From contig CADDZQ010000003.1 of assembly GCA_902812505.1 (NCBI GenBank), positions 1 to 51,044 of the forward strand: 51,044 nucleotides of DNA, in the 5' to 3' direction. The notes under the pieces are model-generated. The model was not told where the DNA came from and searched no databases. It was given only the letters and a program-made list of their open reading frames with translations. The stretch is from an archaeon. Lineage in GTDB: Archaea > Thermoproteota > Thermoprotei_A > Marsarchaeales > Marsarchaeaceae. A program made the translations under genes and the position numbers. How positions within the stretch are numbered: position 1 is the first letter of the stretch; the number at the start of each line of letters is the position of its first letter. Below, piece by piece: positions 1 through 51,044 of the stretch.

Positions 1-538
1 CAGCCTGCACAAGGGATTTGACGTAGGGGTAGAGTTGTGCGGGTGTGTACGCGTCTAGATTCCTCAGAACCTTCTGTTCGAATAGCTTAGCGGTGTGCTT
101 CAAGGCTAGCTGAGCCATCGGGTCCTTGTTGTTCAGTGCGTAGAATATGTAGGCTAACTCAACGTGCTCACCGATTATTGAGCCATCCTGGAGCTGTAGC
201 TTTCTTATGTCCTCAACCACCGTGGTGCGTAACTCCTTCGCGAACTCGGGGTCACATTCAAGAGAGAATCCGTATAGGTCTAAGAATGCCTCTGGATCCT
301 TTCTTGGCAGGTCGACCAGCACACCGATCTTGAGTGTTAGATCCTGTTTGACCCGCTCTATGAGGCCCCTGGAGTGGACTCCAATGTCACGTGAGCCTAG
401 CTTTAGGGCTTGCAATGCGTATATGTGGTCTTCAAACGGTAGCTTCTCAGGGTTTAGGCTGAGCTGAGTTTCCAGCCACTTTAGCGTCTTATCTAAGAGC
501 GGCTGCATCCCCAGTGTCTCAGTGGACTGCTGCTCCAA
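1..538 (-). CDS. Unrecognised helical protein, 3' end outside window
   Basis: An open frame reads from the left edge to a TTG at 536-538, or an in-frame ATG at 506-508; a TAG lies just upstream of the TTG, so the start is one of these two. The visible ~179 residues are mostly predicted helix and soluble, with no signal peptide. A segment reading LQDGSIIGEHVELAYIFYAL resembles the helical repeats of terpenoid-cyclase/prenyltransferase toroids, but this is a weak resemblance and I do not assign a function. A TATA-like AT stretch at 568-576 lies about 30 bases before the TTG, so the gene has its own promoter and is separate from the pilus operon that ends at 610. Confidence 0.7.
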   Translation of the reverse strand, partial: MEQQSTETLGMQPLLDKTLKWLETQLSLNPEKLPFEDHIYALQALKLGSRDIGVHSRGLIERVKQDLTLKIGVLVDLPRKDPEAFLDLYGFSLECDPEFAKELRTTVVEDIRKLQLQDGSIIGEHVELAYIFYALNNKDPMAQLALKHTAKLFEQKVLRNLDAYTPAQLYPYVKSLVQA

Positions 539-567
539 GAAAGGTCTAAACTAGTAAGACACATGAA

Positions 568-600
568 CTTAAAAATCCTTGCAAAAAACGAGAGAAAGAG
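568..600 (-). promoter_or_regulatory. Terminator-like T run plus TATA box between pilus locus and left-edge gene
   Basis: Read on the minus strand, a pyrimidine-rich stretch ending in six T residues (about 583-600) follows the last pilus-locus gene and could end its transcript. It is followed at once by a TATA-like TTTTTAAG (568-576) placed for transcription start near 546. Both are read by eye. Confidence 0.4.
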
Positions 601-609
601 TGAGGGACA

Positions 610-1014
610 CTAGGCGCAACTCACTTGTAGTGTTTTGTTCAGCGAATAGTATTCGACTACTAGTATGCATGGTGTTGGCGCTGTAGATTCTCTGATGTTT
701 ACACTATATTCTATATGGGTTTCCCCGTACGAGTGTATTATTCTGTTAGGGTCTGATAATGTTGGGTATGGTGCGCTACAGCCCGTATAGCTGATGGTGT
801 TGTTTTTAGCTTTGAGGGTGAGTGTGGCGTTTATGGGTACACTGATGCGTGAGTATGGTTGGGTGTATGCGGCTTGGATCGCGTTGTTGATTTGGGTTAA
901 TGGGTTAAAGCTGATCGTGCACGTGGGTTGGATGCTCACGTAGCTGAAACCGAGGAGTATGAGGGGTAGTGTTATTGCTAGTAGGAGGAGCGCTTCGAGG
1001 GTTACAGAAGGCAT
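610..1014 (-). CDS. Small pilin-like protein, last gene of the pilus locus
   Basis: 134 residues starting at the ATG at 1012-1014, which overlaps the 3' end of the preceding gene by 13 bases; longer starts would run deep into that gene. The N-terminus (VTLEALLLLAI) is a single hydrophobic helix with an acidic residue just before it, like the Glu5 of type IV pilins, followed by a Thr/Asn/Ser-rich extracellular-type domain with a few cysteines (in TGC, TPC, SCA contexts) that could form disulfides. There is no clear Lys/Arg-Gly prepilin peptidase site, so processing is uncertain. It is the last of four similar genes after the platform gene, which suggests a minor pilin or tip subunit. No named family was recognised. 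Confidence 0.65.
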   Translation of the reverse strand: MPSVTLEALLLLAITLPLILLGFSYVSIQPTCTISFNPLTQINNAIQAAYTQPYSRISVPINATLTLKAKNNTISYTGCSAPYPTLSDPNRIIHSYGETHIEYSVNIRESTAPTPCILVVEYYSLNKTLQVSCA

Positions 1015-1601
1015 TGAAGAGTCAACCCCCAAGGTGTTATAACTGAGAGCTCGAATGTGTTGGCTGTGTGTGCCACTAATTGTATCCGGTTTCCGTTCCA
1101 AGTTACCGTGGATTGTGTGGAGGTGTATACGGTTGGCTCATAGATTGGTAGCTTTTGACCGTTCACTGTGTATTTTAAAAGTAGCGTGTATTCTCCCTGT
1201 GCGTTGTTTTCGCTTATGAGTGTGAGGCTGGCGTTCACACTATAGGGTCCCAGTGTTGCTGAGGCCATTGTATTGCACCCTACGCATAGGTTCTGGTTGT
1301 ATCCGTAGTATTGGAATGCGGGTTGTCCCCATACTTGTATGTTTAGTTTGAGTGTTGTGTTTTGCTGTATCGCTTGCTGGATGTATTGTTCGAATAGCTG
1401 TGTTGCGTAGGTGGTGTTCTGTTTTTGGGATGCCTCTGCTAGGGCTTGGTTTAATGCCTCTGTGTATAGCTCTGCTGGTGTTGGTTGTGCGGTTGTTTGG
1501 GTGTAGTTGAGGGAGATTGCGTAGATTGAGTATATAGTTGCTGCTACTATTAGGGCTGCTAGGATGAGGGCTTGTCCGCTTTGTGACTTTGATGCGTTCA
1601 C
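1002..1601 (-). CDS. Pilin-like secreted or anchored protein
   Basis: 199 residues. A short polar leader (MNASKSQSG) is followed by a strong hydrophobic helix (QALILAALIVAATIYSIYAI), the layout of archaeal class III signal peptides, with Gly just before the likely cut. The rest is Gln/Thr/Asn-rich with predicted beta structure and many N-x-S/T sequons, and has a Cys pair (CVGC) mid-protein. It lies 14 bases downstream of the gene at 1616-1993 in the same direction. It is the longest of the four small pilin-like proteins and is probably a minor pilin, by position and N-terminus only. Confidence 0.65.
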   Translation of the reverse strand: MNASKSQSGQALILAALIVAATIYSIYAISLNYTQTTAQPTPAELYTEALNQALAEASQKQNTTYATQLFEQYIQQAIQQNTTLKLNIQVWGQPAFQYYGYNQNLCVGCNTMASATLGPYSVNASLTLISENNAQGEYTLLLKYTVNGQKLPIYEPTVYTSTQSTVTWNGNRIQLVAHTANTFELSVITPWGLTLQCLL

Positions 1602-1615
1602 TGTTTATCGCCTGT

Positions 1616-1993
1616 TTATCCTATTTGGAATATGGCGTAGGCGCAGGTGGGTGAGTAGATGAAGGCTATTGCGGATGTGGATTGTATTACCTCGCCGTTT
1701 TGGGCTTCTAGGATTACTTTGTTGTCTGCGCAGCTGTATACTTGTAGGACCCAGGGTTTGTTTGTGGTTATGGTGTCTAGGGTTTGGGCTAGCTGTGCAG
1801 GGTGGTTTAACCCATACTGTAGAACCCCAGTGTACACTATATAGTTGAGTATTGTATGGGCTGAGTTTGATGGCTGATTGGGTTGGATGGGGGATGGTTT
1901 GGGTGTTAGGAGGGCTATTGATATTATTGTGAGTGCTAGTAGGGCTTCGAACACCCTTATCTGGGCTTTTGTGGTTGTATTCAGCCTAGGCAT
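1616..1993 (-). CDS. Small pilin-like protein
   Basis: 125 residues from the ATG at 1991-1993. I chose this start because a clear Shine-Dalgarno GAGGTGA ends a few bases upstream and the ATG overlaps the preceding gene by only 13 bases. The N-terminus (RVFEALLALTIISIALL) has a positive residue, then Glu, then a hydrophobic helix, as in pilins. The remaining ~90 residues are polar, with Cys in YSCAD and TCAYA. Role inferred from context: minor pilin-like subunit. Confidence 0.65.
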   Translation of the reverse strand: MPRLNTTTKAQIRVFEALLALTIISIALLTPKPSPIQPNQPSNSAHTILNYIVYTGVLQYGLNHPAQLAQTLDTITTNKPWVLQVYSCADNKVILEAQNGEVIQSTSAIAFIYSPTCAYAIFQIG

Positions 1994-2406
1994 GATGTCA
2001 CCTCTAGCAGGGTTTGGTTGGGTGTCAACATGTATTCTGTATAGCATGACTCGTACTCTGGGCTCCCGCCTATTATTGTGGTAGTACACCGCTGTGATGT
2101 GTTTAGATTTATGGTGCATATGTCAATTTGGCCGGTTACCTGAATCGGTGGTTGGAGTGTGATTGTGGTGGTGTTGAGTTTGATTAGTGTGGTGTTTTGT
2201 GTGTATTCGAGCTGGGGTTGGGCTGTTAGTGTTTTCTCCCAGTTTGGGTTGTGGTTGACTGCGACCATTATTTGCTGGGTGATTTGCTCCTCGTAACCGT
2301 TGAGGGTGGGGTGTGGCTGGTGTTGGGTTACGGTTGCCTGTAGGGCGTAGACAGTCATAATGAGGAATATTGTTGTGGCTAGTAGTGCGTCGAATGCGTC
2401 GTCCAC
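1981..2406 (-). CDS. Small pilin-like protein
   Basis: 141 residues. It starts MDDAFDALLATTIFLIM, with an Asp directly before the hydrophobic helix where pilins have Glu, and lacks a positively charged leader. The remainder is Thr/Gln/Asn-rich with four Cys (DICT, RCTT, SCYT, TSCLG) that could form two disulfides. It begins three bases after the stop of the platform gene, so the two are almost certainly co-transcribed. No family was recognised. Confidence 0.65.
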   Translation of the reverse strand: MDDAFDALLATTIFLIMTVYALQATVTQHQPHPTLNGYEEQITQQIMVAVNHNPNWEKTLTAQPQLEYTQNTTLIKLNTTTITLQPPIQVTGQIDICTINLNTSQRCTTTIIGGSPEYESCYTEYMLTPNQTLLEVTSCLG

Positions 2407-2409
2407 TTT

Positions 2410-3927
2410 TTACATGACGCCTCCGAGGGCGAGTATCGCTGTGGCTATTGTTGTAGTTATTAGCGAGTCGAGTAGACCCAGTGGGAATGAGCCTGTGTGT
2501 GCTTTGCCTGCGAGTAGGCCGAGTAGGTAGCTGTTAATGATTATCGCGGTGTACACATAGATCTGTAGACTTAGGGTAAAGTGTGGGAGTAGGCCTGCTG
2601 TGAACATGGTTGTGTAGCCCAGTGGTGTGCTGAGTTTCTTGATGGTTGTGGTTATTGCGACGGAGGCTGCGGCTAGTATGCCCGCGCTTGCGTAGGCTGT
2701 GAGCTTGAAGAAGGATGATTTGGAACGGTATGAGGAGTGTGTGTTGGCTATGGCGTTGAAGGTTTCCGCGACGCGTTCTAATTCCTCGGTGCTCGCTCCA
2801 AGCTTCTCTGACTCTGTGAGCATGTCCATATAGGCTTGGGCTATGTAGGGTCTTGGTCGCCGCTTGTCATACAGGGATAGGAGGAGGTTTTTTGGGTACT
2901 TGGCTGAGGTGATGAGTTTACGCATGGTGACTGTGGGTGGTGAGCCCTTCTTGGCTTCCTCGGCTATATCCCTTGAAAGCTGTGGTAGCGTGTTTATAAG
3001 TTTGGAGTGTTCTCTCTCAGCTGATGTATAGTAGAGCGCAATTGGTAGTGTGAATGCGTTGAGGCCTGCGGCCGCCCTGAATTGTAAGGGTAGAGGGCTT
3101 AGGACTTCAAACGATGTTAGGGAGGCTGCGATGGACCCTATGAGTAGTAGTATTGGTGGTTTGGATGCGTGGGGTTTGAGGGGTTGGGGGTAGGCTTGTT
3201 CTATTAGGAGGTTTACGAGGATAACGGAGGGGAGCGTGGTTATATAGCTGAGGGTTAGGAGGGAGGGTTGGTTTGTTATGAGGGAGAACACTGTGAGGGT
3301 TAGTGGTAGCACTGCGAACATCATTAGTACGGTTGAGGAAGCGACGCCTAGTTTCTCTGAGGCTATTTCTGTTTGGTGGTGTGCGTAGTCTAGCTCAGCT
3401 TTGGCTATGTCGCTTAGGGAGGAGTGTGGGTCGCCTACTCCTCTTTCGGCTGCGGATATTGTTCTTAGGAATGTTTGGAAGCGGGTTGATGGGTGGTTCT
3501 CGGCGAGTTTGTTGGCGGCTTGTGCGGGTGTTGTGTGGTAGAGGTGTGAGTTTTTTAGTATGTTGAGGTATTCTTTTGATGTTCTCTTTAGGGAGGGTAT
3601 GTGTAGTGTGTTGGCTAGGGTGGTTGTGGGGGTCGAATGGTTTGCAGCCATTGTTATGAGTGTGGCTGTAAACGGAAGTTCCACCTCCACCTCCCGCCTT
3701 CTCTGGGAGGATGCGCCCCATAGTTTGATTATGTCGTAGAATATGTAGAGCAGTGTAACCACTGTGAGAGCGATGAGTATAGGCACTTGGTGTGTTAGTC
3801 TGTAGGATGTGAATCCTAGGAGAATCGCTGGAGGGATTGTCAAGAGCGCTTTTTTCTTGATTGATTTGAAGATCTCTTGGGGGGACTTATTGAGGTCTGC
3901 TTGGGTGATGAGTTGATATATTCTCAT
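2410..3927 (-). CDS. GspF/TadC-type pilus assembly platform protein
   Basis: 505 residues, integral membrane, with about eight or nine hydrophobic segments arranged as two T2SSF-like repeats: a cytoplasmic helical block (about 75-190) then membrane helices, and a second cytoplasmic block (about 300-400) then C-terminal helices. This is the layout of archaeal FlaJ/UpsF/AapF proteins, which anchor the assembly ATPase and feed pilins into the filament. Its ATG overlaps the ATPase stop by four bases (ATGA), giving tight translational coupling with that partner. The coding strand is unusually rich in A and C. Assignment rests on fold layout and on the ATPase neighbour. Confidence 0.85.
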   Translation of the reverse strand: MRIYQLITQADLNKSPQEIFKSIKKKALLTIPPAILLGFTSYRLTHQVPILIALTVVTLLYIFYDIIKLWGASSQRRREVEVELPFTATLITMAANHSTPTTTLANTLHIPSLKRTSKEYLNILKNSHLYHTTPAQAANKLAENHPSTRFQTFLRTISAAERGVGDPHSSLSDIAKAELDYAHHQTEIASEKLGVASSTVLMMFAVLPLTLTVFSLITNQPSLLTLSYITTLPSVILVNLLIEQAYPQPLKPHASKPPILLLIGSIAASLTSFEVLSPLPLQFRAAAGLNAFTLPIALYYTSAEREHSKLINTLPQLSRDIAEEAKKGSPPTVTMRKLITSAKYPKNLLLSLYDKRRPRPYIAQAYMDMLTESEKLGASTEELERVAETFNAIANTHSSYRSKSSFFKLTAYASAGILAAASVAITTTIKKLSTPLGYTTMFTAGLLPHFTLSLQIYVYTAIIINSYLLGLLAGKAHTGSFPLGLLDSLITTTIATAILALGGVM

Positions 3928-5543
3928 GCGACGATCACTCTTTCTAGCTCTTCAGCCTCGCCGCACATGGGGCAGGAGCCGTCACTTCTAAGTGGTGCTG
4001 AGCAGTTGGGACACAGTGGCCTCAGTGTTCTGAGTAGCTCGCTGGGTTTCGCTCTTAGCTCTGGGTTTGCTTGGTAGGCCCAGCTTATTTTTGATACTGT
4101 GTCATGTGTTAGGAGTTCGGGGTCTACCTGGGATGCGCTGCTTACCACTTCTAGCAGCTCTCTCCGCATTCTGAGTTCTTCGAGTAGCTCGCTCGGTGTG
4201 TAGACGCCTTGCTCGATTAGTAGTTTTGAGGTTGGGAGGCCGAGGATGTCCTCGTCTCTAAGCATTATGTTTGATGGGTGTCCCGCTTGGTAGACTCGTT
4301 TGAACACTGGGTTTTGTGAGTGGTATTCGTAGTCAAGAACGCTTGAAATGTAGCGCTTTGTCCCCGTCGCCCTCACCTCGACCACGGCGTGTAGCGCTGA
4401 GAGGCTTTGCGGTTCGACGTTTATCGGTGGGGATACTAGTCTCTGTGTGGCTAGCTCGGGTGTCTCGCTGTGTATTGACGTTAATCCTCCGTGGCCTGTG
4501 AGCACGCTCTGAGCCCAGCTGGCGCCCTCCTCTCCCCGCACTTCGCCCACTATGATGTAGTCAGCGGACATTCTAAGGGCGTGTTTCACAAGTTGGTCGA
4601 GGCTTATTTCGGCGTACTTATTCTGGGTGTAGGAATAACGGGCGATTAGGGGTGTCCAGTAGGGGTGGCTGAGTTTGAATTCGCCTGTATCCTCAACTGT
4701 AACAATCCTAGCATTACTGGGTATAAAGCATGTTAAGGCATTTATGAGGCTGGTCTTTCCAACACCGCTCGTTCCGCACACTAGGAGGGCTTTGCGGTTC
4801 TCGATGAGTATCCACAGCCAGGCGAGCACGTCTGGGACCATGCTCCCAAGTTGTAGGAGTTGTGTTATGCTCCATGGGTTCGCTGGGAATTTTCTGAGGG
4901 CTATCGATGTACCCCTGTGGCTTACTTCCAACCCATAGTTTAGGGTCAGTCTGTTGCCGTCTGGTAGACGGACGCTTAGAAGTGGGTTATAGGTGCTCAC
5001 GGGTTTACCCGCCATTGCCGCTAGCCTCTGGGCTAACTCGTTTAGTTCTGCTTCGTTGAAGGTGATGTTTGTTTTTAATGTTCGACCGCGGTATTTTACT
5101 GATACTGGTGTGTTGGGTGCGGCTATTACTATGTCTTCCACGCCTGGGTCGTCGATAAGGGGTTGGATTATCGAATAGCCTTTTAGTTCGCGTCTGATAT
5201 AGTAGAGTAAGGTTTGTGCGTCGCTTTGTGTTGAGCTTATTGCTTCAATTAGTTTTTGGTCATCGTTGAAGAGCTCCGATGGGAGCCACTTTAACTTCTT
5301 ATCTAGGATCTCCCTGTAGGTGGTTATGGCCTCCTGGGATAGGTCTGGGTCCTCAACGTAGTATGTTTCTCCATCTACGTATATCTTGGCGTCGCCCACC
5401 CTATAGAGTGGTGTTTTGGGTGTGTATTCCGCTGGTATGCGATTTACCCTGAAAACTAGGGGCTGGTCCTGCTGTGTGTCCGAGTGGGTTTTGAATTTGA
5501 ATTTTATTTTTTTAAGAAAGAGTTGTTTATTTGGTAGCTTCAT
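3924..5543 (-). CDS. GspE/VirB11-type secretion ATPase with C-terminal zinc ribbon
   Basis: 539 residues. Walker A GTSGVGKT lies at ~257-264, an Asp-box-like VEDTGEF at ~283, Walker B region IIVGEVRGEEG at ~330-340 and the His-box GHGGLTSIHSE at ~350-360, all typical of archaeal type IV pilus and archaellum ATPases. The N-terminal ~220 residues form the usual N-domain. After the ATPase core comes a helical region, then a zinc ribbon with two CPxC-type knuckles (residues 511-527: CPNC and CPMC) near the C-terminus, an addition I do not associate with the usual pilus ATPases. It powers pilin assembly at the membrane together with the platform protein it overlaps. Confidence 0.93.
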   Translation of the reverse strand: MKLPNKQLFLKKIKFKFKTHSDTQQDQPLVFRVNRIPAEYTPKTPLYRVGDAKIYVDGETYYVEDPDLSQEAITTYREILDKKLKWLPSELFNDDQKLIEAISSTQSDAQTLLYYIRRELKGYSIIQPLIDDPGVEDIVIAAPNTPVSVKYRGRTLKTNITFNEAELNELAQRLAAMAGKPVSTYNPLLSVRLPDGNRLTLNYGLEVSHRGTSIALRKFPANPWSITQLLQLGSMVPDVLAWLWILIENRKALLVCGTSGVGKTSLINALTCFIPSNARIVTVEDTGEFKLSHPYWTPLIARYSYTQNKYAEISLDQLVKHALRMSADYIIVGEVRGEEGASWAQSVLTGHGGLTSIHSETPELATQRLVSPPINVEPQSLSALHAVVEVRATGTKRYISSVLDYEYHSQNPVFKRVYQAGHPSNIMLRDEDILGLPTSKLLIEQGVYTPSELLEELRMRRELLEVVSSASQVDPELLTHDTVSKISWAYQANPELRAKPSELLRTLRPLCPNCSAPLRSDGSCPMCGEAEELERVIVA

Positions 5544-5553
5544 TTTGTATTAC

Positions 5554-5991
5554 TCAGCTCTGCACGAGTGCCATTGTTGAAAGTGTGGTTTGACCCGCGT
5601 TAATTACTACGCTCACCGTGGAGCCAATCTGTAGGTTTCCCAGTGAGCCTCCTAGGGGAACTATTAGGGTGTCAGCCTGCCCCGGTTGGAGGATGAGTGG
5701 GGATTGCAGGTTGAACGGCTGGTTGTTAACGTACACTGTGGTTATGGTTGCCGCGGCGCCACCTGAGTTCTTAATTGATATGTAGAGTTGTGGATTAGAG
5801 GTTGATGCACCCTGAATTACGGGTGTGCTCATTGTTGTAAGTAATGGTGTGTTTATGGTTCTCCCGAAAACCCCGAAAGCCCAGCCCGCGTACACCGCCA
5901 CCACTGAGAGGGCCACCACTATTAGGATGATTGCCTCTAGACTCTGCGATACACCTTTTTTGTTTAAGGTCTTTTTAAACATGGTTATCAT
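5554..5991 (-). CDS. Major type IV pilin-like protein with class III signal peptide
   Basis: 145 residues from ATG 5989-5991 (a TTG at 5994 and an ATG at 5982 are alternatives). The leader MFKKTLNKKG is positively charged and ends in Lys-Gly; VSQSLEAIILIVV follows with Glu at +5, so cleavage by a PibD/FlaK-type prepilin peptidase after the Gly is expected. The mature part has a hydrophobic N-terminal helix then a Thr/Gly/Asn-rich beta domain without Cys. It is the best pilin signature in the locus. A TATA-like stretch at 6009-6017 sits ~22 bases ahead of the ATG, so this gene probably has its own leaderless promoter, as expected for an abundant subunit. Confidence 0.85.
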   Translation of the reverse strand: MITMFKKTLNKKGVSQSLEAIILIVVALSVVAVYAGWAFGVFGRTINTPLLTTMSTPVIQGASTSNPQLYISIKNSGGAAATITTVYVNNQPFNLQSPLILQPGQADTLIVPLGGSLGNLQIGSTVSVVINAGQTTLSTMALVQS

Positions 5992-6008
5992 CAAGAATTT
6001 CTTTTGGG

Positions 6009-6017
6009 TTTAAATTA
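6009..6017 (-). promoter_or_regulatory. TATA box for the pilin gene
   Basis: The AT stretch TTTAAATT lies in the 35-base gap between the pilin gene and the upstream gene. Its distance to the ATG at 5991 fits a leaderless transcript. It would let the pilin be expressed above the level of the rest of the locus. Confidence 0.45.
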
Positions 6018-6026
6018 ATGCCTGAC

Positions 6027-7133
6027 TTAGGCTGGTTGAACCATAACAACACATTTTTCTTGGCAGCCAACCAAGGCGATTATCCAAGCACTAGATATAC
6101 CCCCACCTAATAACTCGGCATTTAACTTTATTGTTGCATTCACGCCAGCATATTTCACTGTGAGTGTATCGTTCAACGTTAGAACTTGGACGGGTGTGTT
6201 TAGTGTTAAAAGTGTTTGCGGTGGTTGTTGGCTACTGGGGTCGACGTAGAATACGACTTCTTCACCAGCCTGTAGAGAAGAGTTTGTTTCCGCAACTAGT
6301 GCGCTGTTATAGTACACTTTGAGTTGGCCACTTATCTGATTGCTTTTAATGTTAAAGACCGCTACTGGACCACTCTTTACACCGTACCGCTGGCTTCCAG
6401 ATGTGAGCGCGACGCTGTAATTAGCTGCTGGGAGAATCACTTTAATTATACTCTGACTGGCCAGTTTGACTGTGAAGCCGTAAGATATGTGCATTGCGTA
6501 GCTTGGAAGGTATTCGAGAAGCACAGCTAGGGTGTAACCCCCCTGCGTCGTGAGGCCTTGGAAGATTCCGCTTCTTGTACCTCCTAGGAATTCACTGCTC
6601 CAATAGAAGGGAGCGGATTCCACCACGTCGAAAGGCACCTCTCCAACCCCAGTGGCATCCCCCTTAATTACGAAGGCACCCAACCACACCCAGCCAACTG
6701 GGTCTGGTGATCTTAGCCACCAGTTGAAGGTTAAGTTGAGTTGCGGTGTTCCCTTCGGCAGGTAGACCATGACCGCATAGTAATCCCAAAAGCTAGTTGT
6801 AAAGCTCCTAGTCACACTATTGTTGGCCACCACCATATCCGCGCAGGGTGCTGAATAGACGCCATACCTTGTGCTCACCAAGTCTCTGCACATCCAACTC
6901 CCAATTGTATTCTGGGGTGGGATCAACCAGAACACCGATTTGTTTACTGAATCCATGTACAACTCTGACGTGGAAGCATAGAAAAGGGAGGCCGCGTCCC
7001 GTGTGAAGACCTGGGCTTCTGCGTTAGCTTGCGGAGTGTTTGGTTCAACATATCTTAAGTAGACGAGTGTTGTTGAAGAGGCTAACGTAAGCATTACCAT
7101 GAGAATAACAGACTGCGCAAGAACTTTATCCAT
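6027..7133 (-). CDS. Large membrane-anchored extracellular protein of the pilus locus
   Basis: 368 residues: one N-terminal membrane helix (QSVILMVMLTLASSTTLVYL) with almost no leader, then ~340 residues of predicted beta-rich extracellular domain with many aromatics (SFWDYYAVMVYLP, FNWWLRSPDPVGWVW) and two Cys close together near the end (GCQEKC). It starts MDKVLAQS three bases after the stop of the gene upstream. The aromatic-rich motifs suggest a carbohydrate- or protein-binding surface domain, but no family was recognised. By position it is a candidate adhesin, tip protein or assembly factor of the filament. Confidence 0.6.
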   Translation of the reverse strand: MDKVLAQSVILMVMLTLASSTTLVYLRYVEPNTPQANAEAQVFTRDAASLFYASTSELYMDSVNKSVFWLIPPQNTIGSWMCRDLVSTRYGVYSAPCADMVVANNSVTRSFTTSFWDYYAVMVYLPKGTPQLNLTFNWWLRSPDPVGWVWLGAFVIKGDATGVGEVPFDVVESAPFYWSSEFLGGTRSGIFQGLTTQGGYTLAVLLEYLPSYAMHISYGFTVKLASQSIIKVILPAANYSVALTSGSQRYGVKSGPVAVFNIKSNQISGQLKVYYNSALVAETNSSLQAGEEVVFYVDPSSQQPPQTLLTLNTPVQVLTLNDTLTVKYAGVNATIKLNAELLGGGISSAWIIALVGCQEKCVVMVQPA

Positions 7134-7136
7134 TAT

Positions 7137-7721
7137 CTACACCTTTTGGTAAGAATAGGAATATTTGGCTTGAATTAACCGAACAAGTATACACGCATTG
7201 GAGGCCGCGTGGAAAAAGAGTGTGCTATTAACGTAAAGCGACGGTTGCTGTGCACAGTAGTATCCAAGAATATAGGGCTGTGAATAGACTACGTTATAGT
7301 AGCCGTCTAGTATGCGTGTCACATTAAACACGGGGTCATAGAACGTGAAAATCACGGTTTGAGAGTTGACTGTCTCCACTAAACTCTGAGAGTAACATGG
7401 CCCTATAACCAGTTGGCCCTGATGTTGTACATACAAACAAGAGCCTACATCCGTAGTCGAACCTGTACCTAAAGCTATTACGGATTGGATCCTGAGATTA
7501 ACGGTATGAATAGAGCCCGCTACCACACGAATTATAATCAGTGACTCCGTAACGTTTAATGGATCGCCCGTGTAAACTTGCACGCCTATTCTGGGTGGGA
7601 GCAGAGGACTAATATCTAGTGTGGAACGGGGTGTTGGGTAGTCCAAGTATGCATAAGATGCTACATACACTGCTAGTACTGTGCAGACAGCGACAACAAG
7701 TAGTCTTTCAAACGTTCTCAA
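7137..7721 (-). CDS. Membrane-anchored protein, first gene of the pilus locus
   Basis: 194 residues starting at TTG 7719-7721; an in-frame TGA two codons upstream excludes longer starts. The N-terminus MRTFERLLVVAVCTVLAVYVASYAY-type helix anchors the protein, and the rest is an outside-type domain with four Cys (SCLY, PCYS, YYCA, ACIL) and predicted beta strands. A TATA box at 7743-7755 about 27 bases before the start suggests a leaderless transcript and marks this as the first gene of the locus. No family was recognised. Confidence 0.6.
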   Translation of the reverse strand: MRTFERLLVVAVCTVLAVYVASYAYLDYPTPRSTLDISPLLPPRIGVQVYTGDPLNVTESLIIIRVVAGSIHTVNLRIQSVIALGTGSTTDVGSCLYVQHQGQLVIGPCYSQSLVETVNSQTVIFTFYDPVFNVTRILDGYYNVVYSQPYILGYYCAQQPSLYVNSTLFFHAASNACILVRLIQAKYSYSYQKV

Positions 7722-7742
7722 AACTCATCTGAAAACGGATGC

Positions 7743-7756
7743 TTTTAAAAATAAAA
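7743..7756 (-). promoter_or_regulatory. TATA box for the pilus locus
   Basis: An AT-rich TTATTTTTAAAAG-type box lies ~27 bases upstream of the TTG start at 7721. It is the only strong promoter-like element between the pilus locus and the radical SAM gene upstream. Confidence 0.5.
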
Positions 7757-7786
7757 GATTAGGTTAGGTTAAAAATTGTTGAGCTA

Positions 7787-9448
7787 CTACTTGACTTGGA
7801 GTTCAACCACTTTGTGATCCTGTTTTTCTCCTGTGAGTGCACCCACTGCGCAGCCGGCCACGGCGGCTTTCTTACCACGCCTCAATGTGCCTCGGTACAG
7901 GCCCTGTTCAAGTGTGCGACCCGTCTTCTTCTCCCATTCCTCGATGGGAGTACCATACTTTGATTGGATTGCGTCCCTGTACCACTCTGGGAACACGTTG
8001 AAGGCGCAGAAGGGTATAATCCTGTTGTCTGGTGTTAGGTAGTGTATGTCGCAACGCCTTAGCCTCTCCTCGTCGTGGTTATACTTGTCTTGGAAGTGCA
8101 TCATACCAAGGAATAGTGTGCGTTTGTGGAGCTCGCCTAAGGCGGAGTAGTTGTGTCTTACTAGCGCATTGAAGAGGAGTTTAGCGAAGTTGATCCCTTC
8201 AGGCTGATTATCCTTGTCGATGAATGTGGGTAGCTTGCTGAGAATCTTTGCGGCAACCACGTATTTATTTCCTCCGACTTCTAGCTCCTCTGTCTTTTCT
8301 TGGAGGTACTCTAGGAGGCCTTCGACGTCAACAAAGTTTGTTATAGGCACAAGTTTACCCTTGTTTTCAAACACATATGTACCCGCGCCGCAAGCAAAGT
8401 GTATTGAGAGTTCATACTGAGGTTTCTTGGTTATGGCTTCAACGAAGTGGGTTATCGGCACACAACTCGGTACTGGGAACCATGCTTCCTTGGGTATCAT
8501 ACCTCCCGTCTGATCTTCTATGCGTTGGATACAATCTGGGATGGTTATCCTGTACTTTTCCCTTTCGCTCTTAGTCATCCTACCTGTAAGTGATACAGGC
8601 TGGAAGTTGACTGCGCGTATAACATCCATGTTGCTCTGGGCGAACCTAATTATGTCGCCTAACTCATGGTCGTTAACAGATTTGATAACGGTTGGCACAA
8701 GCACTATGCCTAGACCAGCCTTTCTACACGCTTCAATTGTATGTGGGGCTTCCCAGTGGTTCTTCGGGTTTGTTTTCGGCGTTACACCGTCAAAGCTCAT
8801 ATAGAGGGTGTTGACACCCGCTTCGCGGTATATTTTAGCTAATTCAGGTTTTAAAGCTATGTTTATACCGTTTGTGTTCAACTGTATGTGATCCACACCA
8901 GTAGATTTGATTATCCTGATTATTTCAGGCAAATCCTCTCGTATGGTTGGCTCACCACCAGTTATTTGGACAGCGTTACCAGGGACCGGCCTTTCAGCCC
9001 TGAGTTGCTCCGCCATCTCCTTTATATCCTGCAGGGACGGCTCATATACATATGCTCCCTCAACACCCTTCTTAGCGTAGAAGAAGCAATACCAGCATGT
9101 AAGGTCGCACCTATTGGTTACAACCAAGTTCGCAAGCCCAGTATGACTTAGATGGCTTTCACATAGACCGCAGTTGTTCGGGCAATCACAGCCCACCTTC
9201 CTAACATTCGGATTCTCAGTGCCTTTTCCGTTATGCAGATAGCGGCTGAACTTGACATACATATCATACGATCCAAAGTAAAGTTCCTCCGTACGGCCGT
9301 GTTCTGGGCAAACTTTATCCATGTACACTCGGCCGTCCCTCTCATAGACGGTCGCGGGTAAAACTAAGTTACATTCTGGGCAAACACTTTTTGTTTCTGT
9401 TATGACATGACGGCTTATAGTATCAACAGGTATTACTTCGGTCGCCAT
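7787..9448 (-). CDS. tes: Tetraether lipid synthase (radical SAM)
   Basis: 553 residues. Tes joins the phytanyl chain ends of two archaeols to make macrocyclic or tetraether (GDGT) membrane lipids. Features seen: an N-terminal rubredoxin-like Cys set (CPEC at 23-26, CPEH at 47), a second cluster CDCPNNCGLC (87-96), the radical SAM core CDLTCWYC (CX3CX2C, 114-121), the SAM-binding GGEPT (~166), and more Cys in the C-terminal half that could hold auxiliary Fe-S clusters. The order of N-terminal rubredoxin-like site, CxCxxxCxxC and core matches the Tes/MJ0619 family. A TATA-like box at 9475-9485 precedes the ATG by ~27 bases. It fits a thermophile with tetraether membranes; CarS at 24422 acts earlier in the same lipid pathway. 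Confidence 0.8.
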   Translation of the reverse strand: MATEVIPVDTISRHVITETKSVCPECNLVLPATVYERDGRVYMDKVCPEHGRTEELYFGSYDMYVKFSRYLHNGKGTENPNVRKVGCDCPNNCGLCESHLSHTGLANLVVTNRCDLTCWYCFFYAKKGVEGAYVYEPSLQDIKEMAEQLRAERPVPGNAVQITGGEPTIREDLPEIIRIIKSTGVDHIQLNTNGINIALKPELAKIYREAGVNTLYMSFDGVTPKTNPKNHWEAPHTIEACRKAGLGIVLVPTVIKSVNDHELGDIIRFAQSNMDVIRAVNFQPVSLTGRMTKSEREKYRITIPDCIQRIEDQTGGMIPKEAWFPVPSCVPITHFVEAITKKPQYELSIHFACGAGTYVFENKGKLVPITNFVDVEGLLEYLQEKTEELEVGGNKYVVAAKILSKLPTFIDKDNQPEGINFAKLLFNALVRHNYSALGELHKRTLFLGMMHFQDKYNHDEERLRRCDIHYLTPDNRIIPFCAFNVFPEWYRDAIQSKYGTPIEEWEKKTGRTLEQGLYRGTLRRGKKAAVAGCAVGALTGEKQDHKVVELQVK

Positions 9449-9785
9449 TTTGATCAGTCATTTAAGCCACCTGTGATATTTAAGTAATTCCCACCTTTTA
9501 ACCGTAGGAAACGTCTATTCCGACCTCTTCCCGCCTTAAACGTTAGATCAAAACTCGTCCTCAGCTTTGACCCTACACTATATGCGCAGATTTCTTGGTT
9601 TACCACAAAGTGCTAAACTTAAAAGCTCTTTATCAATCGAAGATGCAATATGCACCTAAGTACAGAGAACAAGCCCTAGTGTCTCAACAGATTTTTAGCC
9701 GACCACGCTACTAACACTATCCGCAATAGGACAGTGTATATATGTAACACATTTTTAGAACGCCTTCAACCATGTAGCTAAATAA
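9449..9785. other. Intergenic region between tes and tRNA-Leu
   Basis: It holds the probable tes TATA box (minus strand, 9475-9485, ACTTAAATATC). No coding frame, tRNA or clear repeat was seen in the rest. Confidence 0.5.
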
Positions 9786-9869
9786 TGCGGGGAGTGGGAT
9801 TCGAACCCACGCAGCTCTACGCATTGGCGCCTCAGGCCAACCCCTTTGACCAAGCTCGGGCATCCCCGC
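9786..9869 (-). tRNA. tRNA-Leu (anticodon GAG)
   Basis: 84 bases. The acceptor stem GCGGGGA pairs with TCCCCGC, discriminator A73 is at 9786, the anticodon stem TTGGC/GCCAA encloses loop CTGAGGC giving GAG, there is a long variable arm, and the T arm is GTGGG-TTCGAAT-CCCAC. These are leucine (type II) features. CCA is not encoded and no intron is seen. Confidence 0.95.
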
Positions 9870-10543
9870 CTACTTATATTTTTTAATTCATCAACGGTAT
9901 TAAAGGCTTATCAAAAATTCCTACGCGTTAACATCCGAAGAACGCTCAACCTTAGCCCATGTTCTCCCCGTCGAGATTTAGGAAAATATGGGCTTTATTT
10001 CATTTCTTTGCGACTATGTATAGCTATTAACACCGTACATCACGAGGGGCGTCGTTGTTTAGTCGGCTAAATATTTTACAAGCAAATAAAGATGGTGTCC
10101 AGATTAGTTGGTGGCATGCGTGGTAGCCGAGCGTGGAAAATTCTTATCCAGACACGTGTTATGAGCCCTGTGAACCCACTTGGTGGTCTACCCGCCGTGA
10201 GCTTCAGTTGAACCCTGAGTTCAATCATCTAAACACGTTACCAGACACCACCCGAATAAGTGCGCTGTTGAGATAATGAGCTAAGCGATTTGTCATCTAG
10301 TGGAAAATCCCCTTACGCAGACACTGCCCGAATAAGGATTTGAAGATGCAAATAATTTACTTATTCAGGCATTAATTCAAACCACTAGACGGCTAAAAGA
10401 ACTTCGCTTTAAGTTTTCACTTAGTTGTTCACCAAATATAATTGGGATATATGCCAGGACTTAAGTAATCAGCTGTAATGTATTATAGGATTCAAAACAC
10501 TGCTTATATGTGCCCGCAAGTATATTGTGTTCGGTAGAGGCTT
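9870..10543. other. Repeat-bearing intergenic region
   Basis: No convincing gene. It holds one MITE-like repeat (10091-10159) and at least two further decayed ends of the same type (near 10237-10260 and 10312-10336, each containing CCCGAATAAG). A TATA-like CTTATATG at 10502-10509 may serve the gene starting at 10544. Confidence 0.6.
10091..10159. repeat. MITE-like repeat copy 1 with IS6-type inverted ends
   Basis: The left end GATGGTGTCCAGATTAG and right end CTTATCCAGACAC are imperfect inverted copies of the 17-bp ends of the IS6-type element at 14238. The internal part (GGTGGCATGCGTGG ... GAGCGTGGAAAATT) aligns with the copies at 15125 and 50696. It is too short to code and is probably a non-autonomous derivative. 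Confidence 0.7.
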
Positions 10544-10939
10544 TTGAACCATTTCTATGAGAAAGCCGGACTAGTGGTTTTCGGTGAAAAAGAGAAAAAA
10601 CTGCTTACGGCTAAGGACGTACGTGAACTCATTTATGAAATGTTCATGATGTATTCCGAAGGCTGTGTGCTTACACAGGAAGCAAAACTCTTTTTCAAGA
10701 GGAAAGGGTACAGGAGCGACCAAGCCAAGGCAATACTATTATTCGGTGAGGAAATGGGCTTTCTGATACATGGCTGCGATAATCTCGAGAACTATGTAAA
10801 CAGGCTCAAACGGATAGGTGAATACAAAAGTCATCTAAGATGGCTTGCATCACTAGGGTACACCGAAGAAGATGGTTTCGTAGAGGTCTACGCAAGACCC
10901 AAGAACACCCAAGAAATAGCTCAGGATCCTGAATACTAA
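10544..10939 (+). CDS. Unrecognised small soluble protein
   Basis: 131 residues from TTG 10544-10546; a TATA-like box ~38 bases upstream supports a promoter. Acidic and basic residues are mixed and there is no signal or membrane helix. The first half (LTAKDVRELIYEMFMMYSEG, then an EAKLFFKRKGY helix) looks like packed helices, perhaps a winged-helix-like or DNA-associated fold, but no motif is diagnostic. It stands alone between a repeat zone and a PLP enzyme. Codon use looks like that of the chromosome rather than of the IS relics. Confidence 0.65.
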   Translation: MNHFYEKAGLVVFGEKEKKLLTAKDVRELIYEMFMMYSEGCVLTQEAKLFFKRKGYRSDQAKAILLFGEEMGFLIHGCDNLENYVNRLKRIGEYKSHLRWLASLGYTEEDGFVEVYARPKNTQEIAQDPEY

Positions 10940-11210
10940 CCCGTTAAGCCAAATCAAAGCATTTCGGCGTAAACGATACTTTTCGATATCGGTCGGATAA
11001 GACTTCCTTATAGTGTGGGGGTTCCATTTATTTTTTAGTAAAATATCAAGTGATTGTAAATCTACTAATTATTTTCTACTATCTTAGCGATATCTGTTTT
11101 CTAAGCAAATACTACTTCATAATGACATACAGCCTCGGGTGCAGTTATCTTTAATCGGTAGAAATTCTTATGAATGAATAGCTATATTAGGGTTATATTA
11201 TGGCTAATAG

Positions 11211-12419
11211 GTGGGCGTGTTGAGTGAGAAAAAGGAATGGGGTTTTAACACTAAGGCTATACACTTAGGTCGAACAGTTGATAAAAGGTACGGCTCAATA
11301 TTCACCCCCATCTTTATGGAGGATGCCTTTTTAAACCCCAATAAAACAGAAGGCGTCGTCGTTGACCCTCTCTCCAACGAAGAGTACATTTACACAAGGT
11401 ATGGAAACCCGACAATTACAGCGTGCGAGCAAACAATAGCGGGCCTAGAAGGTGGGCAAGCCGCCTTAGTCTTCTCTTCTGGTATGGCAGCGATCTCAGC
11501 CACACTATACTCGCTATTAAAAAAAGGTGACCATATCATATCGCTTCGAGATCTTTACGGACAAACATACTCACTACTCAAAAATGAGCTGCCACGTTTC
11601 GGTGTTGATGTAAGCTTTGTCTCGGCAAATAACATAGAAAGCGTACCAAGCCTAATCAAACCAAACACTAAGGCCATATATGTCGAGTCAATAACAAACC
11701 CCATCCTCCGCGTAGTCGACGTAGAGTATCTAGGGAGAATAGCTACACAGCACTCAATAAAACTCATAGTCGACTCAACGTTTGCGACACCATACAATCA
11801 GAACCCACTCAGACTTGGAGCACATATAGTAATACATAGTGCTACAAAGTACCTGAATGGATACAATGATCTTATGGCTGGTGCTGTCGTTTCGGATAGG
11901 GATACGATTTTGGGGATAAGGGACCAGAGGATAAAGACCGGTGGCAACATCGACCCAATTGGTGCCTATCTCCTCATGAGGGGGATTAAAACCCTAGGGT
12001 TAAGAGTTGAAAGACAGAACGCTACTGCTGCTAGGCTTGCGGCATGGCTTGAGGAGAATCCCCATGTTAAACGCGTATATTATCCAGGGTTGAGAAGTCA
12101 CCCAGATCACCACATCGCCAAACGAGTATTAAGGGGATATGGCGGTGTTGTTAGCTTCGAAATCCAGGGGGGAGATGGCGTTGCCAATAAGTTCGTGGAC
12201 TCACTCGAACTAGGCATAAAGGCGCCAAGTCTAGGAGGTGTGCAGACGCTTGTCACAGTTCCGAGGGAGACTTCACACCACCCCAGAACAGGGGTAACAG
12301 AGGAGGAACTTCACACACTAGGCATAAACCCCGGACTAATACGCGTCGCTGTGGGTATAGAAGACCTCGAAGACCTAATACACGACTTTGAGGACGCCTT
12401 TAAAACAACGTTCAAATAA
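11211..12419 (+). CDS. Cystathionine gamma-synthase/lyase-type PLP enzyme
   Basis: 402 residues, full length for the Cys/Met-metabolism PLP family (CGS, CBL, CGL, methionine gamma-lyase). The cofactor-binding pattern SSGMAAI lies at ~89-95, the PLP-stacking region DLYGQTY at ~114, an Asp in VDSTFATP at ~188-195, and the Schiff-base Lys in SATKYLNG (K213). Which reaction it catalyses cannot be told from the sequence; O-acetylhomoserine sulfhydrylase or gamma-lyase activity is also possible. GTG 11211 is used as the start; TATA-like boxes at 11180-11189 and 11191-11199 would fit leaderless starts at 11211 or at TTG 11220. It stands alone. Confidence 0.88.
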   Translation: MGVLSEKKEWGFNTKAIHLGRTVDKRYGSIFTPIFMEDAFLNPNKTEGVVVDPLSNEEYIYTRYGNPTITACEQTIAGLEGGQAALVFSSGMAAISATLYSLLKKGDHIISLRDLYGQTYSLLKNELPRFGVDVSFVSANNIESVPSLIKPNTKAIYVESITNPILRVVDVEYLGRIATQHSIKLIVDSTFATPYNQNPLRLGAHIVIHSATKYLNGYNDLMAGAVVSDRDTILGIRDQRIKTGGNIDPIGAYLLMRGIKTLGLRVERQNATAARLAAWLEENPHVKRVYYPGLRSHPDHHIAKRVLRGYGGVVSFEIQGGDGVANKFVDSLELGIKAPSLGGVQTLVTVPRETSHHPRTGVTEEELHTLGINPGLIRVAVGIEDLEDLIHDFEDAFKTTFK

Positions 12420-12447
12420 TGTGGACCGGTCGGAATTTAATTAACGT

Positions 12448-13356
12448 TTAAGTGAATGCAGAAGAATCCAATCGGCCATAAGACAACAAGTAAAAAGACA
12501 GAATGCCTCTGTGTGGTTTGTAAGGTTTCAACAGACCTTCTACAACTGAAGAAGAAATACGCGAGCCATTTCCAAGATATTTACCGATCACACTGTGCAC
12601 AGCGAGATCATCAGTGGGGACACCGTCTGGTCTGGTCAAGCCCCGTATAAGAATATAATTTGCTGACCACGCACCAAACCCCACCAGTTCATTATTGTTT
12701 CCCTAGCCTGATCATCGTTCATACTCTTCAAGTCATCTAGGTCAAGCTCTCCACCCGCGATATTACCTGAAAGTTCGTGGATGTATTGGGTCTTCTGTTT
12801 TGAGAGGCCGCATTATCTAAGATCTTCTAGTTGCGCATTTACGAATCTGATAGGACCAGGAAATACCCTTTCACCTTTCAAGGGCATTCCAAAAAGCTCA
12901 ACAACCCGAGACCTTATACGAAACACTACAGACAGCTATATCTGCTACTAAATTGTTGCAACAACTGTCATTTCGAACAATGAAGGCGGGCGAAATGGTT
13001 TTAGACCATGCAGTAACGTAACGATTGAACCGAGCTTTGCATCATCGCGTATTAGCCTATAACTAAGGAGAGAGATCGAGATGCGTGAATAATACCCAGC
13101 TAACAGTTTTTTCAGAAAAGCCTCTCCAACCTCTGGATCTGCAGATGCTATAATGTTATTCAGCGACGCTTGATCTTTGCTGATTGTGATCATAATAGGC
13201 GTATTATCATTTTCAAGTGTACCATGAAAAGTTCTGTCCTTAGCTTCACTTTTTTGTAGAAAAGATCTGTACATCCTAATAGAGCTCAAAATCGTATGGC
13301 TCAACGGCACCTATGTAAACTATCGTCTCTTTTCCTGTTTTGTTCGGCACATTCAT
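12448..13356 (-). pseudogene. Dead AlkA-type (HhH-GPD) DNA glycosylase gene
   Basis: Pieces in different frames rebuild one DNA-3-methyladenine glycosylase: ATG at 13354-13356 leading to GAVEPYDFEL, then a frame change near 13285 to IRMYRSFLQKSEAKDRTFHG and on to HGLKPFRPPSLFEMTVVATI. Stops (TAG TAG ... TAG near 12940-12952) fall where the family has an EQQI motif. RSRVVELFGMPLKGERVFPG follows, then another stop near 12810 (LEDLR*CGL), and a frameshift at NWWG before FGAWSANYILIRGL and the PTDDLAV segment with the catalytic-type Asp. At least two frameshifts and several stops mean no active enzyme. It begins 8 bases after the MarR gene stop, so it was the third gene of that operon. The fragments are still easy to align, so decay looks recent. 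Confidence 0.85.
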
Positions 13357-13364
13357 AGCTATCT

Positions 13365-13805
13365 CTAGTATCCAGTTATCTTTTCTAGCATTTTGATCAG
13401 ACTTTGTTTTTCAGAAGTGGAAAGACCATAAAGCGCCTTCTCCTCACTCTCCAATATCCTTTTCCAAGCCTGATCCAAAATCTCAGACCCTTTTGCCGTC
13501 AAAGTCAAGTTGTTTACCCGCCTATCTTGTGGGGATTTCGTTCTCAACACAAGACCACGGTTTTCTAAATCATCTATCAGGGCTACCGTCGTAGTTCTAT
13601 CTATTCGGAGCAGCTTACTGATCCTTGTTTGAGTGATGGGTTCGTATTTCTTTATTGTCATGAGCAGACCCACCTGACGAGTATCGAGCTGGAGTGGGGC
13701 TAAGCTCTCTTGAGCAATATCCGCAATCTTTTGCGCCGCTTTGGCCAGCATGAAACCGAATGATGAGCTTAAGGACGTGTTTCGGTTTTTATCAGATGAA
13801 GTCAT
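13365..13805 (-). CDS. MarR-family transcriptional regulator
   Basis: 146 residues. A winged helix-turn-helix is seen at ~55-110 (ITQTRISKLLRIDRTTTVALIDDLENRGL, then the wing Asp-Arg-Arg in SPQDRRVNNLTLT), with N- and C-terminal dimer helices. The ATG overlaps the VOC gene stop (ATGA), so they are translated together. MarR proteins usually repress their own operon and release DNA on binding a small toxic or oxidising compound. Three overlapping palindromes at the operon promoter (14178-14207) are the natural candidate operator. Confidence 0.92.
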   Translation of the reverse strand: MTSSDKNRNTSLSSSFGFMLAKAAQKIADIAQESLAPLQLDTRQVGLLMTIKKYEPITQTRISKLLRIDRTTTVALIDDLENRGLVLRTKSPQDRRVNNLTLTAKGSEILDQAWKRILESEEKALYGLSTSEKQSLIKMLEKITGY

Positions 13806-14179
13806 TTGTCTCCATGCACTGTTATGGAATACCCATCGATGTCAGAAAACGTAAACTGTTTGCCAAAAGCACCTGATTCAAGTTTTCGAAGTATTACTAC
13901 ATTCTTTTTCACAAGTCTATCGTATAGTGCTTCCACGTTATCCGCATGCATCCATAAAGAAATACCCCATCCCAGATGATTTACCGCCTTGAGATCTACC
14001 AAGGGAGTTCTAATGGCAAATTGTATCGGTTTTGTATCAAATAGGACTGCACCTGGAGGCGCTTTCGGCAATTGCCTTAGGCCTACAATTTCTGTCCAGA
14101 ATTTTCTTGAGGCTTCAAGGTCGTTAACCTGTAGAGCCACAAAATCCGGGCCTGTTATATAACCTTCATCCATAATCAT
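13802..14179 (-). CDS. VOC/glyoxalase-family protein
   Basis: 125 residues, a single vicinal-oxygen-chelate domain of two beta-alpha-beta-beta-beta modules. The start FVALQVNDLEASRKFWTEIVG and the end FTFSDIDGYSITVHGDK are typical of this fold. Members include glyoxalase I, dioxygenases and drug-binding proteins; conserved metal ligands are not clearly all present (a His in NHLGWGISLW and a Glu in KLESGAFG are candidates), so the activity is unknown. It is first in the VOC-MarR-AlkA operon, which suggests a role in handling a reactive compound. The ATG at 14177-14179 is used; ATG 14171 is also possible. Confidence 0.88.
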   Translation of the reverse strand: MIMDEGYITGPDFVALQVNDLEASRKFWTEIVGLRQLPKAPPGAVLFDTKPIQFAIRTPLVDLKAVNHLGWGISLWMHADNVEALYDRLVKKNVVILRKLESGAFGKQFTFSDIDGYSITVHGDK

Positions 14180-14220
14180 CAGCTCATCTGATAATCAGTT
14201 ATACTGACTGTATATAAAAG
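14178..14220 (-). promoter_or_regulatory. TATA box and overlapping palindromes, candidate MarR operator
   Basis: A TATA-like CTTTTATATA (minus strand, 14211-14220) is followed by three perfect dyads: TCAGT-N3-ACTGA at 14195-14207, CTGAT-N1-ATCAG at 14188-14198 and ATCAG-N5-CTGAT at 14178-14192. They cover the expected transcription start and the first codon, where a repressor would block RNA polymerase. The shared half-site is TCAG/CTGA. Confidence 0.6.
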
Positions 14221-14237
14221 TCTTGTGGTCTTACGCA

Positions 14238-14993
14238 GATGGTGTCCGGATAAGCATTCATCCGCGTCGCCTCCACTCAGTGTACCAGTGTACGAATAGT
14301 TCGAGGAAGTCTACGAGTGGAGCAAAGAGTGTTTTCTTGGGGTTGATGTTATTATAGAACACCCGTGTCCTGGTCTTTTAGGTATTCGAAGAATCGTTCG
14401 ACTGAGCTCCTCAGCCCGAAGGCCTAGCGTATGTGGTTGTGGAACCCGGCTCGGAGCACGGCTTCACGCCGCCAGGGGCCCCTATCCGTGAGTATCACAG
14501 GGTCTCCGAGACACCTCCTCCTTAGCCTCCGCAGAAACCTGAGCGCGTCCTCAGTGGCCCTCGTGAGTGAGACCCCGAACCAGACGGGCTGCCACGTATA
14601 GGCGTCCACCAACCGCCACCCAAACGTAGATTGCTCTGCCACCCCCACACTTCACCACACTCTCATCAACCGCGATCGCCTGCTGCTCACTCGGTGTCAC
14701 CCCAAAGCTGAGTTTCACCTCTAGGAACCTTCTTCACCCACTCCTGAGCACTCGACTTAGAGAGGGGTTCGGAGAGCACCCAGAAGAAGCCAGAGGTCTT
14801 CCCTCGTTTGGAGAGGCTTAACCCAAAGGCGTAGAGTAGCACGACGACCACCTTGAGCTCGTGAGAACCTCTTCTTATTCCTCTTAAAAACGTTTAAAAC
14901 CCTGAAGAATTCGAATTCGTAGCGGACTCCACGGCCGCTCACCAATTCCAAACCGTGGCGCCCACCACGTTTAAGCCTTATCCGGACACCATC
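14238..14993 (-). mobile_element. IS6-type insertion sequence, intact ends but broken transposase
   Basis: 756 bp. The ends are a perfect 17-bp inverted repeat: GATGGTGTCCGGATAAG at 14238-14254 and its complement at 14977-14993. Both flanks carry CTTACGCA (14230-14237 and 14994-15001), an 8-bp direct repeat as made by IS6-family insertion. The size matches the archaeal IS6 group (about 750-800 bp). The element carries a frameshifted transposase on the minus strand and can no longer move itself. Confidence 0.9.
14270..14951 (-). pseudogene. IS6-family DDE transposase, multiply frameshifted
   Basis: Joining three frames gives, in order: an N-terminal helix region (VVVVLLYAFGLSLSKRGKTS), the first catalytic Asp in AIAVDES, VWVAV then VDAYTWQPVWFGVSLTRATE, the second Asp in DPVILTDRGPW, a stop after HNHIR, the catalytic Glu in RSSVERFFEYLK, and the end YNNINPKKTLFAPLVDFLEL. 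The DDE residues are all present, but at least three frameshifts and one stop separate them. Higher G+C and codon use differ from neighbouring genes. Confidence 0.85.
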
Positions 14994-15210
14994 CTTACGC
15001 AGGTGGTGTCAGGGTAACGCCACGAGCTCGAAAGGTCTAAAACCATCGCAGCGGCCGCCCGTAGGTTCGGTACACCAACTAACATAGAACTAGTAGTTCT
15101 CATCGTGACCAGAGTATATAACGCGTGTCTGGATAAAAATTTTCTTTGACTCCACGCTCACCAACCGATAATCCGGACGCAAGCACAAACCTCCAAACTA
15201 AAAAATATTA
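14994..15210. other. Repeat-bearing gap between IS6 element and tRNA-Ala
   Basis: Next to the insertion repeat lies another end-like sequence, GGTGGTGTCAGGGTAACG (15002-15019), so the element seems to have landed in an older relic. A MITE copy follows at 15125. No gene was seen. Confidence 0.55.
15125..15180. repeat. MITE-like repeat copy 2
   Basis: 56 bp between GTGTCTGGATAA and GATAATCCGGACGC. In reverse complement its middle reads TTGGTGAGCGTGGAGTC, which matches a segment just inside the right end of the IS6 element (TTGGTGAGCGGCCGTGGAGTC, 14926-14946) apart from a four-base gap. This ties the repeat to internal deletion of that IS. Confidence 0.7.
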
Positions 15211-15283
15211 TGGACTGGGCGGGATTTGAACCCGCGGCCTCCCGCGTGCGAAGCGGGCGCTCTGCCAACTGAGCTACCAGCCC
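15211..15283 (-). tRNA. tRNA-Ala (anticodon CGC)
   Basis: 73 bases, no intron. The acceptor stem GGGCTGG/CCAGTCC contains the G3-U70 wobble pair, the alanine identity element; discriminator A73 is at 15211. The anticodon arm CCCGC-TTCGCAC-GCGGG gives CGC. The T arm is GCGGG-TTCAAAT-CCCGC. A TATA-like box at 15308-15318 lies ~27 bases upstream. CCA is not encoded. Confidence 0.96.
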
Positions 15284-15452
15284 CTAGATTAATTTACCGA
15301 CCCTGACTATTTAATGCTTCTATCGGTGGACCGAGTTCACGCTTTATGGCTGTCTGAGTCTATTCCGCTGGGTTTTGGTGGCGCCGCCTCTGCAATGGGT
15401 CATCATGGCTCACGCTCAGACCGCCCGTCTCCGCGGCGCTTTCACCGAATAT

Positions 15453-15461
15453 ACTTATAAT
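15453..15461 (+). promoter_or_regulatory. TATA box for thyX
   Basis: ACTTATAAT lies ~27 bases before the ATG at 15486, as expected for a leaderless archaeal transcript. It argues against the longer upstream reading frame from 15375. Confidence 0.5.
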
Positions 15462-15485
15462 GGTGCGAAAAGGATGTTATTAGTT

Positions 15486-16976
15486 ATGAGTATTATAACG
15501 ATAGCCGACCCCAGCTTCGAGGTTGTGGGGACCACCATGAGTGTGGATAAGTCAAAATTTATTCCCTCAGAGTCACGCTTGAAAGACTTGTTTCTTGAAA
15601 ACCTAGAAATCGGGCCGCAGGTGTTCGATGCACTTTGCGCCGCCGGTACACATTCAGAGAAGGATGTTTTCGAACTGATGAAACACAAGCTTCGACAGTT
15701 GGAGAACGGGATTAACACAAGCCAAGATTATCACAACTTGGGTGAGAGCGTTAAGGATTATGTTTCAAATTATACTTTAAAAGTGTTCCGCAGCACGCTT
15801 GCTCGTGGACATATTGATGTGGCGGACATGGGTACCTACCTGGTTGTTGGGCGAAATGTGCCACGCCTAGTAACACTCTTCCTTTGCTCACCCCACTACC
15901 TTTCCCACGAGCAGCAATCTTTACGCTATACTAAAGCGAACAGTTTTCACATACCTAACGCGCTTAGGGGGAAACCTTTAGAGGAAGAGGCTCGAGCAAT
16001 TATCACCCAAGCCTACTCGCTATATTCGCGAATGGTGGAGAAAGGCATCCCGCTAGAAGATGCGAGGTCGATTTTACCTCTCGCAGTCAATAGCAACATA
16101 ACATCCACGGGTGGCGGCAGAGAGTACACCTACTTGGGTATCCTTTCAAGGTCACCACACATTGTTCTACCACAGGTGGTCAAAGATTCTGTGGACCAGA
16201 TTCTGAGTAGTGTGTCAAGAATCGCACCGCAAGTGTTTTTGGATTACGGTCCAAACTACGATATAAGAAGGTACTATCCATCCCCACAATTCTTTGCAAA
16301 AGCAAATCACTTTGTGAATAAACTTATCACACAAAACAAAGGCGAGAGGGTTGTTCTACTCGGTTTCCATGATAATGGATTAAAACTTTCAAAGCAAGAG
16401 GTGGAGGAAGGTGTGAGAACCGGTGACCCAACGTTTTTCACCAACCTTCTTCATATAAGAGCTGTATTCTTGGTTAAACTCTCCCTCGAGGCCGCTCACC
16501 AAGCTATACGTCATAGAACTTGGAACCATGATTTCGAATCGCTGTATGATGCGGCTGAACGGTTTGAATATATGGTTCCACCGAGTATTCAATCTTCCGA
16601 TTTCCTAACTGAATACCATGCCATGCAGTCCGAGATGCGTGAACTATATACGAAAGTTAGAGATGAAGTATCTAGAAGCGAATCACTTCTATTTCTTACT
16701 AACGCCCATTATGTGTATGATGTGATGGAAATTGATGGATGGAACATGATAGGAAACCTACCGCTCCGTACATGCGAAAAAGCACAGTGGGAGATACGTG
16801 GGATAGCTAAATTAATGGCGAGCAGACTTGCATGGGGCTCCGCGCAGAGTGGTTTCACCGGCGACAAAACGCTAAGCTTCTATACGTTGCCCACTTGCCA
16901 GACATTCGGTGTGTGCTATGAAGATAATTCTAAAGATGTCTGCCCAATATATAGGCACAAATTCCTTAAGGCCTAG
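15486..16976 (+). CDS. thyX: Two-domain ThyX-like FAD-dependent thymidylate synthase
   Basis: 496 residues, about twice a normal ThyX (~220-250), and built as two ThyX-like halves. ThyX makes dTMP from dUMP using FAD and methylene-tetrahydrofolate. The family signature RHRxxSxNxxSxRY is divided: the N-terminal half has only its end (SHEQQSLRY, ~140-148) and lacks RHR; the C-terminal half has only its start (IRHRTWNHDFES, ~341-352) and lacks the SxRY part. The N-half also has ARSILPLAV (~193-201), and the C-half has CEKAQWEIR (~430-438), both known ThyX regions. One composite active site is likely. The start is set by the TATA box. It converges on the next gene with a four-base 3' overlap, and thymidylate kinase lies nearby at 20157. 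Confidence 0.85.
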   Translation: MSIITIADPSFEVVGTTMSVDKSKFIPSESRLKDLFLENLEIGPQVFDALCAAGTHSEKDVFELMKHKLRQLENGINTSQDYHNLGESVKDYVSNYTLKVFRSTLARGHIDVADMGTYLVVGRNVPRLVTLFLCSPHYLSHEQQSLRYTKANSFHIPNALRGKPLEEEARAIITQAYSLYSRMVEKGIPLEDARSILPLAVNSNITSTGGGREYTYLGILSRSPHIVLPQVVKDSVDQILSSVSRIAPQVFLDYGPNYDIRRYYPSPQFFAKANHFVNKLITQNKGERVVLLGFHDNGLKLSKQEVEEGVRTGDPTFFTNLLHIRAVFLVKLSLEAAHQAIRHRTWNHDFESLYDAAERFEYMVPPSIQSSDFLTEYHAMQSEMRELYTKVRDEVSRSESLLFLTNAHYVYDVMEIDGWNMIGNLPLRTCEKAQWEIRGIAKLMASRLAWGSAQSGFTGDKTLSFYTLPTCQTFGVCYEDNSKDVCPIYRHKFLKA

Positions 16977-17818
16977 CGCACATTTAGCGCGTAAACATTA
17001 CATGGCTCTTCAAACATAAGTGTCAAGTGGTACTCACCCCATCCACCATCCACTACACTATAAAGTCTGGGGGTGTCCAACTTGATAAACGATCTGCCTT
17101 CCTTTTTTATCACATCATCACCCATAAGATGGGAGCGTAGAGGATGCTTGTTAAGTCTAACCTCGATGAGTTCAGAGTGTTGCAGCGGCTCAATGAATGC
17201 GTAGAGTCTCCGTCCCCTGTACTTGAAGTCGATACTACCCCTATTGACACGCACCGAGTAGTCGTTTAGAACATATTCCCCGCTAACACTAAACGAACGC
17301 CAAGGTTTTTGTGCGGCCCACCAATCTGAACAAAACGGGCCCAATGAATTAGCTCTTTCAATATCTTCTAGTTGCTTGACAACACTATCAGAAAGAGGCG
17401 AAGACCAGGCACCAAGTATATCACGTAGCGCGGTCTCAAACCAATAGTAGCCACCTGCCCCAGACTGTGAGTAAAGCACTCTCCCTTCTTGGTCTACAAT
17501 GACAAGTGTGTGGCAATCCTTCACCGCTAACCACTCGAAAAAGAAACTCTCGGCTGTAGTAATCCTGTACTTTATGGCGTACCTCGATATACTATCCATA
17601 ATCATCGCCCTATTGTAGTTAAATATGGGATCTGGAAAGACCACGCCCACAAGCTCTGCGGACCCTTTGAGCCGATCATAGATTGATTTAAGGTACGTTA
17701 TATCGGTTATACACTCAACGCACGTGGGCCTCCAAAAATGCAGTACAATTGCCTTAGAAGAAGTGTCCGAGTTAGAGTGAGTGTAGATATCTGTTAAACA
17801 ATTAATGACCCTATGCAT
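16973..17818 (-). CDS. Thioredoxin-fold protein with C-terminal beta domain
   Basis: 281 residues. The N-terminal ~145 residues form a TlpA/AhpC-like thioredoxin fold: LHFWRPTCVEC carries a CxxC at 33-36, a second strand pair (LVIVDQEGRVLYSQSG) matches the fold's insertion, and no signal peptide is seen. The last ~130 residues are a separate beta-rich domain (GEYVLNDYSVRVNRGSIDF) like the C-terminal part of DipZ-type thiol-disulfide proteins. Likely a redox protein for thiol exchange or peroxide handling. The ATG is only 10 bases past the 3' end of tRNA-Gln on the same strand, so it may be transcribed with that tRNA. Confidence 0.8.
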   Translation of the reverse strand: MHRVINCLTDIYTHSNSDTSSKAIVLHFWRPTCVECITDITYLKSIYDRLKGSAELVGVVFPDPIFNYNRAMIMDSISRYAIKYRITTAESFFFEWLAVKDCHTLVIVDQEGRVLYSQSGAGGYYWFETALRDILGAWSSPLSDSVVKQLEDIERANSLGPFCSDWWAAQKPWRSFSVSGEYVLNDYSVRVNRGSIDFKYRGRRLYAFIEPLQHSELIEVRLNKHPLRSHLMGDDVIKKEGRSFIKLDTPRLYSVVDGGWGEYHLTLMFEEPCNVYALNVR

Positions 17819-17828
17819 AAAGACACCA

Positions 17829-17901
17829 TAGCCCCGGCCGGATTCGAACCGGCGTCAGGGGATCCAAAGTCCCCGATCCTTGGCCGCTAGACGACGGGGC
17901 T
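17829..17901 (-). tRNA. tRNA-Gln (anticodon TTG)
   Basis: 73 bases, no intron. The acceptor AGCCCCG pairs with CGGGGCT, A73 is at 17829, the anticodon arm GGGGA-CTTTGGA-TCCCC gives TTG, and the T arm is GCCGG-TTCGAAT-CCGGC. A TATA-like box (AGATTTAAC, 17922-17930) lies ~25 bases upstream. CCA is not encoded. Confidence 0.95.
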
Positions 17902-17932
17902 AATACATGTAGGAAGCTATTAGATTTAACTG

Positions 17933-20122
17933 TTACGTCGACTGCTCGTGCTTGTATTCCTCATCTAATATGCGCCTTATCTTCTCAGCAGTCTTTCTAC
18001 CTATGCCTTCAACCGACTCTAACTCCTCCATAGTGGCGGTGAACACGCGTAACACGCTTCCAAAGTGTCTTAACAAACTCCTGGCTCGAACCGCATCAAC
18101 ACCTGGGAGGGAGGCCACTATGAATTCCTTGATTTGCTCGTCGTTCACCGGTTTCCTAGAATCACGTATTATTGGCCTTGAACCAGTCTCTCTCTGCTCT
18201 CTTGCAGCCATCCTTGCGATTAGGTGGGCGGTCTCTTTTGCGGAGCGTGACCACAGTATTGGTATGCTGTAGTCAACTGCAAGGCTAATGAGGGCGCCGC
18301 GGATGGACTCTGGGTTAAGCCTAGACGAGTAAAGATTTTCACCCTCCACAATGAGTATGGGCTTCCTATACGTCCTCCTCATGTTCAGCGCTTGGTCGAA
18401 AAGCCTACCGTCCACAATCGAAGCAGTGAAGTCATCCACAGTCTTACGCTCAACACAGATATCATCTGAAACAACATAGTCGGAGACGTTTAATTTGGTT
18501 AATTTTAGTTTGATTCCAAGGTTTGAAAGGTAAACAGCGACTTCGGAGTTCGTTTCCCTTACATCAGCCGCTACCTCTATCCCCGTGTACGTTGTTTCCT
18601 GCGTGGTTCTTAATGAAATAGGAGTAGGCGGATTGTTAGTATCGCTTTTAATAGCGCTTACAACATCCTTACGCCGTCTCTTAGCAATATAGTGATATAC
18701 TTCATCTCTAGTGTGCTTTGTAACCAAATAGACTATTCGGCCAGCTGATATTCTCCCCGTTCTCCCAATGCGTTGGATGAGTCTAAGAGGGCTTGGCACA
18801 TTATCGTACATGACAACAAAATCGCACTCCGCTATGTCTAGGCCCTCTTCAGCGACTTGGGTGGCCACCAACACGTTGTACTCTCCATCTCTAAACTTCC
18901 TTAATATTTCAAGCTGATCTTTTTGGGTTAGACCACGGTCACCGACCCTGTCGGCTTGCCCAACAAATCTTGCAGGTCTTATTAGACCCTCTCCCAGTAG
19001 CGTTTGAACGATTAGCTTTGCCGTGTCCCTGTAGTTAGTAAACACTAAGGCTCTTTGACCACCAGACTCAAAGTGTTCCTTCAATAGTTCTCTAAGCCTT
19101 AAAAGTTTGGGATGCTCCAATCCCATCTGACTTAATGACTCCAATTGTATGCGTGCAGTGAGCCAGAAGGGATCCCTCACTAGCATCCTGAGTGAGCTAT
19201 TCATACGTCGTCCAGCAGCCTCTTCAACCCTGCGAATATACATGAGGGTTGAGGTTACACCCTGGGTTTCAAGGAGGGCAATAGCGTGAGAAACTCTTAT
19301 AGCATTTGTGACTAGTATGGTATAATTGATATATTCAGCGCTCAACCCCTCCTTAGCGACTCTTTGAGAAAGTGTTTTTTGCAACTCAATCAATTTTTTT
19401 AAGGATAATGTTCGAGCATCCTTGTAGCTAATTAAAGATGCCTCCTTCAGGGGTTTTACAAACTTCTCGAGGAGTATGTTAAAATACTTGACTACAGATG
19501 TAAACTCTACAGGAGGTTCTATCATCAACGTTTCTTCGTTAACCTTTTGAACATACTTTCTCACCTCAGGGTCATCTCTATCCTTAAAGTGAACAAGCGT
19601 GACGCCGAGATTCGCGCGGAGTTCACGTATTTGCTCATCTGAGTAACCGGGACTAGCTGTCAGCCCAATTATATGACCGTTCGGGTTTTCCTCTAAATAC
19701 TTTTTAGCTATGTAAACATAAGGGTAATCACCAGTTGCACGGTGTGCCTCATCGAATACTATGAGGCAAACTTCTTTCAAAGAATACCTGGAGGCTAAGA
19801 TGTCGTTTTTTATTACTTGAGGAGTAGACACTATTATACGTGAGCTTCTCCAAATCTCAACACGCTTTTCTGGGGGGTCATCTCCGGTAAGACTTGCGAT
19901 TAACCCCTTCTCCAGCTGTATGGAGCGTTTGAAGCTATTTAGAAGCTGATTTACGAGAGGCTTAGTAGGCGCCATAGCAACAATCTTACATAAAGCGCTT
20001 TCCTCGAGCTTATGGGCTGCTATCAGTACGGCGATCAGAGTTTTTCCAAGGCCGGTTGGTAGCACAATTAGCGAATTCCCTTTGAGTGATTCTTTGTATA
20101 ACCCGACCTGATAGTCACGCAC
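17933..20122 (-). CDS. hef: Hef-type helicase/nuclease (XPF/FANCM family)
   Basis: 729 residues. Hef processes stalled forks and branched DNA: an SF2 helicase at the N-terminus joined to an XPF nuclease at the C-terminus. Seen: Walker A PTGLGKT (~22-28), DEAH box FDEAH (~125), motif VI QRIGRTGR (~450), the XPF nuclease core with VERKTVDDF (ERKxxxD) near 560, and tandem helix-hairpin-helix segments (LPGVDAVRARSLL, VEGIGRKTAEKI) at the end. The full helicase is present, unlike the short XPF of many Crenarchaeota. GTG 20120-20122 is the first usable start in frame. It lies 34 bases after tmk on the same strand and is probably co-transcribed. Confidence 0.93.
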   Translation of the reverse strand: MRDYQVGLYKESLKGNSLIVLPTGLGKTLIAVLIAAHKLEESALCKIVAMAPTKPLVNQLLNSFKRSIQLEKGLIASLTGDDPPEKRVEIWRSSRIIVSTPQVIKNDILASRYSLKEVCLIVFDEAHRATGDYPYVYIAKKYLEENPNGHIIGLTASPGYSDEQIRELRANLGVTLVHFKDRDDPEVRKYVQKVNEETLMIEPPVEFTSVVKYFNILLEKFVKPLKEASLISYKDARTLSLKKLIELQKTLSQRVAKEGLSAEYINYTILVTNAIRVSHAIALLETQGVTSTLMYIRRVEEAAGRRMNSSLRMLVRDPFWLTARIQLESLSQMGLEHPKLLRLRELLKEHFESGGQRALVFTNYRDTAKLIVQTLLGEGLIRPARFVGQADRVGDRGLTQKDQLEILRKFRDGEYNVLVATQVAEEGLDIAECDFVVMYDNVPSPLRLIQRIGRTGRISAGRIVYLVTKHTRDEVYHYIAKRRRKDVVSAIKSDTNNPPTPISLRTTQETTYTGIEVAADVRETNSEVAVYLSNLGIKLKLTKLNVSDYVVSDDICVERKTVDDFTASIVDGRLFDQALNMRRTYRKPILIVEGENLYSSRLNPESIRGALISLAVDYSIPILWSRSAKETAHLIARMAAREQRETGSRPIIRDSRKPVNDEQIKEFIVASLPGVDAVRARSLLRHFGSVLRVFTATMEELESVEGIGRKTAEKIRRILDEEYKHEQST

Positions 20123-20156
20123 CTCTATGTTTTCAACGTTTATATTACTTGGTAAG

Positions 20157-20738
20157 TCATCTGCCTTTAGCGACAGACCTAGTCTCCTCCACGATCCCCA
20201 TTATTTTATTTGAGATTTCTTCAACGCTCTTGGTAGCATCAATAACAAACATACCGTACCGTTTAGCAAGGTTCAAATAGATCTCTCTGACCTTTATGAG
20301 CGTTTCAATATTCTCGAAGCGGTCAAAACGATTTAATCGTTTTAAGCCTAGTGCCGGGTCTATATCCATTAGGAACACTAAGTCGGGTTTCGGCGCGAAG
20401 GAATTTACCATTAATATATAATCAATAGGGACGCCGAGCGCCCCCTGATATGCCACAGATGAATAGTAAAATCTATCGAATATGTTAATCACATCATCTG
20501 AAAAAACAACGCTGTTTAAATGGGTTGCCCTATCAGCTGCGTAGAGTAGCGCAACTGCGCGTGGGTCGGTTATTTGCCCATTAGTGAGTACTTCTTGCCT
20601 TATAAACCTACCAATAACACCCTCTGTAGGCTCCTTAGAGTAGCTCGCCTTTAAGCCCTGATTATTCAAACGTCTTGCAAGGATCTTAGCCTGAGTGGTC
20701 TTTCCAGACCCATCAATACCTTCAAAAACAATCAACAC
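20157..20738 (-). CDS. tmk: Thymidylate kinase
   Basis: 193 residues, normal length. It phosphorylates dTMP to dTDP. Walker A FEGIDGSGKTT lies at residues ~5-15, the substrate/LID regions with DRATHLNS and FDRFYYSSVAYQG follow, and a second Asp-containing strand is LVFLMDID. The start is GTG 20736-20738. It shares a 37-base divergent promoter region with the HD hydrolase gene. Its product works directly after ThyX (15486) in dTTP synthesis. Confidence 0.93.
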   Translation of the reverse strand: MLIVFEGIDGSGKTTQAKILARRLNNQGLKASYSKEPTEGVIGRFIRQEVLTNGQITDPRAVALLYAADRATHLNSVVFSDDVINIFDRFYYSSVAYQGALGVPIDYILMVNSFAPKPDLVFLMDIDPALGLKRLNRFDRFENIETLIKVREIYLNLAKRYGMFVIDATKSVEEISNKIMGIVEETRSVAKGR

Positions 20739-20796
20739 AACCCAACACCCACTAATTTTTTGTATGACTTAAACCATGATAACTTGGGTTGTGAAT

Positions 20797-22080
20797 ATGC
20801 TTTTCTATAGTGAGATCATGGATCCAATCCACGGTTATATTCCTTTTACTGACAGCGAAAAAGCGGTGATAGACACCGAGCCATTTCAACGCCTGCATAG
20901 GCTAAGACAGCTTGGTATGGGTTTCTATGTTTACCCCTCAGCTACACACACCAGGTATACACATTCTGTCGGCGCAATGCATCTAGCCGGTCTTGCTGGA
21001 GAAAGATTGCTAAACCTAGGATTGATAGATGGCGACACACAGCAGATTTTAAGGATGGCAGCTCTGCTACATGATTTGGGTCACGGCCCCTTTTCACACT
21101 CTTCAGAGAATGTCTTACAGCAAACAACGGGTTTCACCCACGAGGACATGACTATTAAGCTAGTCAACGAGAGTGTTTTGGGTGATGTGTTAGAGTCGTT
21201 AGGCTTTAACAAAAAGTCTTTATCGGAGTTTGCGGTGGGTAGGAAGCCATATAGTGGTGGCCAAGAGTATTTGACCAAAATAATCGCTGGGCAGGTGGAT
21301 GTTGATAAGATGGATTTTTTGAACCGTGACTCATACTTCACAGGTGTCCCATACGGAAAAGTCGACCATAGAAGACTAATCGAGGGGTTATTGGTTAAGT
21401 CAGACGGTGTGGCCATAAATATGAATGCACTTTACGCCCTAGAGCAATTCATTATTGCGCGCTACGAGATGTTCAAAGCAGTCTATTATCACAGGACTGT
21501 AAGGGCCGCTGAAATAATGTTCGATAGAATCCTAAGACACACTGCAGTCGACCTTGGGATTCACCAGGGTATGAGCGTGGATGAATATCTTAAACTCGAT
21601 GATGGTTATGTGTGGTCCAAGCTTCAGGAGCTAGTAAGAAGCGAGAAACTGAATAAAAACGCACTTCGCCTATTTAAGATGTTAAACAGCAGACAGCTAC
21701 TCAAATCGTGTTATGAGGTTGTAAGGCACGAAATTGATCCCCAAAGCAGAATATTCAACAATGAAAAAGTACTCTACGCACTAGTGGATTCCATCGCCGA
21801 GAAGGCAAAGGTGGACCCCGAAACAGTCTTTATAGATACACCAACCCTCCCCACAATACCTTTAAACAACATAGTCAAAGACGGTTTCGGTCTACTTGTT
21901 TATGATGAAAAAACCAAGAGTGAATACGACGCTTCTCACATTTCTCCTCTTACAAATGCATTAAGTCAGTACATGGTTGTATTAAGAGTCTATACTTTTG
22001 CGAACCAAAGAGAGACTGTTGCAACAGCCACAAAGTCAATCTTTACGCCAGAACTGATATCCGAGAAAGTGTCATATTAA
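20797..22080 (+). CDS. HD-domain phosphohydrolase (SAMHD1/dGTPase-like)
   Basis: About 427 residues from ATG 20797; an upstream in-frame ATG at 20776 is possible but a TATA-like GACTTAAA at 20766-20773 favours the later start. The metal-binding HD signature is clear: RYTHSVGAMHL, then ALLHDLGHGPFSHSSE, and a later Asp in QVDVDKMDFLNRD. Such proteins often hydrolyse dNTPs or other nucleotides. It is divergent from thymidylate kinase, which fits nucleotide-pool control, but the substrate is not shown by sequence. Confidence 0.88.
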   Translation: MLFYSEIMDPIHGYIPFTDSEKAVIDTEPFQRLHRLRQLGMGFYVYPSATHTRYTHSVGAMHLAGLAGERLLNLGLIDGDTQQILRMAALLHDLGHGPFSHSSENVLQQTTGFTHEDMTIKLVNESVLGDVLESLGFNKKSLSEFAVGRKPYSGGQEYLTKIIAGQVDVDKMDFLNRDSYFTGVPYGKVDHRRLIEGLLVKSDGVAINMNALYALEQFIIARYEMFKAVYYHRTVRAAEIMFDRILRHTAVDLGIHQGMSVDEYLKLDDGYVWSKLQELVRSEKLNKNALRLFKMLNSRQLLKSCYEVVRHEIDPQSRIFNNEKVLYALVDSIAEKAKVDPETVFIDTPTLPTIPLNNIVKDGFGLLVYDEKTKSEYDASHISPLTNALSQYMVVLRVYTFANQRETVATATKSIFTPELISEKVSY

Positions 22081-22103
22081 ACCCATATGAAATCTAATTC
22101 GAA

Positions 22104-23753
22104 TTGGAAATAGAGCAGGTTTATACGCGTCTACCGTATACTCCAACAAAAACCCAGATAAGGATACTAGATGTAATATTTAGAACACATGAACGACGTA
22201 TATATTCACTTATTGAGGCGGCAAATGGTGTTGGGAAGACTACGTGTCTAGCAACTGCTGCGGCTCTTTTGGCTAAGCAAGGTGTGAGAACGACCATCTT
22301 CTGTATGACATATAAGCAGATTTCAAGGGTTATAAACGAGCTCAAAAAGATTGATGCGGATATAAAAGCAGTGGTTATAGGAAGCCATAACGCACTATGC
22401 TGCTCTGATAATTCTGCTACCCCTAGAACCATATGTCGCATAAAGAGTCTTAGATTTTCTTGTGCCTATGGCAGGCCTAGTGCAGATTACTTACCATGGT
22501 TGTTCGATGCTGATGAGCTGGTGAGAGAATCACGTGCTAAAGGGGTGTGCGCATATGAGGCGGCTTGGCAGAGTGTTAATAACGCTCAGATAATACTCGC
22601 AACACAAGCGTACTTACTCTACGACAATAGCTGGAAGAAAATTTCTAGATTTGTTGACAACACTTTTTTGCTTGTTGATGAGTGTCACAACCTCATACAC
22701 AGCGGTGTAAGCGTGTTTAGTTTTACGTTAGACTTCGAATCTCCAATATGCAAAAGAGTACTTCAAACATTGATGAGCAGAACAAGGTGGTCTAAGAAAA
22801 AACTTTTAGAGAAATTAGGAGACGAGGAAAGCTTTCTTAAAGACACAGAACAAGAAATAAAGGCACTGATTAATTCAAAAAATAATTATTTATTATGGAA
22901 AATTATAAATGAATATAGCCAGATAAAACTCCTATGGGAGGCAAATTATGAGAGACTGTTTATACACCAAAAACAATGCGAAGGATACCTCGGATACCCC
23001 GAAGAATATCTGAATCAGAGGTTTAGGGCGTTCCACGGTGGTGTCTTGGTTTCCGCAACACCGGGATCAATCGAAACATATAAAAGGATAGTTCATGACA
23101 CGCCGCTGTACGTCGAAAAACTACCAGCACCTTATACCAAAGACCAGCTAAAAGTATTCATACTCAATGATTTCAGTACAAGATACAAGGAGAGGACACC
23201 CCAAAACTACATAAAGGTGTGTGAACGAATATTCAGACTGCTGGGCAAAACTGGAAACCTTGGTGTGTACTTTCCTTCCTATGAATACTTAAATAAGATA
23301 GCTGGGACTATCGCTGAAAGATATCCAACTATTCCTTTTATAGTGCATTCAGCTAGTCTCGTTGAACTTAACCATTACGGAAATAGAGCAATGCTAAGCG
23401 TTCAAGGAGGGCGGGAGGGGGAGGGATCCGAAATACCAGGTGGGCTAGATATGGTGCTCGTAGTTGGTTTAGCCCTACCATTTCCAAAATCACTGCTTAT
23501 GACACGTGAAAAAATGTATAGGGGACTGGGCATCTCAAACCCCGATGAGCCAGCCTATATAAGTTGGGCAACGCAAAAGGCTGTTCAAGCGATAGGAAGG
23601 GTGATAAGGGGACCGAATGATAGAGGCATTGGAATACTAATGGATCGGAGATTCGAATACCGTCACGTTTTAAAAAGTCTACCGTCTTGGTTCCAAAGCT
23701 ATATATGGCGCTCAGCAGATTTTGAACAGTTGATGAGACTATTGGAGGTATGA
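22104..23753 (+). CDS. xpd: XPD-type Fe-S helicase
   Basis: 549 residues, archaeal XPD size. It is an SF2 5'-3' DNA helicase of the Rad3/XPD/DinG group. Seen: Walker A ANGVGKTT (~40-47), four Cys between motifs I and II placed like the Fe-S cluster ligands (about C100, C111, C120, C149; spacing wider than the usual Cx2C pair), DEAH-box variant VDECHN (~191-196), motif III VSATPGS and motif VI QAIGRVIRGPNDRG. The start is TTG 22104 with no ATG nearby. It follows the HD gene by 23 bases and precedes a P-loop ATPase by 9, suggesting an operon. Confidence 0.87.
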   Translation: MEIEQVYTRLPYTPTKTQIRILDVIFRTHERRIYSLIEAANGVGKTTCLATAAALLAKQGVRTTIFCMTYKQISRVINELKKIDADIKAVVIGSHNALCCSDNSATPRTICRIKSLRFSCAYGRPSADYLPWLFDADELVRESRAKGVCAYEAAWQSVNNAQIILATQAYLLYDNSWKKISRFVDNTFLLVDECHNLIHSGVSVFSFTLDFESPICKRVLQTLMSRTRWSKKKLLEKLGDEESFLKDTEQEIKALINSKNNYLLWKIINEYSQIKLLWEANYERLFIHQKQCEGYLGYPEEYLNQRFRAFHGGVLVSATPGSIETYKRIVHDTPLYVEKLPAPYTKDQLKVFILNDFSTRYKERTPQNYIKVCERIFRLLGKTGNLGVYFPSYEYLNKIAGTIAERYPTIPFIVHSASLVELNHYGNRAMLSVQGGREGEGSEIPGGLDMVLVVGLALPFPKSLLMTREKMYRGLGISNPDEPAYISWATQKAVQAIGRVIRGPNDRGIGILMDRRFEYRHVLKSLPSWFQSYIWRSADFEQLMRLLEV

Positions 23754-23762
23754 AAGCACCAC

Positions 23763-24425
23763 ATGATTCATGGAACACTTGACCCCATGAGCCAGTTAAA
23801 CTTCGGGAGGCTTGAAAAAAATACAACCTATCTAATAGTAGGCCCAAGAGGAACGGGTAAAACACTCTTCTGCATGCTAGCCGCGATCAGCTTCGCGTTG
23901 AAAGATTGGAGGAGTTTATACCTGATAACACAAAGTGATTTATCGTTTAAACTCGCCGAGAACCTAATTGAAAACCATAGGTTACCAATAAAAATATTAG
24001 ATAACGTTATCTTTGTCAGACCAACAAATAGAAACGTTGAGCCCAGAATACCTAAACTAATCGAAGCAACCAGACCATCAATCTTTATCTTTGACGAAGT
24101 AATTTGGGGCTATGGGAGCTATGTTATGGAAAACATAGAACTTGCGGTTTACAGAAGTAGGTTGCTTTCAAACATGCTCGCAGAAATTCATAGTCTGCGT
24201 GAGAGTGTTGGTTTCACAACTATATATACGGCGGACACTCAGCAAGGCGGAAGAGTTCTAGCAAGCAAGGTGCTTGACTATTTTTCCGATATAACGGTCG
24301 AATTTATCAAGCAAAGAAGCTATCAAGGCTCCTATAGAGCGGTGTTACGGAGTAATGAGTTAAGACCCAAAAGCTACTCTTATACAATAGATAAAGTTGG
24401 TTTTCACATCGGTGAGAACAACTGA
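23763..24425 (+). CDS. RecA/KaiC-like P-loop ATPase
   Basis: 220 residues. Walker A VGPRGTGKTLFC lies at ~27-38 and a Walker B-like PSIFIFDEVIWGYG at ~109-122; the layout is a minimal RecA-fold core without DNA-binding or RadA HhH domains. It could be a RadB/RadC-type recombination mediator or a partner of the XPD helicase that precedes it by 9 bases; the exact family was not recognised. ATG 23763 is used; ATG 23787 (MSQLNFG) is an alternative. Confidence 0.75.
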   Translation: MIHGTLDPMSQLNFGRLEKNTTYLIVGPRGTGKTLFCMLAAISFALKDWRSLYLITQSDLSFKLAENLIENHRLPIKILDNVIFVRPTNRNVEPRIPKLIEATRPSIFIFDEVIWGYGSYVMENIELAVYRSRLLSNMLAEIHSLRESVGFTTIYTADTQQGGRVLASKVLDYFSDITVEFIKQRSYQGSYRAVLRSNELRPKSYSYTIDKVGFHIGENN

Positions 24426-24970
24426 ATATTCTGATAATTATTCTAAATACCATATACTATCTACTACCAGCCATGGTTGCAAATGCTGCACCAGTCTTCA
24501 TAAGGAGGGGTCATCCGATAGACCACGGTTTAAATCTACACGATGGGAAGAGAATATTTGGTGATGGTAAAACCATCGAGGGCTTTTTGTTCGGCGTCTT
24601 TGGAGGAACACTTATAAGCTTCGGTGAATACGCGTTTAGTTCTACTCTAAGCCAGCTACTAATAGGCATCTCGCTTTCTGTCGGTGCACTGGCAGGCGAC
24701 TTAGTCGGCGCCTTCATTAAGAGAAGACTCGGTCTACCAAGGGGTTATCCAGCGCCATTATTAGACCAACTCGACTTTGTGTTAGGCGCATATTTTGTTT
24801 CAGGAGTTTTTAACTACGTGGCTCAACACGATTTCACGGTTTTCGGTGACCTCGTACCACCCACTTTACAACTACAAATGGTTCTCACTTCCTTGTACAT
24901 TATACCACTTCTCCACTTAGCTACCAACATAGGCGCATACTTTCTACATCTTAAACAGACACCTTGGTAG
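24422..24970 (+). CDS. carS: CDP-archaeol synthase
   Basis: CarS transfers CTP onto 2,3-di-O-geranylgeranylglyceryl phosphate in archaeal membrane lipid synthesis. The signature VANAAPVFIRRGHPIDHG, KRIFGDGKTIEG and the following helices (four or five in total) are clear. The first ATG is at 24473, but the frame stays open upstream from a TGA at 24413 and encodes the family's first membrane helix (NILIIILNTIYYLLPA), with no ATG, GTG or TTG. Translation may start at CTG 24422 (overlapping the ATPase stop) or CTG 24431; with the ATG start the helix would be lost (165 residues). The coordinates given use the upstream CTG. Confidence 0.85.
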   Translation: MNILIIILNTIYYLLPAMVANAAPVFIRRGHPIDHGLNLHDGKRIFGDGKTIEGFLFGVFGGTLISFGEYAFSSTLSQLLIGISLSVGALAGDLVGAFIKRRLGLPRGYPAPLLDQLDFVLGAYFVSGVFNYVAQHDFTVFGDLVPPTLQLQMVLTSLYIIPLLHLATNIGAYFLHLKQTPW

Positions 24971-25060
24971 ACCCGACGTGTTGCCGAATCTACACCGGCT
25001 TTAAACACTAAAAATTCAGCCTAGCATACACTTATTTTTTAGTCGAATCTATAGTATAAT

Positions 25061-25849
25061 GTGTCAGTTACACTTGGATCGGAGTGGCCGTCTCAGGACG
25101 AATTAGTTATAGCAGTAGTGACAGAAATACTTGACCATGGAGCGTATGTCAAACTTGAAAGCCATGGTGGCAAAAAAGGCTACTTACCAATATCCGAAAT
25201 AAGCCAAGGATGGGTTACAGATATTAGAAGATTCATAAATCCGGGACAAAGAGTTGTGCTGAGAGCTATACGGGTCAATCCGCAAAAGGGGCAGATAGAC
25301 CTATCACTAAAAAGGGTGACACCTTCAGAGAGAAATGCTATGCTAAAGGCGTGGAAAAGGAGGCGTAAGTTCTCCAAGATAATGGAAGAATTTTCCAACG
25401 AGCTTAAACTACAAAGCGAAGAAGCAAACAAGATTCTAACCATTCTTATGTCTAACCCAGACCCGCTAGGTGTGTTAGAAAGAGCCGCCTCAGAAGGACC
25501 GAACGCTTTAGAAAGCTTAGGTATGGATAGCTCTATCGCCCAAAAACTAGCAGAATATGCCAAACGCATAGTTAAGGTTAAAGAATATTCGGGTAAGCTT
25601 GAATTCCAACTCCAAACCTCGAAGAAAGGTGGCGCCAACCTGATCAGGGATGCATTAATAGAGCTAGAAAACTTCCTTAACTCTAAAAATGTTAGAAACA
25701 GGGTGTACGTCGTTGCTGCCCCTAGATACGCCTGTGAGATAGTCTCTGAAAAACCTAAATCAATCAATACTCTACTTAAGGAAATACCTGTAAAACTAAA
25801 AGATATCGCCGCAAGGTTGGGTCTCAAACTCACACTAGACTCCACCTAA
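25061..25849 (+). CDS. aif2a: Translation initiation factor aIF2 alpha
   Basis: 262 residues, normal length. An N-terminal S1 domain (LVIAVVTEILDHGAYVKL, GYLPISEIS, VLRAIRVNPQKGQIDLSLKRV) is followed by the central helical domain and the C-terminal alpha-beta domain (RVYVVAAPRYACEIVSEKP). It forms the aIF2 trimer that delivers initiator tRNA. The start is GTG 25061; a T/A-rich box ~30 bases upstream suits a leaderless message. nop10 follows on the same strand, an archaeal neighbourhood known from other genomes. Confidence 0.95.
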   Translation: MSVTLGSEWPSQDELVIAVVTEILDHGAYVKLESHGGKKGYLPISEISQGWVTDIRRFINPGQRVVLRAIRVNPQKGQIDLSLKRVTPSERNAMLKAWKRRRKFSKIMEEFSNELKLQSEEANKILTILMSNPDPLGVLERAASEGPNALESLGMDSSIAQKLAEYAKRIVKVKEYSGKLEFQLQTSKKGGANLIRDALIELENFLNSKNVRNRVYVVAAPRYACEIVSEKPKSINTLLKEIPVKLKDIAARLGLKLTLDST

Positions 25850-25982
25850 CTGTGTGCTAACAGCTAAACGATACTACTCACCACTAAAAATTCCTGAACA
25901 TTTTCCGGTTTAAGTGCCAAAATAATTATATAAATATGGCTTCCCAATAAGCCTAAAATAGTATTAGATATTAATCACACCT

Positions 25983-26165
25983 ATGAAGTCGATGCTAAGA
26001 AAGTGTGACGTATGCGGTATTTATACTTTGAGAACCAAATGTCCCAAGTGTTCACAGAGCACAAAACCAGCACATCCACCGAAGTTTTCACCAGATGACA
26101 AATACTTAAAACTAAAGCTAAAAACAGCATACGATAAATGGTTAAACAAATCTGACAAAACTTAA
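25983..26165 (+). CDS. nop10: Nop10, box H/ACA RNP protein
   Basis: 60 residues, normal size. Zinc-ribbon Cys pairs KCDVCGIYTL and KCPKCSQ are followed by PAHPPKFSPDDKY, the family hallmark. With Cbf5, Gar1 and L7Ae it guides rRNA pseudouridylation. It lies 133 bases after aIF2alpha on the same strand. Confidence 0.96.
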   Translation: MKSMLRKCDVCGIYTLRTKCPKCSQSTKPAHPPKFSPDDKYLKLKLKTAYDKWLNKSDKT

Positions 26166-26434
26166 GAATGCCGCCCCCACTATTACTACGTACGAGAATA
26201 AGTTGTATCCTTAGATAAGAGAGATATTCCTCATATCAGGATCTTGAATTTGATTTTGCTGATTATAAAAACAACGGTAGCGCCAGCCGATTTGTTCAAG
26301 GTAAAAAACGAATACTATCCCTATTTCACGGTTAAGTATACGTTAAACCTGATCATGGTCCATAGCTATGCATCCTTCCTCAAGCCAGAGGTAAGCTTAA
26401 ATTTAAGAATAAACTCTAAAAATCGATTAACGAA

Positions 26435-26815
26435 ATGAGCTTTTTAAAAAAGATCTCCGATTTTTACGATAAAGCGGGTCAAATACTGTCATCGATTTTT
26501 GAGTACTTGGTTGTAATCTTTATTATCGCCCTTTTAGGTGGAACCCTTTTCGACATGGTTCAGAAGGTACCCCCAGAAGGGGGTAGTCCAAACGGTGGAA
26601 TCATTGTTGTGGCACCCACACCAAGTTATCAGTTCCAAGCGGAAACCTACATAATGGGAGCGTTACTCGTGTTTGCAACAGTGGGTTTTATAGCCTTGTT
26701 TAGAGCCGCAAACACGATCGGAGAGAAGCGTTACGCGGCTGCCCTTGCAACGCTCGGTATAATATCGCTCTTAATCACAATCATTGGCACAATTTACTTT
26801 GCGTCGCTGAAGTAA
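26435..26815 (+). CDS. Unrecognised three-helix membrane protein
   Basis: 126 residues with three predicted membrane helices (YLVVIFIIALLGGTLF, YIMGALLVFATVGFIALF, LATLGIISLLITIIGTIYF) and a Pro/Gly-rich loop (PPEGGSPNGG) after the first. The TATA-like AAATTTAAG at ~26397-26405 lies ~30 bases before the ATG, so it has its own leaderless promoter. Its 3' end faces S27e with a 9-base gap. No function can be assigned; conservation in relatives would be needed to confirm a role. Confidence 0.75.
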   Translation: MSFLKKISDFYDKAGQILSSIFEYLVVIFIIALLGGTLFDMVQKVPPEGGSPNGGIIVVAPTPSYQFQAETYIMGALLVFATVGFIALFRAANTIGEKRYAAALATLGIISLLITIIGTIYFASLK

Positions 26816-26824
26816 GGCAATGGC

Positions 26825-27016
26825 CTAGTGTTCTGATATTATTTCAGCTGTAATTTCGGCTTTTCCACCGGTAGGCTTGGCCAGTACAGCGCCGCATATC
26901 AGACACTTTACTTCCATCGCAGCATGTGAGAAAATCGTCTGAGTATTACCACACTCTTTGCACTTCACATCGTAAAACCGAGAATGGGGTTTGGGAACAA
27001 GGTCTTTATGAGGCAT
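26825..27016 (-). CDS. rps27e: Ribosomal protein S27e
   Basis: 63 residues. The zinc-ribbon CKECGNTQTIFSHA ... CLICGAVLAKPTGGKA is diagnostic for eS27. It starts 6 bases after the L44e stop in a GINS-L44e-S27e run. Confidence 0.97.
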   Translation of the reverse strand: MPHKDLVPKPHSRFYDVKCKECGNTQTIFSHAAMEVKCLICGAVLAKPTGGKAEITAEIISEH

Positions 27017-27022
27017 CTTTAA

Positions 27023-27301
27023 TCACTGTGTAATTTCAGCCTTCTTTAGTCTTATACCTTTTCGATGGAGGGTATAGCCGCATTTCTCACATCTAAGTTT
27101 AATAGTGACCTTCTTAGTAACCTTTGCGAGCCTTCGCTGAATAGGTTTTTTCGAGCCTCCGTACCCCCTATTCTCCATAGCGTGACGCTGTTCTCCCCAC
27201 GCCAATGCTCTCCTTCTGCCCGCTTTGTACAAGCTCACATGATGAACGGTGTGAGTTCTACACCTAGGACAGAAGGTATTAATCGATTTCGGTATCTTCA
27301 A
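27023..27301 (-). CDS. rpl44e: Ribosomal protein L44e
   Basis: 92 residues. MKIPKSINTFCPRCRTHT carries the first Cys pair and LRCEKCGYTLHRKGIR the second, as in eL42/L44e. It begins 4 bases after the GINS stop and is co-directional with S27e. Confidence 0.97.
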   Translation of the reverse strand: MKIPKSINTFCPRCRTHTVHHVSLYKAGRRRALAWGEQRHAMENRGYGGSKKPIQRRLAKVTKKVTIKLRCEKCGYTLHRKGIRLKKAEITQ

Positions 27302-27305
27302 GCTG

Positions 27306-27803
27306 TCACTCCCCTAATAACACATCAACTATTCCGTACCTTGACAAGACTAATGCGTCTTCCTCTGGTATATAAGCCATATCACTCTTTTCAAAGGGGC
27401 CCAGTGAGTTCAACTCCGAATCCACAAAAGGCTCCAATTGGGTGTTGAATAAAACCAGCATTTTGTTAGAACCTCTTTCACTAGCAGATGGTTGTCGCAG
27501 AGTAGCAACGAGCGTCTTCAGGGCTCTTCTAAACTCGCCGTATTTATGGAAAACGTATCTTTCCTTCTTAGTCGCAAACTTACTTTCTGCCCCGTTAATA
27601 ACTTTGGTAAGCCTTATAGCGAAAAGCAGGACCAGTTGCTCAGAGAGGAGATTCAAAAAATATTTAGCCAATTCGTCATTATTATCAATAACTGTGCTGA
27701 ACACATTATTATAAAACTCATCATCGAGTTTTTGAAGAGTCTCCGTTTCGAACTCCAACCTCACTATATTTGATATGTATTCGAATACCTCATACGGCTT
27801 CAT
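27306..27803 (-). CDS. GINS complex subunit (Gins51/Gins15 type)
   Basis: 165 residues. An N-terminal helical A-domain is followed by a C-terminal small B-domain: VLFNTQLEPFVDSELNSLGPFEKSDMAYIPEEDALVLS matches the Gins51 order (A then B; quoted here in two overlapping parts: FVDSELNSLGPFEKSDMAYI). GINS links MCM and Cdc45/RecJ in the replicative helicase. The start overlaps the end of PriS by 14 bases, the common archaeal pairing of GINS with primase, and ribosomal L44e and S27e follow. Confidence 0.85.
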   Translation of the reverse strand: MKPYEVFEYISNIVRLEFETETLQKLDDEFYNNVFSTVIDNNDELAKYFLNLLSEQLVLLFAIRLTKVINGAESKFATKKERYVFHKYGEFRRALKTLVATLRQPSASERGSNKMLVLFNTQLEPFVDSELNSLGPFEKSDMAYIPEEDALVLSRYGIVDVLLGE

Positions 27804-28914
27804 CTACGAAATCTCCTCCTCCACGGACAACAACATAATATGCAAGAGCACTATTTAATTCAACTTCTTTGCCATTTAGCTCAGGTGACACGGACTCGTC
27901 GTTAATAACCACTTCAAAAGGTACCCTCTTGACGTGGACCCTTTTCCTCGAAACATTCTCCATTGAAGCATGTCTAAAAGGATCAAAGCCCTCCAAGTCA
28001 TTCTTTGTGATTGCTTTACACACAAGCCCAGACCCACCATGAACAGTACCTGGGGCTCTCAGAAGCCTATTTATGTCCACAGTGACCCTTTCATCTACAG
28101 CAACAGTATAACTTCCCAAAACAAAATCGAGTAACTTCTCCATAGAAGTAAACTCAGACTTATTTAAGCGCACACCCGAAGGGTTTTTAGCCTTTCTACA
28201 CGCGGATATCACCCTTTTCGCTGTCAGGTCAGATGATAAGCCAAGCTCTTCGAGTTGGGACTGCTCCATAACCCTTATATGCTCAAACAATTTCCTACTC
28301 CATCCATAATCATGTGGGAAGGGTTGAAAGACGTTTGCTTTGATAGGGACACTCGGCTTATACCCTATTGACACATACTCTACGATCTGCCTCCTCAGTT
28401 TCTGATCAAGGTTGATGTATGGTTCAACCAAAACTCTAATATGGTAACCCCTGCCGCCTGAAAAGACAAGCATATAGTCCTTTTCGTCAAGCCCAAAATC
28501 TGCCTCAATAAAATCTTCTAACAAATATAGGAATCGCTGCTTTATTTGTTCATATACACTCTGAGATATCCACCCAGATTTTATCAACTCATCTCTTGTC
28601 TTCAATAATTGCTCGGCATCCAAATCGAATGGTAGTTCCGCGTTAACCCACCCTTTTTCATTCATAGGGCGTGTAGGTTCTTGGTAGGTGGCTATACTAT
28701 AATAGACATCTTTTGGCACCATGCGTTGTACATAGTTTACGTATTCTTCAAAAACTTTGAAGCCAATATGCCTCTTGAAAGACCCCCCGAAGAAATTAAA
28801 CCCAAATTCTCGACCGTCTATGCTGTTTGGTCTATATATTTTTGAGCGATTATATCTATAATATTCACTCAAAATCGATTTTAATGTTTCCTCACGACGC
28901 ATATCCGTAACCAT
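27790..28914 (-). CDS. priS: DNA primase small (catalytic) subunit PriS
   Basis: About 374 residues from ATG 28912-28914; ATG 28902 and a longer start at 28968 are alternatives. It synthesises RNA primers. The catalytic Asp pair lies in ELPFDLDAE, with FSGGRGYHIRVL and the later Asp in VTVDINRLLRAPGTVHGGSG, all PriS motifs. It is coupled to GINS by a 14-base overlap. A TATA-like GCATATTTC near 28946-28954 fits the chosen start. Confidence 0.94.
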   Translation of the reverse strand: MVTDMRREETLKSILSEYYRYNRSKIYRPNSIDGREFGFNFFGGSFKRHIGFKVFEEYVNYVQRMVPKDVYYSIATYQEPTRPMNEKGWVNAELPFDLDAEQLLKTRDELIKSGWISQSVYEQIKQRFLYLLEDFIEADFGLDEKDYMLVFSGGRGYHIRVLVEPYINLDQKLRRQIVEYVSIGYKPSVPIKANVFQPFPHDYGWSRKLFEHIRVMEQSQLEELGLSSDLTAKRVISACRKAKNPSGVRLNKSEFTSMEKLLDFVLGSYTVAVDERVTVDINRLLRAPGTVHGGSGLVCKAITKNDLEGFDPFRHASMENVSRKRVHVKRVPFEVVINDESVSPELNGKEVELNSALAYYVVVRGGGDFVDEAV

Positions 28915-28968
28915 CACCACACTCACCAGGGTTGATAATAACATGGAAATATGCCTTTGACAATGCAC

Positions 28969-29520
28969 CTTAACCGTAAAAAATTAGAACTTTCGAACCA
29001 CTGCATAGGTTTACAAGAGAAGACAATCAAGACCATTAGGAAATCACACGTCAACCTATTTAATCCAGCTTGCACTGTAATAACTTTAGTGTAAGGCTGT
29101 TTTAAAGGTTAATACGTAAAACCTCGGCACTGTTTGGATAAGCACTGACCGTGTTCAGGGACGCCTCTGATAAGCCTTTAGTCTTATGTGAGCAATGTGT
29201 TAGCAGACAAAGTTTACGGTTAGTGGGCTGTGAGCCGTGGTGTTGTCCAGATTAGAACCTGAAGCACCATGCCCGCACCGTTAAGTGTGGCCTAGCGTGT
29301 TATCTCAGTAGTAGGAGTTAAGGACAAAATAGTGACTTTTGGCACACTAACTGGATCTGAAATCAAATTGAATTTAAACCAACTCTATAATAAACATATA
29401 AGTATCTTGTGCACTAAAATTGTATGGGAATAGAGTGAGTAGGAACTTGGAATACAAGCTTTCAATAACTAACGAAATGCCGCACTTAAATTTTCTTTTT
29501 AGTTAACTAATATATATTAG
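28969..29520. other. Intergenic region with decayed repeat ends; left border of AT-rich island
   Basis: Between 29125 and 29255 there are several decayed IS6/MITE ends (GTTTGGATAAG at 29133, CTCTGATAAG at 29166, GGTGTTGTCCAGATTAG at 29238). From ~29340 the base composition becomes strongly AT-rich. No intact gene was seen. Confidence 0.5.
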
Positions 29521-29616
29521 AAGGTTATTGAAAACGATAGTAGATGGAAGAAGCTGGTGCCAAAGAGTGTAATTGAGGTTATAGAAGAAATTAATAGAGA
29601 TAAAAGACTTAGATAA
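29521..29616 (+). pseudogene. 3' fragment of a nadM-like (NMN adenylyltransferase) gene
   Basis: An open frame of 31 codons ending in TAA reads KVIENDSRWKKLVPKSVIEV and then IEEINRDKRLR, which fits the C-terminus of archaeal NMN adenylyltransferases (pattern WxxLVPxxVxxVIxEI). Just upstream the reading TNIY then a stop matches the family's GTEIR motif in decayed form. The N-terminal nucleotide-binding part is absent, so this is a remnant. AT-rich codons suggest it came from outside. The identification rests on a short stretch. Confidence 0.5.
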
Positions 29617-29654
29617 ATTGTAAGATTTAAAAACTAATCTTGAAAAAATGAAAA

Positions 29655-30050
29655 TCATATATCTATTTTTAACTCTTGTTGTATCTTTTCCCAATCTATA
29701 ATCGAGGATATTGATTGATATTGTACGAATTTTCCATCATTGCTTTTCCATTTATCAAAATTTTTCATTGCTGTAGAATGTGGTAAAGTATTAATAAAGT
29801 CGTGCATAGAATCTTTACTTTCCCAAACAGATACAGTAACATAATACGATCTAATGAAGTTAGCATAGAGCCCAAAAGAAACTACCGAACTGATCGTTAG
29901 TTTGTTAATAATCTTCCTTGTTAACAGTAGAAACTGAATAGTATATCTCCTTCTTAGAGGTAGGTATGTTATCACTACAATGAATTCCTTTGAGTTAGAA
30001 TTTTTAAGATATTTTTCATATTTCAAATTACTCATGCAATTATTGATCAT
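29655..30050 (-). CDS. Small dimeric alpha-beta barrel (ABM/DUF3291-like) protein
   Basis: About 131 residues (ATG 30050 or 30035). The pattern VTVSVWESKDSMHDFINTLPHSTAM with FVQYQ at the end resembles ABM-type or DUF3291-like ferredoxin-fold proteins, some of which are monooxygenases or heme-associated. Codon use is much more AT-rich than in neighbouring housekeeping genes, and it sits between a nadM fragment and a broken IS630 transposase, so it was probably acquired. The frame is intact, but expression and activity are unknown. Confidence 0.6.
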   Translation of the reverse strand: MINNCMSNLKYEKYLKNSNSKEFIVVITYLPLRRRYTIQFLLLTRKIINKLTISSVVSFGLYANFIRSYYVTVSVWESKDSMHDFINTLPHSTAMKNFDKWKSNDGKFVQYQSISSIIDWEKIQQELKIDI

Positions 30051-30085
30051 ATGATTATAAAAAATTTTATGTTTCCATCTTCACC

Positions 30086-30959
30086 ATGTACAAGTGGTTG
30101 AGGAGGGAAGATTTGAGCGCTAAGCCTAGGAAGGGATCTACGAAGCTGAAGGACAAGGAAAAGCTCCCCCAAATCTTGGATAAGACCCCTAGAGATTTCG
30201 GGTTAAACTATGACTTCTGGACCTTGAAGCTCATAGCGTACATACTTGGGAAGGAATTTGGGATAAAATATAACCCGAGGAGTTTAAGTCCCATACTTAA
30301 GGAATTGGGCTTCAAGTACAAGAAGGGCAAGAGGACCTACGTTAGAGATGAAAAAGCCGTAGAAGGATGGATAAAGGAACAAGGGGGAGAGGTTTTAAAA
30401 AAGGGAAGGGTACAAGATACACGTCTTCGACGAGTCGTACGTGTCCTAAATAAACAAGGGTAAAGGTTGGATGAATGTCGGAGGAGGAATAAAGGTTAAT
30501 CCAAAGAGGAAGAGGTTTGCAGTAGTGGGAGGGATAACTATTAGTAAAGATGGAATAACTTTCTCCTATTCAACCTATAAGAAGCCTTCACTTAACTCAA
30601 AAGATATCATACTTTACTTGGGAAAGGTGGTAAAGGACGAGAAGATCGTGATAATAATGGATAATACTAGAATTCACGGTAACGAAGTAAGGGAATTCCT
30701 TGAGAAAAATAACGTGGAGTTTATCTACCTTCCGCCTTACTCCCCAGACAAGAGCACAGCTGAGGGACCTTGGGCAGTCCTCAAGAAAAAGCTTTACTCA
30801 AAAATCTACACGGACTTCGAGACCTTAACATGGGACATAAAGAGGTTCTTGCGCTCCATATCTAAGAGAGTAAATGACCTCATATACAGTGTGAATAGAT
30901 GCGGTGAACCTTGGATGTTAATACTGAATGAAGTTACTTGCCCTTTAAGGTCTGACTAA
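30086..30959 (+). pseudogene. IS630-family transposase, truncated and frameshifted
   Basis: The first frame (30086-30463) begins MYKWLRREDLSAKPRKGS, which in intact relatives lies after ~60 residues of helix-turn-helix DNA-binding domain, so the N-terminus is missing. It ends out of frame near KKGR. The first catalytic Asp (YKIHVFDESYVS) is in another frame and runs into a TAA; the last part (30471-30959) holds the second Asp in IIMDNTRIHG and the Glu region PPYSPDKSTAEGPWAVLKKK. Two separate lesions (frameshift plus stop) rule out a simple programmed frameshift. Similar to the IS630 group of Sulfolobales (ISC1048-like). No clear terminal repeats were found. Confidence 0.8.
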
Positions 30960-31039
30960 GTATAACAAGATGGCCATCCGAGGAGTTTGACCGTGTGATC
31001 GGACATTGTATGCGTAATTGATATACATTTTTCCTCTTA

Positions 31040-31077
31040 CAACCCTGAGGGTTGTGGGGAGCGTTGTCGCAACTCGC
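31040..31077. repeat. Twin hairpins
   Basis: CAACCC-TGA-GGGTTG (31040-31054) is a perfect 6-bp stem; a few bases on, GTTG-TCG-CAAC (within 31061-31077) forms a second. They lie ~80 bases after the IS630 relic and may be part of an element end. Confidence 0.45.
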
Positions 31078-31256
31078 TGGACTCATAAACCACTCAATGT
31101 GCATCCAAACACTGCTCTAAAACCTGGCGCACAAGATTAAAATCAAAGCCATAACGCCTCCCGGCTGTCGCTCTCAGTGTTAACACACATTGTTTTAGCG
31201 CCTAAATATATAATATGTATTTAGTGTTTTTGTGAGTTACCCCGCCCTAAAGGCTA

Positions 31257-31328
31257 GGTCCAAATTCGCCCTTAACTCTATTATGACTCGAACACGAATT
31301 TTGGGTCTAAAGGGCGATATTTTTGGAA
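31257..31328. repeat. Inverted repeat with two competing pairings
   Basis: CGCCCTT (31267-31273) pairs exactly with AAGGGCG (31310-31316), flanked by CCAAATT against ATATTTTTGG. Alternatively GGTCCAAATTCG (31257-31268) pairs with CGAATTTTGGGTC (31295-31307). It lies 3' of PCNA. It could be an RNA structure, terminator or element end. Confidence 0.5.
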
Positions 31329-31378
31329 ACTTTAAAAAAATTAAGTGTCATGCACACACAACAATGTATATAAACATT

Positions 31379-32137
31379 TTATTCATCGTCGGCGCGAGGC
31401 GCTAATAAGAACGAGAGCTTTATGTCGCCCGGAATTTGATATTCTAGCTTTAATGGGGCGCTGTTTGAAAAGCTTATCGACACTGAAACCGCTTCGTCGA
31501 CACTAGTTATGTACTCCAAGTATTTGATGCCGTAAGAGGCACGAATTTTCTTTTTATCTGATTTAACCTGATAATCAAGCAAGTATCCACTCTCTTTTGT
31601 AAACTCTAATGAAACGCTACCACGACTGCTTTTTGATTTTATATATAAAGCGTTTGGTTCGGCTTCAAACGTGGCAAAGTCGCTAACAACACCCACATCC
31701 TTTACAGCCTCCTTCAGGGCGGTTGGGTCTGCTATTGCAGTCACCTCGTATGAAAGGTTTGGCATAGGTGGCGTATTGGAGCCTAATTCTATTAAATTAA
31801 CAACAAATTCACGTTTTATTTGACTTATAAAAGCTAGTACCAAACTGTTTTCGCTGGGATCAAATGAAAGCCTGAGCTTATCATTCTTTGTTGCTCGCTT
31901 TAGAACACTATTTAAGTCATCAAGTTTAATGCCCAGATTGGCTTCTTCTATAACGGTATACGTTTCAAAGGCATTCTTCGGTATATAGAAATCTACCATT
32001 GAGAGGTGTGCATTATCCATTGCCCTTGCTGATACGCCTTCTTTCTTGAATGAGACAGATATCTCATCGACAATCTTTGAAACACTGGAGAAAAGAGCTC
32101 CCCATTCTTTTGCTTGCGGAAAGACTGCTTCTATCAA
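31379..32137 (-). CDS. pcn: DNA polymerase sliding clamp PCNA
   Basis: 252 residues, normal length. The two PCNA domains are recognisable: FKKEGVSARAMDNAHLSMVDFYI, the inter-domain region FVVNLIELGSNTPPMPNL, and the C-terminal IPGDIKLSFLLAPRADDE. It tethers polymerase and FEN1 (whose C-terminal PIP box is seen at 42140) to DNA. It starts at TTG 32135-32137; a TATA box (GTCTATATATC, 32166-32176) precedes it, so it is transcribed on its own, apart from TFS upstream. Confidence 0.96.
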   Translation of the reverse strand: MIEAVFPQAKEWGALFSSVSKIVDEISVSFKKEGVSARAMDNAHLSMVDFYIPKNAFETYTVIEEANLGIKLDDLNSVLKRATKNDKLRLSFDPSENSLVLAFISQIKREFVVNLIELGSNTPPMPNLSYEVTAIADPTALKEAVKDVGVVSDFATFEAEPNALYIKSKSSRGSVSLEFTKESGYLLDYQVKSDKKKIRASYGIKYLEYITSVDEAVSVSISFSNSAPLKLEYQIPGDIKLSFLLAPRADDE

Positions 32138-32255
32138 TACAATCCCTAAACAAGTTGAACCAACTGATATATAGACTTTTTTGGTGAGAAGTCGTCCAAA
32201 AACCCTAAACTCAACATGTTTGGTGAATTAGTCCTTTAAAAGCGTTTTCTACAGA

Positions 32256-32591
32256 TTAATCATATTCCCGCCATACGTGGCCACACTTGGTGCATCTAAA
32301 GAACCTAGTGGTTGCCTCATCAGCGGACCTAGTTTGCTGCATCCACCAATATGCTTCATTATTCCCGCACTTGGGACAAACGACTTTTGTCTTTGGCAAC
32401 GACGTCGAGTTTGCACCTTCATGCTCAACTATCATTGGCTGATCCATCTTCACCTTTTCTGTCCTACGAGATGAACTCATATTCCTTTTACCTACAGACT
32501 CTTGGTAGCCACATTTCGGACACAATTGCACTAAAGAATCCGCCTTTCTCTGAGTTCTCAATACGCCGCCACAATGTGGGCAAAATTTCAA
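32256..32591 (-). CDS. tfs: Transcription factor S (TFS)
   Basis: 111 residues. An N-terminal zinc ribbon (CPHCGGVL ... CPKCGYQ) and a C-terminal one (CPKCGNNEAYWWMQQTRSAD ... CTKCGHVWREYD) are present. The acidic DE pair in RSADEATTRFF is the tip that stimulates RNA cleavage by stalled RNA polymerase, so this is an active-type TFS. It follows the RNase III-like gene by 7 bases. Confidence 0.96.
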   Translation of the reverse strand: MKFCPHCGGVLRTQRKADSLVQLCPKCGYQESVGKRNMSSSRRTEKVKMDQPMIVEHEGANSTSLPKTKVVCPKCGNNEAYWWMQQTRSADEATTRFFRCTKCGHVWREYD

Positions 32592-32598
32592 AGTGATA

Positions 32599-32958
32599 CT
32601 ACACCTTCCTTTTTACTTCTTCGAAAAGCGTTTTTAAAAACTCGGTGTACACTTCCTCTTCCTTATGTCCATTTTTTATCTGCTCAAGTAAGTTGCTTGT
32701 TAAACTCTCAAATGATATCCCTAGATCCAAATAGGCGAAGCCTACCAAACCCTCATACATTTCAGCCAATACATGGGAATCATGATGGGGTGGCTTAGCT
32801 ATGTCTAATCGTTTAAAGGCTTGCGAAAGAACCCTGTTCTTAACTCTTATACTTTTTGGATGCCCCACCGCAACGGTACTAAGAGTGGCCGCAGCGTTGA
32901 GCACCGCATCACCGACCACGGTATATTTTTTATCGAGGAATATGGGTTTAGTTGACAT
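32599..32958 (-). CDS. Archaeal RNase III-like family protein
   Basis: 119 residues, all-helical. DKKYTVVGDAVLNAAATLST with VGHPKSIRVKNRVLSQAFKR resembles the small archaeal RNase III-like family (PF11469 type), where a GDA motif corresponds to the RNase III catalytic helix. It lacks a dsRNA-binding domain. Its ATG overlaps the rpo11 stop by 11 bases, in a cluster of transcription and RNA-decay genes, which fits a role in RNA processing. Activity is inferred. Confidence 0.7.
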   Translation of the reverse strand: MSTKPIFLDKKYTVVGDAVLNAAATLSTVAVGHPKSIRVKNRVLSQAFKRLDIAKPPHHDSHVLAEMYEGLVGFAYLDLGISFESLTSNLLEQIKNGHKEEEVYTEFLKTLFEEVKRKV

Positions 32959-33235
32959 GGATGTTAACCAAGTTCATAAGTTCTGACAACGCACCAACCA
33001 ATTTATCTGACGCCACCTTAACAGCTTGCTTGGGGCTAATAGAGCCATCCGTCTGCACGTACACTATGACCTCATTACTTAGAGGGTGCGGAATTCTATA
33101 GCCACTATGTAGCACACCTTGCACCTTCCTTAATTCAGCGCAAAGGATGTTGGCAAGAGTGTGATCCTCACCTTTAAAAACAAACTCAGAGGAATTCTGG
33201 TTAAGAATCTTTTCTATTATTTCCAAAGCTTTCAC
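32948..33235 (-). CDS. rpo11: RNA polymerase subunit Rpo11 (RpoL)
   Basis: 95 residues, normal size. FVFKGEDHTLANILCAELRK is the hallmark of Rpo11/RPB11/AC19, and it pairs with Rpo3 in polymerase assembly. Starting at GTG 33233-33235, it overlaps the 3' end of csl4 by 35 bases, so the two are coupled. Confidence 0.95.
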   Translation of the reverse strand: MKALEIIEKILNQNSSEFVFKGEDHTLANILCAELRKVQGVLHSGYRIPHPLSNEVIVYVQTDGSISPKQAVKVASDKLVGALSELMNLVNIHVN

Positions 33236-33803
33236 CGCTTTTACTTACTCCACCATGTCTCTTTAAAATATAATTTGAGCTTAACTTTCTTCTATCCTTA
33301 GCCCCACAGTTGGGACAGATGAGTATCTTGGTATCGCTCTCAAGCATGCTACCACAATTTCTACATCTGGCGAGTATGACCCCAAATTCGGACCCCTTGG
33401 TCGAGAGTATGAATGGAGAACTTGTACTTTCGACTTTGGCGATCACTATGTCCGATTCAGTATATAGCGAATCAGCTGACTCCACACGTTCTGTGCTTAT
33501 CATCGAGATTGGCAAAAGAGCCGTAAAAGGAGGTTGGAAGACCTTTTTATCCATAGAAACAATGTCCACGACAACCATTTTGGGTTTGGCGTCACTCACA
33601 ACCCCATAGACAACATCACCCTTGGTTGGAACGTTGGGTGTCCGACCAGTTCTCACAACCTTTAGTAGATGCTTTGAAGCATCGCGCTGCACAAAGCCAA
33701 CTGTAGCCGCCCTTAACACGCCGTTATACTCATAAACAAACCCTTCACCAAGATATTCCTCAACAACTCCCACAGCATCACCTGGTAAAACGATCTCGCT
33801 CAC
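33201..33803 (-). CDS. csl4: Exosome cap subunit Csl4
   Basis: 200 residues. An N-terminal domain (LPGDAVGVVEEYLGEGFVYE) leads to an S1 domain (KGDVVYGVVSDAKPKMVVVD) and a C-terminal zinc ribbon (CRNCGSML ... CPNCGAKDRRKLSSNY). It caps the Rrp41/42 RNA-degrading ring. The start overlaps dph2 by 4 bases, and rpo11 follows, so transcription and RNA decay genes are linked here. The C-terminal tail after the zinc ribbon is longer than usual. Confidence 0.95.
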   Translation of the reverse strand: MSEIVLPGDAVGVVEEYLGEGFVYEYNGVLRAATVGFVQRDASKHLLKVVRTGRTPNVPTKGDVVYGVVSDAKPKMVVVDIVSMDKKVFQPPFTALLPISMISTERVESADSLYTESDIVIAKVESTSSPFILSTKGSEFGVILARCRNCGSMLESDTKILICPNCGAKDRRKLSSNYILKRHGGVSKSGESFGNNRKDS

Positions 33804-34831
33804 TGTAAGATAAACACTCCCTTATCCACGTTTAAACCTTTCAAATAAAGTCCGTAGACCTCCCTTGCCTCAAATATGGGTATTGGCGACCTATCAAAAT
33901 CATCGGTAGCAAACCTTGTGCAACCAGCCGTAACAACAACTTCATATCCAAGTTCCTTCAATCCCAGTAAGAATTGGTCGGTCAGCAACTCTGTAGTAAA
34001 AGAATTTACTTGCGAGGAGGGCTTCACATGTCTTAAGAAGACTTCGAGTTTTTCTATTAATGAGGAAGTATGTTGGCCAGGTAAGCTGATATCAACCAAT
34101 GCCACTTTTTTCGCCGATTGCAAAGTTAACGCTGCGAAACCCCGAACCCTATTAACCCTATCAACCTTCGATTTAGAAACCCATTCCACGCTTCCAGCAT
34201 ATGGCTCGACATGTAGAACGGGTTTAAATACGGAAAGAGCCAAACCGATAGCGTGGAACTCTCCACCCGCAATTATTACATGACAATCTACTTTTGAGTC
34301 AATTCTAATCGCTGATAAATAGTCGCACCCTACCACTTGACCTGGATACAAACACCGTTTACCCGGTTGACCCATAAAGGGTTTTTTACCATTCCTCGCC
34401 AAGTACTCATACAGTGATGGGATAGTCTTGATGTGTTGTACAGACGCTGACAATCCGACTTTTTCCATATTTGACAAAGCGTCAAGTATCTTAAGGAACA
34501 GTTTTGAAGCATCAATATTGGAGAATGCGGGGATATAAAGGATCGGATAGCTGGTATTGATGAAGCCTGTGTGTCCAAAGTGAACAACAGCTTCAAAACC
34601 AGTCAGATTAGTATACACGTCGCAGGCACCGAACCTCCCCCTACCATCCACTATCGTATCCGCACCAGTCATCTGCTTAATGTAACCACCTATCTCAGGC
34701 AGATAGCGTATCAAACCTGGAGCCGACTGAAGCAAAACCTTCTTAAAATTATTCCGCCTAACCCAATCGATTACCCTATCCAATTCAAAGTCATAAGGGC
34801 TTTCAGCTAGACTCACTTGCATGCACGCCAT
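33800..34831 (-). CDS. dph2: Diphthamide synthesis enzyme Dph2
   Basis: About 343 residues from ATG 34829-34831 (34822 and 34855 also possible). Dph2 begins diphthamide formation on elongation factor 2 with an unusual Fe-S/SAM radical. Three conserved Cys are seen: GACDVY, GQVVGCDYL and VTAGCTRFATDD, each at the start of a repeat domain. The N-terminus YDFELDRVIDWVRRNNFKKV fits the family. It overlaps the end of the L10e gene by ~29 bases and the start of csl4 by 4. Confidence 0.93.
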   Translation of the reverse strand: MACMQVSLAESPYDFELDRVIDWVRRNNFKKVLLQSAPGLIRYLPEIGGYIKQMTGADTIVDGRGRFGACDVYTNLTGFEAVVHFGHTGFINTSYPILYIPAFSNIDASKLFLKILDALSNMEKVGLSASVQHIKTIPSLYEYLARNGKKPFMGQPGKRCLYPGQVVGCDYLSAIRIDSKVDCHVIIAGGEFHAIGLALSVFKPVLHVEPYAGSVEWVSKSKVDRVNRVRGFAALTLQSAKKVALVDISLPGQHTSSLIEKLEVFLRHVKPSSQVNSFTTELLTDQFLLGLKELGYEVVVTAGCTRFATDDFDRSPIPIFEAREVYGLYLKGLNVDKGVFILQ

Positions 34832-35333
34832 CTTTAACCTTTGAAACGAGTACAACGGTTTCTAACGGCAGCTTTGCTTGAGCAATCCTGAAGGCTTCCT
34901 TGACATGTGGAAGGAACTTTTCATCAACATTAACGGTGAATAATACATCCCCCTTTTTTACCCGAACAGCCAAACCAATAGGTTTTCCAAAGGATAGCCG
35001 CATACCCTGCTGCATTCTATCTGCACCCGCGAAAGCCATCATCTTGTTCTCTCTGATCACCTGGTGAGGGTACTTTCTAACTTTAAAGTAGTAATTTTCT
35101 TCACCCAAAGATGAAAGTATCTTGTGTACAGCCATTCTCGTCGACTCCAAAGCATTATGTCTAATCTGGCCTAGATGTGTTACCACAAGGTCAAGCCTGT
35201 ATTCAAAGGTGTTTTTCGACGTGCCAAAATTAAATTTGGTTATCTTCGAGTTAGGAACACCGGGTATATACTCTTTCCTTGTATACGGAGGGGTATCAAT
35301 CCTCCTATAGCATCTTCCTGGGCGTAAGGGCAT
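34803..35333 (-). CDS. rpl10e: Ribosomal protein L10e (uL16)
   Basis: 176 residues. MPLRPGRCYRR, TRKEYIPGVP and VRKYPHQVIRENKMMAFAGA are clear L10e/uL16 markers. It starts a co-directional run with dph2, csl4, rpo11, the RNase III-like gene and tfs. Confidence 0.97.
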   Translation of the reverse strand: MPLRPGRCYRRIDTPPYTRKEYIPGVPNSKITKFNFGTSKNTFEYRLDLVVTHLGQIRHNALESTRMAVHKILSSLGEENYYFKVRKYPHQVIRENKMMAFAGADRMQQGMRLSFGKPIGLAVRVKKGDVLFTVNVDEKFLPHVKEAFRIAQAKLPLETVVLVSKVKDGVHASESS

Positions 35334-35375
35334 AACTAATCTTATTCTAATTGACGCACAGAGATTTAGGGATTT

Positions 35376-36542
35376 CTAGTAGGAAGACTTACTTGCAACG
35401 TTGATCAACCTCTGAATTATGTTATCTGGCTTGCTCCATCTTATTGGTAAAGTGATGTTGCCTATATGTTTGTTTAGCTTAAGCCCACTTTTTTCAAGGA
35501 TCTCTTCTACTCTTAGTTCATACAGACTACCAGTTTTTAGCCTCCAAGAAGGAAGGGTAAAAACCACTTTACCACTGTTTTGTAGTACCTTTGAAAGACT
35601 ATAAAAAACTGATGAATAGAGGTCTCTGAGGTCGTCTGCTATTGCATGCGCTTCGCTAAGACTCACGGCCTCCTTGAGAGGTGGACCGAAGGGGGGTTCT
35701 GTTACAGCCACGTCAAAGTAGCATTCAGGAAAGTGTTCTGTTAGACGACGTGAATCAGCCAAGACAACATGCGAATCAGCTGTCTTCCTTTTTTTGATTT
35801 GAAACCAATTCAGATTTTCCCTAGCGCCATTAACATTAGAAGGGTCCAAATCAACCCCATAGGCATCTAACCCACTATCAACTGCTTCTATAAGGATCGT
35901 ACCTGTACCGCAAAAGGGGTCCAAGAGTCTTCTACCCGGGGATGGTGAAGCTAGGTTAATCATAACCCTAGCAAGCCAAGGAGGCATGCTAATTAAAGGA
36001 TTTTTATATGGTCTGCTGAGGTCTCTTTCCCTGAAGCCTCTAAGATCTAAATACTTAATCGTCCTCCACGCTACAAGCTCAGTACCCCAACGCGCAAGTA
36101 TGAACTCGTAGCCATCAGTCGCCAGCCTCTTCCTTATAGCTCTAGTCAGGCTTACTCCTCCCCTCTCTGAAAAAACAGACGTCGAGTTAACGTAGATGGA
36201 TTTTTTATTAGACTGCTTTATGAGGAAATCTATTTTATGTCTTAATTTCTCAGCCACCCCAATATTATCATCCAAAACATAGACACTCCAAGGTATACTC
36301 TTCCCAGCGTAAGCGAGGTCTTCGCTAAGTACATCTATAAGACCCTCAATGCTAGAATAGTATTCAGCTACACGTAGAATGGATCCAAAATACGGGTCAA
36401 TAGTCCTCGGTGACTCAAAAATCAAATAGTTAAAACCCTCATACACGATTTTTAAGGCTTCAGCGTTAACGAGGGCATAGGCCTCAGCCTTCGATAGATT
36501 CTTAAAGTCCCCAAACTGTAATAGATAAATGCGCTCACTCAT
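35376..36542 (-). CDS. Trm-G10/Trm11-like tRNA guanosine N2-methyltransferase
   Basis: 388 residues from ATG 36540-36542, which overlaps the nob1 stop as ATGA; a longer start at 36572 would run into nob1. An N-terminal THUMP-like region is followed by a class I methyltransferase: SAM motif LLDPFCGTGTILIEA, acidic VDLDP, and motif IV TEPPFGPPL in place of the common DPPYG/NPPYG of N2-guanine methylases. By family it is likely to methylate G10 of tRNA. The Thr-Glu before the two Pro is unusual but is seen in Trm-G10-like groups. Confidence 0.82.
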   Translation of the reverse strand: MSERIYLLQFGDFKNLSKAEAYALVNAEALKIVYEGFNYLIFESPRTIDPYFGSILRVAEYYSSIEGLIDVLSEDLAYAGKSIPWSVYVLDDNIGVAEKLRHKIDFLIKQSNKKSIYVNSTSVFSERGGVSLTRAIRKRLATDGYEFILARWGTELVAWRTIKYLDLRGFRERDLSRPYKNPLISMPPWLARVMINLASPSPGRRLLDPFCGTGTILIEAVDSGLDAYGVDLDPSNVNGARENLNWFQIKKRKTADSHVVLADSRRLTEHFPECYFDVAVTEPPFGPPLKEAVSLSEAHAIADDLRDLYSSVFYSLSKVLQNSGKVVFTLPSWRLKTGSLYELRVEEILEKSGLKLNKHIGNITLPIRWSKPDNIIQRLINVASKSSY

Positions 36543-37045
36543 CTTGGTTTTCGCTTGAGCTTTGTTCCGCAATCAGGACACACCCTTTTCCCATTAAAAT
36601 AAACACGATGACAACTTGGGCAAAACCATATCCACTCGATTACATTAAACACTTCCTTACGCACACCGACAAACGAGTGCTTTAAACCAAGAAATCTAGC
36701 CACATTAGTAAGCGCATAGTCATCCGTAAACAACTCAACAGGCCTCCCATCCGTCTTCCGCAACTGGAGCGCCAAACCTACCAGAGATAAATCAGTTTCT
36801 GAAAGCAAAAAAGAATCACCCGTCTTTTGCGCGGATATACTAGCGTAAGCGATATACTCTTCACTTGGCTCCATTACTGTTACAAACGGCGAAAAAGGTG
36901 CTGACGCAAAATCTACTCCAAACTTTTCTAGCTCACGTAAAACACCATTAACTGTATAGTTATCATTAGTTGGTGTGATGCAACCCGATAGAATGGCCGC
37001 TGTATCCAAAACCACAACAGAATTAGCTGATTGGTGACCACTCAT
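36539..37045 (-). CDS. nob1: Nob1 rRNA endonuclease
   Basis: 168 residues. An N-terminal PIN domain (VVLDTAAILSG, ETDLSLVGLAL and FTDDYALTNVARFLG supply acidic residues) is followed by a zinc ribbon (FCPSCHRVYFNGKRVCPDCG). Nob1 makes the 3' end of 16S rRNA; the Pno1-like KH protein at 49608 is its known partner. ATGA overlap with the Trm-G10-like gene shows coupled expression. Confidence 0.95.
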   Translation of the reverse strand: MSGHQSANSVVVLDTAAILSGCITPTNDNYTVNGVLRELEKFGVDFASAPFSPFVTVMEPSEEYIAYASISAQKTGDSFLLSETDLSLVGLALQLRKTDGRPVELFTDDYALTNVARFLGLKHSFVGVRKEVFNVIEWIWFCPSCHRVYFNGKRVCPDCGTKLKRKPR

Positions 37046-37220
37046 AGAATATTCTATTCGACTAAGCTCGCATCAAACATATTAGTTTCACACAAATCAT
37101 ATTATTACTAATCCTGATACAATTTTAATCTTTACACTTTAGCATTTTAGAGGTTGACGTATAAGATGCTTAATATTGTTAGGTCTTAAGACTTTTATTA
37201 TATTTCTAAATAATTTATTT

Positions 37221-37481
37221 ATGGCTTCGGAAATAAGGAATACTATTAACAAGCTACTATGGGGTGATCCAAGTAACGGCGAAATCGTGTTTGTAAACAG
37301 GACGCGTTCTGGCTTAACCCTAGAAATAGTGTTGGCCTCAGAGGTTACAGGCACAGCAAAAGACTACTTTAAGGTAGGATTAGGTATTAATGCAAAGTAT
37401 ATTCCTTACCATAGGGTTGTAGAGATAAGGTATCGTGGCGGTTTATTATGGAAGTCAAGAAGATGGAAGATTCCCGAATGA
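37221..37481 (+). CDS. DUF504-family protein
   Basis: 86 residues from ATG 37221; upstream codons belong to an AT-rich leader that does not fit the family. IRNTINKLLWGD ... EIVFVNRTRSG ... YIPYHRVVEIRYRGGLLW follows the DUF504 (MJ1547-like) pattern, small basic proteins thought to bind RNA or nucleotides. The last codons overlap the Nog1 start as ATGA, so the two are coupled. Confidence 0.85.
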   Translation: MASEIRNTINKLLWGDPSNGEIVFVNRTRSGLTLEIVLASEVTGTAKDYFKVGLGINAKYIPYHRVVEIRYRGGLLWKSRRWKIPE

Positions 37482-38482
37482 TTGTTCGAAACCCTTTTAG
37501 CGGCCTAAGGGAAGCACCAGATTTAGATGCTCTAGAAGATTCAATCTTTAGAAGGGTAGCGAAAATAAATTTACCTAAGCACAGTGATCCGCTGAGCGTC
37601 TCGAAGACTAAGATATCGGTTTTTACGCAACTTTATGAAAATAAGCTGAGGAGATTTACCATACTGTACAGGCAGGTTAAGTCAGCTCACGAGTTCCATA
37701 TTTCACTGTGCGACTCAATCTATGAGGGAGGATATAGGCAGCTGGTTCTTGACCTAGAGAGTGTTCTCAACTCAATGGCATTACTCAAGAAACTTAAACA
37801 CACATATGAACAAAAGATTAAAGCAAATCCATTAAGCGCGAACCAGCTAAGAAGGGAGTTCCTTGGTAGAGCCGGTTCCATAATAAAGAGCCTGAAACCA
37901 GTTTTTACAAGAATAAAGACACACTCTACGCTCCTCAGCAATTTACCAAACATAGACCTAACCGTCTTTAAAGTCGTAGTTGTTGGAACGCCTCACGTAG
38001 GTAAATCTTCACTTGTATCAAACTTAACGTCGCGGAAAATCAAAATAGGCTCATACCCCTTTACAACCAAGGAGATAAACGCCGGAGAACTAAGAGAAGG
38101 TTCAACCCACGCAATTATCTATGATACACCAGGCCTACTCGACCGCCCTCTAAAAGAGAGAAATAATGTTGAAATCAGAGCTATTATGGCGTTAAAGCAC
38201 TTAGCAGATCTAGCTATTTTTCTTGTTGACCCCACAGAAAGAGCAGGGTACCCAGTTACCTATCAGAAAACCGTCCTCAGCTCACTAAAAAGAGTGTTGG
38301 ACGATTTAGAGTTTATCGAAGTCTATACCCACGCAGATGAGTTGACTACCATACCTCCTGAACACATTATATGTGTGTCGAACATAACACTACAGGGAAT
38401 AGACTTCCTGAAAAACTATATACTGAAAAAGGCTCAAAGCTGGTATCTTTCTCAGCAAGGCATCCTTAAAAGATCCTCTTAG
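37478..38482 (+). CDS. Nog1/Obg-type GTPase
   Basis: 334 residues from ATG 37478, which overlaps the DUF504 stop as ATGA. An N-terminal helical domain (~1-160) precedes a GTPase domain: G1 VGTPHVGKSSLV, switch I Thr in YPFTTKEI, G3 DTPGLLD. The usual G4 NKxD is replaced by THAD (VYTHADEL), so base recognition may differ. Nog1 works in large-subunit ribosome assembly; an archaeal function is inferred. Confidence 0.88.
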   Translation: MIVRNPFSGLREAPDLDALEDSIFRRVAKINLPKHSDPLSVSKTKISVFTQLYENKLRRFTILYRQVKSAHEFHISLCDSIYEGGYRQLVLDLESVLNSMALLKKLKHTYEQKIKANPLSANQLRREFLGRAGSIIKSLKPVFTRIKTHSTLLSNLPNIDLTVFKVVVVGTPHVGKSSLVSNLTSRKIKIGSYPFTTKEINAGELREGSTHAIIYDTPGLLDRPLKERNNVEIRAIMALKHLADLAIFLVDPTERAGYPVTYQKTVLSSLKRVLDDLEFIEVYTHADELTTIPPEHIICVSNITLQGIDFLKNYILKKAQSWYLSQQGILKRSS

Positions 38483-38498
38483 TAGAGGCTAAAATCTT

Positions 38499-38666
38499 CT
38501 ATATTGGTATATGGCTTGCGAGGATGACCAAAACAGTGAATACTGCTGATATCCCTACGATGTAGGCAGGCTTGAGCTTGAGGCCTATATTTGATTCTTC
38601 ATAGAATCTAACTAGACCAGCACTCGACATAGGAGCACCCTGCTTTTTCTTCTTCTTTGAACTCAT
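38499..38666 (-). CDS. Sec61 beta, preprotein translocase subunit
   Basis: 55 residues. A basic start MSSKKKKKQGAPMSSAGLVR leads to FYEESNIGLKLKP and one C-terminal membrane helix (YIVGISAVFTVLVILASHI), the archaeal Sec61beta pattern. A Shine-Dalgarno GAGGT ends ~8 bases before the ATG and a TATA box (CTTTATATCT, 38701-38710) lies ~35 bases upstream. It is short and easily overlooked. It faces nog1 tail to tail with 16 bases between. Confidence 0.92.
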   Translation of the reverse strand: MSSKKKKKQGAPMSSAGLVRFYEESNIGLKLKPAYIVGISAVFTVLVILASHIPI

Positions 38667-38721
38667 CTTCCTACCTCTACTAATTAGACTATCTATAGAA
38701 AGATATAAAGTTTTGTGGTGA

Positions 38722-40017
38722 TCATGGAACGAGGCGTTCAGGTGTTCGCGGTAAAAGAACGGCCTCCCTCACGTTTTTTAAGTCTAACAGCTGCATTACT
38801 ATCCTCTCTATACCAAGAGCGCCTCCCCCGTGCGGTGGAACTCCATATCTGAAGAAATTAAGATAGAATTCGAAATCCTTCGGGTTTAATCCTTTTTCCT
38901 TTGCTTGCGACAACAACACATCATATCTGTGTTCTCTTTGGGCCAATGTGCATATTTCAAGGCCTTTGAAAAGAAGGTCTGCACGATTAGTCCACTCTGG
39001 CTCTTCGCTCTTACGCATGTGGTAGAACTGGGCTACCCGCCACGGGAACTCGGTAAGGAACACAAAATCATGCCCAAACTTCTCCTTTATTGCCAAACCC
39101 AATTCTCTCTCGCCCGTCGGGTCCAAATCTAACCCATACTCAACGTTTATTCCTCGCCCAGATAGAATCGAGTAAGCTTCACGCATGGTCACACGCGGGA
39201 AGGGTCGACTCGGCGTTTTTATCTCTTTCTGCAACAAACCTAGTTCCTCTTGAGCTTCTCGTCTTAAATAGTCAAGCGAGTAAACCATAAGCTCCTCCAC
39301 CACGTCGATTACATCTAGGTGATTCTTTATGTACCCCATTTCTAGGTCGATACTCGTATACTCACATAAGTGTCTAGGAGTATGATGTGGTTCCGCCCGG
39401 AAAACAGGCCCAATCTCCCACACCTTTTCGAAGCCAGCGGCAATCATCATCTGCTTGTAAAACTGGGGGCTTTGCGCCAAATACGCTGTTCTTTTAAAAT
39501 AGAATATGGGGAACACGTTGGCGCCACCCTCAGTAGCCTGGGAAACAATTTTACTAGTGTGTATTTCATAAAATCCATTTTTATCAAAAAACTCGCGTAT
39601 AGCCTTGCCAAGCTTACTCTGAATCTTAAAAACAGCCGCAACCTCAGGCCGTCTAAGGTCTAAGAAGCGCCAGTCGAGACGTGTGTCGAGATTGGTTTCT
39701 GTCTTTCCTGCTACATCAATCGGAAGGGGGGTCTCAGCTTTTGATAACACCTCGAAACTCTCTGGTTCGATTTCGAACCCTAGTGGAGCTCTAGCGTCTT
39801 TCTTTACTCTTCCCACTACTCTGACAACAGACTCCCTACTTGTAGAGTCAATCAAACCCAATAACTCTTGTGCGGCGGTTTTCTTATTGAAGACAACCTG
39901 CACTCTTCCTTTAATATCCCTTAAGATCACGAATTTTAGACCGCCGAGGTCTCTTATTTCTTCTAAATGGCCTTGAACGGTCACCCTTTGACCTTCTTCA
40001 AATATTCCTTCGCGCAT
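38722..40017 (-). CDS. aspS: Aspartyl-tRNA synthetase, archaeal type
   Basis: 431 residues, archaeal length. An N-terminal OB-fold (VTVQGHLEEIRDLGGLKFVI) binds the anticodon. The class II catalytic domain shows motif 2 (FRAEPHHTPRHLCEYTSIDLE) in part as FRAEPHHTPRHLCEY, the Asp pocket FLTEFPW and motif 3 GGGALGIERI. Whether it also charges tRNA-Asn (non-discriminating) cannot be judged by eye. It is divergent from trm5 across a 63-base gap. Confidence 0.95.
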   Translation of the reverse strand: MREGIFEEGQRVTVQGHLEEIRDLGGLKFVILRDIKGRVQVVFNKKTAAQELLGLIDSTSRESVVRVVGRVKKDARAPLGFEIEPESFEVLSKAETPLPIDVAGKTETNLDTRLDWRFLDLRRPEVAAVFKIQSKLGKAIREFFDKNGFYEIHTSKIVSQATEGGANVFPIFYFKRTAYLAQSPQFYKQMMIAAGFEKVWEIGPVFRAEPHHTPRHLCEYTSIDLEMGYIKNHLDVIDVVEELMVYSLDYLRREAQEELGLLQKEIKTPSRPFPRVTMREAYSILSGRGINVEYGLDLDPTGERELGLAIKEKFGHDFVFLTEFPWRVAQFYHMRKSEEPEWTNRADLLFKGLEICTLAQREHRYDVLLSQAKEKGLNPKDFEFYLNFFRYGVPPHGGGALGIERIVMQLLDLKNVREAVLLPRTPERLVP

Positions 40018-40080
40018 AGGCTAAGAGTGTTTCTTTTAGTAGTTTTTAAGGCTTAGTTGCAAAGAGATGTATTTAGGAAG

Positions 40081-41043
40081 ATGGTTTACGCGGTGCGGAT
40101 TCCAAAACAAGAAGCCGAGACATTACGGTCTTGGCTTAAAGAAAATGGGTTCTACGCTGGCGAATTTCAGCCCAAAATAACCGGTCAAGGAGAGGTACTC
40201 TTACCCGTTAAACAAGATTTTGCGACTTCAAACCCCTTGGGTTTAGAGGTGGTGGAGGTAAAGTTGCTTAGAAACCGTGTTAAACCGCAACCCAAACTAC
40301 CATTCGACGTAATCGGAAATATCTGTATTTTTAAACAGGGGAAAAGAGGAGTTAGATACGTTGATGAGATTCGCAGACTCAAATCAATTTATAATTTCCT
40401 AAAAACCTTTTATGTTAAGGTGGGTATACTCGAAGGAGTGGAGCGTATCCCTCCACTTAAACTACTTGCTGGACCTGATAGATCTTTAACAATCCACATA
40501 GAAAATGGGTTAAAATTTTATGTGGATGTGAAAAGAACATATTTTAATCCAAGGCTGGCTACTGAGAGAAGGCGGGTATCCGAGATGGTTAAAAACGGCG
40601 AACAAGTTTTAGATCTGTTTGCCGGTGTTGGCCCATTCAGTATAACCATCGCCAAGTATACGGGGGCAGTGGTTGACGCGGTAGATATAAACCCATACTC
40701 CATCACGCTCCTCAAAAAGAACATCGAGATAAATGCGGTGAAAAGATTGGTCAATGCGTACAACAGTGATGCAGCAAACGTTTCACCCGAAAAGAGATAT
40801 GATAGGGTTTTGATGAATCTCCCATTTAACGCTCTAACATACCTTAAAAAAGCAATAACACTATGTAAGAGAAACTCTGTACTACACATCTATCTTGCCC
40901 AACGCAGAGATAAGAAAGATTATACGCAAGATATACTTGCAACCCTAAGAGGGCTACAGAGGGAAGGTAAAGTGACCAAGACAAGGGTGCTGGAATATGC
41001 CCCCAGACTCCTTATAGAGCGATACGACACGCAACTTGACTAG
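40081..41043 (+). CDS. trm5: tRNA (guanine37-N1)-methyltransferase Trm5
   Basis: About 320 residues from ATG 40081; TTG 40057 is an alternative, but a TATA-like GTTTTTAAG near 40042 favours 40081. The N-terminal domains are followed by FYVDVKRTYFNPRLATER, SAM motif VLDLFAGVGPFSI, acidic AVDINPYS and LMNLPFNALTYL, all Trm5 markers. It makes m1G37, which prevents frameshifting. Confidence 0.94.
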   Translation: MVYAVRIPKQEAETLRSWLKENGFYAGEFQPKITGQGEVLLPVKQDFATSNPLGLEVVEVKLLRNRVKPQPKLPFDVIGNICIFKQGKRGVRYVDEIRRLKSIYNFLKTFYVKVGILEGVERIPPLKLLAGPDRSLTIHIENGLKFYVDVKRTYFNPRLATERRRVSEMVKNGEQVLDLFAGVGPFSITIAKYTGAVVDAVDINPYSITLLKKNIEINAVKRLVNAYNSDAANVSPEKRYDRVLMNLPFNALTYLKKAITLCKRNSVLHIYLAQRRDKKDYTQDILATLRGLQREGKVTKTRVLEYAPRLLIERYDTQLD

Positions 41044-41049
41044 CCAGAC

Positions 41050-41469
41050 TCAAATTATGAGCAGCTCAACTTTGGCTGCTTCACCTTTGCTAAGCCTTTT
41101 CACCAACTCTCTATCTATATCAATCGCTGACTTATTCGCACGTATGGCGACCGTGCGATGAGACGTATAAGTACTCTTCCTAATAACCATGCTTCTGCTG
41201 TCGGTCAGGCTCAGATTTGGGTCTCCGAAGCCTACTACTTCATCGATGAGTTCACCCACTCGTATAGTGAACTTTATTTGGGTGTAAGCACTCCGAATAG
41301 CGGCTTTAACTTTTTCTGGTATGTCCGCAGCCGCAAGGCTACAGTCAACTAGAAGTATGCAGTTCCCCCGAGTAGTGAGCCAAGTTTCCTTGGTGAATTC
41401 GAGCGTTGTTCGATGAGTAGCAACTATGTTTTTGTGGCCCCTCCCATAGAATACTAGGGAATAACGCAT
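41050..41469 (-). CDS. DUF371-family protein
   Basis: 139 residues. ATHRTTLEFTKE, LTTRGNCILLVD and the C-terminal RANKSAIDIDRELVKRL fit DUF371, an archaeal family of unknown function often near translation genes. ATG 41467-41469. It converges on trm5 with a 6-base gap and is divergent from pcm. Confidence 0.85.
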   Translation of the reverse strand: MRYSLVFYGRGHKNIVATHRTTLEFTKETWLTTRGNCILLVDCSLAAADIPEKVKAAIRSAYTQIKFTIRVGELIDEVVGFGDPNLSLTDSRSMVIRKSTYTSHRTVAIRANKSAIDIDRELVKRLSKGEAAKVELLII

Positions 41470-41507
41470 TGTTTAAACCCACGGACCCCACCTATTTAAG
41501 GCTGAAA

Positions 41508-42143
41508 ATGGTTGAGCGGCTTACAAAAAAAGGGTATATTAGAAGCGATCACGTCAAAAAGGCGCTGCTTGCAGTTCCGCGTGAGAAGTTCGTAAACCAA
41601 GCAGCATCAAGGGCGTATTCAGACAAACCAATTCCAATAGGGTTCGGTCAGACTGTATCCGCACCCCACATGGTTGCAGTCATGCTTGAAGAGCTAGAGC
41701 TAAGAGGGGGAGCTAAAGTGTTGGAAGTTGGTACAGGGTCTGGTTACCACGCCGCGGTGACATGTAAAGCCCTCGAAATACTTGGCGGGGGAGAAGTGTA
41801 CACGATAGAAATAGATGAACGACTATACAGGATTGCGCAGAGAAACTTTGAAAGGATAGGGTTAACCTCAATACACGCCTATTTAGGTGATGGGTTTAAC
41901 GGTCTTCCAGATTTCTCACCGTTCGATAGAATATACGTTACTGCCGCAACGCCTGAAAAACCCGAGCCACTTTACGCCCAGCTAGCGCCAGGAGGCATAC
42001 TCATTTTCCCCTTTGGTCCGCAAAATCAGATACAACAGCTCATCAAGGTTAAGAAAACCGATGATGAATTCATTGAAGAACGCCTTCTAGAGGTGGCGTT
42101 TGTGCCTTTAAAGAGAAAGGGGGAGAGAGGACAACCGTTTTAG
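41508..42143 (+). CDS. pcm: Protein-L-isoaspartate O-methyltransferase
   Basis: 211 residues from ATG 41508 (a TTG at 41469 would overlap the divergent gene; a TATA-like GTTTAAACC at 41471 fits the later start). It repairs isoaspartate in aged proteins, useful at high temperature. Seen: GFGQTVSAPHMVAVM, SAM motif KVLEVGTGSGYHAAV, and VTAATPEKPEPL, all PCMT hallmarks. It ends convergent with FEN1 with a 4-base overlap. Confidence 0.95.
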   Translation: MVERLTKKGYIRSDHVKKALLAVPREKFVNQAASRAYSDKPIPIGFGQTVSAPHMVAVMLEELELRGGAKVLEVGTGSGYHAAVTCKALEILGGGEVYTIEIDERLYRIAQRNFERIGLTSIHAYLGDGFNGLPDFSPFDRIYVTAATPEKPEPLYAQLAPGGILIFPFGPQNQIQQLIKVKKTDDEFIEERLLEVAFVPLKRKGERGQPF

Positions 42144-43174
42144 GCGGCGGAAAACCAGCTATCCAACGATTTTTGCTCCGGTTTACCCAAGGCGCTTATA
42201 TATCGTTGGAGAGCTGCATCCACTCTTTCTTGGGAAAAATCGTGCTCTTGGCAGAGAAAACTGCGCACACCGTCGGCATCTACATCGCCCCACTTTATTT
42301 CATATGTTTGGTTTACACGAGGTTGTAGAAACTCGTTAATTAGAGCTTCCACATCGAACTCAGCCTCAAGCCCCCTTTCCTTTAAGGCTTCATAAATTGA
42401 AGTGTGCTTCTTTATTAGCTGTAACGCTGTCTTTGGACCTATACCAGGAAAACCTTCAGGGTTATAATCCGTGCCAATGAGTATACCTACCTCCACCAAT
42501 TGACGACGAGTAAGGCCCGTGTCTTTTAGAACCTGATCCAAATAGATAATCTCAGGCTTTACCTCGACATACTGGTTTCTACCAGGAAGCTTTCTTTTAC
42601 CACTAATGGTTAAGTTCCTGATCAACCTTGGAGCACCGAATAATAATGCGTCATAATCTTGACTCGCACAAGCATAAGCTTGGCCATCAATCACTAGTTT
42701 GGCTGCCTGAGCCTCGCCCTCGTATGGAGCCTGCACAAAAGGTATGCCCATATATGTAAGTAGTTGTTTTGCCTGAGCCACCATTTCCTTTGTAAGCGAT
42801 GTAGCCTGCATTGATTTGCGGTAAGCCACATCATAGCGTCCCTCCTGCAGGGCTTGAGAAGCTTCGATTTTAGCCTTTTCCTTCCTCTGAACCCTCTGCT
42901 CAATCTCTCTCTTCTTTAACGGAAGAACCTCCCCATCGAAAACATAAATCGGTTTTAAACCGAGCTCTACCAAATTTATCGTCCTGTAAAACAATCCCTG
43001 TAGATGACTTGTTATACGACCGTGTGAATCGAGAAGTGGGGTACCATCAGGCTGCCTTATTATGGTTAAAAACTGGTAAAGAGCGTTGTAGGCGTCCACT
43101 GCCACCTTAGATTTAGGCAACTCTGTTAGATCCACCACTTTGCGGGGTACTATCTCCCCTAAGTCAACCCCCAT
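42140..43174 (-). CDS. fen: Flap endonuclease FEN1
   Basis: 344 residues, normal length. The N-block (VAVDAYNALYQFL), YVFDGEVLPLKKREI, the I-block APYEGEAQAA with acidic metal ligands, ASQDYDALLFGA and the helix-hairpin-helix GTDYNPEGFPGIGPKTAL are complete. The C-terminal PCNA-binding PIP box is QKSLDSWF (334-341 region). It cuts 5' flaps in lagging-strand maturation with PCNA (31379). Ten bases upstream is a winged-helix gene, then cdc48, all co-directional. Confidence 0.96.
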   Translation of the reverse strand: MGVDLGEIVPRKVVDLTELPKSKVAVDAYNALYQFLTIIRQPDGTPLLDSHGRITSHLQGLFYRTINLVELGLKPIYVFDGEVLPLKKREIEQRVQRKEKAKIEASQALQEGRYDVAYRKSMQATSLTKEMVAQAKQLLTYMGIPFVQAPYEGEAQAAKLVIDGQAYACASQDYDALLFGAPRLIRNLTISGKRKLPGRNQYVEVKPEIIYLDQVLKDTGLTRRQLVEVGILIGTDYNPEGFPGIGPKTALQLIKKHTSIYEALKERGLEAEFDVEALINEFLQPRVNQTYEIKWGDVDADGVRSFLCQEHDFSQERVDAALQRYISALGKPEQKSLDSWFSAA

Positions 43175-43184
43175 AAGTCATCCT

Positions 43185-43415
43185 TTACTCCTTTGGTACA
43201 AGCACTAACTCGCCTTCTTTCCGCTCATAAGTCGTAATCAATCCAAAAAGCTCAAGCCTCATAACGGCGTGCCTTAATCTCTGCTCAGTCATCTTAGGGT
43301 CATCGCGCAGAATCTGATCGTAAAGCTCCGAAAAAGAAATAGGCTTCTTCTTCTCATACAAATAGTCACATATCAGCCTTTCAGGCTTATCTGTTTCAAG
43401 TATCTGCGGCACCAT
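43185..43415 (-). CDS. Small winged-helix protein between cdc48 and fen
   Basis: 76 residues forming one winged helix: RLICDYLYEKKKPISFSELYDQIL, TEQRLRHAVMRLELFGLITTYE, then a beta wing ending LVLVPKE. The Shine-Dalgarno AAGGTG lies ~7 bases ahead of the ATG. It sits 9 bases after cdc48 and 10 before fen, suggesting one operon. Likely DNA or protein binding; the exact role is unknown. Confidence 0.82.
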   Translation of the reverse strand: MVPQILETDKPERLICDYLYEKKKPISFSELYDQILRDDPKMTEQRLRHAVMRLELFGLITTYERKEGELVLVPKE

Positions 43416-43424
43416 CTAAACACC

Positions 43425-45644
43425 TTAAGCGTAGTTCATTAGAACCTGTTCCCTTGTCTTAAGCTGCCTAGCTTTTTCACCCCAGTTAACATAGTACTTC
43501 ACCATATCTTCTGTTATAGAAGCCCTAACAAGTTTCAACGCTTCTTCGAAATGACGCCAACGCACAGTCACAGAGTTGATATCCTCCCTTAGAGCGCTCA
43601 GCGCAGCTTCTCTACAAAGCAGTTCGAGGTCTGCACCACTGTAGCCTTCAGTTATGCTCGCCAACCTCGACAAGTCTACATCATCTGCAAGTGGCATCTT
43701 CTTAGTGTATATCTTGAGTATCTCAAACCTAGCCTGAGCATTAGGGGGAGCAACATACACCAGTCGGTCAAACCTTCCAGGCCTTAACAGCGCTGGGTCG
43801 AGGATATCGGGCCTGTTTGTAGCGCCTATAACAACTACGTTCTCAAGCTTCTCTATACCATCGAGCTCTGTTAGAAGTTGCGTTACAACCCTTTCGGATG
43901 CACCGGAATCTTCATAACCAGCACCCCTCATGGGGGCTATAGCGTCCAACTCATCTAGGAAAACTATGCACGGCGCAGACTGCCTAGCCCTCCTAAACGC
44001 CTCCCTTATTGCCTTTTCAGACTCGCCCAACCATTTACTGAATATCTCTGGTCCTTTAATGGTTATAAAATTCGCTTCACTCTCCGTTGCTACAGCCTTC
44101 GCGAGAAGAGTCTTACCAGTGCCCGGAGGACCATAAAGCAGGACTCCTTTAGTTGGTTTTATGCCGAACTTTTCGAAAACGTCTGGATATTTGAGAGGCC
44201 ACTCAACTGTTTCTTTAAGTAGCTCTCGAACATCGGTTAGGCCACCGATCTGGTCCCAATGGATTTCCGGCGTCTCAATATAAACTTCCCTGAGAGTTGT
44301 GGGAACAACCTCTTTATATGCGGACAGAAAGTCATTCATATTAACAGTCATTTTTTCCAGGATTTCCGGCGGTATACTTTCTTGTTCAATGTTTATATTA
44401 GGAAGATACCTTCTCAGAGCCTTCATAGCGGCCTCCCTAGCCAACGCTGCAAGATCAGCACCAGTGTACCCGTGGGTCATGTCGGCGAGACGCTTAAGGT
44501 CGACATCCTTCTCTAAAGGCATGTTCCTAGTGTGGATCTGAAGAATTTCTAATCTCCCCTGTTTATCTGGTAGCGTTATTTCTATTTCCCTGTCGAATCT
44601 ACCAGGCCTTCTAAGAGCTGGGTCGAGCGCATTCGCCCTATTAGTGGCACCTATAACTATCACATCACCTCTGGCTTCAAGACCATCCATGAGGGTGAGT
44701 AGCTGTGCGACCACTCTGTGCTCAACTTCACCAGTAACTTCCTCCCTTTTCGGGGCTATAGCGTCCAACTCATCGATAAAGATAATGGCGGGAGCATGCT
44801 TCTTAGCATCCTCAAAAACCTCCCTCAGTTTCTGCTCACTTTCACCGTAGAACTTGCTCATTATCTCTGGACCGTTTATCGCAACAAAGTATGCATCGGT
44901 TTCATTTGCTACAGCCTTCGCGAGAAGAGTCTTACCAGTGCCCGGAGGACCATAAAGCAGGACTCCTTTAGGAGGCTCTATACCCAACCTCTTAAACAAT
45001 TCCGGGTGACGAAGTGGCAACTCAATCATTTCTCTGACTTTAGGTATTATCTCTTTCATGCCACCTATGTCCTCATATGTTACACGGGGTACACCCGAAG
45101 CCTCCGCAGGTTTATCCAGAATTGTCACCTGAGTGTTTTCCGTAACTATGACCGCATCGCTTGGCCTTACAGTTACAACAGTGAAGGAAATTGCCTGACC
45201 CAAAACGGGGATAAGCACAGTGTCACCCTCAACAAGAGGATAATCGATGAGTTTCTTTTTTACATAGGAAATAAACGGCGGATCTACCGTTATTGAGTAG
45301 GAAGAAGGAGCCAGTTTTACGGACACAGCCGGCTTGGGTGTTATTTTACGCACGATGGCTTTGTCGCCAATGCTCACCCCACAATTCTTCCTAATCAGGC
45401 CATCCATCCTAATAGTATCAGTTCCCTTGTCTTCAACGTAGGCCGGCCACACTATGGCAACTGTACGCCTCTTCCCAATTATTTCCACCACATCACCAAT
45501 ACCGACATTAAGCTTAGCCATGATATCGGAATCTATTCTAACTTTATTCCGACCAACATCCCTCTGCTTGGCCTCAGCCACTCTGAGCACGACCGCGCCA
45601 TCACCAGGAGGCAGTTGGCTGGCACCTTTATCAGAAGCCGACAA
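43425..45644 (-). CDS. cdc48: Cdc48/VAT-type AAA ATPase
   Basis: 739 residues, normal length. An N-domain (~1-190) is followed by two AAA modules, each with [15 protein letters not shown] (starting ~231 and ~507), Walker [11 protein letters not shown] and [10 protein letters not shown], and arginine fingers in the [20 protein letters not shown] regions. It unfolds proteins for the proteasome. The start is TTG 45642-45644. Large antisense frames exist but are shadows of this gene. Confidence 0.97.
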
Positions 45645-45710
45645 ATCTTACACCAGATTAGATGTTCTCAAAAGGTGGAAAAAAACCTTACGTGACGAAC
45701 AGCCGAGGAA

Positions 45711-45986
45711 TCATAACCTATAGACGTATTCTATTTCGATATTACTCACCGAGTCAAGCGATGACACTAAAGACTCTATAACTTCTGTTCCACCATCTAG
45801 GTTCTCTGGCACAACCATATGCAACCTTAAAGCCACCAAACCGAAAGCGATCGGTTCCTCATCAGCCTTCTTTATCTCCGCCACACCCCGCAGTTTCTGC
45901 TTTACTTCATCGAGCAGCTTAGCCCTGTCAGTATCCACCGATTTAGGATAAACCTTTCCAACCACAACAACCTTACCAGCAGCCAT
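45711..45986 (-). CDS. Elongation factor aEF1B (EF-1 beta)
   Basis: 91 residues from ATG 45984-45986, with a GGTGGT Shine-Dalgarno-like stretch upstream (a TTG 45998 start would add four residues). KVYPKSVDTDRAKLLDEVKQ and EEPIAFGLVALRLHMVVPE match the C-terminal guanine-exchange domain of EF-1 beta, which recycles EF-1alpha. It begins 18 bases after the 3' end of tRNA-Met on the same strand, so the two may share a transcript. Confidence 0.94.
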   Translation of the reverse strand: MAAGKVVVVGKVYPKSVDTDRAKLLDEVKQKLRGVAEIKKADEEPIAFGLVALRLHMVVPENLDGGTEVIESLVSSLDSVSNIEIEYVYRL

Positions 45987-46004
45987 ACGCACCACCAAAT
46001 TAAG

Positions 46005-46109
46005 TGGGCCCGAAGGGATTTTCAGACACCGTCATTTGAACCCTTGACCGTCAGGTCTCCCCCAGCTAGGTTATGAGCCTGCCGCTCTACCAAGCTGAGC
46101 TACGGGCCC
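46005..46109 (-). tRNA. tRNA-Met (anticodon CAT) with two introns
   Basis: 105 bases, 74 after splicing. The acceptor GGGCCCG pairs with CGGGCCC, A73 is at 46005. The anticodon stem GCAGG with loop CTCATA is interrupted by a 15-base intron (46057-46071) at the canonical 37/38 site. The T loop is interrupted by a 16-base intron TGACGGTGTCTGAAAA (46019-46034) at 59/60: here AAGGG-TTCA, bulge AAT, GAC-GGT-GTC, TGAA, bulge AAT, CCCTT forms a perfect bulge-helix-bulge. Elongator Met is most likely; tRNA-Ile2 with modified CAT is the alternative. Unspliced, the gene lacks a normal T loop. Confidence 0.88.
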
Positions 46110-46169
46110 ACTTAAACCAACATTTTTTATACCGGTTCAAAATAAGAGTTTTGCGGTTAAAACAAAAAG

Positions 46170-46243
46170 GCCGCAGTGGCGTAGCTGGCTAACGCGCCGG
46201 CCTGTGGAGCCGGTGATCGCGGGTTCAAATCCCGCCTGCGGCC
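46170..46243 (+). tRNA. tRNA-His (anticodon GTG)
   Basis: The acceptor GCCGCAG pairs with CTGCGGC, discriminator C73 is at 46243, and an encoded extra 5' G at 46169 gives the G-1 of tRNA-His. The anticodon arm CCGGC-CTGTGGA-GCCGG gives GTG. No intron. It lies on the opposite strand between two intron-bearing tRNAs. A TATA-like TTTTTTATACC at 46123-46133 lies upstream. Confidence 0.95.
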
Positions 46244-46414
46244 TTCTTCAGGCTTCAACTTATACTTTAGAAATCACCTTACGCTGTATCACAAAACGGC
46301 AAACCAGATAGTAACACTATACATTATCCTCCACTAGCACCGACCTAAACAGCTACAACTATGTGTAAAAACATTTTAGAACCATCACAGAATTTAAGCA
46401 ACCGCATGCAAAGG

Positions 46415-46502
46415 CGCCGGCGCGAGGATTCGAACCTCGGACCGCTCGGTTTCTGCTAAAGTTTAACAGCCGAGCGCTCTACCTAGACTGAGCTACGCCG
46501 GC
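46415..46502 (-). tRNA. tRNA-Asn (anticodon GTT) with anticodon-loop intron
   Basis: 88 bases, 75 spliced. The acceptor GCCGGCG pairs with CGCCGGC, G73 is at 46415, the anticodon stem is CTCGG/CCGAG with loop CTGTTA-A. A 13-base intron AACTTTAGCAGAA (46451-46463) lies at 37/38; CTGT (32-35) pairs with intron GCAG, flanked by bulges TAA and AAA, giving a bulge-helix-loop splice motif. A TATA box at 46525-46535 lies ~25 bases upstream. Confidence 0.92.
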
Positions 46503-46989
46503 GCAGAATAGTTGAGACTGCTACGTTTTATAAACCTTTTGAGCGCTTGCGTGTGCATCGAGCAACTGAGGAAAACACTATTAATTTCACCTCACAGGAA
46601 AGGCATGCAGGCAACACATCAACAGTATCTGGAAACTGGGTGTACGAGAAGAGGCAACTCACGAACAGCTTGCAGGCTGAGGCAATCAAACTATTTTTGC
46701 CAGCATGCACCACAGCAACCCTACTCATAACCACCGAATGATACCAAATTATGAGTAATATAGACGCTGGTTAACCTAGATTCAGAGCTCAGCCTCAAGA
46801 GAAGATGCAACGTCTTAGATTGCACAACCGCATCCGGAGCAGTAGCTCCCTCACACTCAACCAACGACACGGGGCTAAGACTCAGCAAAGCAACTATCAC
46901 CCACCGTCTAGATAAAGCCTTTTCATGCGCAAAGAGTTAAATTGATAAACATTAATTTAAACGATATCAGCTTCATGTGATAGCGTATT
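46503..46989. other. Intergenic region between tRNA-Asn and top6A
   Basis: It holds the tRNA-Asn TATA box (GTTTATAAAAC, 46525-46535, minus strand). Short open frames on both strands show no family pattern and look accidental. One 58-codon stretch ending at 46940 contains TGLRLSKATITHRLDKAF, faintly helix-turn-helix-like, and could be a gene remnant, but I do not call it. Confidence 0.45.
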
Positions 46990-48111
46990 TTAAGTTGCAC
47001 CAAGCTCCCGCAATTTCTCAGGTAAATAGGTGTTGGCTAAATAGGTTACCCCTATCGTAGTGTTTTTACTTGAAAAGGCTTCTAATTCAGCTTTTTTACG
47101 TTTCTTCATGAACCACTCTATTTGGGCTCTGAAAAATTTATCATTGTACCTTGGGTCTTTTTTGAGCTCTTCCAACCTCTTGTAGTCAACATCATTAAGC
47201 ACTAAGCTGGGAACCTTGTACCTTTCGATGTCGGTTGCCCAAAATCCCAACCACCTAGCAGATGGTGTCGCAAGATCTTTTATATGGGCTGATTTCGCTG
47301 AGCCGCTTATTATTACAAGAGCTATATGCATCCCCCAAGGATCCGCATCAGTTAGTATATACACAGGCAATCCAAGCTCTTTATTGAGTCTTCTTATAAG
47401 TATCCTGGCAGCCCTACTAGCTTGACCGCCAGTCTCAATCAATAAAGCTCCAAACCGCTCGTGTAGTTTTTCGCGTATCAGCTGGATAAATACTGCGTGT
47501 TTCTCAACAACCAAAACAAAATTAGAATCACTTGAAACAAAGCGCGCCTGAGCGAGCGCAGGACCTATGCTTACTCCATCGGGGTGGGACATCAGATCGA
47601 CTCTGTTACCTTGAAACCCCTTAATGGTGTACTCTAATACTAGTCTCCCAAAAGCCGTACCTCTATCATGGGGGATAATGTTGAATGTCTCCCTAGGAAC
47701 GCTTAAAATTGCCTCTAAGTCCTCTACCTGCGAGTCTGTCTCGGCTTGCTCTTTAATCTCGAGAGTCTTTTCGTTAAGAGATGTGTAGTATAGGTCACGG
47801 AGAGTTGTAACTTGGTCGCTTTTTATTAGCTCGTTGGCTACGTATGCCACCCATAACAACTGGGCCAAACCCTTTGCTCCCCTTACATTACTAAAACCTC
47901 TCCTAATGGCCTTATGACCCAACACATACTGCTGAAGTCTCTCATCGAAAACTATGTTGTCAATTGACCGGCTAGGAATGCTAACCGCTGGAGGTTCTAG
48001 GTTTGATAGCTGAGTGTATATTTTGTCGCCTAGCTCTACTATTAGTTTTCCAGCCTTCTGGGGAAGTGTCTCTCGTTCAGATCTCTTCTTTTGCGTCATC
48101 CCATTTTGCAC
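46990..48111 (-). CDS. top6A: DNA topoisomerase VI subunit A
   Basis: 373 residues, normal length (ATG 48111, or ATG 48099 for a four-residue-shorter product). The catalytic Tyr lies in TLRDLYYTSL; the TOPRIM domain has a Glu in FVLVVEKHAV and the DxD-type acidic site in YILTDADPWGMHI. It overlaps top6B by 35 bases at most, so the two subunits are made together. It relaxes and decatenates DNA ahead of forks. Confidence 0.96.
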   Translation of the reverse strand: MQNGMTQKKRSERETLPQKAGKLIVELGDKIYTQLSNLEPPAVSIPSRSIDNIVFDERLQQYVLGHKAIRRGFSNVRGAKGLAQLLWVAYVANELIKSDQVTTLRDLYYTSLNEKTLEIKEQAETDSQVEDLEAILSVPRETFNIIPHDRGTAFGRLVLEYTIKGFQGNRVDLMSHPDGVSIGPALAQARFVSSDSNFVLVVEKHAVFIQLIREKLHERFGALLIETGGQASRAARILIRRLNKELGLPVYILTDADPWGMHIALVIISGSAKSAHIKDLATPSARWLGFWATDIERYKVPSLVLNDVDYKRLEELKKDPRYNDKFFRAQIEWFMKKRKKAELEAFSSKNTTIGVTYLANTYLPEKLRELGAT

Positions 48112-49606
48112 CCTTAATTAACAAGCCGAGTTGTCTCCCTTCAAGTGGAGCCTTACCTGATAAGGCTGATGAGTATTTGTTTATCAAGGTAAGGTAACTC
48201 AACAACTTTTCGTTACGCATATGGAAGTTTTGTTCACGCTTCTTTTTCGAAAGGTAAGTTTTTAGGTCGCGTGCACACTTTCTTAGGGCAAGTCTAATCT
48301 CTCTCCTTACTTCTTCACGATCTGCAACATACTCTTTGCCAGCAGTCTTAAACGGAACCTTTGAAGCAGCTATATGGATAAAGATTAGTAGAGGATCAAC
48401 TTTTGGGTCTAAGCCATAGTTAGCCCAGTCTATGTCTTCTTCTATCACCTTCATAGCCACATCGTTGGAAGAATCATAGATTAACGGTATTTTATTCGCG
48501 AACCTTAATAGTCTAACCTCATTTGACCCGTTTTCCGAATTTATACCCCCTCCATATGCTAATGCCGCTTCAACTATGAAGGAGAATCCCTCATAAGCTG
48601 ATGGGGGTCTCGTGGTAACTGAGATAAACTCAGGATTGTACTCCGAAGTCAAACCAGTCCTAATCGTCTGCTCTCCAAGCGGAGATAGTGAAGAGCCATC
48701 CGGAGGAAGAAAAGCAAAAGATTTAAAGCCTTCAACTATCTTCTTTATTTCATCATCGGAAAGCTTTTTAACTGGGCGGTTAGGGTCAAGGCCAAGCCAT
48801 GCGACAAATCTTGAAGCGGTTGTAACACCAATCCTTGAAAACTTCTGTAAAAACTTTAAAAGTGTAACCTCCCTTTTGGAGGAGTCCACCATCTCCTTTA
48901 CCTTAATAATATCGACGCCATATGGATGGGGTTTGGATTCGACAGGGGGTTTAGGCATACTCTCCGTTAAAGCGGGAGCCAAAAAAACCTGGTTTTCTGG
49001 GTCGAAAAATATGATTGACGCGTAAGGCAAGGCAATGCGTGTCATCCTAAGATATCTAATAACACGGTTTCGCGCTGAAACATAATCTCCTTTAAATTTA
49101 AGCGAAATCGTGGTTCCGCGATATGAATTTGGATTATGGAGTATCTTTTTTTGATGAACAATCGGTTGGTTAAGCTTAATATCTATACTTAACTTTATTA
49201 AGTGAATATCGCTACCTATACTTGTTGCAACATTTACTGGCTCACCCGTCGTTAGCTGACCGTATAATATAGCCATTTTACCGCCAAGACCAAAGGTTCC
49301 CCTACTCTGCCTTATCGTGTATTTTGAGCCAAAAAAGACCCTTCCGAATGCGTCTGCGATATACCGTGATGGAACCCCCACCCCATTATCAGCGATAAGA
49401 ACTTCGAGCTCATCTGCGGCAACACGTTTCAAAGAAACATAAATTAAAGGTTTTATACCGTGCGCATCACACGCGTCTAAGGAGTTCTCAATCAATTCAC
49501 GCATAACAGTATAAACTGCCCTTGTAGGGTTATCAAATCCAGCCATTGACCTGTTGTTGTAGAAAAACTCTGCTGGACTCAGTTGTTTAAATTTCGTTGA
49601 AGACAA
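48077..49606 (-). CDS. top6B: DNA topoisomerase VI subunit B
   Basis: 509 residues. The GHKL ATPase N-terminus has RELIENSLDACDA, the DNGVG motif in IADNGVGVP and FGLGGKMA; a helix-two-turns-helix and a transducer domain with SLKFKGDY follow. ATP binding dimerises B to open the DNA gate of A. It lies 1 base after the KH gene stop and overlaps top6A. Confidence 0.96.
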   Translation of the reverse strand: MSSTKFKQLSPAEFFYNNRSMAGFDNPTRAVYTVMRELIENSLDACDAHGIKPLIYVSLKRVAADELEVLIADNGVGVPSRYIADAFGRVFFGSKYTIRQSRGTFGLGGKMAILYGQLTTGEPVNVATSIGSDIHLIKLSIDIKLNQPIVHQKKILHNPNSYRGTTISLKFKGDYVSARNRVIRYLRMTRIALPYASIIFFDPENQVFLAPALTESMPKPPVESKPHPYGVDIIKVKEMVDSSKREVTLLKFLQKFSRIGVTTASRFVAWLGLDPNRPVKKLSDDEIKKIVEGFKSFAFLPPDGSSLSPLGEQTIRTGLTSEYNPEFISVTTRPPSAYEGFSFIVEAALAYGGGINSENGSNEVRLLRFANKIPLIYDSSNDVAMKVIEEDIDWANYGLDPKVDPLLIFIHIAASKVPFKTAGKEYVADREEVRREIRLALRKCARDLKTYLSKKKREQNFHMRNEKLLSYLTLINKYSSALSGKAPLEGRQLGLLIKGAKWDDAKEEI

Positions 49607-49607
49607 A

Positions 49608-50126
49608 CTATTTCCCCCATATATCTTTTACAATCCTACGCTGTAGGTTTTTTATAACAATTGACTGAGGCTTACCAAGAATTACTTCCTCTATAGCAAC
49701 CCTAGCCAGCTCAATCGAGGAATAGCTCCCCATAATAATAACACTGCCCTCATGGACAATTATGTCTGCCTCTGTCAATTCTTCTAACTTTCTTTTAAAT
49801 GAACCTTTGGACCCTATTATTCTGGCTACGGTGCGAGTGACATCCTTAGGTACTAATGTATCGTTTAGGTCTATCTTTAAATAGTATTCGTCTTTCAAAA
49901 AATACTCCTGAGCTCTGTTAAGGCTTACACCGTAAGTAACTAGTTGAATTAAGTCAGAAACTTTAGCAATCCGGTCAGGTGGGCCTCTTGCTGTTACAAC
50001 TCTGCTATCACTATCAATCTGGAGCTCAACGCCCTGGGATTGCAAAAAACTCCTTAATTCCTCATATAATAGTGGAAGATCAGACCTAGTTGCTAGTTCG
50101 GCTATAAATATTCTATGATACTCCAC
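49608..50126 (-). CDS. Pno1/Dim2-like KH-domain protein
   Basis: 172 residues with two KH domains; the second has the GxxG loop in RIIGSKGSFKRKLEEL followed by ADIIVHEGSVIIMGSY. It is the archaeal counterpart of Pno1/Dim2, which guides Nob1 (36539) to the 16S 3' end. The start is GTG 50124-50126; a TATA-like GCTATATAGG at 50158-50166 lies ~35 bases upstream. Co-directional with topo VI. Confidence 0.92.
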   Translation of the reverse strand: MEYHRIFIAELATRSDLPLLYEELRSFLQSQGVELQIDSDSRVVTARGPPDRIAKVSDLIQLVTYGVSLNRAQEYFLKDEYYLKIDLNDTLVPKDVTRTVARIIGSKGSFKRKLEELTEADIIVHEGSVIIMGSYSSIELARVAIEEVILGKPQSIVIKNLQRRIVKDIWGK

Positions 50127-50204
50127 CTGTTTCCCCTCATGCTACACAATAAAATTCCTATATAGCTTATCCTCGCTCAAACATAAGCTTTTAGAGGCTG
50201 CAGT

Positions 50205-50545
50205 GATGTGTTCAGATAAGCCTCCATCCGTGTGTGTCACCTCCACTCTGTTTACCAGCGCATTAATAGCTCTAGGAAGTCTACTAAGGATGGGTGTGAA
50301 GAGTTTTTTCTCCAGATTAATGTTGTTGAAGCTGCTTGTCCTATCCTTGAGGTATCAAAAGGAGGTACCCGAAGAAGCGCTCAATGGAGCTTCGTAACCC
50401 GAAGGTCTGGTGCACGTGGTTCTGGAAGCCAGCCCTCGCGAGTCACAGAGTCACGCTACCACAGACCCCCATCCATCCGTGAGGATCACGGGGTCACCCA
50501 CGTAGACACCTCTCTCTGAGCCTGCGCAGAAAACTGAGCGCATTG
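50205..50545 (-). mobile_element. Decayed IS6-type element, 3' part
   Basis: It starts with GATGTGTTCAGATAAG (50205-50220), a worn copy of the IS6 end, and aligns with the first ~300 bases of the element at 14238. Minus-strand fragments include ALSFLRRLRERC, SSIERFF and FNNINLEKKLFTPIL, the same protein segments as in that transposase, in several frames with stops. Older and more decayed than the 14238 copy. Confidence 0.75.
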
Positions 50546-50695
50546 GCAGCATCTGGATAACACATTAATAGATGCGTATGCTAAGACACGGTGAGTACCA
50601 CTGGACAACATCTTGATTTTGATGGTTTCGGAACAACAAAGTCTAACGTTTGGATACAACGCTTCCCAAGGGCGTTATCCAGAAAGCTTGATTTC
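50546..50695. repeat. Further decayed repeat ends
   Basis: End-like sequences CATCTGGATAAC (50550) and CACTGGACAACATC (50612), then GTTATCCAGAAAG (50673), suggest one or more short elements nested here. Too worn to reconstruct. Confidence 0.4.
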
Positions 50696-50760
50696 GATTG
50701 TGTCTGGGTTAGGGGTGGTGAGAGTACCTAGGCGCGGGAAACGGTTATTCGGACACCATC
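50696..50760. repeat. MITE-like repeat copy 3
   Basis: 65 bp with ends GATTGTGTCTGGGTTAG and TTATTCGGACACCATC. The interior (GGGGTGGTGAGAGT ... GCGCGGGAAACGG) aligns with copy 1 at 10091. It ends ~115 bases before the TFB start. Confidence 0.7.
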
Positions 50761-50875
50761 TCGATTCCATCAAAACATTTATAAGTTAATAATGCTTAAA
50801 TATAGGTGCTGATGGTCGAAAAATTTAAAGTTAGGTTTCTCGGCCGTCCTCAAATATTGTAAGAGGTGGCAGCGT

Positions 50876-51044
50876 GTGTCTGAAAAAGTTAAAAACGGTG
50901 GAGAAATCAAGCCCGAACAGCTTATCTGCCCGAATTGTGGGTCAGTCAACATTATCTATAGTTCTCGTGGCGAATTGGTTTGCGATGATTGTGGGACCGT
51001 GATAAGTGAGAGGGAAATAGATTTCGGCCAAGAGTGGCGGGCCT
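50876..51044 (+). CDS. tfb: Transcription initiation factor TFB, 5' part
   Basis: 56 codons to the right edge. After a short charged start, the zinc ribbon LICPNCGSVNIIYSSRGELV and CDDCGTVISE leads into the B-finger EIDFGQEWRA, all TFB markers. GTG 50876 is the start, with a GAGGTGG Shine-Dalgarno ~8 bases before it. TATA-like TTTATAAG and CTTAAATATA boxes (50779-50807) lie upstream. The cyclin-fold domains are outside the window. Confidence 0.94.
   Translation, partial: MSEKVKNGGEIKPEQLICPNCGSVNIIYSSRGELVCDDCGTVISEREIDFGQEWRA

Follow-up and report, generated by a model that had tools for sequence, protein, structure and literature searches.

Non-canonical tRNA introns are widespread in archaea. 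The position between nucleotides 59 and 60 is listed among the archaeal non-canonical tRNA intron positions (PMC4090602), tRNAscan-SE 2.0 reported 673 non-canonical introns in 217 archaeal genomes, with 107 in Thaumarchaeota (PMC8450103), and some Asgard genomes harbour introns in most of their tRNA genes, often at non-canonical positions (PMC11291895). Archaeal cut sites have been placed between the second and the third bulge residue, and mismatches in the central helix are known from biochemically mapped splice sites of Sulfolobus tokodaii (PMC4307357). The strict bulge-helix-bulge is the kind of motif cleaved by all archaeal endonuclease types (PMC6379350, PMC4033280), and (alpha-beta)2 endonucleases represent the broad-specificity type in the published classification (PMC6379350). 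A preliminary description of the locus presented here regarded non-canonical introns as known mainly from Thermoproteales. This does not agree with the published counts, and the T-loop intron as a Thermoproteales-only feature was rejected.

The window, a stretch of 51,044 nucleotides from the genome of a heat-loving marsarchaeon, harbours on the minus strand a pre-tRNA gene with anticodon CAT, most likely tRNA-Ile2(CAU) (positions 46005-46109). The gene comprises 105 nt, and 74 nt without its two introns. Read from 46109 to 46005, its layout is GGGCCCG-TA-GCTC...GAGC-G-GCAGG-CTCATA[15 nt]A-CCTGA-CGGTC-AAGGG-TTCAAA[16 nt]T-CCCTT-CGGGCCC-A. The 5′ exon (mature positions 1-37; 46072-46109) includes the anticodon at 46073-46075 and is near-invariant in the six family genomes. 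It is followed by a 15-nt anticodon-loop intron at the canonical position 37/38 (46057-46071), the middle exon (positions 38-59; 46035-46056), a 16-nt T-loop intron at 59/60 (46019-46034) and the 3′ exon (positions 60-73; 46005-46018), which carries the discriminator A73 and does not encode CCA; middle and 3′ exons were delimited by sequence reading and family alignment. The boundaries of the 37/38 intron were set by convention in our own reading, because the registers 37/38 to 41/42 yield one and the same mature sequence. In the alignment, all six family members have a G.A mismatch at mature positions 27-43, the pair that closes the anticodon stem, whereas the orthologues read outside the family possess a C-G pair there.

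Downstream of the tRNA, on the same strand, lies an open reading frame (45711-45998) which starts 6 nt past the tRNA 3′ end and which, judged by its sequence, is probably aEF1-beta-like. The same order and strand were found in all six family genomes, with a spacing of 6 to 28 nt. This suggests that tRNA and reading frame are located on one shared transcript.

Both introns of the preliminary description, including the second one within the T loop, were confirmed, and the motif of the latter is exactly as described there (TTCA/TGAA, AAT bulges and a GAC-GGT-GTC hairpin). In RNA letters, the T-loop intron possesses a UUCA/UGAA central helix flanked by two AAU bulges of 3 nt each, a GAC-GGU-GUC hairpin on the inner side, and the T stem AAGGG/CCCTT on the outer side, and is thus a strict 3-4-3 bulge-helix-bulge. 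Cuts after nucleotide 2 of each bulge would restore a normal 7-nt T loop, TTCAAAT. One result stands against it: thermodynamic folding fails to predict the central helix of 4 bp and opens it into a large internal loop. The family harbours four distinct T-loop introns, with lengths of 16, 19, 18 and 18 nt, and the strict motif was retained in all four: the central helix has 4/4 pairs and the outer helix its 5 pairs intact, while the inner stem varies between 2 and 4 pairs (GAC/GTC; GACC/GGTC; GG/CC; GAGG/CCTC).

The 37/38 intron differs in this respect, since its central helix in the window has 3 bp and an A.G mismatch. Among the family genomes (G000 to G005, G000 being that of the window), the four pairs are complete in G001 only, and 3/4 pairs were found in G000, G002, G003/G004 and G005. 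The precursor therefore combines a relaxed motif at 37/38 with a strict motif in the T loop. The preliminary description took the T-loop intron as a mark of an endonuclease able to process relaxed sites. As the T-loop motif is strict, it gives by itself no evidence of relaxed specificity; what remains of that claim is carried by the relaxed anticodon-loop intron and by endonuclease genes of the broad-specificity type.

Neither ARAGORN nor an Rfam search with default filters detected the two-intron tRNA in the window, and it was absent from the 39 tRNA matches of the default-filter Rfam search of the whole genome. A permissive search with the Rfam tRNA model (141 bases), made independently of the manual reading of the gene, returned an end-to-end match of 39.6 bits (gathering threshold 29) with one insertion each in the anticodon loop and the T loop; this is the covariance-model check that the preliminary description had named. 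ARAGORN called no gene in the unspliced precursor, nor after removal of the anticodon intron alone, and called a tRNA(CAT) once the T-loop insertion was removed, a call restored in all six family genomes.

ARAGORN assigned introns to 14 of the 39 other tRNAs of this genome, although some of its isotype labels look wrong. By our own reading, tRNA-Thr(TGT) (C2:1656-1748, minus strand) and a tRNA-Leu (C9:9456-9555, plus strand) each carry an apparent intron at about 30/31, on the 5′ side of the anticodon stem. The segments C4:36409-40920 and C32:1215-5726, on two contigs, repeat one arrangement: an identical tRNA-Met lies some 4.4 kb from a tRNA-Cys of nearly the same sequence. Either the segment is duplicated or the assembly contains redundant strains.

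The family sample comprised six genomes from four genera. Both introns of the two-intron tRNA were present in 6/6, and in the alignment the exons are near-invariant and the introns divergent. An exon-pattern search of 84,980 species genomes gave matches that include Marsarchaeota G1 BE_D, Marsarchaeota G2 ECH_B_1, which belongs to the genus of the window, another Marsarchaeota MAG and two archaeal MAGs. Outside the family, 21 orthologues were read from 29 hand-picked genomes of the class, a count that leaves out an elongator-like tRNA (the second row of G015) among the 22 rows. The T-loop intron was found in none of the 21, while the 37/38 intron was present in some of them. Eight of the 29 genomes yielded no match, and these include every one of the four genomes of the sister family, which belongs to the same order. 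A class-wide covariance-model search of 229 genomes gave a match in every genome, and the 30 matches given as loci were read. Many of the matches fall on other tRNAs that resemble the two-intron tRNA in body, such as the Lys tRNAs matched in G011 and G012, and they were therefore excluded from the presence counts. The simplest reading of this distribution is a probable gain of the T-loop intron on the branch to the marsarchaeal family.

A search of the six genomes for further T-loop introns of the same type returned 23 matches, not clearly above the reversed control. Twenty of the 23 had loci and were tested by in-silico splicing, the three without a locus being left out; only the six copies of the two-intron tRNA gave a tRNA.

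The type of splicing endonuclease, another check named in the preliminary description, could be read from the genes. They encode two subunits of the broad-specificity type, and each was found in 5/6 family genomes, alpha above the Pfam cut-off; neither was found in G005 (71% complete). The alpha subunit of the window's genome (L078, 172 aa) possesses the catalytic motifs with Tyr, His and Lys, and its best match among solved structures is the alpha subunit of Aeropyrum pernix (PDB 3p1z, E 8.4e-37). The marsarchaeal K36-P37-K38 is aligned to K44-P45-R46 in the A. pernix crenarchaeal-specific loop, including the conserved Lys, and a K-P-K/R signature has been described for this loop (PMC12397907). 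The beta subunit (L137) is encoded separately and lacks the catalytic motif. It matches the non-catalytic half of Archaeoglobus fulgidus EndA (8.4e-14) more closely than the A. pernix beta subunit (0.033), and also shows weak matches to the partner subunits of N. equitans, P. aerophilum and A. pernix. By the published types, the marsarchaeal enzyme would thus assemble as an (alpha-beta)2 endonuclease and be predicted to have broad specificity.

The preliminary description labelled the gene as tRNA-Met, and this label had to be revised. It is highly probable that the two-intron tRNA is tRNA-Ile2(CAU), the reader of AUA, because its orthologues nearly match tRNA-Ile(GAT), because initiator and elongator CAT tRNAs exist separately, and because relatives encode TiaS. 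The body of the tRNA is of the isoleucine type and distinct from both tRNA-Met kinds, of which the family possesses an initiator (AGCGGGG, 5/6) and an elongator-like GCCGGGGTCTCC tRNA (5/6), next to the two-intron kind (6/6). In one family outside Marsarchaeaceae, the orthologue of G030 is separated from tRNA-Ile(GAT) of G022 by 3/74 mature positions, anticodon included. Within the genome of the window, tRNA-Ile(GAT) is the nearest of 39 tRNAs (62/74) and the other CAT tRNAs match at only 45/77, but this nearest-neighbour support is thin, because Lys(CTT) follows at 61/74. A TiaS domain is encoded in 5/6 family genomes, at most about 2.3 kb from the initiator tRNA gene in G001, G002, G003, G004 and G005. 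Neither TiaS nor initiator tRNA was found in the window's genome (78.7% complete), and, given this proximity, one missing stretch could account for both absences. AUA is the commonest isoleucine codon (366/696) in the 25 reading frames of at least 200 aa in the window. A search aimed at fixing the identity of the elongator by way of a species lacking tRNA-Ile2 found no tRNA-Ile(UAU) in 398 genomes of the phylum. If the same gene were instead the elongator tRNA-Met(CAU), the GCCGGGGTCTCC tRNA, present as two identical intron-free copies in the window's genome, would have to read AUA. ARAGORN's label, derived from the anticodon, points in that direction, and the anticodon intron reported for tRNA-Met(CAU) of Pyrococcus furiosus and Methanococcus maripaludis (PMC7668247) would fit the earlier label by analogy. 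However, orthologues of the two-intron tRNA outside the family deviate from tRNA-Ile(GAT) at as few as 3/74 positions, and the nearest matches of the GCCGGGGTCTCC tRNA are Ser tRNAs, Ile(GAT) being absent from its ten best. Moreover, anticodon introns here span many isotypes, Ile(GAT) included, and in G015 the orthologue is intron-free while a second CAT tRNA, of the GCCGCCG type, has an anticodon intron. We therefore regard the elongator assignment as unlikely.

Returning to the tRNA-Ile2(CAU) reading, it has to be asked whether the gene is functional and what its T-loop intron does. The preliminary description held that another intact tRNA-Met(CAT) would mark the gene as a pseudogene; two intron-free CAT genes do occur in the window's genome, but they belong to a different isoacceptor. 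A decayed tRNA into which the T-loop insertion had come by chance would also agree with the 27-43 mismatch and with the failure of standard scans to detect the gene. Nevertheless, the exons are near-identical across six genomes of four genera while the introns diverge and yet keep their motif, no second copy of the isoacceptor was found in the window's genome, and when the 16-nt insertion was shuffled 200,000 times, only 430 shuffles (0.2%) retained 4 central pairs together with 3 or more inner ones. Decay combined with a chance insertion is extremely improbable on these grounds and was rejected. A real T-loop intron might alternatively be of benefit by breaking an attachment site for integrating elements in the 3′ part of the tRNA, in line with the general proposal for tRNA introns of Randau and Soll, as cited in PMC3293823. 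Against it, no stretch of 12 nt or more from the spliced T-loop/acceptor end recurs in the window outside the gene's own 3′ exon, and we consider this benefit very improbable.

Taken together, we are confident, though a little less than in the isoacceptor assignment itself, that Marsarchaeota of the Tardisphaerales type possess a functional two-intron tRNA-Ile2(CAU) gene whose transcript would be spliced by a two-subunit endonuclease, with an intron probably gained in the family. In the precursor, UUCA of the T loop would find its partner UGAA close to the intron's 3′ end, and the resulting strict bulge-helix-bulge would stack on the T stem. The two-subunit endonuclease would cut after nucleotide 2 of both AAU bulges, and the exons would be joined to TTCAAAT by a ligase, presumably RtcB. 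The mismatched 37/38 intron would be removed by the same endonuclease, helped by its crenarchaeal-type loop, and TiaS would then convert C34 to agmatidine, so that the tRNA could be charged with isoleucine. Once gained on the line of the family, the T-loop intron probably persisted because an ordinary tRNA is left once it has been removed.

A more specific role is conceivable, in which the T-loop intron acts as a timing device that holds back elbow formation, agmatidine addition and charging until splicing. A T loop that still carries the intron could not form or receive its usual modifications, and later steps would therefore be delayed; Pus4 of Cyanidioschyzon merolae is blocked by a T-loop intron (PMC9602550). 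If true, this would provide a guard against AUA/AUG misreading, and C. merolae tRNA-Ile(UAU) would have arrived at this solution independently, but we give the idea only a small chance of being correct.

The sequence evidence thus indicates a real and conserved T-loop intron with an ordinary mechanism in a notable tRNA, and such introns have been described in archaea before. With it, Marsarchaeota join the lineages with T-loop tRNA introns. AUA is a heavily used codon, and default tRNA scans can miss the gene of its likely reader; the strict and the relaxed motif in one precursor form a conserved natural substrate pair for a crenarchaeal-type endonuclease. Members of what was formerly Marsarchaeota have been cultivated (Tardisphaera) and placed in the order Tardisphaerales (PMC12542729), therefore splicing and its order are directly testable.

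Our literature search, with most subscription journals outside its reach, returned no report of tRNA introns in Marsarchaeota. Similar to the archaeal non-canonical introns described in PMC4090602, which include 59/60, the intron presented here shares position, bulge-helix-bulge and kind of endonuclease, and such introns often have a companion at 37/38; the differences are the host lineage, Marsarchaeota, and the isoacceptor, and the search returned a report of neither. Caldiarchaeum subterraneum, likewise not one of the Thermoproteales, has tRNA introns in the D-, V- and T-arms and several introns in some of its tRNAs, but it belongs to another lineage and the multi-intron tRNAs named for it in PMC3293823 are Leu, Glu and Thr. 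Regarding the (alpha-beta)2 endonuclease of A. pernix (PDB 3p1z), the marsarchaeal alpha subunit shares the catalytic motifs and the K-P-K/R loop signature, whereas the beta subunit resembles the non-catalytic half of A. fulgidus EndA more than it does A. pernix beta. The closest functional parallel appears to be tRNA-Ile(UAU) of C. merolae (PMC9602550), likewise an AUA-type tRNA with anticodon- and T-loop introns of the hBHBh′ type. It differs in its host, a red alga, in its UAU anticodon and in a third intron in the D arm, and the likeness is drawn without a claim of common intron descent.
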